IMG/VR virus record: IMGVR_UViG_3300032242_000021
Coordinates: 1-33,814 of that record
Reading direction: 5' to 3' (one strand)
Origin: a virus
DNA: 33,814 bases
A program made the translations under genes and the position numbers. Below the pieces are notes generated by a model that was given only the letters and a program-made list of their open reading frames with translations, was not told the origin of the DNA and did no database searches. Every line of letters starts with the position of its first letter. Within the stretch, counting starts at the first letter, position 1. Below are positions 1 through 33,814 of this stretch, piece by piece.

Positions 1-123
1 CAGCGCGGCTGTCACTCAGACAACCAACATTGTCCCTGTTCAGGGCGTTTTTGCCCCTGAGCCTACCTTTGCCCTCCAATACTTTGTTGGGCCAGCGGGA
101 ACGCCTTTTTATGGCCCTGCAAA
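1..123. repeat. Terminal direct repeat, left copy
   Basis: Bases 1-123 are identical to bases 33692-33814. The repeat lies inside one continuous tail-fibre reading frame that is open across the junction. It is therefore most simply the overlap left when a circular or terminally redundant phage genome was assembled, giving a unit of 33,691 bp. Confidence 0.95.
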
Positions 124-2053
124 TGCCACCTTTACAAGCATCACGACTGTAACTGGCACGATCACCACAACCCCATCTGCCGACACTGACATTGCCAACA
201 AAGGTTATGTGGATTCGGTCGCCCAAGGTCTTGATGTCAAGGCATCGTGCGTTTACTCGACAACGGCAAACATTACCTTGTCGGGTCTTGGCACTCAAGG
301 CGGTGGTGATTGGGCATCAAGTCTGAGTGCGGGTGATCGGATTCTGGTCAAGAATCAGTCAAGCAGCCAATTTAATGGCATTTATGTGGCCTCTGCGACA
401 TCTTGGTCACGATCAGCCGATATGAATGTTTGGGCAGAAGTGCCATCAGCGTTCACATTTATTGAATCAGGGACAACCCTAGCTGATACGGGATGGGTTT
501 GCACTGCTAATCAAGGCGGAACAATCGATGTAACACCGATCACTTGGTCACAGTTCTCAGGTGCGGGTTCTTACTTTGCGGGAACAGGGTTAACCCTTAC
601 AGGCAACACTTTCAGCATTACCAACACAGGCGTTACAGCCGCTGCTTATGGTTCTGCTTCTCAGGTTGGGACTTTCACTGTCAATGCACAAGGCCAATTG
701 ACTTTGGCGGGTAGCACAAGTATTGCGATTGCCGCCACTCAGATCACAAGCGGCACGATTGACACTGCCCGTATATCAGGATCATATACAGGCATTACAG
801 GCGTTGGAACACTTACCAATCTGAGCGTGACCAACACAATCACAGGATCAATCTCAGGTAATGCGGCAACTGCCACATCTGCAACAAATCTTGCAAATGG
901 AACTGTTGGTGCTATTCCTTACCAAACTGGCTCTAGTGCAACCGCATTTCTGAGTGCTGGCACAAACGGGCAAGTGTTGACTTTGGCATCGGGTATTCCC
1001 TCATGGGCAACACCGACCACAGGAACTGTAACTTCTGTTGCTCAAACCTTTACGGGTGGCATTATTTCTGTTGGCGGCTCACCCATCACAACTTCAGGCA
1101 CATTGGCTCTGACTGTGGCGGGAACTAGCGGTGGTATTCCTTACTTCACAAGCGCATCGGCATGGGCATCTTCTGCGGCTTTGGCGGCAAATGCTTTGAT
1201 GGTTGGTGGCGGTGCGGGATTAGCCCCTAGCACGATTACAACAGGCACAGGGGTAGTGACAGCCTTGGGCGTGAATACAGGCTCTAGCGGGGCTTTTGTG
1301 GTCAATGGTGGGGCTTTGGGTACGCCATCAAGCGGCACAGTTACCAATCTGACAGGAACTGCCTCAATTAACATTAATGGCACTGTTGGCGCAACCACAC
1401 CCACAACGGGTAAGTTCACAACAATAGATTTCAGCAGCACTTTGGCTGTGTCGGGTGCAACGGGTTCATCGGGTCAGGTTCTGACTTCCAATGGCTCAAG
1501 CGCACCGACTTGGACAACCCCGACCGCTTATGCGACTGTGACCGATGACACCACCACAAATGCGGTGCGTTATCCTCTGTTTGCAAATCAGACCACAGGC
1601 AACCTGACAACTGAGTATGTGAGTTCTACCAAGCTGAACTACAACCCAAGCACAGGATTATTCACCGCAACGGGCTTTAGCGGCTCTGGGGCGAGTTTGA
1701 CAAGCCTCCCTGCGGGTCAACTATCAGGAACGATCCCAAGTGGCGTATTGGGCAATTCAAGCCTATACATCGGCACGACTTCGATTGCTTTGAATCGGTC
1801 AAGCAGCGCACAGTCTTTGACAGGCGTAAACATCGATGGTTCTGCGGGATCGGCAACAACTGCCACAACCGCAACAAACGCAACCAATGTGGCAATTACT
1901 GATGATACGACCACAGCCTCAGATATGTATATTTCTTGGGTTACTGCTAGTACAGGAAATTTGCCTAACAAGGTATCATCGACTAAACTCAAATTTAATC
2001 CATCCACAGGCGTTTTGACTGCAACTGGTGGCGTTCTTGGAGGCACATTCTGA
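1..2053 (+). CDS. Tail fibre protein, main part (5' end at 33684)
   Basis: This is the body of a 686-residue fibre whose ATG is at 33684 and whose frame enters the window at base 2. An N-terminal NKGYVDS motif, typical of phage fibres, precedes long Ser/Thr/Gly/Ala-rich stretches expected to form a trimeric shaft. A GATTPTTGKFTT motif lies in the middle. Two imperfect copies of a segment of about 50 residues (TDDTTT...VSSTKL..NPSTG.(L)TATG) start near residues 517 and 636. There is no enzymatic motif. It overlaps the next gene by one base (TGATG), and its last codons GGA GGC ACA TTC form the ribosome site for that gene. It probably binds the host surface. Confidence 0.85.
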   Translation, partial: SAAVTQTTNIVPVQGVFAPEPTFALQYFVGPAGTPFYGPANATFTSITTVTGTITTTPSADTDIANKGYVDSVAQGLDVKASCVYSTTANITLSGLGTQGGGDWASSLSAGDRILVKNQSSSQFNGIYVASATSWSRSADMNVWAEVPSAFTFIESGTTLADTGWVCTANQGGTIDVTPITWSQFSGAGSYFAGTGLTLTGNTFSITNTGVTAAAYGSASQVGTFTVNAQGQLTLAGSTSIAIAATQITSGTIDTARISGSYTGITGVGTLTNLSVTNTITGSISGNAATATSATNLANGTVGAIPYQTGSSATAFLSAGTNGQVLTLASGIPSWATPTTGTVTSVAQTFTGGIISVGGSPITTSGTLALTVAGTSGGIPYFTSASAWASSAALAANALMVGGGAGLAPSTITTGTGVVTALGVNTGSSGAFVVNGGALGTPSSGTVTNLTGTASININGTVGATTPTTGKFTTIDFSSTLAVSGATGSSGQVLTSNGSSAPTWTTPTAYATVTDDTTTNAVRYPLFANQTTGNLTTEYVSSTKLNYNPSTGLFTATGFSGSGASLTSLPAGQLSGTIPSGVLGNSSLYIGTTSIALNRSSSAQSLTGVNIDGSAGSATTATTATNATNVAITDDTTTASDMYISWVTASTGNLPNKVSSTKLKFNPSTGVLTATGGVLGGTF

Positions 2054-2328
2054 TGTGGAAAATACTAGAAATTCAAGCCGATGGCGATCTGATCACAGGC
2101 GCTAGGTATTTCTGCGCTAGAAGCGGAGTTGAAACCGAAGGTTGGTGGCAGTTTGCCGAACCTGTCCTGACAATTCCATTTGCTGATGTGACCGAGGAAA
2201 TGGTTATTGGTTGGGTTACAAGAGACATTGGCGCACAAGTTGAGGCAAGGCTTGATGAGCAAGCGGCAGTCACTCAAAAGACTGTGGTTGCCCCTTGGTT
2301 GCCCCAAGTCTTTACACCGAGCATTTAA
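2053..2328 (+). CDS. Small fibre-linked protein, unknown function
   Basis: A 91-residue acidic protein starting on an ATG that overlaps the fibre stop codon, with GGAGG in the fibre's last codons as ribosome site. It has no signal peptide or membrane segment. Its tail (QVEARLDEQAA...APWLP) resembles the tail of the protein at 6808-7152 (AQVADQIARQ...LPWLV), so the two may be distant paralogues. Each follows a fibre or tailspike gene. A fibre chaperone or fibre cap is possible, but that is inference from position only. Confidence 0.75.
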   Translation: MWKILEIQADGDLITGARYFCARSGVETEGWWQFAEPVLTIPFADVTEEMVIGWVTRDIGAQVEARLDEQAAVTQKTVVAPWLPQVFTPSI

Positions 2329-2337
2329 GGAAAGAAT

Positions 2338-4395
2338 ATGGCTGTTAATTTATCACCAGTTGGAGGCGTAGCGGCTCAATTCTTTGACAACGATGGCAAT
2401 GTGCTGTCGGGTGGCAAGATTTACACCTATGCGGCTGGCACTTCTACTCCACAAGCTGTTTACACATCCGCAACGGGTGTTATTGCACATTCAAACCCAA
2501 TTGTTTTGGATTCTGCGGGTCGTGTTCCTAGCGGTGAAATTTGGTTGACTGATGGAATTCAATACAAGTTTGTTGTTAACAATTCAACTGGCACATTGAT
2601 TGGTACTTATGACAATATTACTGGCATAAATTCCAACTTTTTGAACTTTACTGCCCAACAAGAGATTCAAACAGCGACTGCGGGACAGACTGTTTTTACG
2701 CTGACAACAACGCAGTATCAGCCTGGCACGAACACCCTGACAGTCTATGTTGATGGCGTAAACCAATACGGCCCAAGCGCCACTTACGCATACACCGAAA
2801 CAAGTTCAACTGTTATCACTTTTAATAATGGGCTTCATGTTGGGGCTTTGGTCAAGTTCACCACAACCCAAGCATTAGGCGGTGGCACAACTTCAGCATC
2901 ATTGGTGACATATCAACCCGCTGGCAGTGGCGCTGTGCAAACCACAGCTCAAGCTAAATTGCGTCAATATGTCAGCGTTAATGATTTTGGTGCAAGTTCA
3001 AGTGCAACATCTGCACAAAACAAAACAGCCATTCAAGCCGCCATTAACAGCGGTGCAACGCACATCTTCTTTCCTGATGCAACTTATAGCGTTGACCCAG
3101 GCTTAGAGGTCAATGTGAATGGTTTGTACTTGTATGGAAATTCATCTATTCACGGCACTGCTTTAAACTTTGCGCCAGGCGCAGTTCCTGCTTTATGGGT
3201 GGGTAAAAGTGCAAATGTAAGTGGTTTTACACTTACTGATATTGAATTTGTTGGCAATAGCGTAACGCCAGGCACTCAAAACACAAATGGTTTGGTGTTG
3301 GGTTCTGTAAGCCCGTATTATTATGTTACGGGCGTTGAAGTTGTAAATTGCTACATCCACAACTTCTTAGCAACAGGCGCAGCCGCCATTTTGATGAACA
3401 CTTGCTTTTGGGTAAATGTTCGTGGCAACAGCACTCTAAATGGTTGTACTTATAGCGTTCATATTCCCGCTGGTGGAAATGTAACAGCCACAACATTTAG
3501 TGAAAACACAAAAATGAGGGATTCATACATTGGATTCTTTAATGAATGTACTCTAAGCCAAGTTGACCAAATTACATTTAACAACTGTTCTTTTGAATAC
3601 AACGCTTTAACTTCAATTTACAGCACATCACCACAAACAAAATATTCAATCATTGATTGTTATTTTGAGTTAGATGCAACAACACCAGGCACAAACGGAA
3701 TTATTTTTATCACCAGTAGCGACACATCTGCGTATGGGTTTTCTACAGTAAACATCAATGGTTGCCAACTTCATCGAGTAACATCACCGCCCACTCTTGG
3801 ATTTGACATTAACTTAGGTTATTGCCAAAGATCAAGTGTTCAAAACCTTAATGGCGTAAACAATTTTCTTCAAGCGGCTAACGCTGAAGTTTATTACTTT
3901 AACAACCGAGGTAATGGTGCTGGTGATCCACTTGCACAATACAAAACTTTATCTGGAACTGTAAATGCTGTTGAATATGATCCCTCAAGTGGTTACTTGG
4001 TTTCATACTCAAGCCTTGGCCAAGTAACTAGCGACACGCACATTTATTCACAGCAAAAAGGTACAGCACCTGTTGCAACGCTTGTTGGTAGCCCTGCAAA
4101 TGCGTCAATTGCATTGGCGGCAAGATCAACTGACACTGCTGGTCAAGTTACAGTAACGACAACTGGCGCAACAAGTTTGTCGCCTATTTTTAAATTGACT
4201 TTCAACAAGGCGTATATTTATCCACCGATTGTTATTGTTACTCCAGCATCAACAGATGGTGGCGCTAAGTTTGTTGACAATAAAATGAGTGTTGCATCTA
4301 CTACAACTTATTTTCAATTAAATACTGGAACAGCAGTCACAGCTTCAGGGCTAACAATGGGTTTTAATTACATCGTCATTGGCGTTGTGTCGTAA
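2338..4395 (+). CDS. Tailspike with P22-like head-binding N-terminus and beta-helix
   Basis: A 685-residue protein with TAAGGAAAG before its ATG. Residues 1-110 resemble the P22 tailspike head-binding domain (GGKIYTYAAGTSTPQAVYT, LDSAGRVPSGEIW). A linker domain follows. From about residue 215 the motif YVSVNDFGA and an AAINSGATHIFFP segment mark the start of a pectate-lyase-like right-handed beta-helix, which runs to about residue 540. A beta-rich C-terminus follows. In P22 the equivalent protein binds and cleaves O-antigen; catalytic residues cannot be assigned here. It probably attaches directly to the tail machine and could carry the other fibres. Confidence 0.88.
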   Translation: MAVNLSPVGGVAAQFFDNDGNVLSGGKIYTYAAGTSTPQAVYTSATGVIAHSNPIVLDSAGRVPSGEIWLTDGIQYKFVVNNSTGTLIGTYDNITGINSNFLNFTAQQEIQTATAGQTVFTLTTTQYQPGTNTLTVYVDGVNQYGPSATYAYTETSSTVITFNNGLHVGALVKFTTTQALGGGTTSASLVTYQPAGSGAVQTTAQAKLRQYVSVNDFGASSSATSAQNKTAIQAAINSGATHIFFPDATYSVDPGLEVNVNGLYLYGNSSIHGTALNFAPGAVPALWVGKSANVSGFTLTDIEFVGNSVTPGTQNTNGLVLGSVSPYYYVTGVEVVNCYIHNFLATGAAAILMNTCFWVNVRGNSTLNGCTYSVHIPAGGNVTATTFSENTKMRDSYIGFFNECTLSQVDQITFNNCSFEYNALTSIYSTSPQTKYSIIDCYFELDATTPGTNGIIFITSSDTSAYGFSTVNINGCQLHRVTSPPTLGFDINLGYCQRSSVQNLNGVNNFLQAANAEVYYFNNRGNGAGDPLAQYKTLSGTVNAVEYDPSSGYLVSYSSLGQVTSDTHIYSQQKGTAPVATLVGSPANASIALAARSTDTAGQVTVTTTGATSLSPIFKLTFNKAYIYPPIVIVTPASTDGGAKFVDNKMSVASTTTYFQLNTGTAVTASGLTMGFNYIVIGVVS

Positions 4396-4403
4396 GGGAA
4401 AAT

Positions 4404-5648
4404 ATGGCTCAAACAGGCTACACCCCAATTCAACTGTATTACAGCAGTACGACCACTAATGTGCCGTTGGCGGCAAATCTTGCCTATGGTGAGTTGGCAA
4501 TCAACATCACTGATGGCAAACTATTCTACAAAGACAATGCAAACGCCATTCAAGTAATTGGTTGGAAGGTTGTCCCTGCGACTGCGGGTGGTACGGGTCA
4601 GACTTCTTATGCTGTTGGTGATTTGCTTTATGCAGATACAACCACTTCATTGGCTAAATTGCCTGATGTAGCAACAGGCAACGCATTGATCTCTGGTGGC
4701 GTAAGCACAGCGCCATCATGGGGCAAGATTGGCCTCACAACTCATGTGAGTGGCACTTTGCCTGTGACCAATGGTGGTACAGGAACAGCCACAGCGTTCA
4801 CTGCGGGTTCGGCAATCTTTGCTGGCGCTTCAGGTGTTTATTCTCAAAATAACGCAAATTATTTTTGGGACAATTCAAACAATCGTTTGGGTCTTGGAAC
4901 TGCAAGCCCAACAAAGATGTTGAATGTGGTGATTGGTGCTGTTGCAAGCCGCCAAAATCTTGATAGCGTAGATCGCACATCACAAAACCTTTTAACTGTT
5001 ACCAATCCTCAATACTCAACAGATGCCTCAATGGGCATCATGTTTCGTTCATTTCCTCAATCTGATAGCAGACAAGGTGCGGGAATCTTTGCATCGGGTG
5101 GTGGTAGCAACAACATAACAGATTTGAATTTGTTTGTGTCGGGATTGGGTGGTGCTGACACGGCTTATTCTGCTGTTTACATTGAAGGTTCTGCGGGTGA
5201 TGTGACTGTTCGTAAAGGCAACATCATTCAAGGCACAGCCGCCAAAGGCGTTAACTTTATTGCCAACACCGCTGCATCTGGGATGACAAGCCAGTTGCTA
5301 AATTGGTATGAAGAAGGTACTTGGACACCATCACCGACCAATTTGACTGTTGTTGGAACACCTACTTACACGGGCAAGTACACTCGTATTGGCAGACAAG
5401 TAACTTGTATTGCTTGTATTGATTCAACTGTAACAACTGCCGCAACTGCGGGGTCAACTAGTTTTGGTGGATTGCCTTTTACCGCTTCTGCAATAGCGGG
5501 ACTCAATGGTGGAAACGGGGTTACTGTTGATACAAATACAGTTACCAGAGTTGGTTCTGGATATATATATACAGGAAATAATAAGTTTTATGTTTCTGGT
5601 TGGACAGCAACAGCAAACATTGTTATGTCTTTTACTTATTTTGTTTAA
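4404..5648 (+). CDS. Tail fibre protein, 414 aa
   Basis: The protein has an N-terminal module common in phage fibres (LAYGELAINITDGKLFYKD), followed by GGTGQTSYAVGDLLYA-type repeats and a second NGGTGTATAF repeat. A shaft segment (NNRLGLGTASP) and a beta-rich C-terminus (EEGTWTPSPTNL..., YTGKYTRIGRQVTC) follow. EGTWTP and YTRIGR segments are frequent in receptor-binding tips. It lies 8 bases after the tailspike and 12 bases before the next beta-helix protein, with GGGAAAAT as ribosome site. No intramolecular chaperone or peptidase domain is recognised. Confidence 0.85.
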   Translation: MAQTGYTPIQLYYSSTTTNVPLAANLAYGELAINITDGKLFYKDNANAIQVIGWKVVPATAGGTGQTSYAVGDLLYADTTTSLAKLPDVATGNALISGGVSTAPSWGKIGLTTHVSGTLPVTNGGTGTATAFTAGSAIFAGASGVYSQNNANYFWDNSNNRLGLGTASPTKMLNVVIGAVASRQNLDSVDRTSQNLLTVTNPQYSTDASMGIMFRSFPQSDSRQGAGIFASGGGSNNITDLNLFVSGLGGADTAYSAVYIEGSAGDVTVRKGNIIQGTAAKGVNFIANTAASGMTSQLLNWYEEGTWTPSPTNLTVVGTPTYTGKYTRIGRQVTCIACIDSTVTTAATAGSTSFGGLPFTASAIAGLNGGNGVTVDTNTVTRVGSGYIYTGNNKFYVSGWTATANIVMSFTYFV

Positions 5649-5660
5649 TAGGAAAATGCA

Positions 5661-6797
5661 ATGTCTTTAACAAAAGCAACATATTCGATGATTTCTGGGG
5701 CTGTTGCCAATGTCTTAGACTTTGGCGCTGACCCTACTGGAGTTGCTGACAGCACTTCTGCAATTCAAGCTGCAATTAATGTTAATGGTGCTGTGTTTTT
5801 GCCAACAGGAACATACAAAACAACTTCTACATTAACTCTTGCAAGCAAAACACAATTGTTTGGTGCAGGGTCTAGTAGTGTTATTAGTTACACTGGATCA
5901 AGCGATGCAATCTATTCAACTAGTGGTGGTGCTGGTAATAATTACAAAACAATATCTCAGTTGAAAATTTTAAGTTCAACTGGCGGTACTGCTATTCACA
6001 TCGTAGATGAATATCACACATACATCAACAATGTGTATATTGATGGAAACTATACTGGTTTTAACATTTCTGGTATTTTGATTGAAGGTACTGGCTCAAA
6101 CAATTCTGCTTGCATAGGAATTATTGAAACCACAATTCAAAAATGTGAAGGCCATGGTGTCAGGTTTAAATCTGCTAACTATGGCCCTGGTGCAATTTAC
6201 ATTGGCGCTTGCCGTATCCAAGCCAACAATCATTGGGGTATTTATGCCGATGAAGATAAATCTGTAGAAGCAACAATTATTGGCAATGACATTGAAGGCA
6301 ATGTGTTAGGTGGCGTTTATATTGTTTATCCATTTTGCGTCAACATTATTGGAAACCACTTTGAGGTGGTTACGGCACAACCAGCGTTAAATCTTGGTGG
6401 TAGTGGTGCAGTTGGTAGGGTATATAACTCAACTATCACTGGAAACAATTGTTCAACTGCTGGCAATGCTTATTGCGTTTATCTAAATAATTTTCAAAGT
6501 AGTAACCTTTCGTCAAATTATTTTACTGGATATACTGCTGCGGCAGTAGCATCAACAGGTAGCACAGCTAATGCGTTTTTGCAAACAAATTCAACAACTT
6601 CATTAGATAACTTAACTGTTTCAACTGGTGATTTAAAAATTACCGCTGGCAATTTCATATCTAATGTCAGCGCTTCCGCGCCTTCGTTGTCTAGCAACTC
6701 AACGCTGAGTTTTCAACTGGTTAGCAATACAAGTTTAAAAGTCTTAGTGCGTGGCACTGACGGAACAACTAGATCAGCTACCCTTACTTTATCTTAA
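5661..6797 (+). CDS. Pectate-lyase-like beta-helix tailspike, 378 aa
   Basis: Residues 15-50 carry the pectate_lyase_3 signature (VLDFGADPTGVADSTSAIQAA then GAVFLPTGTYKT). Repeating beta-helix coils rich in N, G and I (IIGNDIEGN, IIGNHFEV, ITGNNCSTAGN) follow to about residue 290. A short beta-rich C-terminus ends in TTRSATLTLS. It lacks a separate head-binding domain of P22 type, so it may bind another fibre rather than the tail itself. Depolymerase activity on host polysaccharide is the family expectation; active-site residues were not identified. The ribosome site AGGAAA is 7 bases before the ATG. Confidence 0.85.
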   Translation: MSLTKATYSMISGAVANVLDFGADPTGVADSTSAIQAAINVNGAVFLPTGTYKTTSTLTLASKTQLFGAGSSSVISYTGSSDAIYSTSGGAGNNYKTISQLKILSSTGGTAIHIVDEYHTYINNVYIDGNYTGFNISGILIEGTGSNNSACIGIIETTIQKCEGHGVRFKSANYGPGAIYIGACRIQANNHWGIYADEDKSVEATIIGNDIEGNVLGGVYIVYPFCVNIIGNHFEVVTAQPALNLGGSGAVGRVYNSTITGNNCSTAGNAYCVYLNNFQSSNLSSNYFTGYTAAAVASTGSTANAFLQTNSTTSLDNLTVSTGDLKITAGNFISNVSASAPSLSSNSTLSFQLVSNTSLKVLVRGTDGTTRSATLTLS

Positions 6798-6807
6798 AGG
6801 AACAATC

Positions 6808-7152
6808 ATGGAATTTAAATGGTCTGTTGAAAAAGTAACTGTCACAACTAACAATATTGTGACCCATGTTTATTGGCGAGTTGAAGCTACTCAAAATGAT
6901 ATGGTGGCGGCTTATGCTGGCATTAAAGAATTGGTCTTGGGAGATACTTTTGTTCCTTATGAACAATTAACTGAACAGCAAATGCTTAATTGGTGTTTTG
7001 CACCTGAAACACACACTTATACAGACATTGACAATGTTCAACATACTGTTACTAAACTTCTTAAAGATGAAGGCGAAGCACAAGTAGCTGATCAAATTGC
7101 ACGACAATTAGCTAAAAAAGTCTTAGAACCAGTTTTGCCTTGGTTAGTATAA
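6808..7152 (+). CDS. Small fibre-linked protein, unknown function
   Basis: A 114-residue protein. The start at 6808 is chosen because AAAGGAAC stands directly before it; an in-frame ATG at 6751 lies inside the tailspike and has no ribosome site. The body is FKWSVEKVTV...VYWRVEA..., then GDTFVPYEQLTEQQMLNWCF and a helical acidic/basic tail ending LPWLV. It resembles small proteins that recur beside fibres in other phages. Role unknown; a possible distant paralogue of the protein at 2053-2328. It sits between the spikes and the tail-adaptor gene. Confidence 0.8.
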   Translation: MEFKWSVEKVTVTTNNIVTHVYWRVEATQNDMVAAYAGIKELVLGDTFVPYEQLTEQQMLNWCFAPETHTYTDIDNVQHTVTKLLKDEGEAQVADQIARQLAKKVLEPVLPWLV

Positions 7153-7161
7153 GGAAACAAA

Positions 7162-8136
7162 ATGACTCAGCCAATTGACATTATCACCAGAGCCATGAAA
7201 GACATTGGCGCAATTGCCGCTGGTGAAGTGCCAACGGCTGATGAGGCACAAGATGGTTTGGATATGCTCAACGATATGCTTGCCCAATGGTCAAATGAAA
7301 ACATGATGGTTTTCTACCGATCAGAAATTATCTTTAAGACAACCCAAAACCAAGTTCAATACACAATTGGCCCAAGCGGTCAAATGGGCGCTACTTTTAC
7401 AGGCTCAATTGCGGGTACTGTTTTGACTGTTCCCGCTAATGGCGTGACTGCGGGTGGCATCAACATCGGCATGACTTTAAGCGGCACAGGCATAACGCCA
7501 GGCACTCGCATCGTGGCGTTTCAAACAGGCGCTGGAGGCGATGTAAATGAGGGCGGCACATACACTATATCTCCAAGCCAAACGGCTTCTAGCACCACGA
7601 TTACAGCCTACTATGAACGACCTTTGACGATTGAATCGGGCTTTGTTCGTGTTGCTACCATGCAAGGCGGCTCAAACATTGCGGGTGGTTACTTAGACTA
7701 TCCTCTGACGATTTTTAGCCTTGAAGAATACGAATCCATCGGCATCAAGCAATTGAACGGCCCTTGGGCTAAAGGTATTTACTACCAACCCTCAGAGTTG
7801 TTGGGTACAGTTTATGTTTACCCTAATCCTTCTCAAGGTGAGTTGCATTTGTTTACGCAAACAATTTTTAGGGAATTTGGTAATTTAAATGACACCATCC
7901 AACTGCCACAGGGCTACAACATGGCTTTGCGGTGGTGCTTGGCTGAAAGACTCTTGCCCATGTTTGGCAAAGTGAATCAGATTCAGATTGGCATGATTAA
8001 CGCTTATGCAGCGCAAGGCAAGGCAACAATCAAGCGCACCAACATGAAGCCTGTTCAGATTGCACGATACCCTGAGAGCCTCATGGTGGGTCGTGCCAAA
8101 GATGCTGGCTTCATCATGGACGGCGGCTTCCGCTGA
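7162..8136 (+). CDS. P22 gp4-like tail accessory factor with inserted domain
   Basis: A head-to-tail adaptor of the P22 gp4 family, which docks under the portal and starts tail assembly. Family features are the N-terminal helix with [20 protein letters not shown] (about residues 25-45), the QYTIGPSG turn, then [12 protein letters not shown] and the C-terminal [14 protein letters not shown] helix. At 324 residues it is about twice the length of P22 gp4. Much of the excess is a Gly/Thr-rich beta insertion at about residues 75-150 ([16 protein letters not shown]...[13 protein letters not shown]), resembling Ig-like domains on other virion proteins. Strong TAAGGAAAC ribosome site. Confidence 0.85.
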
Positions 8137-8178
8137 TTTATAAAGATGCTAGAATGGTGGTTTTACAAAGGAATCACC

Positions 8179-8673
8179 ATGAAAGCAGGACGACCACAAA
8201 ATACACCAGAAGTCTTATGGAGCAAAGTTGATGTTAGAAATCCTGATGAGTGTTGGCCTTGGATGGGAACAGTTGAGAAAAGTGGCTATGGTCGCACTTG
8301 GATCAATGACAAAGGCTATTACGCACATCGGGTTATCTTTAACTTGGCAAACCCAGACATGATTCAATTAACAGCGCCCACCAATAAAAAAGCCAAAGGG
8401 TTTTTGATGCACCTTTGCGACAATCGTATTTGTTGCAATCCATCTCATTTGCGTGTGGCAAATCTGCGTGAAAACAATCTTGATATGCACGAAAAAGGCA
8501 GGGTCAAGCATAAGACTGGCGGTGATCACCATCGTTCTGTTTTTACTAATGAGCAGATTGATGAAATCATGTGTTTGCGTAACAATGGCATGACTATGCG
8601 TATGATTGCGGAAAAAATGACAGCCAAGTTAGCAACAATTAAATCCTTGATTAGAAGGAAAACTTATGCCTGA
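8179..8673 (+). CDS. HNH homing-type endonuclease
   Basis: A free-standing HNH endonuclease of 164 residues. The start at 8179 has AAAGGAATC before it; the in-frame ATG at 8146 lacks one. The N-terminus carries a CWPWMG...GYGR segment. The HNH core is at about residues 50-100: AHRVIFN, then MHLCDNRICCNPSHLRVA with C/H residues that bind zinc and metal, then NLRENNLDMHEKGR. A C-terminal helix-turn-helix (FTNEQIDEIMCLRNNGMTMRMIAEKM) probably binds DNA. It lies between the gp4- and gp10-like genes and overlaps the latter by 8 bases, as expected of an inserted selfish gene. Confidence 0.88.
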   Translation: MKAGRPQNTPEVLWSKVDVRNPDECWPWMGTVEKSGYGRTWINDKGYYAHRVIFNLANPDMIQLTAPTNKKAKGFLMHLCDNRICCNPSHLRVANLRENNLDMHEKGRVKHKTGGDHHRSVFTNEQIDEIMCLRNNGMTMRMIAEKMTAKLATIKSLIRRKTYA

Positions 8674-10141
8674 TTTTGGCTTTGTTGGCACATCCTACAC
8701 CGCCCCATCGATCTACCAAGACGATCAGGAGTGCATCAATTTCTTTGCTGAGATTGATCCTACTAAGCAACAGGGTGAGCGTGGGATTGTGGCGCTGTAC
8801 CCAACGCCTGGCCTTTTATTCCAAACCCAATTAGCCGTTGGTGAAGTGCGTGGCCTCCACACAATGTCAGGTGAACAAATCCTGATTGCCGTGTCTGGTA
8901 ACAAAGTTTACAAAGTCACCACTGCGATGGTGGCGACTCAGATCGGCACATTGACTACTTCAACGGGTCAAGTCTCCATTTCTGACAACATCACCAATGC
9001 TGATGGTTTGATTGCCTACATTGTGGATGGCCCAAATCGTTATACATGGGTTGTGTCCACAAACACTTTCACAACTTTGCCAAGCACCGATGGCCCGTGG
9101 CAAGGCGCTAATGTGGTGGATGTGATTGATAACTACAACATTTATAACGAGCCAAACAGCCAAAATTGGGCTTGTACTGATTTAGCCTCACAATACTCAA
9201 CTCAGGCGCTTTACGGCAGTTCTGATGGCAGTTCTGACCTATTGGTGACGCTGATAGCTGACCGCAGACAAGTTTATTTGTTGGGCGAAGTGACCACCGA
9301 AGTTTGGACAGATGTGGGCAATGTGATTGCTGGCATTACGACTTTCCCTTTCCAACGAGTGCCTGGCACTTTTAGCCAAAATGGTATTGGCGCACGATTC
9401 TCACTCGCTAGGTTTGCCGACTCTTTTGTTTGTGTTTGCAAGGACACAAGGGGCGACTCCACTATTGAGATGATGCAAGGCTATGCTTGGGTAAAGATTT
9501 CCACCCATGCTGTTGAGCAGTCTTTGACAAACGAAATCACAAGTGATGCGTTTGCCTACACTTACCAAATTGAAGGTCATGAAATGTATGTTTGCACCTT
9601 TCCCTCAATCGGGGATGGTTTGACATGGGTTTATGATGGATCAACAAAGTCATGGCACAAGTGGCTTTATTGGGATTCTGCCAATGCTATTTATAAGCGC
9701 CATCGTTCCAACTGCGGTGCTTACTTCAATAATATGTATATCGTAGGCGACTATGAGAACGGCAAGTTATATAGCATTGAGAACGCTGTTTACACCGATG
9801 ATGGTGCGACCATTAGGCGTTTGCGTAGAGCAAAGCACCTGACTACTGACTTACAAAGACAGTATTTTGAGGAATTCCAAATCCAATTTCAGCCTGGCGT
9901 TGGTTTGAATGTCGGTCAAGGCCAAGACCCTCAAGCCATGCTCAGATGGTCAAACGATGGTGGCTCAACTTGGTCAAACGAACATTGGGTGACTATTGGC
10001 AAGATTGGCAATTACCTGAATCGAGCCATTTGGAGGCGTTTGGGATGGGCAAGGGACAGAATCTTTGAAGTGGTGTTGACTGACCCCATCAAGGCGGTCA
10101 TTGTGTCTGCCAACTTAAAAGCAAGCGCAGGGGATAACTAA
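8666..10141 (+). CDS. P22 gp10-like packaged-DNA stabilisation protein
   Basis: A 491-residue homologue of P22 gp10, the second tail-closure factor, which binds under gp4 and holds packaged DNA in the head. Family marks are the N-terminus FGFVGTSYTAPSIYQDDQEC with NFFAEIDP, and a long beta-propeller-like body (IYNEPNSQNWACTDL, VYLLGEVTTEVWTDVG, ARFADSFVCVCKDTRGD). The C-terminal domain contains RWSNDGGSTWSNEHW and a final ADRxFEVVLTDP-like segment. Length is close to P22 gp10 (472). The ribosome site AAGGAAAAC lies inside the preceding HNH gene. Confidence 0.92.
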   Translation: MPDFGFVGTSYTAPSIYQDDQECINFFAEIDPTKQQGERGIVALYPTPGLLFQTQLAVGEVRGLHTMSGEQILIAVSGNKVYKVTTAMVATQIGTLTTSTGQVSISDNITNADGLIAYIVDGPNRYTWVVSTNTFTTLPSTDGPWQGANVVDVIDNYNIYNEPNSQNWACTDLASQYSTQALYGSSDGSSDLLVTLIADRRQVYLLGEVTTEVWTDVGNVIAGITTFPFQRVPGTFSQNGIGARFSLARFADSFVCVCKDTRGDSTIEMMQGYAWVKISTHAVEQSLTNEITSDAFAYTYQIEGHEMYVCTFPSIGDGLTWVYDGSTKSWHKWLYWDSANAIYKRHRSNCGAYFNNMYIVGDYENGKLYSIENAVYTDDGATIRRLRRAKHLTTDLQRQYFEEFQIQFQPGVGLNVGQGQDPQAMLRWSNDGGSTWSNEHWVTIGKIGNYLNRAIWRRLGWARDRIFEVVLTDPIKAVIVSANLKASAGDN

Positions 10142-10404
10142 TGGCTACGGCAATTCCAAATGCCAACATTAACATCCCTTATTCGCCTTTTTTGGATGTC
10201 AACACAGGTCGCCCATCTCAGGAATGGTTGTTGTGGTTGATGAACCCCAAAGTTGTTAGTTTTACAACAAATAACACAACCATCACGGGTGGCACAATTA
10301 ACAATGTGATTATCAACAATTCCACAATTGGTTTGACAACTCCCGCAGCGGGTAAGTTCACCGATTTCACGGCTCTAAACGGGGTTAAGGGAGGCACATT
10401 TTGA
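10141..10404 (+). CDS. Small fibre/needle-like protein in the gp26 position
   Basis: An 87-residue protein. It starts with IPYSPFLDVNTGRPSQEWLLWL, then a run of short beta repeats (TNNTTITGGTINNVIINNSTI), and ends TTPAAGKFTDFTALNGVKGGTF, a module shared with the large fibre (TTPTTGKFTTIDF and final GGTF). It occupies the place where P22 carries the gp26 tail needle, between gp10 and the ejection genes. It is much shorter than gp26 (233) and has no coiled coil, so needle function is only a positional guess; a trimeric tail plug or knob is possible. The last codons include AAGGGAGG, the ribosome site for the next gene. Confidence 0.75.
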   Translation: MATAIPNANINIPYSPFLDVNTGRPSQEWLLWLMNPKVVSFTTNNTTITGGTINNVIINNSTIGLTTPAAGKFTDFTALNGVKGGTF

Positions 10405-10751
10405 ACTTGTCAGATTTGCATAACCAGTTAGAAGGTCAATTCCAATGTGATTTAGGCGTTGCCCATCATTTTTCTGATGGACTTTATGCCAAAGAAATGC
10501 ACATTCCAAAAGGCTTTGCCGCTGGCACTCATGCTCATTCATTTAGCCACCTAAGTATGTTGGCAAAAGGGCGTGTCAAAGTGACCACAGATGATTACAA
10601 TCGTGAATATACAGCCCCCGCTTGCATAGAGATCAAAGCGGGTATTCATCACATGATCGAGGCTCTTGAAGATGCAGTGTGGTTTTGTATCCATGCAACT
10701 GAAGAAACAGACCCCGAAAAAGTTGATCGAGTTTTGATCGAAAGGAAATAA
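10401..10751 (+). CDS. Cupin-domain protein (TTG start)
   Basis: A single-domain cupin of 116 residues. Metal-ligand candidates in motif 1 are H44, H46 and H50 (GTHAHSFSHLSML), and H83/H84 in motif 2 (IKAGIHHMIEA). The start is TTG at 10401, overlapping the previous stop (TTGA), supported by the strong AAGGGAGG site 7-8 bases upstream and by the lack of a nearby ATG. It lies in the tail/ejection block where P22 has gp14, so a virion or assembly role is possible. The family covers many enzymes and sugar or metal binders; the substrate is unknown. Confidence 0.82.
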   Translation: MNLSDLHNQLEGQFQCDLGVAHHFSDGLYAKEMHIPKGFAAGTHAHSFSHLSMLAKGRVKVTTDDYNREYTAPACIEIKAGIHHMIEALEDAVWFCIHATEETDPEKVDRVLIERK

Positions 10752-10752
10752 T

Positions 10753-11475
10753 ATGCCATTAGCATGGGCAATTGGAGGCAGCGCCCTCTTAGGATTCTTG
10801 GGGGCTAATAAGCAAGCTAGTGCCGCACAAAGCGCCTCTCAAACTCAATACCAAGCCACTCAAGACGCTGCCAAACAACAGCGTGAGATGTTTGACATTC
10901 TTAATGCTCAACAAGCCCCTTATCGTGAGGCTGGCTATGGCGCATTGAATCAAATCAACACGATGTTGCCTCAACTTACGAAGCAGTTTACATCGGCTGA
11001 TTTAATTGCAAACTTAGACCCAAGTTATAAGTTTATGCTTGAACAAGGTCTTGGTGCTACGGGTCAAGCCATGAATGTTGGCGGTGGTGGCTCTAATGTG
11101 GATTTGGCACGACAGAAATTTGCTCAAGAATATGCAAAGTCAGGCGTACAACAAGCCTACACAAACTTCTCAAATCAGCAATCCAACATTTATAACCGAT
11201 TGGCAAATCTTGCGGGTATTGGTCAGGCATCACAAGCCCAATCCAACACATTGGGTTCTAACACTGCAAACGCATTGAGCCAGTTGGGTATCGGTGGCGC
11301 TTCTGCCTTGGGTGCGGGTCAAGTTGGTGCGGCTAATGCTTATGCTGGCGCTTTAGGCGGCCTTGGGAACAACTTAATGTTGTCTCAATTCTTAACTCCT
11401 CAAGGTGGTGGTGCGACAACTGGCGCAGTTCCAACAGGTGCGCTTGGTGATTATTTCAAACCTGCGATTGGATAA
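10753..11475 (+). CDS. Ejection protein, P22 gp7-like position
   Basis: A 240-residue protein, probably carried in the head and injected with the DNA. The N-terminus is a hydrophobic helix (AWAIGGSALLGFLGA), then a Gln/Ala-rich helix (TQYQATQDAAKQQREMFD). It has the widespread phage motif PYREAGYGAL followed by DPSYKFMLEQGLGATGQAM, YNRLANLAGIGQA, and a Gly/Ala-rich C-terminus. It resembles phage DNA-transfer proteins and, by order, corresponds to P22 gp7 (229 aa). AAAGGAAAT ribosome site. It probably cooperates with the next two proteins to cross the envelope. Confidence 0.8.
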   Translation: MPLAWAIGGSALLGFLGANKQASAAQSASQTQYQATQDAAKQQREMFDILNAQQAPYREAGYGALNQINTMLPQLTKQFTSADLIANLDPSYKFMLEQGLGATGQAMNVGGGGSNVDLARQKFAQEYAKSGVQQAYTNFSNQQSNIYNRLANLAGIGQASQAQSNTLGSNTANALSQLGIGGASALGAGQVGAANAYAGALGGLGNNLMLSQFLTPQGGGATTGAVPTGALGDYFKPAIG

Positions 11476-11478
11476 AAA

Positions 11479-12981
11479 ATGGCAGATTTAAGCATTACCC
11501 CTGTAGCTACACAAATTCGGCCTGTGCAAGGTGCATCCCTTGGGGAAATGCTTAATCTTGCTCGTGGCGCACAACAATACCAACAAGCGGCTCAAACTAA
11601 TCCGCTTGAACTTCAACAAAAGCAACAACAAACTCGCACAGGCGAAATTGCTTTGGGTGTTGAAGAACAAAAAAACAAAGAGCGTTTAAATTTTCAAAAT
11701 TTAATGTCAAATCCTGAAGAAATTATGACTGAGGGTCGTTTTGACCCTGCCAAATTTACTTCAATGATTCCTAAAATTATGCCTTTGACTGGTGTTCCCG
11801 CCATCAATGATTTGACCAATTTGGCTAAATCTCAGACAGAAGCGTTTTCTGCCAAACGGAACATGGATCAAGGCACTCGACAGATCATTGCATCCAAACT
11901 TGGATTGCTTGGTCGTGCGGGTGTTAAAGACCCTGATCTTGTTAAAAGTGAATTAAACAATTTGGTTGTTGAAAGCAATAACGATCCTGAAGTTAAAAGA
12001 TTGGTTACTGAAGCATATTTGCCAATTTTTACAAAGATTCCGCCTGAGGGTTTACCTGACGCATTGATTAAATCAGGTCAAAGTTTGTGGTCAACTAAAG
12101 AACAACAATCCACACTTGCACCAACAATTACAACGACAGAGGGCGGCAAAACTGTCATTACTCAACCCTCAATTGGCGCAGCCAAACCGACTGCTACTTT
12201 TGGTGTTGCGGGTGGTTTACAAGCGCCAGCACAACCCGCTGGCCCTGTCACTGCGGGTTCAGAAATTGCGCCTGGTATGCGTGTCCCTTATCCTGTTCGC
12301 AGAGCAGATCAGCCTTATATGCCAGAGCCTACCGAGGTCAAAGACCAAACTGCGGGTCAAGCATATCGAGACAGCCTTGTCAGCGCACAAACAGGATTGG
12401 CACAAAACCGCAGAAATGTGGAAGAAGTTATCCAACAAGCCAACAAAATTGGTGATGAATTATTTTTTGCCAAAGGTGGTGTGTTTGGTCAAGCCGAACA
12501 AAAGATTCGCACAATGATTGGCAGTGAACAATATGATATGCTTGCTAAAGACTTGGCTAACATGGCGTTGTCAAACACCAAAGCAATGGGCGGTGTTGGC
12601 AATACTGTGGCGGGTCTTGATATGCAAGCTGTGGCAAATGGCACAACCAAAGTGCCGCCAGATGTGTTGGTAAAGATTGCCCGTAGGGTTCAAGCTGACC
12701 AAACCAATTTGGATATGCAAGCTAATGGCGCACAGCAGTTTGCTCAAAAGTTTGGCGACAACAACATGAAGGCTTATCAGCAAGCATGGAACGCTAATGC
12801 TGACACCAAGATTTTTGAGGCGATGAACATTATTCGTGATGTAACAGACCCTAAAAAACAAAAAGACGAATTAGATCGTTTATTCCCAAATCAAAGTCAG
12901 TACAAAGATTTCTTAAAAAAATATAGAAATCTTAAAAGTTTGTCAGAAACTGGGGCTGCTTCAAATAAATTAGGGGACTAA
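11479..12981 (+). CDS. Ejection / internal virion protein, P22 gp20-like position
   Basis: A 500-residue, mostly helical, Gln-rich protein with no catalytic motif. It begins with a short variable segment, then EMLNLARGAQQYQQAAQTNPLELQQKQQQ, a pattern common in phage internal virion proteins. A Pro/Ala/Thr-rich linker lies at about residues 210-270, then a helical C-terminal half (QAYRDSLVSAQTGLAQNRRNVEEV). The ribosome site is weak (GGAT), and the gene overlaps its successor by one base (TAATG), suggesting coupling. Assigned by position and composition rather than clear homology. Confidence 0.75.
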   Translation: MADLSITPVATQIRPVQGASLGEMLNLARGAQQYQQAAQTNPLELQQKQQQTRTGEIALGVEEQKNKERLNFQNLMSNPEEIMTEGRFDPAKFTSMIPKIMPLTGVPAINDLTNLAKSQTEAFSAKRNMDQGTRQIIASKLGLLGRAGVKDPDLVKSELNNLVVESNNDPEVKRLVTEAYLPIFTKIPPEGLPDALIKSGQSLWSTKEQQSTLAPTITTTEGGKTVITQPSIGAAKPTATFGVAGGLQAPAQPAGPVTAGSEIAPGMRVPYPVRRADQPYMPEPTEVKDQTAGQAYRDSLVSAQTGLAQNRRNVEEVIQQANKIGDELFFAKGGVFGQAEQKIRTMIGSEQYDMLAKDLANMALSNTKAMGGVGNTVAGLDMQAVANGTTKVPPDVLVKIARRVQADQTNLDMQANGAQQFAQKFGDNNMKAYQQAWNANADTKIFEAMNIIRDVTDPKKQKDELDRLFPNQSQYKDFLKKYRNLKSLSETGAASNKLGD

Positions 12982-15608
12982 TGATGGATGTTCTTGAGCA
13001 ATTTTTGGGAGGTGGTAAAACCACTTCTCCATCAGCCCCATCATCTGTCATTACTGATCAAATCCTTGACAGATTGAAAATGGTCGAGAGCAGTGGCGAT
13101 CCCTATGCTTTGAACAAAGAAAGCAAAGCGATGGGCGCTTATCAATTTATGCCAGAGCAAGTGCAGACCATGCACAAACAAGGCATTGAATTCAATCCTT
13201 TCAATGAAAAAGAATCAAGGGCTGCGGCTAAGTCTTACCTTGAGAAACTGGTCAAGGAAAAAGGTAGCGTAGAAAAGGCTTTAGCGGCTTATGGTGGCTT
13301 TGTTACCAAAGACCCAACGGCCTATGTCAACAAGGTTTTGCAAACGCCTACAACGCCCCAAACAAAAGCACCACAACAAACGGCTCAAGCAACTTCTAGT
13401 GATCCATTAGAAGCGTTCTTTTCTGGCAAACAAGTTCAAGCGCCTCAAGCAGCACCTATGCAAGAAAGCGAAGCGGGTGGCGGTCGTGGCTCTTATGCAG
13501 GGTTTAATGCTGAACAAAAAGGTATTGCTGAAGGCCAATCAACCCGTGGCCCAAGACAACCAGAAGGAACTGCCGTTGGTCGCATGGCTGGTCGTTTGTT
13601 GGGCCAAGTTCAAGAAGGCAAACGGGCTTTAGGTGAAATCATCACCGCCCCGATTGCTGGCGCTGTCACAAGCGTTCTTGGCCCTGCCACAGGCATTGTT
13701 GCTACTTTGCGTTCTGGTCAATATGGAACGCCTGAAGGTGTCCGTATTGGTCAAGAGCAAGCGCAAAACTTACAACAACAATTGTCTCCTGAAATCAGAA
13801 CTCCTCAAGCACAAGCTGTTTTAGGTGGACTTCAAAAAGCATTTGAAGCAACCAAAGTGCCTCCTGTTGCTATGCCTGAATTGGCGGGTTTTGCGCCATT
13901 AGCAGGGCCAGCTTCAAAACAAGCAATTGAAACAACAGGAAAAACCACTCAAGCGGTGGTCAAGCCTGTTCGTGAGGCAATGGCTGAATTGCAAATTCAA
14001 CGACCAGGCGCTACACAAGCTGAAGCCCAAGCACAGTTTCAAGCCATGCAAGCAAAGCCTGGCAGTGCTGGTGCGGCTAAAGTTGAGTTCAATCCTTATG
14101 CGGGTCAGATTACTGGCGAAGAAGGCGCAAGGGGTCAATTTCCACAAGTCAAATTGTCAAAGACTGCCGAAAATGTGCCTGTTAATGAACAAGCCACTAG
14201 AGCGCAGATTGCCAATGAGATTCTTGGTGATACGGGACAAGTCAGGCCAGGCGTGGTGACGGGTAATGAAAACACTTTGCGTAATGAACACACAAAAGCA
14301 AAGATGGCAAACCCAACGCCTGAAGGTGAGTTGTACAAACAACAGATTGCAAATGAGCAAGTGGCGCTGTCTAACTATGCTCAGAAGCGTGTTGAGAACA
14401 CAGGCGCAAGCCCATCTTTGGTGACACCTTATGAGCGTGGTCAACGAATCAATGACGCATTTGCGGGTGATGAAGGTTTGGCGGGTTTCTTCAAAGTCGA
14501 AAAGAAGAAGTTATATGACGATGTGACTTCCAAAGTTGGCGACAACCCAATTCAAACAAGCAATGTTGAGAATCTGTTTGCTGACAAACAATTCAAAGCG
14601 GGTCTTGGTTTAAAAGGCAACGAAGGCGTTGCAAGGTCTGCTGAAGAACTGATTAATTTAGCCAAGACAGTTGGCTTTAAAGACGAAATGGGCAATGTTT
14701 ATGCGCCCAATAGTGTCAATGGATGGGTTGCAGTCCAAAAGGCTTTAAACAGTAATTGGACAAAAGACAACGCTGGCATTATTCGTCAGATCAATCAAGC
14801 GATTGAGAGAGACATTGGTGCTGCGGGTGGTCTTGATTTACTTAAGAAAGCTGACAGTTTGCACCAAGCCGAAAAGACTTTGTTTGGCTCTAAAGGCATT
14901 AAGCAAATCTTTGGCGACATTGATCCAAATGGCGTTCAGACTGCCACAGCCTTTGATGCTATTCCGCAGAAGCTGAATAGTATGCCTCTTGACCAATGGA
15001 AACATATTTACGATACGGCTGAAAAGGTTGCCAAAGGCACGATTGATGGCCCTGTAGATAAAGCAACTGGTTTGCCAAAGTGGTCTGTGCAAGTTCCTGA
15101 AGAATTGCGTGTCTCAGCGCAGTCTGCCATGAACGAAATGCGTGGCAACATTGCCCGTGAGATTTACCAAGCGGGTGCTGCCAAGGCGGGTGAATGGAAT
15201 CAAAACGCAGTCAATAAGATTTTGAACGCCAGAGCCGACAAGATCAAAGTGGCTTTCAGTCCTGAAGAACAAAAGGCTTTCCACACATTGAATGTGGGTG
15301 GATATTTGATGCCAGGCGTTCACGGCTATGAGGGCGCTGGTCAGCAAATGCGTAGGGTTGGCTTGATTGAGGGCAACCTTGAAAAGGCGGGTGCGGCAAC
15401 TGGTGCAAGCATTGGCGGTGCGATTGCGGGTGCGCCTGGTGCGGCTGTCGGTGGTTACTATGGCGGCAAAGTTGGCGCTAAAGCCGCTGGCAAAATGGAA
15501 ACATCTGCTTTGCAAAAACAAGCCATTAAGTCCCAACAGGAAATGCAAAAAGCCGCACAATTAGGCAAACAATCTGGTCAAAACAAATTAAGCGATTTGG
15601 GGAAATAA
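12981..15608 (+). CDS. Ejection protein with N-terminal lytic transglycosylase domain
   Basis: An 875-residue internal virion protein. Residues 25-112 form a lysozyme-like transglycosylase: likely catalytic Glu in MVESSGDP, then GAYQFMPEQV and the closing ALAAYGGF. Such domains cut peptidoglycan locally during DNA entry. A long helical, Gln/Ala-rich body follows, and a glycine-zipper segment at about residues 804-840 (GAATGASIGGAIAGAPGAAV, then GGYYGGKVGAKAAG) could insert in a membrane. The design parallels T7 gp16 (transglycosylase on a big ejection protein) placed where P22 has gp16. Confidence 0.85.
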   Translation: MMDVLEQFLGGGKTTSPSAPSSVITDQILDRLKMVESSGDPYALNKESKAMGAYQFMPEQVQTMHKQGIEFNPFNEKESRAAAKSYLEKLVKEKGSVEKALAAYGGFVTKDPTAYVNKVLQTPTTPQTKAPQQTAQATSSDPLEAFFSGKQVQAPQAAPMQESEAGGGRGSYAGFNAEQKGIAEGQSTRGPRQPEGTAVGRMAGRLLGQVQEGKRALGEIITAPIAGAVTSVLGPATGIVATLRSGQYGTPEGVRIGQEQAQNLQQQLSPEIRTPQAQAVLGGLQKAFEATKVPPVAMPELAGFAPLAGPASKQAIETTGKTTQAVVKPVREAMAELQIQRPGATQAEAQAQFQAMQAKPGSAGAAKVEFNPYAGQITGEEGARGQFPQVKLSKTAENVPVNEQATRAQIANEILGDTGQVRPGVVTGNENTLRNEHTKAKMANPTPEGELYKQQIANEQVALSNYAQKRVENTGASPSLVTPYERGQRINDAFAGDEGLAGFFKVEKKKLYDDVTSKVGDNPIQTSNVENLFADKQFKAGLGLKGNEGVARSAEELINLAKTVGFKDEMGNVYAPNSVNGWVAVQKALNSNWTKDNAGIIRQINQAIERDIGAAGGLDLLKKADSLHQAEKTLFGSKGIKQIFGDIDPNGVQTATAFDAIPQKLNSMPLDQWKHIYDTAEKVAKGTIDGPVDKATGLPKWSVQVPEELRVSAQSAMNEMRGNIAREIYQAGAAKAGEWNQNAVNKILNARADKIKVAFSPEEQKAFHTLNVGGYLMPGVHGYEGAGQQMRRVGLIEGNLEKAGAATGASIGGAIAGAPGAAVGGYYGGKVGAKAAGKMETSALQKQAIKSQQEMQKAAQLGKQSGQNKLSDLGK

Positions 15609-15811
15609 TGTCTGATATTGATTTGGTCAAATATGGCGTTCTGTGGCAAAAGGTTGAATCTATGGAGGCCAAGATCGACAAGATGGAAGCAAACATGGAA
15701 ACCCTGATTGGATTGGCTAACAAGGGTCGTGGAGGCTTTTGGATGGGCATGGCTTTTGTCTCTGCCATTTCCTCAGTCTTTGGATATATTTCTCACTACT
15801 GGTCAAAATGA
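15608..15811 (+). CDS. Small membrane protein with coiled coil, putative holin or spanin partner
   Basis: A 67-residue protein. The N-terminal half is amphipathic and coiled-coil-like (LWQKVESMEAKIDKMEANME), followed by one membrane helix (GFWMGMAFVSAISSVFGYI) and a short SHYWSK tail. It opens the lysis cassette after the ejection genes, with GGGGAAATA before the ATG, and overlaps the next gene by ATGA. This shape resembles small phage holin-like proteins, but a structural anchoring role cannot be excluded. Confidence 0.75.
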   Translation: MSDIDLVKYGVLWQKVESMEAKIDKMEANMETLIGLANKGRGGFWMGMAFVSAISSVFGYISHYWSK

Positions 15812-16092
15812 AATGGTTTTTTGTTGGGTTGCTGACAATGTGTTTGTTGGCGGCATCTCAACAGAAATGTGTGATTGCAGACTTCTATGGCCTAAGTTGG
15901 CTTGGCAATCCATCGGAGAGACACCAAAGGCTTTCTGAATGGCTGACCACTAATGGAAACTCTTGCAATACTGACCAACTGCTTTCTATTTGGAACAGTC
16001 TTGCTATGTGGGCAGGGGTTGCAGATTCAGCAGAACTTAGAGCCAAAGTGCTGTTTTATTATGCGAGGGCTGCGGAGAGGGAAAAGAAATGA
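15808..16092 (+). CDS. Exported small protein with signal peptide
   Basis: A 94-residue protein starting at the ATG in the ATGA overlap with the previous gene. An N-terminal signal sequence (MKWFFVGLLTMCLLAAS) precedes a Cys, but no clear lipobox is present. The mature part has DFYGLSWLGNPSERHQRLSEWL, a second Cys (NSCNTDQLLSIW) and a helical C-terminus (RAKVLFYYARAAEREKK). The two Cys may pair in the periplasm. It lies in the lysis cassette and overlaps the next gene, so a spanin-like or lysis-timing role is possible. No family recognised. Confidence 0.75.
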   Translation: MKWFFVGLLTMCLLAASQQKCVIADFYGLSWLGNPSERHQRLSEWLTTNGNSCNTDQLLSIWNSLAMWAGVADSAELRAKVLFYYARAAEREKK

Positions 16093-16328
16093 TTTCCTTG
16101 CACAAATGGTATCCGTTTGTGTGGCCTAAAGAGTACGATGTCAAGACCATTGCGTTTGAAAAACGAGCAGAAAAACTAGACGAAGAATATAGGTTGGAAG
16201 TTGCGGCACAAAAAGTTCGTGAATCAGTTGAAGCGTATGCACTTGAGTTGTACGATAAACGGGCAAGGCAAACAACCATTGAATTAGAGATGTTTGCCAA
16301 TCACAAACGATTTGACAAATTTGTGTAG
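16089..16328 (+). CDS. Small helical protein, unknown function
   Basis: A 79-residue, highly charged protein overlapping the previous stop by ATGA. A short hydrophobic/aromatic start (SLHKWYPFVWPKEYD) leads into a continuous amphipathic helix (KRAEKLDEEYRLEVAAQKVR...). There is no membrane segment and no known domain. Its place between an exported protein and a two-helix membrane protein suggests a cytoplasmic partner in the lysis cassette, without direct evidence. Confidence 0.7.
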   Translation: MISLHKWYPFVWPKEYDVKTIAFEKRAEKLDEEYRLEVAAQKVRESVEAYALELYDKRARQTTIELEMFANHKRFDKFV

Positions 16329-16336
16329 GAGGTTTT

Positions 16337-16573
16337 ATGAATGACTTGCGAGAACGACTAACATTTTCTGTCACTTTGATGGTGACGGCCACTTTATGTT
16401 TAGTCATGCTAGGAATTATCTTTGCCCTGCTCATGGGTTTGTATTCTGCTGATGTGGACAACTCGGAAGTGTTCAAAGAAATAACTCCCGTACTTCAGAC
16501 GATTACTGGGGGTTTTATCGGCCTCTTAGCGGGTATCAAATTATCACAATCATTTGACAAGTCGGGTGAATAA
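16337..16573 (+). CDS. Two-helix membrane protein, putative holin or antiholin
   Basis: A 78-residue protein with a strong AGGAGG ribosome site. A charged N-terminus (NDLRERL) precedes a first membrane helix (LMVTATLCLVMLGIIFALLM), a short acidic loop (SADVDNSEVFKE) and a second, weaker helix (ITGGFIGLLAGIKL), ending in a charged tail. Two helices and a position just before a 3-TM holin suggest a class II holin or an antiholin. It is one of several membrane proteins in this cassette, so the roles cannot be split by sequence. Confidence 0.78.
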   Translation: MNDLRERLTFSVTLMVTATLCLVMLGIIFALLMGLYSADVDNSEVFKEITPVLQTITGGFIGLLAGIKLSQSFDKSGE

Positions 16574-16574
16574 T

Positions 16575-16988
16575 ATGAACTTGAGCGACCTTAATCCATT
16601 GGTGGCAATTGGCGGCAAAATCCTTGATCGAGTGTTGCCAGACCCAACAGCGGCTGCGGCTGCCAAATTAGAGTTGGACAAGATGGCTCAAGAAGGTGAG
16701 TTGGCAAAGATGGCTAACGAAACCAAGCTGTATGAGACTGAGCAAAACAACCTCACACAGCGTGTTCAGGCTGACATGGCATCTGACTCTTGGTTGTCCA
16801 AAAATATTCGCCCTATGACCCTTATATTCATTCTGGTGGCCTATTCTGGCTTTGCAATTGCTTCCATCTTTGAATTTGAAACCCGTGGTGCTTATGTTGA
16901 ACTGTTGGGCCAGTGGGGAATGTTGGTTATGTCGTTCTATTTTGGCGGCAGAACAATGGAAAAAATTGCTGATAAGGTGAAAAAATGA
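16575..16988 (+). CDS. Holin, GTA/3-TM type
   Basis: A 137-residue protein resembling the 3-TM holin family of gene-transfer agents and phages. The N-terminus (PLVAIGGKILDRVLPDP) is followed by a charged Ala-rich helix (AAAAKLELDKMAQEGELAKM), the typical SWLSKNIRPMTL motif at about residues 74-85, and two hydrophobic helices (LIFILVAYSGFAIASIF; GQWGMLVMSFYFGGRTMEK). The start at 16575 is used because it heads the family-like N-terminus; the in-frame ATG at 16554 lies in the previous gene. It would form the lethal membrane hole that frees the endolysin. It overlaps the endolysin by ATGA. Confidence 0.85.
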   Translation: MNLSDLNPLVAIGGKILDRVLPDPTAAAAAKLELDKMAQEGELAKMANETKLYETEQNNLTQRVQADMASDSWLSKNIRPMTLIFILVAYSGFAIASIFEFETRGAYVELLGQWGMLVMSFYFGGRTMEKIADKVKK

Positions 16989-17413
16989 ACTTGAGCGAAC
17001 ACTTTACCCTTGAAGAACTGACCCACACAGATCACAGAGAATTTGACAACACACCAAATGATTCGGAACTTGAAAACATTAAACGACTGGCAAACTTTCT
17101 TGAAGAAGTCAAAACAGTATTGGGCGGCAAGCCCATCATGGTCAACTCAGCTTTCAGGTCTAAACAAGTCAATGACGCTGTGGGGTCTAAAGACAGTTCT
17201 CAGCATCGGATCGGCTGTGCTGCTGACATTCGTGTTCCCTCTATGACCCCCGATGAAGTGGTCAGAGCCATTATTGCTTCAGGCATTGGCTACGACCAGA
17301 TCATCAGGGAGTTTGATCGTTGGACACACATTAGCGTTCCAAACATTTCAGGCGGTGAACCCCGCAAACAAGCCTTGATCATTGACAAACAAGGCACTAG
17401 GGTTTTTACTTAA
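16985..17413 (+). CDS. Endolysin, M15 peptidase (D-Ala-D-Ala carboxypeptidase-like)
   Basis: A 142-residue zinc peptidase that would cut peptide cross-links in peptidoglycan. An N-terminal segment (LSEHFTLEELTHTDH) typical of the family precedes the catalytic core. Zinc-ligand candidates are H74 and D81 (SSQHRIGCAADIRV) and H115 (RWTHISV); FRSKQVNDAVGS precedes them. No signal peptide is present, so export should depend on the upstream holin. It is the last plus-strand gene of the late operon and meets the minus-strand operon with a short 3' overlap. Confidence 0.92.
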   Translation: MNLSEHFTLEELTHTDHREFDNTPNDSELENIKRLANFLEEVKTVLGGKPIMVNSAFRSKQVNDAVGSKDSSQHRIGCAADIRVPSMTPDEVVRAIIASGIGYDQIIREFDRWTHISVPNISGGEPRKQALIIDKQGTRVFT

Positions 17414-17582
17414 TTTGATATTGGCGTAAGTATTGGCCTGTTGTTCTCATAATCCAACAAGACTGACAAATCCACTTATGCCCCATATCAACCCCGCCCT
17501 CTGGTGGTTTGGTTACATCACATTTATTACAAGTTCGTAATCTGTGAACTGGCTGACTGCCGTTCAAACCGATTGGATACAT
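17406..17582 (-). CDS. Small zinc-finger protein
   Basis: A 58-residue protein with a four-cysteine zinc-finger pattern: CNKC in the middle and CQSC 24 residues on. The ATG at 17582 is preferred because GAGAG lies 6 bases before it; a GTG at 17588 is the alternative. It is the last gene of the minus operon, overlapping the preceding gene, and its 3' end overlaps the endolysin's by 8 bases. Nucleic-acid or protein binding is likely; the target is unknown. Confidence 0.7.
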   Translation of the reverse strand: MYPIGLNGSQPVHRLRTCNKCDVTKPPEGGVDMGHKWICQSCWIMRTTGQYLRQYQIK

Positions 17583-17884
17583 TGCCACTCTCTTTCGTTT
17601 CGGCCTGAGTTGGATTTGACTGTGTTGCCTGTCAATTCAATCAGACCAATTATTTTCATTTCGTTAAGCCGCCTAGCAACCTGATTTCCATCAAGGTTTG
17701 TGAGGGCTGAGATGCCGTCTTTTCCTAGTGCGCCATAAGTTTGCAAGCACTCCAAAATGATTTGGTGGTGGTGATTGGCGGCTTCTTTGATGGATTCTGC
17801 TGCCTCAAATGAGGTCAATGGATCGGAAGCCCTGACTCTTGGGAATTCGGGAAAGATTCTGTCAAACATTGCTTTGTAGTCCAT
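17564..17884 (-). CDS. Winged-helix-like protein
   Basis: A 106-residue protein. After SDPLTSFEAAESIKEAA comes a segment that looks like a winged helix-turn-helix: HHHQIILECLQTYGALGKDGIS, then ALTNLDGNQVARRLNEMKIIGLIEL. This arrangement occurs in small phage proteins and resembles MarR-like folds. An AGGAAAT ribosome site is present. It may bind DNA as a regulator of early genes or as a replication or recombination accessory. Second-last gene of the minus operon. Confidence 0.75.
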   Translation of the reverse strand: MDYKAMFDRIFPEFPRVRASDPLTSFEAAESIKEAANHHHQIILECLQTYGALGKDGISALTNLDGNQVARRLNEMKIIGLIELTGNTVKSNSGRNEREWQCIQSV

Positions 17885-17977
17885 GATATTTCCTAAAAGA
17901 TGGGGGTACTCGCTGCACTGTGTTCATTCGCAAGCTAAGATTAAACTTTGCCACAGCATCCGCTTTCCCCCCGTTAT

Positions 17978-18214
17978 TCAAAAGGGTGCGTCATCATCCA
18001 CAGGAAAGCCCCTGTTATCTTCTTTGGGCTTTGGGGTGTTCAGGTATGCCCAACCATTCCATCCGCCCTCTGGCAGTGGGATGCTGTCCAACTTTAGCAT
18101 CGGGCCGTTCTTAGTCTCAATAACTGAGCCGATGTTCTGATAGCGGGATTTTTCCACACCATCTTTGTTTTTGTATTTACCTGAAACAATAGTTATTTCG
18201 TACAGCTTAGACAT
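17978..18214 (-). CDS. Small SSB-like protein with acidic DDDAPF tail
   Basis: A 78-residue protein that starts with alternating beta strands (KLYEITIVSGKYKNKDGVEK, then SRYQNIGSVIET) and ends in VDDDAPF. That end closely matches the acidic tip of bacterial SSB (DDDIPF), the docking site for replication and repair proteins. The body is too short for a complete classical SSB fold but could form a minimal OB-like barrel. It overlaps the exonuclease gene by 8 bases, so it belongs to the recombination module. A phage ssDNA-binding protein or an SSB-tail mimic are the main options. Confidence 0.75.
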   Translation of the reverse strand: MSKLYEITIVSGKYKNKDGVEKSRYQNIGSVIETKNGPMLKLDSIPLPEGGWNGWAYLNTPKPKEDNRGFPVDDDAPF

Positions 18215-18833
18215 GGTTAACTTTCATTAGTTTATTAATTTTGTCATCCAATTCGGCAATAAATTGGACAATCTCCGATTCAATCAATCTGATAAACACT
18301 TCATCCCGTGGGACTCTTGTTACAAACAACTGAAACATCTCAGGTAAGCGATTGTCAAAGCTGACGAAATCGCACCATTTACGGCCTGTGCAAGCCATCT
18401 GAAACTGCATCTGGGTGTTGTATTTGCTTGGCACTACTTTGGAAATCAAAGTCTCAATGTGCGTGGCAGTGTTGGGGCATTTAATCTCTAACAGACCATC
18501 ATCACCCACCAAGCCATCAGGAGAAGCGCCAGCCATCTCAATTGTGGGATGGGGTACAAAACCCACTTCATCAACCAAAACATCGTGTAAAGCCTCATAA
18601 GCGGCTCTGGCAAGGGGTTCTGTGTCTGTGCCGTGTTGCATGGCAGCGTTGGTAAAACTTTCACTTTTTAGACCTGTCAGGCGTTCACAAATCAACTGCG
18701 CCATGTAGTTGTCACGGCTGGCGCTGTAACCCGTCTTTGTCTTGGCAATCACATCTGCCACACGGGATGCGGTGACTTTGCCAATCCGAATGGTGAACCA
18801 TTCTTCTGAGCCTTGATCCATCATTTCTATCAT
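18207..18833 (-). CDS. YqaJ/lambda-type 5'-3' exonuclease
   Basis: A 208-residue PD-(D/E)XK nuclease of the YqaJ viral recombinase family, like lambda Red-alpha. It has the N-terminal GSEEWFTIRIGKVTASR, HGTDTEPLARAAYE with E72, then the catalytic line D106 (SPDGL), E116 and K118 (LLEIKCP), and a QMQFQMACTGRKWCDFV segment. It would resect dsDNA ends to single strands for the annealing protein encoded upstream in the operon. An AAGGAG site lies 10 bases before the ATG, and the gene overlaps its upstream neighbour by 4 bases. Confidence 0.93.
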   Translation of the reverse strand: MIEMMDQGSEEWFTIRIGKVTASRVADVIAKTKTGYSASRDNYMAQLICERLTGLKSESFTNAAMQHGTDTEPLARAAYEALHDVLVDEVGFVPHPTIEMAGASPDGLVGDDGLLEIKCPNTATHIETLISKVVPSKYNTQMQFQMACTGRKWCDFVSFDNRLPEMFQLFVTRVPRDEVFIRLIESEIVQFIAELDDKINKLMKVNHV

Positions 18834-19063
18834 TTCTTCATACTCCTTACAAAAGCGGAAAAACTAGCGGCTGTGTCGCCAAAAGGCATCTTGTCAAACT
18901 CTTTGGCTACTTCTTCTAAGACCTGATTGCGTTGTGATACAGACACAAACAAATCGTAAAGGTAAGGCTGACCCTCTATTTCTTGGCCTAACCTATAAAC
19001 TTCATGCAAAGCGTTTTCACGCTTAATGCGGTCAAATTCATCATCTTCATCTGTTTGAATCAT
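18830..19063 (-). CDS. Small acidic protein, unknown function
   Basis: A 77-residue acidic, helical protein (TDEDDEFDRIKRENALHEVY, and LEEVAKEFDKM). The start at 19063 is chosen because AAGGAGAAGAACAC stands directly before it and the ATG overlaps the upstream stop; a longer frame to 19126 has no ribosome site. It sits directly before the exonuclease gene. No family recognised; it may be an accessory to the recombination proteins. Confidence 0.72.
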   Translation of the reverse strand: MIQTDEDDEFDRIKRENALHEVYRLGQEIEGQPYLYDLFVSVSQRNQVLEEVAKEFDKMPFGDTAASFSAFVRSMKK

Positions 19064-19296
19064 GTGTTCTTCTCCTTGAGTTTGGCTTCGCGCCATTTGC
19101 CAATGAACCCAAGATTCTTTCCACACTGCCTACAGATAGCATCACAAGCCATAGTTTCATTAACGCCACCATCATGCTTGCATCTTGATTGCTTCCATGC
19201 TTGTTTGCCATAAACAAAAACAAAAACCAACAAAAAAACAGCAAGTGCAATCAACCCAAACACATCTCCAAAAGTAATTACAAATACAGGAGTCAT
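19060..19296 (-). CDS. Membrane protein with cysteine-rich cytoplasmic domain
   Basis: A 78-residue protein. An N-terminal membrane helix (FGLIALAVFLLVFVFVYG) is followed by a basic turn (KQAWKQSRC) and a zinc-finger-like region with CKHDGG, MACDAICRQCGKNLG and a basic end. Five Cys and one His could bind zinc. Its AAGGAGAAGAACAC leader is identical to that of the next gene. A membrane-anchored zinc finger in a recombination operon is unusual; function unknown. Confidence 0.72.
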   Translation of the reverse strand: MTPVFVITFGDVFGLIALAVFLLVFVFVYGKQAWKQSRCKHDGGVNETMACDAICRQCGKNLGFIGKWREAKLKEKNT

Positions 19297-19312
19297 GTGT
19301 TCTTCTCCTTAA

Positions 19313-19867
19313 TCATAGTTTTGCCTTTGCTTGGTCTTTGGCAGCAATGACTTTGATCTGCCAGGCTTTGTCGCCATCACAAGCCGCATACGCTACTTTG
19401 TAAGCAACTTTCAGTTCGTCTTGGGTGGTGGCTTGCTCAATGGCTCTGAACAAGTCAATCATGCTGTCAGCGTCAATCGTTGATTCAGGCTCTATGAAAG
19501 AGGGCAAATCATCTCCGTTATAGATGTACAAACCGAGGCCATGCAAGCTGAGTGCTTTGGTCATGCAACGCATGATGGCGGTGTTCACTTGGAAAGCATC
19601 AGGGCTAACGATGGCTTTATTGCGGTGATCCATCACGGGCAATTGGCAAGTCATTGGCTTGTCAAACATGGTGACTGTGACCCACACCATTGCTGTGCCG
19701 TTAATGTCCATGAAACACTTGTCACCAAACATCTCAACTTTGAACGAGGCTTTGGGGTCTGCCTTGAGTGCTTCAGCCCATGCCCAAGCCCAAGACAGAT
19801 AAGTCAGGTTGGCTTTTTTTTCTGTGTGTTCGTTGACATTCAAAGTCAATAAATTAGCGATGCTCAT
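19313..19867 (-). CDS. Single-strand annealing protein, DUF1071/Sak-like
   Basis: A 184-residue protein of the Rad52-like DUF1071 (Sak/Erf) annealing family. Key segments are LTYLSWAWAWAEALK near residue 20, DAFQVNTAIMRCMTKALSLH at about 88-107, and GLGLYIYNGDDLP. It would coat single strands made by the YqaJ exonuclease and pair them with complementary DNA, supporting phage recombination or concatemer formation. The C-terminal part is helical and Ala-rich. It overlaps the gene upstream by 4 bases; the exonuclease lies two genes downstream. Confidence 0.88.
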   Translation of the reverse strand: MSIANLLTLNVNEHTEKKANLTYLSWAWAWAEALKADPKASFKVEMFGDKCFMDINGTAMVWVTVTMFDKPMTCQLPVMDHRNKAIVSPDAFQVNTAIMRCMTKALSLHGLGLYIYNGDDLPSFIEPESTIDADSMIDLFRAIEQATTQDELKVAYKVAYAACDGDKAWQIKVIAAKDQAKAKL

Positions 19868-20049
19868 GATTCTTCCTTTAAATAGGCCGTCAGGCGTTTG
19901 ATTCGGTCGGAGTGATAGTCAGCCATGCGTTTTGCGTATTCTTGGGCGCTAAGAGCCTCTAACAGCTTGCGTTGGGCGTTCTCTAGTTCTTTGGCAGCCA
20001 ACTCTTTTGGTGATGGAACACGGAAATAATCTTTGATCTGTTCAATCAT
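19864..20049 (-). CDS. Small helical protein, unknown function
   Basis: A 61-residue protein. The start at 20049 follows GAGGGAAGC and overlaps the upstream stop (ATGA); a longer frame to 20127 lies in the neighbour. A short N-terminus (IEQIKDYFRVPSP) precedes one long amphipathic helix (KELENAQRKLLEALSAQEYA). A coiled-coil partner protein is likely. It overlaps the annealing protein gene by 4 bases. Confidence 0.7.
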   Translation of the reverse strand: MIEQIKDYFRVPSPKELAAKELENAQRKLLEALSAQEYAKRMADYHSDRIKRLTAYLKEES

Positions 20050-20255
20050 GCTTCCCTCGCTTTCAACATTTCGTTTGCTAGTTTGTATGCTTCTCTTGCT
20101 AACGCATCTTCTGGCATACCGCGCCAATTTGCGTTTTCAACCAATCCTTGCATAGCCTTAGCTGCAAAGTAGTCACGCAAGGTCATGCCTGGATTAAACC
20201 CTGATGGACTTATTCCATTAGCGTATTGGTTTGTTGGAAATGCTGGTTGATTCAT
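20046..20255 (-). CDS. Small phage protein with MTLRDYFAAKAMQGL motif
   Basis: A 69-residue protein whose start at 20255 has a strong GGAGGGG site; the frame extends to 20318 but without a site. NQPAFPTNQYANG and GMTLRDYFAAKAMQGL are a combination that recurs in many small early phage proteins of unknown role. The C-terminal half is helical (EDALAREAYKLANEMLKA). Its ribosome site lies in the last codons of a 30-residue membrane peptide gene. Confidence 0.78.
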   Translation of the reverse strand: MNQPAFPTNQYANGISPSGFNPGMTLRDYFAAKAMQGLVENANWRGMPEDALAREAYKLANEMLKAREA

Positions 20256-20257
20256 GA

Positions 20258-20350
20258 TTAACCCCTCCAAGCAAGCATCACGCCCCAACCGCCAAAAATG
20301 ACGATGGCCAATGTCCATTCAACAATGGTTTGAATAATCTTAGATTTCAT
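20258..20350 (-). CDS. 30-residue single-helix membrane peptide
   Basis: A complete short frame (ATG at 20350, TAA at 20258-20260) encoding a basic start (MKSKII), a hydrophobic helix (VEWTLAIVIFGGWGVMLAW) and a final RG. It fills exactly the gap between two genes: it overlaps the upstream gene by 11 bases, and its last codons supply the GGAGGGG site of the next gene. AAAGAAC lies before its ATG. Position and composition argue it is real. Small phage membrane peptides often block host or competing-phage functions; the function here is unknown. Confidence 0.68.
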   Translation of the reverse strand: MKSKIIQTIVEWTLAIVIFGGWGVMLAWRG

Positions 20351-20612
20351 TTTGTTCTTTCAGCATACGAGCGTGGTGAATCTTGACTTCAGACATGATG
20401 TGGTCTGATTCGGATTTGGGCAGATCGTATGTAATGTCATCACCATGTTGGTCATAGACAAATACATCGTAGATTTCTGCACAGTCTGGCTCGTGGGGAT
20501 AATTGTTTTCGGGTGGGTAGTAGTCATACCCAACTGTGACTTTCTCAAGCGTGTCGCCATCGTCATAGCTGACGAATTCTTCAAAGTGATATCGGAGTTT
20601 GTAATCAATCAT
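20340..20612 (-). CDS. Small acidic protein, unknown function
   Basis: A 90-residue acidic protein (EEFVSYDDGDTLEKVTVGYD, DCAEIYDVFVYDQHGDDITY) with Tyr-rich beta segments and a helical end. The ATG at 20612 is preferred, with AAGGAG 5 bases upstream; a GTG at 20618 overlaps that site. It is the second gene of the minus operon. Its charge suggests a DNA-mimic or a binder of basic proteins, which is conjecture. Confidence 0.75.
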   Translation of the reverse strand: MIDYKLRYHFEEFVSYDDGDTLEKVTVGYDYYPPENNYPHEPDCAEIYDVFVYDQHGDDITYDLPKSESDHIMSEVKIHHARMLKEQNEI

Positions 20613-20621
20613 GGCCACTCC

Positions 20622-20807
20622 TTATCTGAAGTTGTACTGTTTAGCAATTTGCAATGCTTCTTGTTCAGTACGACCAAAATACAAATGGCCACTTTTACCC
20701 TCAACCGCCCAATCATTAATGCCAACTTCAATTTGTTGGTCAAGAGTCATGTCATTGAAACTTGGGTTGTGAATTTCGTACGCTGCAAATTGACTTACAT
20801 ATTTCAT
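20622..20807 (-). CDS. Small protein, first gene of the minus operon
   Basis: A 61-residue protein (SQFAAYEIHNPSFNDMTLDQ, then a QEALQIAKQYNFR end) with an AGGAGAAAT ribosome site. It is the first gene after the minus-strand promoter, so it should be among the earliest and most strongly expressed products. No domain or membrane segment is recognised. Confidence 0.75.
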   Translation of the reverse strand: MKYVSQFAAYEIHNPSFNDMTLDQQIEVGINDWAVEGKSGHLYFGRTEQEALQIAKQYNFR

Positions 20808-20845
20808 TTTGATTTCTCCTAAATAGACCCCGAGAAGTTCAGGGC

Positions 20846-20908
20846 ATGGGTTGAATTATAAGCAGTCTTATGGGTAAATCAACAATTATTTTGTAGGGAC
20901 AAACCCTA
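20846..20908. promoter_or_regulatory. Candidate operator array in the divergent control region
   Basis: Three GGG half-sites, within ATGGGT (20846), ATGGGT (20870) and TAGGGA (20894), lie at exact 24-bp steps. The last is half of a clean palindrome TAGGG-ACAAA-CCCTA (20894-20908). The array covers the minus promoter and ends just upstream of the Cro-like gene's promoter. The spacing resembles that of lambda operators. Only the third site is clearly palindromic. Confidence 0.5.
20855..20882 (-). promoter_or_regulatory. Sigma70-type promoter of the minus-strand recombination operon
   Basis: On the minus strand, TTGATT (20882-20877), a 16-base spacer and a perfect TATAAT (20860-20855). Transcription should start near 20848, giving a leader of about 40 bases before the ATG at 20807. 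GGG half-sites lie on both sides, so a repressor such as the Cro-like protein could control it. Confidence 0.7.
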
Positions 20909-20911
20909 ATG

Positions 20912-20937
20912 TTGCTTTTTTGCAAATGTTATATAAT
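20912..20937 (+). promoter_or_regulatory. Promoter of the Cro-like gene, leaderless start
   Basis: A perfect TATAAT (20932-20937) lies 7 bases before the ATG at 20945, so transcription would start at or next to the A of the start codon. The -35 box is poor: TTGCTT (20912) is only 14 bases away and nothing better lies at 16-18. That would fit a promoter needing help from a bound activator at 20894-20908. Confidence 0.6.
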
Positions 20938-20944
20938 TTAACTT

Positions 20945-21100
20945 ATGGACAAAAATAAGTTTATTGCATTGGCTGGCTCACAGAGTGAGCTTGCCAAGCT
21001 GTTAGGCATAAAGCAACCCGCTGTTGCCCAATGGAAAGCTGTGCCTATTGCAAGAATTTGGCAATTAAAACTTTTAAAGCCTGAATGGTTTGACAAATAG
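20945..21100 (+). CDS. Cro-like helix-turn-helix regulator
   Basis: A 51-residue protein. Residues 12-32 form a helix-turn-helix (SQSELAKLLGIKQPAVAQWK) like the Cro/YdaS family, followed by a short basic and hydrophobic end (IARIWQLKLLKPEWFDK). It lies between divergent promoters next to operator-like sites, so it probably controls the minus recombination operon and itself. No ribosome site precedes the ATG, while a perfect -10 box sits 7 bases away, implying a leaderless transcript. No CI-like partner was found. Confidence 0.85.
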   Translation: MDKNKFIALAGSQSELAKLLGIKQPAVAQWKAVPIARIWQLKLLKPEWFDK

Positions 21101-21116
21101 GAAAAGTATGTATAAT
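21090..21116 (+). promoter_or_regulatory. Candidate strong promoter at the end of the Cro-like gene
   Basis: A perfect TTGACA (21090-21095) and a perfect TATAAT (21111-21116) are separated by 15 bases, shorter than the ideal 17. The -35 box is in the last codons of the Cro-like gene. The predicted start is near 21123, downstream of the ATG at 21108, so this transcript could not express that frame from its first ATG. It would instead produce the structured RNA described next. Confidence 0.5.
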
Positions 21117-21482
21117 CCAAATCGTCTGAGTGGCATCAGGCGAACGAAACCAATTGCGAACCCCATAGATTTCTGTGCGGTCTTGCCTGACAACAGGCGA
21201 ACTTTTGATTGGTTTCAATCGTTTGTTGTTGCTCTCGCCAAGAGCCAAGACCGCAGAGTGATTTATGGGGTTTTTGCGTTTGGCAGTCCGTACTCCACAC
21301 GACAGCAGCGCATTTGCATGGATGGCTTGGAAGAAAACACCGACAACAGGACACACCCCCTGATTTGCCGACCAGCGTTGGTTAAGCGACTGGTAAAGGA
21401 TTGGGTACAAAGGTGGAACAAGGCCCAGTCTATAAGTGAATTAACTCGTCAAGCGCACTTGGTCGCTTTTGTTTTTAGTTAG
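21108..21482 (+). CDS. Uncertain 124-aa reading frame over a structured region
   Basis: An open frame of 124 residues (starts MYNPNRLSGIRRTKPIANP, ends QAHLVAFVFS) with AGGAAA overlapping the Cro-like stop, the arrangement used by many genes here. It matches no family I recognise. Against coding: it uses AGG, CGA, CTC and ATA codons more than its neighbours, it lies over a long near-perfect inverted repeat, and a consensus promoter overlaps its start. A minus-strand frame is also open (21045-21410). It could be a real early protein, a structured RNA, or both. Confidence 0.4.
   Translation: MYNPNRLSGIRRTKPIANPIDFCAVLPDNRRTFDWFQSFVVALAKSQDRRVIYGVFAFGSPYSTRQQRICMDGLEENTDNRTHPLICRPALVKRLVKDWVQRWNKAQSISELTRQAHLVAFVFS
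21123..21476 (+). ncRNA. Candidate structured RNA, about 350 nt
   Basis: A 10-bp perfect stem (21176-21185 with 21246-21255) continues through a partly paired 8x8 internal loop into a 9-bp perfect stem (21159-21167 with 21264-21272). The 60-base apical part holds three small hairpins: CCTG-ACAA-CAGG (21186), GATTG-GTTT-CAATC (21207) and GCTCT-CGCCA-AGAGC (21231). The first and last abut the main stem, making a four-way junction. Downstream are stems ACCAG/CTGGT (21371) and GATTGGG/CCCAGTC (21399/21424), then a terminator-like hairpin. The promoter hexamers upstream support independent transcription. No known RNA family recognised. Confidence 0.45.
21451..21476 (+). terminator. Terminator-like hairpin
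   Basis: AAGCG (21451-21455) and CGCTT (21464-21468) form a 5-bp stem with an 8-base loop, followed by TTTTGTTTTT overlapping and following the stem. The stem is modest, so termination may be partial, leaving read-through into the replication genes. Confidence 0.5.
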
Positions 21483-21550
21483 CTAAATTAAGATGAATTA
21501 TGGAAAACAGAGTGATGGAGAAAGGTGGTATATCCACCCTTGGAGAACCT

Positions 21551-21922
21551 ATGCCTGAATTATTTGAATCAGGGTTTGAGAGATTCTGGAAAGCATGGCC
21601 CGCATCAACAAGAAAAGGTGCGAAGTCCGAATGTAAAAAGAAATGGGAGAAGCATTACTGCGAAACCCAAACCGACCAGATCATCAAACACATTGAATGG
21701 TTAAAGACCACAGAGCAATGGCTTAAAGGCAATGGTGCTTTTATTCCCGCCCCTTTGGTCTATCTCAACCAACAACGATGGGATGGTGCTGAAGTGCCTG
21801 AAATGAAGCCCAAACCCACAATAGACCCCGCCTTGGCAAAGATTCAAGCTGACAACAAACGAGCAGTTCCTATCCCTGAACACATAAGGCAAAAAATGGC
21901 ATCCTTGAAAGGTCAAATATGA
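21551..21922 (+). CDS. Replication-linked protein, helicase-loader/initiator C-terminal type
   Basis: A 123-residue protein. The ATG at 21551 is favoured by GGAGAACCT before it; an earlier ATG at 21500 lacks a site. FESGFERFWKAWPASTRKGA and AFIPAPLVYLNQQRWDG are typical of the C-terminal part of phage replication proteins (DnaT/O-like), here without the usual N-terminal winged helix. The Pro/Lys-rich end (PEMKPKPTIDPALAKIQADN) could contact host DnaB or other partners. It is the only visible replication-initiation candidate in the genome. Confidence 0.72.
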   Translation: MPELFESGFERFWKAWPASTRKGAKSECKKKWEKHYCETQTDQIIKHIEWLKTTEQWLKGNGAFIPAPLVYLNQQRWDGAEVPEMKPKPTIDPALAKIQADNKRAVPIPEHIRQKMASLKGQI

Positions 21923-22854
21923 ACAAGATTGAATTTGGTGATTGCAGAGAAACAATGCGTAAATGGGCTAAACAAGGAATAAAAGCACAAACTTGTGTAA
22001 CTAGCCCTCCTTACTACGGTTTGCGTGACTACGGACACGAAGGGCAAATTGGCCTTGAAGAAACCCCCGAGGACTACATCAAAGCAATGGTGGAGGTGTT
22101 CCGCTGCGTTTGGGATGTGTTGGAGGATGACGGTACGCTTTGGCTAAACATTGGAGACAGCTATTGCGGAACAGGAAGCAAAGGCGAATGGGTTGACCCC
22201 AAAAACCCTAAAGGAAGAAATGGGCAGGCAGTAAGCAAAACACAAAAAATTGCAGGGTACAAATCTAAAGACCTCATCGGCATACCTTGGATGCTTGCAT
22301 TTGCTCTTAGAGCAGATGGTTGGTACTTGAGACAAGACATTATTTGGCACAAACCAAACCCTATGCCAGAGAGTGTTCAAGATCGTTGCACAAAAGCACA
22401 CGAATACATTTTTTTGTTAAGCAAGTCACAGAAATATTATTACGATAACGAGTCAATAAAAGAAAAATCTATTCATGCTGGAGAACAAAGAAGTTTTAAT
22501 TCTCCTAAAAAGGCAATGCGAAATGTAGATGGAAAAGTATCAACTGGAAATGAGCATCCTGATGCATTGCCAGTAGAAGTATCTGAGCTGAAAAATAAAA
22601 GAAGTGTTTGGACAGTAAATCCAAAACCTTATGCTGGCGCACACTTTGCCGTTTTCCCTGAAGAATTGATTGAGCCTTGCATCCTTGCTGGCGCACCAGT
22701 TGGTGGGATTGTTTTAGACCCATTCATGGGTTCTGGAACGACTGCACAAGTTGCTCAAGACATTGGTAGAAAGTATCTTGGATGTGAGTTAAATCCTGAG
22801 TATGAAAAATTACAGAAAAATCGTACCGCACAAACATCTTTGGATTTGGTATGA
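21919..22854 (+). CDS. Orphan DNA methyltransferase, N4/N6 type, beta class
   Basis: A 311-residue methyltransferase. Motif IV SPPY is at residues 29-32 (TSPPYYGLRDYG), and the S-adenosylmethionine motif DPFMGSGTT is at about 267-275, so the motif order is that of the beta class. SPPY suggests N4-cytosine or N6-adenine targets. The middle holds GDSYCGTG, DLIGIPWMLAFALRADGWYL and IWHKPNPMPESVQDR, typical of the family. There is no partner restriction enzyme nearby, so it probably protects phage DNA from host restriction or marks it. It overlaps both neighbours by 4 bases. Confidence 0.92.
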   Translation: MNKIEFGDCRETMRKWAKQGIKAQTCVTSPPYYGLRDYGHEGQIGLEETPEDYIKAMVEVFRCVWDVLEDDGTLWLNIGDSYCGTGSKGEWVDPKNPKGRNGQAVSKTQKIAGYKSKDLIGIPWMLAFALRADGWYLRQDIIWHKPNPMPESVQDRCTKAHEYIFLLSKSQKYYYDNESIKEKSIHAGEQRSFNSPKKAMRNVDGKVSTGNEHPDALPVEVSELKNKRSVWTVNPKPYAGAHFAVFPEELIEPCILAGAPVGGIVLDPFMGSGTTAQVAQDIGRKYLGCELNPEYEKLQKNRTAQTSLDLV

Positions 22855-23087
22855 CACACCATGAAGCAACAGCAATCCTTAATCGAGTCCGCGAGGGACA
22901 ACAATTTAGCGAGTTTGTCATCACAAGAGCGCTTGAACTTACAGGAGACTATGAGACACACAGAGGCAACAGAGTGGATCAAACGCTACCGCAAGAAAGC
23001 CTTGGAGGAGGGCAGGGGAGAAGCCCAATATTGGTGGCAACAAACTTTAGCGGACATTGCCAAGAGACGAGGCCAAGCGGCTGCTGA
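22851..23087 (+). CDS. Small protein overlapping the methyltransferase end
   Basis: A 78-residue frame starting in the ATGA overlap with the methyltransferase. Residues 1-34 (HHEATAILNRVREGQQFSEF...ALELTGDYE) look like a genuine small phage protein. The remaining 44 residues are low-complexity and run in a different frame over the next gene. The real product may be this full frame, or a shorter or frameshifted form joined to the next gene. Confidence 0.55.
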   Translation: MTHHEATAILNRVREGQQFSEFVITRALELTGDYETHRGNRVDQTLPQESLGGGQGRSPILVATNFSGHCQETRPSGC

Positions 23088-23145
23088 TGATTTACGCAAA
23101 CGAATGAATGAACAAAATGAGATATGCAGCAAGAGTGGACGCTAA
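22948..23145 (+). CDS. Small basic helical protein
   Basis: A 65-residue protein with CAGGAGACT directly before the ATG at 22948. It is highly charged and helical (EATEWIKRYRKKALEEGRGE, TLADIAKRRGQAAADDLRKR) and resembles small proteins seen beside phage nuclease genes. It overlaps the preceding frame by 140 bases in the +1 frame and ends inside the next gene. A +1 frameshift at about 22940-22950 would fuse it to the preceding protein. Confidence 0.65.
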   Translation, partial: TMRHTEATEWIKRYRKKALEEGRGEAQYWWQQTLADIAKRRGQAAADDLRKRMNEQNEICSKSGR

Positions 23146-23383
23146 CCAAGAACAAATTGTTTCAGCATTAAGAGCCGCTGGCGCTTATGTCTGGATTATT
23201 GGCCTACCAGTTGACCTTTTAGTTGGGTTTCGTGGCCACACATTCTTGGTGGAAATTAAAAGTACCTCTAAAAAGCGTTTAACGGGCTTACAAGCCGACT
23301 TTTTTGAGAATTGGTCTGGAAGTACCTTGGCAAGAATTGATAGCCCTGAAGCGGCTTTACGCATGATTGGATTGATTAAATGA
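23117..23383 (+). CDS. PD-(D/E)XK-like nuclease, VRR-NUC type
   Basis: An 88-residue protein. It begins MRYAARVDANQEQIVSALRA, as in small phage VRR-NUC or resolvase-like proteins, then has the core D (PVDLLVGFRGHTFLVEIKS) with E and K in VEIK, and a following Gln (LQADFFENWSG). This is the D...ExK line of the PD-(D/E)XK fold. It may act on branched DNA. The ATG at 23108 is an alternative start; neither has a good ribosome site. It overlaps NinB by 4 bases. Confidence 0.82.
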   Translation: MRYAARVDANQEQIVSALRAAGAYVWIIGLPVDLLVGFRGHTFLVEIKSTSKKRLTGLQADFFENWSGSTLARIDSPEAALRMIGLIK

Positions 23384-23781
23384 TTATTTCATTGCACAAC
23401 CCTCAACAAGCCCACACAGTTCTGAAAGACCTATGGCCAAAGATCAAAGAAACTTTACAGGCGGGGAAACAACTGCGTTTAGAGATCAAAAATGCCACAA
23501 GAAGCAACGACCAAAATGCCCACTTTCATGCGCTTTTCAACAAAATTTCGTCAGAAATGGCAAAAGTCGGCTCTAAATGGGACGCTGATGATTGGAAAAG
23601 GCTCTTAATTGATCAATGGGCGCATGAGACAGGGCGCAAGGTGGGCAAGGTCGCACCGAGCCTAGACGGGGAACGAGTTGTTCAATTAGGGCTACAAAGT
23701 CACAAATTCACCAAAGAAGAAGGCTCAGAGTTCATTGAATGGCTCTTGGCATGGATGGCAGAAAAAGGAATAGAAGCATGA
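23380..23781 (+). CDS. ninB: NinB-type recombination protein
   Basis: A 133-residue protein of the NinB/Orf family. Typical segments are LEIKNATRSNDQNAHFHALF, KWDADDWKRLLIDQW and a C-terminal GSEFIEWLLAWMAEKG. In lambda, the protein binds SSB-coated single strands and helps load recombinase or annealing proteins. Here it would complement the minus-operon exonuclease and annealing protein. It overlaps both the upstream nuclease gene and the downstream zinc-ribbon gene by 4 bases. Confidence 0.88.
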   Translation: MIISLHNPQQAHTVLKDLWPKIKETLQAGKQLRLEIKNATRSNDQNAHFHALFNKISSEMAKVGSKWDADDWKRLLIDQWAHETGRKVGKVAPSLDGERVVQLGLQSHKFTKEEGSEFIEWLLAWMAEKGIEA

Positions 23782-24008
23782 TGTGTCCCCGCTGTGGGTC
23801 TGAAACCCTCAAAGTTATAGATACCCGTTCAAATCCCGAATTCGTCAGCCGCAAACGCCAATGTGAGAACAACCACAAGTTTTACACCAAAGAATATGCA
23901 ATATCCGAAACACAAATATGTGAGAAGCCAGAAACTCCTAAAGCTAGTGGCGGCTCTATCCTGTCAAAGCTGTGGCATGGACAATGGCGTTCAGGCGGCT
24001 CACAGTAA
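23778..24008 (+). CDS. NrdR-like zinc-ribbon protein
   Basis: A 76-residue protein starting in the ATGA overlap with ninB (ATGATG, so 23781 is also possible). The start CPRCGSETLKVIDTRSNPEF and SRKRQCENNHKFYTKE copy the NrdR zinc ribbon, except that the last Cys is replaced by His (CENNH). NrdR's ATP-cone is absent. It may be a stand-alone DNA-binding zinc ribbon acting on transcription. Its last 113 bases overlap the next gene in another frame. Confidence 0.7.
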   Translation: MMCPRCGSETLKVIDTRSNPEFVSRKRQCENNHKFYTKEYAISETQICEKPETPKASGGSILSKLWHGQWRSGGSQ

Positions 24009-24228
24009 TTGGGGTGGAGGTAAGGGGCGTGGCATCAAGGCTGATGACAATTTGGTCGCTGCCCTATGTTTGGCTTGCCACTATGAAATCGATCAGGGCA
24101 AAGACCTAACTAAGGAAGAACGCCAAAGAAAATGGGCAGAGGCTCACATTGGCACAGTTTTGTTGCTTTGCAAACAAGGAAGATGGCCTGTTGAAGTTCC
24201 ATTGCCTTTTGTGGCAGAATTTGAATAG
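23896..24228 (+). CDS. YbcO-like HNH nuclease
   Basis: A 110-residue protein. A basic N-terminus (QYPKHKYVRSQKLLKLVAAL) precedes the zinc-binding core: CQSCG, AAHSNWGGGKGRGIKADDN, then LCLACHYEIDQG. This is the pattern of phage YbcO-type nucleases, which cut single-stranded or branched DNA. The start at 23896 is preferred to 23863. It is the last gene before a strong terminator and overlaps the zinc-ribbon gene by 113 bases. Confidence 0.82.
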   Translation: MQYPKHKYVRSQKLLKLVAALSCQSCGMDNGVQAAHSNWGGGKGRGIKADDNLVAALCLACHYEIDQGKDLTKEERQRKWAEAHIGTVLLLCKQGRWPVEVPLPFVAEFE

Positions 24229-24247
24229 GCTATGCAGTTGCCTTTTT

Positions 24248-24272
24248 GGGGGTTGATTCCCCCGCTTTTTTT
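24248..24272 (+). terminator. Rho-independent terminator
   Basis: GGGGG (24248-24252), a TTGATT loop and CCCCC (24259-24263) are followed by GC and seven T. It ends the early plus-strand block after the YbcO-like gene. The loop doubles as a -35 box for the next promoter. Confidence 0.85.
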
Positions 24273-24280
24273 GGTATAGT
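24253..24280 (+). promoter_or_regulatory. Promoter with -35 box in terminator loop, leaderless start
   Basis: TTGATT (24253-24258), a 16-base spacer and TATAGT (24275-24280). The same -35 and spacing occur in the minus operon promoter. The -10 box ends 6 bases before the ATG at 24287, so the message should begin at the start codon. Confidence 0.65.
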
Positions 24281-24286
24281 GCAAAT

Positions 24287-24655
24287 ATGGAAAAAAATGC
24301 CGAAGTTGCCGAGTTCGTAGCTACTCTGTTTCACAGTGGCACGATTACCCATTTTCAGCATTTGCAGACACGGGAATTTTCAACACATAAGGCGTTGGGC
24401 AAGTTCTATCCCAAGATTGTTGAATTAGCCGACTCATTAGCTGAAAGCTATCAAGGTCGCTACAACACCCGCATGAAGAAGTTTCCTGATGAGTTGCACC
24501 AGCCACAGGAAACCCCGACTGAGTACCTGACACAACTCAAAGCGTTTGTTCAGGAAGCCCGTCAAGAAATCCCCCAAGATACAGAACTGCAAAACATCGT
24601 TGATGAAATTGCCGATCTGATCAATTCAACCTTGTATTTACTTACCCTTAAATAA
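24287..24655 (+). CDS. DUF5856-like helical protein (leaderless)
   Basis: A 122-residue helical protein resembling the phage DUF5856 family, thought to be ferritin-like four-helix bundles. Its signature is LFHSGTITHFQHLQTREFST with HKALGKFYPKIVELADSLAE and SYQGRY. His and Glu residues could bind metal, but this is unproven. No ribosome site precedes the ATG; the promoter -10 box is 6 bases away, so the message is probably leaderless. It heads the small-gene cluster leading to terminase. Confidence 0.78.
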   Translation: MEKNAEVAEFVATLFHSGTITHFQHLQTREFSTHKALGKFYPKIVELADSLAESYQGRYNTRMKKFPDELHQPQETPTEYLTQLKAFVQEARQEIPQDTELQNIVDEIADLINSTLYLLTLK

Positions 24656-24664
24656 GGAATCACC

Positions 24665-24865
24665 ATGAAAAAATTGACCAAAGACATGATGGGCTATGGC
24701 AACAGCGCAAAGATGGCTGGCAACCCCGTTCCTGACATGAAGTCAAACGGCAGCGTCAAAAACAACATCCCCAATGCCATGACAAACAAGGGCAAAGAGG
24801 AAAAGTTTGAGGGCGGCAAGCGTGAAGGCTCTTGCTATACTCACGACCGCAAGTCTTATCAGTAA
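24665..24865 (+). CDS. Small basic disordered protein
   Basis: A 66-residue, Lys/Gly/Asn-rich protein (KKLTKDMMGYGNSAKMAGNP, KGKEEKFEGGKREGSCYTHD) with an AAGGAATC ribosome site. Low complexity and positive charge suggest a flexible nucleic-acid-binding or virion-associated protein. No family recognised. It is the first of several small basic proteins in this block. Confidence 0.72.
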   Translation: MKKLTKDMMGYGNSAKMAGNPVPDMKSNGSVKNNIPNAMTNKGKEEKFEGGKREGSCYTHDRKSYQ

Positions 24866-24872
24866 AGCGAAA

Positions 24873-24900
24873 CGCCCCGCAGACGGAGAATCTGGGGGCG
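24873..24900 (+). promoter_or_regulatory. GC-rich hairpin between genes
   Basis: CGCCCCGCAGA (24873-24883) pairs with TCTGGGGGCG (24891-24900), 10 bp with one bulged base and a 7-base loop. No T run follows, so it is not a standard terminator; it may be an mRNA-stability or processing hairpin or a partial attenuator. Confidence 0.5.
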
Positions 24901-24930
24901 CTTCTAACCAAGCAATAAAAGAGGTATTGA

Positions 24931-25167
24931 ATGGCTGAATCACATTCTAATTGTGGAAACTGCCGATTCTTCAAGAATCAGCAAATCATGGGCATCTGTC
25001 GCCAAAGCCCCCAACAGCAGAACAAGCACCAAAGCGATTGGTGCGGTCAGCACGAACCCATGCAAGTTGAGGTCGTGAAACTTCCCGTGTATGACATCAT
25101 GACTGATGAGATGAAAGAGGTCTCAGTTCCTGTCAAAAAGAAGCCTGGGAGACCCAAGAAATGCTAA
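24931..25167 (+). CDS. Cysteine zinc-binding protein with AT-hook tail
   Basis: A 78-residue protein. The N-terminal half has a four-Cys pattern (NCGNCRFF, ICRQSP, DWCGQHEP) found in many small phage proteins and likely binding zinc or an iron-sulphur centre. The C-terminus, VKKKPGRPKKC, contains a textbook AT-hook core (PGRP flanked by Lys), which binds the minor groove of AT-rich DNA. GAGGT ribosome site. It overlaps the GroES-like gene by 7 bases. A DNA-binding regulator or chromatin-like protein is plausible. Confidence 0.75.
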   Translation: MAESHSNCGNCRFFKNQQIMGICRQSPQQQNKHQSDWCGQHEPMQVEVVKLPVYDIMTDEMKEVSVPVKKKPGRPKKC

Positions 25168-25418
25168 TCCCATTGCGTGATCGTGTTGTGGTAAAACCAC
25201 AGGTGCGAAATCTCTCCGACATTATTTTTGTAAACAACAAAGAACCCTTTAACGAAGGAACTATTGTCGCCATCGGCCCAAAGGTTTACGATGTCAAGGT
25301 GGGAGACTTCATTAAGTATGGGAACGGGGATTACCTTAATTGGCCCACCCAAAAGATTGATGGTCAGGATTACCAAATCATTCAAGAAGCCGACATTTGT
25401 GCGGTTGTGGAGGAATAA
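25161..25418 (+). CDS. GroES-like co-chaperonin
   Basis: An 85-residue protein with the GroES fold pattern: N-terminal LIPLRDRVVVKP, a mobile-loop region at about residues 16-31 (NLSDIIFVNNKEPFN) with hydrophobic IIF where GroES has IVL, then EGTIVAIGP, VKVGDFIKYG and the C-terminal strand DICAVVEE. It is slightly shorter than GroES (97). By analogy with T4 gp31, it would cap host GroEL and help fold the phage coat protein. P22 coat protein normally needs host GroEL/ES. It lies in the cluster before packaging and capsid genes. Confidence 0.85.
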   Translation: MLIPLRDRVVVKPQVRNLSDIIFVNNKEPFNEGTIVAIGPKVYDVKVGDFIKYGNGDYLNWPTQKIDGQDYQIIQEADICAVVEE

Positions 25419-25586
25419 ATGGCTACTTCAAAAGGGCTTTATGCCAACATCCATGCCAAACAAGAGCGCATCAAGGCTGAAAAAGCCGCAGGAAAGCCTG
25501 TAGAGCGCATGAGAGCAGTAGGCGCAAAGGGCGCACCCACAGCCGAGGCTTTCAAACAATCTGCCAAGACTGCAAAGAAGAAATAA
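25419..25586 (+). CDS. Small basic protein, 55 aa
   Basis: A short frame beginning directly after the GroES-like stop codon: GLYANIHAKQERIKAEKAAG, then ERMRAVGAKGAPTAEAFKQS, ending AKTAKKK. Very Lys/Ala-rich with a helical centre. The motif GLYANIHAK...R with KGAPTAEAFK is a recurrent small phage protein. Tight packing between neighbours supports reality. Function unknown; it may accompany DNA or the capsid. Confidence 0.75.
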   Translation: MATSKGLYANIHAKQERIKAEKAAGKPVERMRAVGAKGAPTAEAFKQSAKTAKKK

Positions 25587-25588
25587 TC

Positions 25589-25861
25589 ATGGCAAAGCAC
25601 GACAAGCCAATCCCCCATAAGACCACAGGCAAGGGGAAAACATACAACCCGACTGAAAAAGGTGCGGGAATGACCGCTAAAGGTCGTGCTGAATACAATG
25701 CCAAGAACGGCAGTAATTTAAAACCACCCGCCCCAAATCCTAAGACAAAAGCCGATGCTGGCAGAAAAGCATCATTTTGCGCTAGGATGGAGGGGGTAGT
25801 AAAAAACGCCAAAGGCCCTGCTGAACGAGCCAAGGCATCCCTCAAAAACTGGAACTGTTAA
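25589..25861 (+). CDS. DUF6321-like small basic protein
   Basis: A 90-residue basic protein. GAGMTAKGRAEYNAKNGSNLK, a GRKASFCARMEGV segment and a final LKNWNC match the DUF6321 pattern of small phage proteins found near packaging genes. Low complexity and charge suggest binding to nucleic acid. It follows the preceding gene by two bases. Confidence 0.8.
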   Translation: MAKHDKPIPHKTTGKGKTYNPTEKGAGMTAKGRAEYNAKNGSNLKPPAPNPKTKADAGRKASFCARMEGVVKNAKGPAERAKASLKNWNC

Positions 25862-25870
25862 AGGAACATT

Positions 25871-26275
25871 ATGTCTAATTCAATCGCCACTGGTGTAGCT
25901 TACCAAGACCCCGAATTCTCAACTGTTTACGCAACCCAAGAAATTGGTTACTCAACAGCAGCCCAAGGCTCTGTGACCCAATTAACCGACAAGTCCACAG
26001 CCGTGACTTTGAACAAGTCTGCTGGTCGCATCACAATGAACAATGCTTCATTGACAACAGCCACCAACGCCACATTCACCCTGAACAACAACCTGATCAG
26101 CGCAAATGACTGCGTGATTTTGACTATTTCAGGCGGTCAGACAACACCAGGCTCATACAATGTGTTCGGTAATTCTTTGAGCGCTGGCTCTGTCAGCATC
26201 ACCTTGCGTAACATCTCAGGCGGCACATTGTCTGAAGCCGTGATCATCAACTACGCCATCATTCATGGTCAGTGA
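25871..26275 (+). CDS. Beta-rich structural-type protein
   Basis: A 134-residue Ser/Thr/Asn-rich beta protein with SVTQLTDKSTAVTLNKSAGR, NNASLTTATNATFTLNNNL and a SEAVIINYAIIHG end. This pattern is common in phage virion decoration or fibre-like proteins. It resembles in style the proteins at 32906 and 33421. It lies upstream of terminase rather than next to coat genes. AAAGGAAC ribosome site; overlaps the next gene by one base. A decoration or baseplate-like surface protein is likely. Confidence 0.75.
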   Translation: MSNSIATGVAYQDPEFSTVYATQEIGYSTAAQGSVTQLTDKSTAVTLNKSAGRITMNNASLTTATNATFTLNNNLISANDCVILTISGGQTTPGSYNVFGNSLSAGSVSITLRNISGGTLSEAVIINYAIIHGQ

Positions 26276-26451
26276 TGAACTTTGAAGTAGTGAGCAAGCG
26301 TTTGGAAGAACTCCAAGCGCAAGCAAAACAACAAGAGGCGGTCTTGATGCAGCTCTCTGGGGCTATTCAAGACTGCCATTATTGGTTGAGTGAGTTAAGC
26401 AAGGAGAAGGCAAATGCCGCTGATAGCATCAATGACCCCCAAGGCGCTTAA
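26275..26451 (+). CDS. Small coiled-coil protein, 58 aa
   Basis: A short frame starting in a TGATG overlap: a helical, Gln-rich coiled coil (FEVVSKRLEELQAQAKQQEA), then MQLSGAIQDCHYWLSEL and a polar tail. The GAIQDC..WL motif recurs in small phage proteins before terminase. It overlaps the next gene by 38 bases. Confidence 0.72.
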   Translation: MNFEVVSKRLEELQAQAKQQEAVLMQLSGAIQDCHYWLSELSKEKANAADSINDPQGA

Positions 26452-26578
26452 AGCCAATATCAAAAAAGAGATAGAAGCTGGCAAGCCCATTAAACAGGCT
26501 GTCGCCATCGGTTACGCAGTAAAGCGTGAAGCCGAGAAAAAGGCACATAAAAAACCAACGCCTAAGACTAAAAAGTAA
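26414..26578 (+). CDS. Small basic protein with GKPIKQAVAIGY motif
   Basis: A 54-residue protein with AAGGAGAAGG before the ATG. PKALKANIKKEIEAGKPIKQ, AVAIGYAVKREAEKK and a Lys-rich end resemble the small phage family with a GKPxKQAxAIAY core (DUF6496-like). It precedes the terminase small subunit and is one of at least four small basic proteins in the block. Function unknown. Confidence 0.75.
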   Translation: MPLIASMTPKALKANIKKEIEAGKPIKQAVAIGYAVKREAEKKAHKKPTPKTKK

Positions 26579-26609
26579 TTTAGGCGCAAATACTTAGGAA
26601 TCGAATCGA

Positions 26610-26882
26610 ATGGCTGAAAGAGGCGGTCAAACAGGCAACCAGAACGCTGCTAAAAGCAGACTGTTCTATGACAAGTTGCGCCTTGTTTTAGTGCAAGAGC
26701 CGCATCGCCTCAGAAGCATTGCCGAACAACTGGTGAGCCAAGCCGAAGCGGGAGAGCCTTGGGCGATCAAAGAGATCATTGACCGAGTGGATGGCAAAGC
26801 AGTTCAGGCTACAACAATTGAGAACGCAGATGGAACACCCCTCTTGGGTGGGATTCAAGTCACATTCATTAAGCCCGAATGA
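26610..26882 (+). CDS. Terminase small subunit-like protein
   Basis: A 90-residue protein directly upstream of and overlapping the large terminase (ATGA). The N-terminus GGQTGNQNAAKSRLFYDKLR, and EAGEPWAIKEIIDRVDGKAV with a QVTFIKPE end, occur in small terminase or DUF5681-like proteins. It is much shorter than P22 gp3 (162), so a separate DNA-recognition domain may be missing. It would recognise the packaging start site. AGGAATC is 11 bases from the ATG, a long spacing. Confidence 0.78.
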   Translation: MAERGGQTGNQNAAKSRLFYDKLRLVLVQEPHRLRSIAEQLVSQAEAGEPWAIKEIIDRVDGKAVQATTIENADGTPLLGGIQVTFIKPE

Positions 26883-28153
26883 GCGATGTAACCGATGCCA
26901 TTGCCAAGGCAGAGTTTCCCGTTAAGTTGGAAGGTCTGTTTAAAAAGAGCCGTTACAAGGTTCTTTATGGCGGTCGAGGCGGGGCTAAAAGTTGGGGAAT
27001 TGCCAGAGCGTTATTGATCAAAGGCGCTAAAGACCCAATCCGCATATTGTGCGCCCGTGAGTTTCAGACATCCATCAAGGATTCGGTTCACAAGTTATTG
27101 TGCGACCAGATTGAGAGCCTGGGGCTTCTATCATTCTACGAAATCACCCAAACAAGCATCAGGGGCAGGAACGGCACAGAGTTTAGCTTTGTTGGCCTGA
27201 AAAACAATGTCTCAAACATCAAATCCTATGAGGGCGTTGACATCTGTTGGGTTGAAGAAGCCCAAACCACTAGCCGCCTGAGTTGGAACATTCTGATCCC
27301 AACCATCCGAAAGGAAGGCTCAGAGATATGGATCAGCTTCAACCCCGAACTAGAAACAGACGAGACTTATCAAAGGTTTGTGGCAAACCCACCCGCAGAC
27401 AGCATCACCATGAAGGTGAATTGGTACGACAACCCTTGGTTTCCCGACACCCTCAAACTTGAGAAAGATGCCCTCAAACAAAGGGATGAGGAAGCCTATA
27501 ACCAAGTCTGGGAAGGTTTATGCCGCCAAACTGTGGATGGGGCGATCTTTGCCAAAGAGATGCAACAGGCCGAGAAGGATGGGCGCATCTGCCGTGTTCC
27601 TTATGACGCTACAAAGCCAGTTCACGCAGTCTTTGACTTGGGATGGTCAGACAGCACAGCCATTTGGTTCTTGCAGTTTGTGGGCATGGAAACCCGCCTT
27701 ATTCGGTACATTGAGGACAGCCAAAAGACCATCAGTTATTACTTGGCGACCATGCAGACTTATGGCTATGTGTACGACACCATCTGGCTTCCCCATGACG
27801 CAGAGAATAAGACCTTGGCAGCAGCGGGTCGGTCAATTGATGACATCGTGAGAGCCGCAGGGTACAAGACTCAGATCATGCCAAGAGTGCCAATCCTAGA
27901 CTCAATTAATGCGGCAAGGACAATCTTCCCGAATTGCTACTTTGACAGGGAACACACGGCAGATGGCTTAGCTTGTCTCAGGCATTATCGATATGAGGTT
28001 GACCCCGATACAGGGCAGTTCAGCCGCAATCCGCTACATGATCACTACTCACACGGGGCTGATGCTTTCCGATATATTGCACTTATGATTAAAGAGCCGC
28101 CTAAACGCAAAAAGTCAGCGCAGATTGCAATGGCAAGCGGATGGATGGGTTGA
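26879..28153 (+). CDS. terL: Terminase large subunit
   Basis: A 424-residue DNA-packaging motor. The ATPase has Walker A GGRGGAKS (residues 31-38) and Walker B DICWVEE (121-127). The C-terminal RNaseH-like nuclease has VFDLGWSDST and a final HSHGADAFRYI-type segment (HDHYSHGADAFRYIALM). It is of the PBSX/P22-like Terminase_3 type. It pumps DNA into procapsids at the portal. It overlaps the small subunit and is followed at once by an HNH endonuclease, then the portal. Confidence 0.95.
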   Translation: MSDVTDAIAKAEFPVKLEGLFKKSRYKVLYGGRGGAKSWGIARALLIKGAKDPIRILCAREFQTSIKDSVHKLLCDQIESLGLLSFYEITQTSIRGRNGTEFSFVGLKNNVSNIKSYEGVDICWVEEAQTTSRLSWNILIPTIRKEGSEIWISFNPELETDETYQRFVANPPADSITMKVNWYDNPWFPDTLKLEKDALKQRDEEAYNQVWEGLCRQTVDGAIFAKEMQQAEKDGRICRVPYDATKPVHAVFDLGWSDSTAIWFLQFVGMETRLIRYIEDSQKTISYYLATMQTYGYVYDTIWLPHDAENKTLAAAGRSIDDIVRAAGYKTQIMPRVPILDSINAARTIFPNCYFDREHTADGLACLRHYRYEVDPDTGQFSRNPLHDHYSHGADAFRYIALMIKEPPKRKKSAQIAMASGWMG

Positions 28154-28154
28154 C

Positions 28155-28478
28155 ATGGAACGAATTGACATTACCCCAGAAGTTTTACATTCTGAATTTG
28201 AGTATTCAGATGGTCATTTGTTGTGGAAAAGGTCAAAAGGTCGTGTCAAAAAGGGATGCCAGGCGGGTCGCATAGTTAAAGATGGCTATGTCCAAACTTG
28301 CGTAAACAGGGTGAGATTGCTAAATCATCAAATTATTTTTATGATGTTTCATGGCTATATTCCAAAGGAAATTGACCATATAAACCGCAATGTAAGCGAC
28401 AATAGAATAGAAAATCTGCAAGCAACAACCCGATCTGCCAATTTACGCAATCGGAAAACATGGACACGGGGTAAATAG
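28155..28478 (+). CDS. HNH homing-type endonuclease
   Basis: A 107-residue HNH_3-type nuclease. A NUMOD4-like N-terminus (GHLLWKRSKGRVKKGCQAG, DGYVQTCV) precedes the HNH core LLNHQIIFMMFHGYIP with EIDHINRNVSDNRIENLQAT and SANLRNR. The start at 28155 is one base after the terminase stop; 28125 lies inside terL. It sits alone between terL and portal, a usual site for free-standing homing endonucleases in phages, and is the second HNH in the genome. Confidence 0.9.
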   Translation: MERIDITPEVLHSEFEYSDGHLLWKRSKGRVKKGCQAGRIVKDGYVQTCVNRVRLLNHQIIFMMFHGYIPKEIDHINRNVSDNRIENLQATTRSANLRNRKTWTRGK

Positions 28479-28479
28479 C

Positions 28480-30606
28480 ATGGCTTACCAAGACGAAACA
28501 GGGAATAAAGACAAGATCAACGAGGCGATCAAGTTCTGGCGCTTGGTCAACGATGCCGACTCCACTAATCGAGCAGAAGCCTTAAACGACATCAAGTTTG
28601 CCGCTGGCGACCAATGGCCTGTTGAGATTCAAAACAGCCGAAACCTTGAATCCCGACCATGCCTGACCATCAACAAGATTGATGCGTACATCCGTCAGGT
28701 CACAAACCAACAGCGTCAACAGCGCCCCCGCATTAAAGTTCACCCTGTGAACAACTTGGCAGACTACAAGATTGCTCAAGTTATTGAAGGCATTACCCGC
28801 CACATTGAGGTGAACTCCAACGCTGATACAGCCTATGACACAGCGTTTGATTACGCAGTTCGCATGGGATGGGGTTATTGGCGTGTCAATTATCGCTATG
28901 TGCGTGAGGATTCCTTTGATCAGGAAATCTTCATTGACACCATCGATAACCCGTTTACAGTCTATTTCGACCCTAACTCAATCCTCCCTGATGGCTCAGA
29001 CGCAGAGCGTTGCCTGATTACCACAGTGATGGACAAGAAGGTGTTTAAGGAATATTACCCTGATGCTGATGATGGGGCAAACTTTCAGCAGCGTTCCACA
29101 GGCGATGACACAGCCGCTTGGATCACCAAAGAGGACATTCGGGTTGCTGAATTCTTCTATATTGAGCGTGAACGAGCCAAACTGTACTTGTTGAGCGATG
29201 GCACTTCAGGCTTTGCCGATTCTGATAGCTTCTTTGCCCGTGTAGAGGCTGCGGGACTAACAGTCATTGATGAGCGAGACAGCTTCCGCAAAGCCGTGAA
29301 GTGGATGAAATGCACCGCCTTGGAAGTCTTAGAAGAAAAGACGATGGCGGGTAAATACATTCCTGTTGTGCCTTGTTATGGCGCACAAGTCATTGTGGAT
29401 GACAAGCGCAAAAAGTACGGATTGGTCAGATTTGCCAAAGACCCACAGCGGATGTACAACTTCTGGCGCACATCGATGACCGAGAGCGTTGCCCTTGCAC
29501 CGAAAGCCAAGTGGCTGCTTGCTGAAGGCCAAGACGAGGGGCATGAAAACGAATGGGCAATGGCTAACATTAAGTCAACGCCTGTCCTGAGATACAAGCA
29601 GAAAGACATTGAAGGTCAACCAGCGCCTCAACCGACACGACTTCAGCCTGAACCGCCTCCACAGGGCATCATGGAGGCCGCTGGCGCTATTTCCGCAGAC
29701 TTACAGATGGTTTTGGGCATCCTAGACCCCAATCAGTTGCCAAGCGGTAACATCTCAGGCAAGGCATTGATGGGTCAGCAGAACCAAGTTGATCTGTCAA
29801 ACTTCCACTTTTACGACAACATGACCCGTTCAATTCGTCACACGGGCAAAATCATCTTGGATTTGATCCCCAAAATCTACGACACACAGCGTGTCATGCG
29901 GATTATTGGATCGGATGGTCAACCTGATATGACTGTGATCAATGAAAAAGACGCAGTGGGTGAAGTGCTGAACGATGTGACTGTGGGTGAATATGATGTG
30001 GTGATGGACACAGGCCCAGGCTTCCAAAGCCGCAGACAACAAGCCGTTGAAAGCATGATGCCCTTGCTCACAGGCAACGCAGAACTGTTCAACATTGCGG
30101 GTGATTTGGTGTTCCGAAACATGGATTTCCCAGGCGCTGATGTGATTGCAGACCGCCTTGCCGCCATGAACCCGATGGCGCAGATTGATGAGAAATCAGA
30201 CATTCCGCCACAGGCTCAGATGGAATTGGCTCAGTCTAAACAGATGATTCAACAGCTTCAACAACAGTTGCAAGCCGCTGGTCTTGAGATCAACAACCGA
30301 TCACAAGTGGCTCAGATCAAAGAGGAAGGCGCTACAAGACGCAAACTTATGGAAGTCACTGCCAAGGCGCACAACACCGAGACAATGGCTGAAGTTAAGG
30401 TCAATGATCAGAATACACGGGCGATCACATCTCAGAATAAGACTGAGATTGAGGCGATTACAGACCTTTTGTTGCACCGCATGGACACGGCAAGATTGGT
30501 TCAAGAAATTGACAAACGAAACCTTGAACAACAGCAATATGCCATGACTGCGGCAGAAGATATTGGACAAGGCGCTAGTCCATTTACACAGCCTATGCAA
30601 CAGTAA
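28480..30606 (+). CDS. Portal protein, P22 gp1-like
   Basis: A 708-residue portal, near P22 gp1 (725). The N-terminal part has INEAIKFWRLVNDADSTNRA, KFAAGDQWP and INKIDAYIRQVTNQQRQQRP, typical of this family. WYDNP-like turns are absent, but SILPDGSDAERCLITTVMDK and GLVRFAKDPQRMYNFWRT are present. A helical, Gln-rich C-terminus follows (QMIQQLQQQLQAAGLE), corresponding to the barrel region. Twelve copies would form the DNA gateway that binds terminase and gp4. Confidence 0.93.
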   Translation: MAYQDETGNKDKINEAIKFWRLVNDADSTNRAEALNDIKFAAGDQWPVEIQNSRNLESRPCLTINKIDAYIRQVTNQQRQQRPRIKVHPVNNLADYKIAQVIEGITRHIEVNSNADTAYDTAFDYAVRMGWGYWRVNYRYVREDSFDQEIFIDTIDNPFTVYFDPNSILPDGSDAERCLITTVMDKKVFKEYYPDADDGANFQQRSTGDDTAAWITKEDIRVAEFFYIERERAKLYLLSDGTSGFADSDSFFARVEAAGLTVIDERDSFRKAVKWMKCTALEVLEEKTMAGKYIPVVPCYGAQVIVDDKRKKYGLVRFAKDPQRMYNFWRTSMTESVALAPKAKWLLAEGQDEGHENEWAMANIKSTPVLRYKQKDIEGQPAPQPTRLQPEPPPQGIMEAAGAISADLQMVLGILDPNQLPSGNISGKALMGQQNQVDLSNFHFYDNMTRSIRHTGKIILDLIPKIYDTQRVMRIIGSDGQPDMTVINEKDAVGEVLNDVTVGEYDVVMDTGPGFQSRRQQAVESMMPLLTGNAELFNIAGDLVFRNMDFPGADVIADRLAAMNPMAQIDEKSDIPPQAQMELAQSKQMIQQLQQQLQAAGLEINNRSQVAQIKEEGATRRKLMEVTAKAHNTETMAEVKVNDQNTRAITSQNKTEIEAITDLLLHRMDTARLVQEIDKRNLEQQQYAMTAAEDIGQGASPFTQPMQQ

Positions 30607-30635
30607 TTGACAGATAACAAATTAGGGTAAATAAT
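30607..30635 (+). promoter_or_regulatory. Strong promoter upstream of scaffold and coat genes
   Basis: A perfect TTGACA (30607-30612) starts right after the portal stop codon; a 17-base spacer leads to AATAAT (30630-30635, 5 of 6 consensus). Transcription should start near 30642 and supply extra scaffold and coat message. Confidence 0.7.
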
Positions 30636-30648
30636 TACTCAAACCTTA

Positions 30649-30665
30649 CCTGTGAGGCTCACAGG
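30649..30665 (+). promoter_or_regulatory. Palindromic hairpin in the scaffold leader
   Basis: CCTGTGAG-G-CTCACAGG is a perfect 8-bp inverted repeat around one base. It falls in the predicted leader of the scaffold message, 20 bases before the ATG at 30686. No T run follows, so it is more likely an mRNA-stability or translational element, or an operator, than a terminator. Confidence 0.6.
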
Positions 30666-30685
30666 GAAAATTCTTAGGGAAACCT

Positions 30686-31606
30686 ATGTCAGAAGTTCAG
30701 GAAGCACCACAAGTGCAACCAAAGGTAGCCGCTAATGTGGTTACAAGTGAAAATTTAGCTGAATTTAACGCTAAGAGAATGGGTTTAGCTGATTCAACGC
30801 CTAGCGAGGCTGCACCGAGTGCAGAGCCGCCAGAGGTCGATAATGGGCAGAGTGAACCAGTTGAAGCGTCAGAGGAAGCGACAGCAACAGAGGATCGAAA
30901 ACGAAATCCTAAGTTGGAAATTCGGTTTGAGAAGATAACCAAGCAGCGTGAAGAAGCGAGAGAAGAAGCTCGCAGAGAGCGTGAGCAGAGGGAATCTTTG
31001 GAAGCCAAGGTCAGGGAACTCGAAGGCAGAAATCAGCCCCAAAAGGTTGAAGTTGCTGAAGAACCCCGACCAGAGCAGTTCAGCGATATGTTTGAATATG
31101 CGAAAGCATTGACAGACTATAAAGTTGAAGAACGCATGATTCAGGAAAAACAGAAGGTAGAACAGGCAAAGGTCGAAGCGCAACGCCAAGAAGTGTTAAA
31201 CACTTGGGCCAAGCGGGTCGAATCTGCGAAAGCAGAGATGCCAGATTTTGAGGACATGGTTGGATCAGCCGATGTTGTTGTGAGCAACGAAGTGCGTGAC
31301 GCAATCTTTGAATCTGAAGCTGGCCCTAGAATCCTGTACCACCTTGCTGAGAACCCTGAGATTGCTGAAAAACTGCAAGGCATGACAGTCACATCGGCAT
31401 TGAGAACTATTGGGAAATTGGAGGCTCAGTTTGAAAAGGCAGAGCCTCAGACAAAGACTGTTGTTGGGAAAAGTAAAGCGCCAGCACCGATTAATCCGAT
31501 AAGGTCTGCGGCTAATGGGCGTGATGTGAATCTAACTTCCGATGGGAAGTTTCATGGTTCGTATCAGGCTTGGAAAGCGGCTAGACTTTCAGGGCGAATC
31601 CGCTGA
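30686..31606 (+). CDS. Scaffolding protein
   Basis: A 306-residue protein, the same size as P22 gp8 (303), between portal and coat. It has an acidic N-terminus (residues about 20-75), then a long charged coiled coil (FEKITKQREEAREEARRERE). A TNYKVEERM-like helix follows at about residues 130-145, then a helical centre and a basic C-terminus ending AWKAARLSGRIR, as expected for a coat-binding end. It would guide procapsid assembly and then leave. AGGGAAACC ribosome site. Confidence 0.88.
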   Translation: MSEVQEAPQVQPKVAANVVTSENLAEFNAKRMGLADSTPSEAAPSAEPPEVDNGQSEPVEASEEATATEDRKRNPKLEIRFEKITKQREEAREEARREREQRESLEAKVRELEGRNQPQKVEVAEEPRPEQFSDMFEYAKALTDYKVEERMIQEKQKVEQAKVEAQRQEVLNTWAKRVESAKAEMPDFEDMVGSADVVVSNEVRDAIFESEAGPRILYHLAENPEIAEKLQGMTVTSALRTIGKLEAQFEKAEPQTKTVVGKSKAPAPINPIRSAANGRDVNLTSDGKFHGSYQAWKAARLSGRIR

Positions 31607-31634
31607 CATAAACCCATTCTTTTAAGGAAATATT

Positions 31635-32882
31635 ATGAGCAATAATCTGCTTACTATCTCCATGATCACCAACGAAGCGTTGATGGTCTTGGAAAATGAA
31701 TTGACTTTCTCAAGTGAAGTTGACCGCAACTATGATGATCAGTTCGCTGTCAGCGGTGCGAAAATTGGTAACACACTCAATGTTCGTAGACCAGGCCGTT
31801 TCATCGGCACTACTGGCCCTGCACTGAATGTTGAGGACTTTAACGAGACTTCTGTTCCCGTTACCTTGTCAACTCAGTTCCATGTGGACACACAATTCAC
31901 CACATCCGATTTAACATTATCTTTGGATATGTTCTCTGATCGTGTTTTGAAGCCCGCTGTTGCTGCTGTCGCCAACAAAATTGACTTTGATGGTTTGACA
32001 ATGGCTAAGAACGCAACTGCCAACATCGTTGGTACTGCTGGTACACCTCCTACATCCTTGCTCACCTACTTGACCGCTGGTGCTTACTTGGATGCTGAAG
32101 GCGCACCCCGTGATGGTCGTCGTTCATGTATCGTTGAGCCTTTCACTGGCGCAACCATTGTGGACAGCTTGAAGGGTTTGTTTGTTCCATCCGATGTGAT
32201 TGGCAAGCAATACCAAAAAGGCATGATGGGCCGTGACTCTGCTGGCATGAACTGGAAAATGGATCAGAACATTGTGAACCAAACATTTGGTTCATACTCA
32301 ACTGCTACATTGTCTTGCGCTACCACAACCGCCACTGGCTTCTTGACAACTGGTTGGGCACAAACATCGACTATTGCATTGACTGCTGCAACCGCAACCG
32401 CTGGTTTGAAGCAAGGCGATGTGATTCAGATCGCTGGCATTTACGCTGTTAACCCACAGAATCGTTCTGCTTACGGCTCTGGCAAACTGCGTAACTTCGT
32501 TGTGACTGCTGATGTGACTGTTGCCACTTCTGGCACTACTGCTGTGACTGTCAGCCCCGCTGTCATCACTGGTGGTCAGTTCCAAAATGTGAGCGTCACT
32601 TCAACAAGCGCATCTGCTGTTGTGACTCCTTTCAACAACACTGGCACTGTGTCTCCCCAAAACATCGTTATGCACAAAAATGCATTTACGCTTGCTACGG
32701 CTGACCTGGAATTGCCAGACGGAGTGGTCTTTGCTGGTCGTGCAAGCGACAAAGAGTTGGGCCTTTCTCTCCGTGTGATTAGGCAATATACAATCAACAA
32801 TGACAGTATTCCAACTCGTGTGGATGTCTTGTATGGTTGGGCCCCTCTGTACCCCGAACTCGCTTGCCGAGTTGCGGCTTAA
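31635..32882 (+). CDS. Major capsid protein, P22 gp5-like
   Basis: A 415-residue HK97-fold coat protein of the P22 type (430). Family marks are TNEALMVLENELTFSSEVDR near the start, NVRRPGRF, FHVDTQFTTSDLTLSLDMFS and a C-terminal ELGLSLRVIRQYTINND with LYGWAPLYPELACRV. The insertion region at about residues 220-320 is Thr/Ala-rich and may correspond to P22's I-domain. P22 coat folding depends on GroEL, and this phage encodes a GroES-like protein. AAGGAAAT ribosome site. Confidence 0.95.
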   Translation: MSNNLLTISMITNEALMVLENELTFSSEVDRNYDDQFAVSGAKIGNTLNVRRPGRFIGTTGPALNVEDFNETSVPVTLSTQFHVDTQFTTSDLTLSLDMFSDRVLKPAVAAVANKIDFDGLTMAKNATANIVGTAGTPPTSLLTYLTAGAYLDAEGAPRDGRRSCIVEPFTGATIVDSLKGLFVPSDVIGKQYQKGMMGRDSAGMNWKMDQNIVNQTFGSYSTATLSCATTTATGFLTTGWAQTSTIALTAATATAGLKQGDVIQIAGIYAVNPQNRSAYGSGKLRNFVVTADVTVATSGTTAVTVSPAVITGGQFQNVSVTSTSASAVVTPFNNTGTVSPQNIVMHKNAFTLATADLELPDGVVFAGRASDKELGLSLRVIRQYTINNDSIPTRVDVLYGWAPLYPELACRVAA

Positions 32883-32905
32883 TTAACTAAGGAAGGAAAC
32901 GCATC

Positions 32906-33328
32906 ATGGCTAATCCAGGCGCAGCAAGTACCACCACCAATCACCCGATTCAGTTGTCTAGCAACCAAGCTATTCGCTTGATCGGCTCTGCCCAGTCAGT
33001 CAACCTTAACGCTGTAGGCGACACCCTTGCACCAATCTTGGTGTCTGGTCGTGTTAGCGTGGCTTATGTTTTGGTTACTAACGCAAGCGTCAGCTTGACT
33101 ACCGCACAAGTGGCTGTTTACACAGCACCTAGCGCTGGTGGTACAGCCGTGTTGTCAGCAACAGCCTTAACTGGTGCTACAACTGCCGCTAAAGTGGTAA
33201 ACACAGCCGCATCTTCAACAGATGCAATCACAGGCGCAAATCTGTATGTTCGTAACACCACTGCACAGGGCGCAGCCGCCACAGCAGATGTGTTCATTTA
33301 CGGCTATGACCTGACATTCTTGCCATAA
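32906..33328 (+). CDS. Putative capsid decoration protein
   Basis: A 140-residue Ala/Thr/Val-rich beta protein (PIQLSSNQAIRLIGSAQSVN, VSVAYVLVTNASVSLTTAQV, TADVFIYGYDLTFLP) directly after coat, with strong AAGGAAGG ribosome site. Codon use and composition match the highly expressed coat gene. Position and fold style suggest a decoration or head-completion protein. It is followed by a strong terminator. Confidence 0.75.
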   Translation: MANPGAASTTTNHPIQLSSNQAIRLIGSAQSVNLNAVGDTLAPILVSGRVSVAYVLVTNASVSLTTAQVAVYTAPSAGGTAVLSATALTGATTAAKVVNTAASSTDAITGANLYVRNTTAQGAAATADVFIYGYDLTFLP

Positions 33329-33347
33329 AAATGGCTTGAAATAATTG

Positions 33348-33385
33348 AAAAGGCTACCCTCAAAAGGGGTGGCTTTTTCTTTTTT
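33348..33385 (+). terminator. Strong Rho-independent terminator after capsid genes
   Basis: AAAAGGCTACCCT (33348-33360) pairs with AGGGGTGGCTTTTT (33365-33378) across a CAAA loop, with a TTTTTCTTTTTT tail. It separates the capsid operon from the fibre operon. Confidence 0.9.
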
Positions 33386-33391
33386 AGAACA

Positions 33392-33397
33392 TATAAT
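33392..33397 (+). promoter_or_regulatory. -10 box for the fibre/tail operon
   Basis: A perfect TATAAT within ATATAATTTAA, the same 11 bases as at the Cro-like promoter (20931-20941). No good -35 box is seen in the T-rich terminator tail. Predicted start near 33404, 17 bases before the ATG at 33421. Confidence 0.5.
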
Positions 33398-33420
33398 TTA
33401 ATGAACTGAAAGGCATTGGT

Positions 33421-33684
33421 ATGTCAAATTATTCACAGATTTCCGCTACCACTTTGGTAAAGAATCAGCCTGGCAAACTTAAAGGCATTTTTTGCACAAG
33501 CGCCACTAGCTCACCCACAGTTACTGTGTACGATGCCCAAACCCCTGACACAACTGTCAAAATCATTGACACTTACACAATGTCAGCGGCACAAAACATC
33601 AACTTTTTTGATGGCATTAATTGTGAAAACGGCTTGTATGTCGTGATTAGTGGCACTGCAAGCGTAACTGTTTACTACGAATAA
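33421..33684 (+). CDS. Small structural-type protein, unknown function
   Basis: An 87-residue beta-rich protein (QISATTLVKNQPGKLKGIFC, SPTVTVYDAQTPDTTVKIID, GLYVVISGTASVTVYYE), a type common beside phage structural genes. AAAGG lies 6 bases before the ATG. It is the first gene of the fibre operon and overlaps the fibre start (TAATG). A decoration or fibre-attachment protein is possible. Confidence 0.72.
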   Translation: MSNYSQISATTLVKNQPGKLKGIFCTSATSSPTVTVYDAQTPDTTVKIIDTYTMSAAQNINFFDGINCENGLYVVISGTASVTVYYE

Positions 33685-33814
33685 TGTCTAACAGCGCGGC
33701 TGTCACTCAGACAACCAACATTGTCCCTGTTCAGGGCGTTTTTGCCCCTGAGCCTACCTTTGCCCTCCAATACTTTGTTGGGCCAGCGGGAACGCCTTTT
33801 TATGGCCCTGCAAA
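33684..33814 (+). CDS. Tail fibre protein, N-terminal part (continues at base 1)
   Basis: The true start of the large fibre gene: ATG at 33684 overlaps the preceding stop by one base, and the N-terminus reads MSNSAAVTQTTNIVPVQGVF. The frame passes the window end and resumes at the start of the window, where the same bases are repeated, ending at 2053 for a total of 686 residues. Counting the window linearly would wrongly give a 614-residue protein starting at 209. Confidence 0.9.
   Translation, partial: MSNSAAVTQTTNIVPVQGVFAPEPTFALQYFVGPAGTPFYGPA
33692..33814. repeat. Terminal direct repeat, right copy
   Basis: Exact copy of bases 1-123. It allows the window to be closed into a 33,691-bp circle with the fibre reading frame intact. 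Confidence 0.95.

Follow-up and report, generated by a model that had tools for sequence, protein, structure and literature searches.

A small gene in the recombination module of a phage probably encodes a miniature, non-canonical phage single-stranded DNA-binding protein (SSB), here called mini-SSB, whose core would hold ssDNA and whose acidic C-terminal tip would dock the phage's Sak annealing protein. We favor this reading because a core of this kind and an OB-fold SSB domain are found exchanged on one tail, because the tip is conserved in distant homologues, and because the gene is coupled to that of an exonuclease. The source of the gene is a freshwater phage, and the window, i.e., the whole stretch of DNA analyzed, is a viral contig of 33.8 kb that also encodes terminase, portal, and major head proteins.

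The mini-SSB gene and its neighborhood

An ORF at 17978–18214 with an SSB-like DDDAPF tail had originally been predicted from the DNA letters, and our analysis confirms it on the (-) strand with a 78-residue product, MSKLYEITIVSGKYKNKDGVEKSRYQNIGSVIETKNGPMLKLDSIPLPEGGWNGWAYLNTPKPKEDNRGFPVDDDAPF. The parts of the gene and the surrounding recombination genes are as follows.

17978..18214, (-): mini-SSB gene, ORF of 78 aa with ATG start and TGA stop, ending in ...GFPVDDDAPF
18020..18214, (-): core, residues 1–65, predicted four-stranded all-beta domain (alignments A1–A4 and A9, AlphaFold model)
17999..18019, (-): linker, residues 66–72, short; distant homologues have long Q/G-rich linkers instead
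17981..17998, (-): C-terminal tip DDDAPF, residues 73–78, putative SSB-Ct-like docking motif (sequence and conservation)
18207..18214, (-): overlap of 8 nt between exonuclease end and mini-SSB start (ORF coordinates)
18207..18833, (-): YqaJ/lambda-exonuclease-like nuclease, 208 aa (PF09588, E=5.8e-28; phrog_149 exonuclease; TIGR03033 above cutoff)
18830..19126, (-): 98-aa ORF between exonuclease and annealing protein, no family above cutoff in Pfam, PHROG, or NCBIfam
19060–19296, (-): small ORF in the recombination module, resembling the phage membrane proteins of phrog_14388 (E=1e-12)
19313..19867, (-): Sak single-strand annealing protein, 184 aa (PF06378 SSAP_Sak, E=1.4e-39; phrog_659)
23380..23781, (+): NinB/Orf-type recombination mediator (PF05772, E=2.9e-21; phrog_72)

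The median dN/dS of the mini-SSB gene is 0.057 (21 of 22 same-length relatives usable), with synonymous far exceeding non-synonymous changes, indicating that the ORF is a real gene. Family searches with the window protein gave no Pfam match, DUF669 (PF05037) included, and no NCBIfam match. As in canonical SSB, the protein carries an acidic C-terminal tip with a final Phe, which is kept in relatives.

Exchange of the core for an OB-fold SSB on a common tail

The strongest evidence that mini-SSB is an SSB is a natural swap between two Pseudomonas prophage contigs, L197 and L181. In a scan with a Pseudomonas-phage member of the family, loci L195–L197 were matched solely by the last 13 residues, and the proteins encoded there are canonical OB-fold SSBs (PF00436, E=2.6e-43 to 1.1e-42). 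L197 and L181 share the exonuclease gene (98.7% nucleotide identity over 629 nt) and the gene further downstream (96.3% over 300 nt); the slot just after the exonuclease is occupied by a 152-aa OB-SSB in L197 and by a 91-aa mini protein in L181. Both proteins have the common end AQANDSFDDDIPF, encoded by near-identical codons, whereas the coding sequence from the exonuclease to the linker is entirely different. The simplest reading is that selection does not distinguish between the mini core and the OB domain. Other upstream genes also accompany this tail: L195 has a PHROG 3657 gene there and L179 one for an Erf annealer. Tails are shared in a second lineage as well, where the Sulfitobacter-phage mini protein of L202 has its linker and tail, including GGGNSGGSRDLGDSIPFAPEWR, in common with the canonical SSB of L297. 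The core/OB swap thus comes from one Pseudomonas lineage and the tail sharing from one second lineage; exchange with an SSB in the same slot was found for the Pseudomonas relatives (L197 versus L181) and not for the window itself.

The last nine residues of the Pseudomonas mini proteins, DSFDDDIPF, equal the host SSB tail, as these nine residues are described as common to Pseudomonas host SSBs (PMC10711431). Such an identity would also be expected of an SSB-tail mimic, that is, a protein whose core does not bind ssDNA and whose DDDAPF tip diverts or recruits host SSB-docking proteins. Host proteins that dock on SSB include RecO, PriA, RecQ, exonuclease I, and others; the tip is the same in kind as the SSB-Ct, and the window protein, like its nearest relatives, is very small. 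We regard a mimic as quite unlikely, since the core is highly conserved according to its dN/dS and replaces the OB-SSB domain in place, the long Q/G linkers of distant members resemble those of SSBs, and the neighbors are the phage's own exonuclease and annealer rather than varied host-takeover genes.

mini-SSB belongs to a large phage family without assigned function

The mini-SSB protein belongs to the large phage family PHROG 18187, which is annotated as "unknown function". The window protein matches the PHROG profile over residues 1–66 (E=2e-4) and is bridged to it through intermediates; Pseudomonas-phage members match with E-values of 1e-41 to 1e-47, and the profile of our alignment A4 matches mini-SSB with E=2.4e-28. 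A description of the family was not found in the literature, within a search limited to open-licence papers. The family is already present in PHROGs without a function; here we propose one.

Searching 50,697 phage records by tblastn with mini-SSB gave matches in 26 of them (E<=1). Annotations at the matched position include "single-stranded DNA-binding protein" in six of the 26, and most others are hypothetical; some depositors already name family members SSB, the basis of that naming not being given. In IMG/VR, individual scans yielded 240, 26, 254 (overlapping the set of 240), 20, 122, and 17 related stretches, of which at most 80 loci per scan were taken into the analysis; a few loci in the scans with 20 and 17 stretches were matched by the tail alone. 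The relative in L082 had no match among plasmids or in a viral scan, and alignment A2 had none in genome contigs, where two loci matched a Bordetella-phage relative.

The general plan of the family is a ~60-residue core predicted to be all-beta, followed by a linker that varies among members and an acidic, conserved tip with final Phe. The core consensus reads GxYxxxxGxxKxRYxxIGxVxE..., in which Y14, G19, K22, and G29 are constant or almost constant across the alignments. The linker has seven residues in the window protein and is long and Q/G-rich in other members, and total lengths range from ~71 residues in L329 and 75 in Methylophilaceae phage P19250A up to 140 in Cobetia phage Carin1, or 147 in L082, which extends beyond the tip.

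Linkage to exonuclease and annealing-protein genes

The original prediction had described the gene as coupled to the exonuclease gene, a claim that is borne out by the 8-nt overlap with the YqaJ ORF and by the neighborhood of the family at large: among 170 distinct family proteins for which 1.7 kb or more of upstream sequence was available, 129 adjoin an exonuclease, and 119 of the 129 also occur with Sak. Judged from the overlap, mini-SSB may be translationally coupled to the exonuclease. A spacing of −8 is also the commonest exonuclease/mini-SSB spacing among relatives, in a count that includes some contigs twice and an exonuclease profile with one non-YqaJ protein (L202); we therefore prefer counts of distinct proteins (slot tips, module, and tree) over spacing counts with duplicate contigs. 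Other neighbors among the 170 are RecT, Erf, Rad52-like, MgM101-type, or RusA genes, and 25 of the 170 have no recognized annealer or RusA nearby. Bordetella-phage members are located after a helicase gene.

The overlap, the near-constant adjacency, and the many annealer types tolerated would also suit an adaptor or loading factor, whose core binds the exonuclease or oligomerizes and whose tail binds the annealer, so that the strand is handed over without being coated by the core. We consider such an adaptor highly improbable, as members are also found with no exonuclease gene next to them, beside Erf, RecT, Rad52-like, RusA, or helicase genes, and as the core replaces the OB domain of an SSB. 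The NinB/Orf gene of the window fits the SSB reading, because Orf proteins of this family are reported to act on SSB-coated ssDNA (PMC4118853).

A terminal Phe after acidic residues is the conserved feature of the tail

As the family had first been gathered by homology, the tip test was repeated with the exonuclease as bait, using 80 loci of 580. Among the matches listed, the family profile was present in 69 of the 80 exonuclease loci, within ~60 nt of the exonuclease end in 67 of the 69 and at 206 nt downstream in the other two; of the remaining 11 loci, one was cut and ten had no family profile match. The small slot proteins of L337, L342, L365, and L374, which lack a profile match, nevertheless align with the family in A9 and end in DDIQF, DDDIQF, DDDIQF, and DLDTPF, respectively. 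The slot proteins of L353 and L380 belong to the PHROG SSB families 18154/7364 and end in SEIPF and SDIPF, the protein of L369 aligns with these two, and L364, L372, and L375 have no such protein in the slot.

A tip was scored when a final F was accompanied by at least two acidic residues among positions −6 to −3. Among the matches listed, 59 of the 68 distinct proteins in the slot have such a tip, compared with 6 of the 665 other distinct gene-like ORFs on these contigs; one of the six belongs to the family and lies 206 nt from the exonuclease. The tip of mini-SSB is not due to chance. Because related sequences are not independent, changes were counted on a tree of 124 neighboring exonucleases, in which 118 of the 124 tips have the terminal Phe; of the six others, three are truncated at contig ends (L250, L257, and L371) and three are true exceptions (L089, L338, and L368). 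On this tree, at least 19 changes are counted at residue −2 and at least 33 at residue −3. As the terminal Phe is kept while these positions vary, DDDAPF, DDDIDF, and EEIPF are variants of one feature, a C-terminal Phe after acidic residues. Conservation of the tail among homologues, a point raised in the original prediction, is thus found, distant members included.

Predicted fold and relation to canonical SSB

With alignment A4, AlphaFold predicted strands at residues 3–15, 21–34, 37–42, and 56–59, with a long first hairpin and a disordered tail. The model is of moderate quality (mean pLDDT 75.4, pTM 0.54), with pLDDT values of 85–91 over residues 1–40, and was used in place of a poor single-sequence model (pLDDT 59.5). 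No solved structure matches it (Foldseek best E 0.95; VIA-align best Z 2.8). The fold searches gave no convincing OB-protein match, which does not in itself argue for a new fold. The best rows of a BFVD search are unnamed phage proteins, which probably belong to the mini-SSB family.

Profile comparison gave no sign of descent from canonical SSB; hhalign returned a probability of 0.9%, and no similarity was seen. Sequence comparison does not support an OB fold of the mini core. A trimmed OB-fold SSB, i.e., a PF00436 descendant that has lost its similarity and some strands, would be a rival with respect to origin and fold and a sub-case of our preferred explanation with respect to function. The predicted all-beta core with its long first hairpin would suit such a descent, as would the slot and tail shared with OB-SSBs. 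Given the lack of profile similarity, a core of ~60 versus ~105 residues, and fold searches without a convincing OB protein, though the last is not proof, we find a trimmed OB-SSB rather doubtful. The originally suggested minimal SSB is thus supported by the swap, the conserved tip, and the exonuclease coupling, and not by an OB fold or by similarity to SSB profiles; the structure prediction that had been proposed to look for such a fold returned an all-beta protein that is short, has a mean pLDDT of 75, and matches no solved structure.

Co-occurrence with canonical SSB is consistent with a substitute but weighs little. The family is present in 54 of 60 records, most of which were picked for carrying it, a PF00436 SSB in 5, and both in none; the sixtieth record (L193/G041) has only the tail region of a mini gene. 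PF00436 had no match in the window record or in twenty exonuclease-anchored records. The mutual exclusion is weak alone, because most of the records were chosen for the family and because few phage records have an SSB at all: one Pseudomonas-phage SSB matched 2,393 of 50,697.

Proposed function and comparison with known phage SSBs

If mini-SSB is a minimal SSB, the YqaJ exonuclease would resect a double-strand end, and co-translated mini-SSB would coat the exposed strand, its ~60-residue beta core acting in place of an OB domain. The DDDAPF tip would then recruit the phage Sak, and probably also host SSB-partner proteins, by analogy with HK620 SSB and Sak4, and Sak would anneal the resected strand to a partner strand. 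For the wider family, the tail would probably recruit a Sak, Erf, or RecT annealing protein.

The HK620 SSB (DUF669, PF05037) is reported to stimulate Sak4 annealing and recombineering, its last six residues being required for Sak4 binding to SSB-coated ssDNA (PMC5928155). Like the proposed mini-SSB, it is a phage SSB of a recombination module whose tail recruits an annealer (PMC5928155). It differs in its size of 21.3 kDa, its apparently tetrameric state, and its partner Sak4, whereas mini-SSB neighbors Sak (PF06378) and does not match DUF669. RecT-type annealers are described as recognizing the last seven residues of the host SSB (PMC10711431).

With canonical SSB (PF00436), mini-SSB shares the acidic C-terminal tip with Phe, a disordered linker in distant members, the slot after the exonuclease, and, in Pseudomonas and Sulfitobacter-type phages, the tail sequence itself; it differs in its core of ~60 instead of ~105 residues and has no detectable sequence relation. 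The small SSBs of PHROG 18154/7364 (LFKN...YWxSAW type) take the same slot in L353 and L380 and have a D/E-rich xIPF end, but their core sequence is another and only the tip aligns. A relation to this LFKN-type SSB was rejected, as only the last ten columns aligned in profile comparison; in keeping with this, the two PHROG profiles are not among the PHROG matches of the window protein. The Orf14 bIL67 SSB family of lactococcal phages offers a parallel by description, being unrelated in sequence to host SSBs and complementing E. coli ssb-1; it is lactococcal, and its C-terminal part differs importantly from that of E. coli SSB (PMC3208561).

A broader proposal, which we put forward tentatively and with somewhat less than even confidence, is that a new non-OB ssDNA-binding domain of ~60 residues repeatedly replaced the OB domain of phage SSBs, the docking tail being kept or re-acquired. 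Such proteins would be among the smallest self-standing SSB types and widespread in freshwater phages, and the tail, not the fold, would be the conserved part of SSB function in phage recombination modules. If the SSB reading is true, a common family of unknown function consists of minimal SSBs, and to phages, as seen in the natural swap, the DNA-binding domain and the docking tail of SSB are separable modules. A separable tail would permit a clean test of its share in the recombination function of SSB and of which annealers read it. Moreover, annealers of the Sak/RecT type might be paired with this 78-residue SSB to aid recombineering, the host range of which is reported to be limited by SSB-tail compatibility (PMC10711431).

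Tip variants and divergent members

The Shewanella ZP9 and Cobetia Carin1 members have no C-terminal tip, a Methylophilaceae-type clade has a less acidic one (TDLPF, SAMPF), and L082, L086, L088, L189, and the Sulfitobacter type continue past it. SSB-type docking is considered to require the terminal Phe carboxylate. Nine further residues (SPLPYLAGS) follow DDDIPF in L189–L192, L194, and L088 and would bury the tip. Likewise, an extension after the tip, ...SIPFAPEWR(I/V/A) (AAEWR in L285), is common to canonical SSBs and mini proteins in L202, L285, L295, L296, L297, L298, and L299, so that the tip is internal rather than terminal there.

L299 and L300 encode, at 3001–3285, a 94-aa protein with a different-looking core and the tip LNDSIPFAPEWR; the L299 protein matches PHROG 18187 weakly (E=1e-4), and these proteins are perhaps a far branch of the mini-SSB family. 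In L188 (record G022), an in-frame TAG stop lies within the core of a Pseudomonas-phage mini gene, the adjoining relatives being intact. Finally, the product of 1849–2505 in KX815270.1 (L200, Methylophilaceae phage P19250A) is annotated as a diguanylate cyclase/phosphodiesterase, yet it is 40% identical to the YqaJ exonuclease when the two are aligned.

Follow-up and report, generated by a model that had tools for sequence, protein, structure and literature searches.

The site between 24227 and 24300 of the window, as we call the whole 33.8-kb virus record analyzed here (33,814 nt; IMG/VR IMGVR_UViG_3300032242_000021), is most probably a terminator fused end to end with a leaderless extended -10 promoter, in which the terminator loop is not required across the clade. 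The original prediction had been that the loop doubles as the -35 box of a leaderless promoter in a compact switch; it is partly supported, in that the composite of terminator and promoter appears to be real. The record belongs to a short-tailed phage with a P22-like portal, terminase large subunit, head scaffolding and major head protein, and also encodes a Sak-like annealing protein, NinB and a DNA methyltransferase. Its portal is nearest to those of freshwater-spring phages and lies farther from those of Xanthomonas and Rhodoferax phages, and a Nitrosomonadales bin holds one homologue of its DUF5856 protein at 47% identity.

Anatomy of the site and its proposed function

The site is placed between an early-type operon and a GroES-terminase-portal block. 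Upstream lies an HNH-type endonuclease gene (phrog_131/DUF968-like; 23863 to 24228, plus strand; PHROGs E = 9e-25, Pfam PF06147 above cut-off), which would be the last gene of the operon ending at the terminator. The gene downstream (24287 to 24655, plus strand; phrog_858) had been called DUF5856-like, an assignment confirmed by Pfam (PF19174; E = 3e-20). Direct reading of the plus strand between them found each predicted element in its place: GGGGG (24248 to 24252), the loop TTGATT (24253 to 24258), CCCCC (24259 to 24263), seven Ts (24266 to 24272), then GG, TATAGT (24275 to 24280), GCAAAT and the ATG at 24287. The spacer from TTGATT to TATAGT is 16 nt, and 6 nt separate TATAGT from the ATG.

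A T-G pair (24247/24264) lengthens the stem to TGGGGG/CCCCCG, so that the hairpin (24247 to 24264) has six pairs, five of them G-C, and is followed by the T7 tract, as in an intrinsic terminator. Its RNA fold of -11 kcal/mol is only mildly unusual for the composition (z = -1.7). The T7 tract would serve both as terminator tail and as part of the promoter spacer. One feature was absent from the original prediction: a TG one base 5' of TATAGT, directly before the TATAAT-like hexamer as TGN, which gives the extended -10 element TGGTATAGT (24272 to 24280). Just 5' of the terminator, RNA folding and comparison of haplotypes point to a small hairpin carrying a conserved GCAGTTGCC box (24227 to 24243). 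The ATG at 24287 has no Shine-Dalgarno sequence (anti-Shine-Dalgarno pairing is weak, at -2.9 kcal/mol), whereas most genes in the window have one, and no in-frame start was found upstream of it. Since only six bases lie between the -10 and the ATG, transcription is predicted to start on the A of the start codon.

Chance statistics from the window are uninformative, so the comparison of relatives must decide whether the site exceeds chance. A promoter scan of the window returned 11 sites against 17.6 in shuffles, fewer than in shuffled sequence, and the two occurrences of TTGATT-16-TATADT, against 0.01 expected by count, concern a pattern built from those two sites themselves.

We propose that the site acts as punctuation, separating one transcription unit of a short-tailed freshwater phage from the next. 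A polymerase moving rightward through the methyltransferase-NinB-HNH operon would form the GC hairpin and U-tract and stop near 24270. Directly downstream, a host sigma-70-type polymerase would use the extended -10 to begin a new transcript, most likely from the A of the ATG. The DUF5856 message would then be leaderless and could be read by 70S-type initiation at its 5' AUG. The loop TTGATT could possibly add a modest -35 contact in the window and in the relatives closest to it. Such an arrangement would save space in a phage genome, as about 40 bases would end one message and start the next, and the new message would carry no leader.

Required and optional parts among relatives

The comparison covered 80 IMG/VR loci encoding the same DUF5856 protein at 83 to 98% identity which, together with the window, make 81 loci and collapse to 43 distinct upstream haplotypes. 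The arrangement TGNTATAGT-N6-ATG is kept in 41 of the 43 haplotypes, 39 identified by script and two (L129 and L134) read by eye, the script having taken another ATG there. The exceptions are L196, which has no -10, and L166, with 7 nt to the ATG. The six bases themselves occur as about 20 different sequences; their sequence is free and their length fixed, which fits selection on distance rather than on sequence. This constant distance and the lack of a Shine-Dalgarno sequence argue for the predicted start of the message at the ATG. Equally, the predicted terminator gains support from a G/C hairpin with T-tract in 37 of 43 haplotypes. Its stem of G-run and C-run is nearly invariant in the clade, and covariation is therefore no test of the hairpin here.

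The loop is a different matter. Variants in the clade include TTGATT, TTTGATT, TTTTATT, TTTAATT, TTTGAAT, TATTGCG, the TTAACA type and UUCG, the last in the largest haplotype group. A loop matching TTGACA at 4 or more of 6 positions, 15 to 16 nt from the -10, was found in only 9 hairpin haplotypes, and a -35-like loop is not kept across these relatives. Because the loop changes and neither the extended -10 nor its 6-nt distance to the ATG does, we regard the loop as optional. Haplotypes without the hairpin retain the promoter. Three of them (L129, L134 and L137) have a TTGACA within the HNH gene, at 18 nt from the -10; no -35 can be seen in L193/L197 and L199, which are also hairpin-free. The clade thus provides a natural experiment in which required parts (the extended -10 and its distance to the ATG) can be told from an optional one (the loop sequence). 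The promoter was not found at more distant DUF5856 relatives (L445 to L524, found with the 47%-identical homologue), which suggests a clade-level trait. In seven loci (L158, L161, L172, L175, L177, L181 and L195), 85 to 180 additional bases, absent from sister loci, separate the HNH stop codon from the GTTGCC box.

A first alternative to the fused, loop-independent arrangement is that TTGATT is a working -35, the same bases serving sigma as DNA and terminating as RNA. We regard this as a tentative reading for the window, and one that is not needed for the clade. A 16-nt spacer can function, loops resembling a -35 occur in other forms in several lineages of the window clade (TTAACA, TTGAAT, TTGCAA, TTGTAA), and the same architecture appears to be clearly selected in the other phages described below. 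Against this, TTGATT matches the consensus at only four of six positions, and most hairpin haplotypes, including the large UUCG group, keep the promoter without a -35-like loop. Extended -10 promoters, moreover, can do without a -35.

A second possibility, which we consider unlikely, is attenuation or antitermination, with the GTTGCC hairpin as a control element that would let early transcription run into the morphogenesis genes. The location of the site, with the early-type operon on one side and the GroES-terminase-portal block on the other, would suit such a role, as would the co-occurrence of this hairpin with the terminator: among haplotypes with the terminator nearly all have the GCAGTTGCC box (exceptions are L165, without it, and L198/L200, with GTTGTC), and it is missing in the terminator-less L129, L134, L137, L193/L197 and L199. 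However, no regulator was identified, pairing around GTTGCC differs among lineages, and the only Rfam match, suhB, is sub-threshold (19 bits; gathering score, 41). The GCAGTTGCC hairpin may be the opening hairpin of a tandem terminator. The box was also considered as a second -35 or an activator site at fixed distance, and this was rejected, as it lies about 28 to 40 nt from the -10, varying among relatives.

It is less probable still that the G/C palindrome is a protein-binding operator over a promoter and no terminator at all. Palindromes that overlap promoters can be operators, and the stem sequence itself is conserved, but a T-tract always follows the palindrome, the loop and outer stem vary, and the palindrome sits after the stop codon of the upstream gene. 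UUCG loops, moreover, are typical of terminators. Finally, a terminator with a coincidental TATAGT, leaving DUF5856 to be expressed by read-through, would accord with a promoter score not above chance in the window alone, but is very improbable given that 41 of 43 haplotypes, terminator-less ones among them, keep the TG, the -10 and the exact spacing of 6 nt.

Terminator loops as -35 elements in other phages

As a principle, the use of a terminator loop as a -35 is strongly supported by sequence comparisons in other phages, so that this part of the original prediction finds its place outside the window clade. Beyond that clade, exact matches to GGGGTTGATTCCCC in viral contigs include several unrelated contigs with a T-tract and a -10 at 16 to 17 nt. 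GGGG-N6-CCCC terminators were collected in one set picked regardless of loop and another picked for a following TATAAT. Loops were -35-like in 23 of 53 with TATAAT and T-tail against 6 of 105 without a -10 (Fisher, 2.6e-8), and the effect appeared at a spacing of 17 (20/40), not 15 (1/18). The unselected sample alone gave 5/13 against 6/105 (p = 0.002); these p-values are optimistic, some positives being homologous.

A third sample, anchored on the protein only, was taken upstream of a small acidic gene (phrog_878-type) on T4-like contigs with baseplate hub, gp32-like single-stranded DNA-binding protein and PhoH genes. A terminator and -10 precede the gene in 52 of 58 distinct regions (L605 to L684), and 49 of those 52 match TTGACA at 4 or more of 6 positions at the terminator loop. 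Spacing is 17 in 45 of 48 regions of the set used for pair counting, which was chosen for a -35 of at least 4/6. The loops hold a nearly fixed TTGA, while most of the seven inner stem positions covary (G-C, A-T, C-G, T-A) more than in column shuffles, which take no account of relatedness. Recent ancestry would hardly account for a stem that changes around a constant loop. The phrog_878-type protein gave no match at 1e-5 in a tblastn search against named phages. Among named phages, 185 records, nearly all of Synechococcus or Prochlorococcus phages, contain a similar cassette, GGAGGGGTTGCGACCCCTCC-T6-ATGC-TATAAT; its nesting was observed directly in Syn1.

Both cassettes resemble the window in nesting a G/C hairpin loop 16 to 18 nt before a -10. 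They almost always have a -35-like loop, with a spacer of 17 and mostly 18 to 28 nt from the -10 to the ATG, and differ from the window, where the -10 is extended, the loop can be dispensed with and the message is predicted to start without a leader. The window's exact cassette found nothing in named phages but a 25-base, chance-like match. When all terminator shapes were pooled, nested designs were not in significant excess (6 against 3.25 expected, p = 0.09), which suggests a feature of certain lineages. Whether nested -35-in-loop sites form a distinct, selected class of punctuation with a built-in interference switch, the window included, is doubtful. In such a class the loop would be constrained as DNA, by sigma, and the stem as RNA, by termination, and a polymerase arriving from upstream would exclude initiation; nothing in the analysis shows switching of the kind originally predicted. 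The wider survey nonetheless yields a testable rule for other phages, in which two different molecules would constrain loop and stem simultaneously, and cyanophages offer ready test cases. Glutaredoxin-like genes were seen directly behind nested terminator-promoters in viral contigs (L353, L361, L403, L343 and L399).

Known composites and other promoters in the window

The nearest known systems are the promoter-early stem-loops (PeSLs) of T4-type phages (Arbiol et al. 2010 and Comeau et al. 2014, as cited through PMC4503421 and PMC3950731), which resemble the window site as short composites of an intrinsic terminator and a sigma-70 promoter between phage genes. The parts differ in arrangement. 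In the scanned stretches of RB49 and T4 they stand in tandem, the hairpin preceding a complete -35/-10, whereas in the window the hairpin lies inside the promoter and its loop occupies the -35 position. A scan of 50 kb of RB49 found three clear composites, each a hairpin followed by TTGACA-16/17-(T/C)ATAAT, and about 104 kb of T4 contained no nested case. Gene shuffling, a mark of PeSLs, was not seen at the window site either: the order HNH, site, DUF5856 is kept in nearly all relatives examined. A published terminator loop serving as a -35 was not found in the literature searched, which does not prove its absence.

Leaderless phage messages have a familiar example in lambda cI, whose transcript from PRM starts at the A of the start codon and has no Shine-Dalgarno sequence. 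The predicted DUF5856 start would be of the same kind, with no known relation between the two and with the difference that the window start is fused to a terminator.

The minus-strand operon had been predicted to use the same design. Its promoter does read TTGATT-16-TATAAT (20882 to 20855, minus strand), but the likeness ends there: it has no terminator, its leader is about 41 nt with an AGGAG Shine-Dalgarno sequence before the ATG at 20807, and it is an ordinary promoter. A second leaderless gene of the window is likely the Cro-like regulator gene at 20945 (window 20932 to 21100, plus strand), where TATAAT stands 7 nt before the ATG. It has no Shine-Dalgarno sequence and the weakest Shine-Dalgarno pairing among the genes checked, and most of the listed relatives share its geometry (-10, 5 to 7 nt, ATG). 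Upstream of this promoter (20894 to 20925), two conserved inverted repeats, TAGGGACAAACCCTA and TTGC-N6-GCAA, look like repressor operators.
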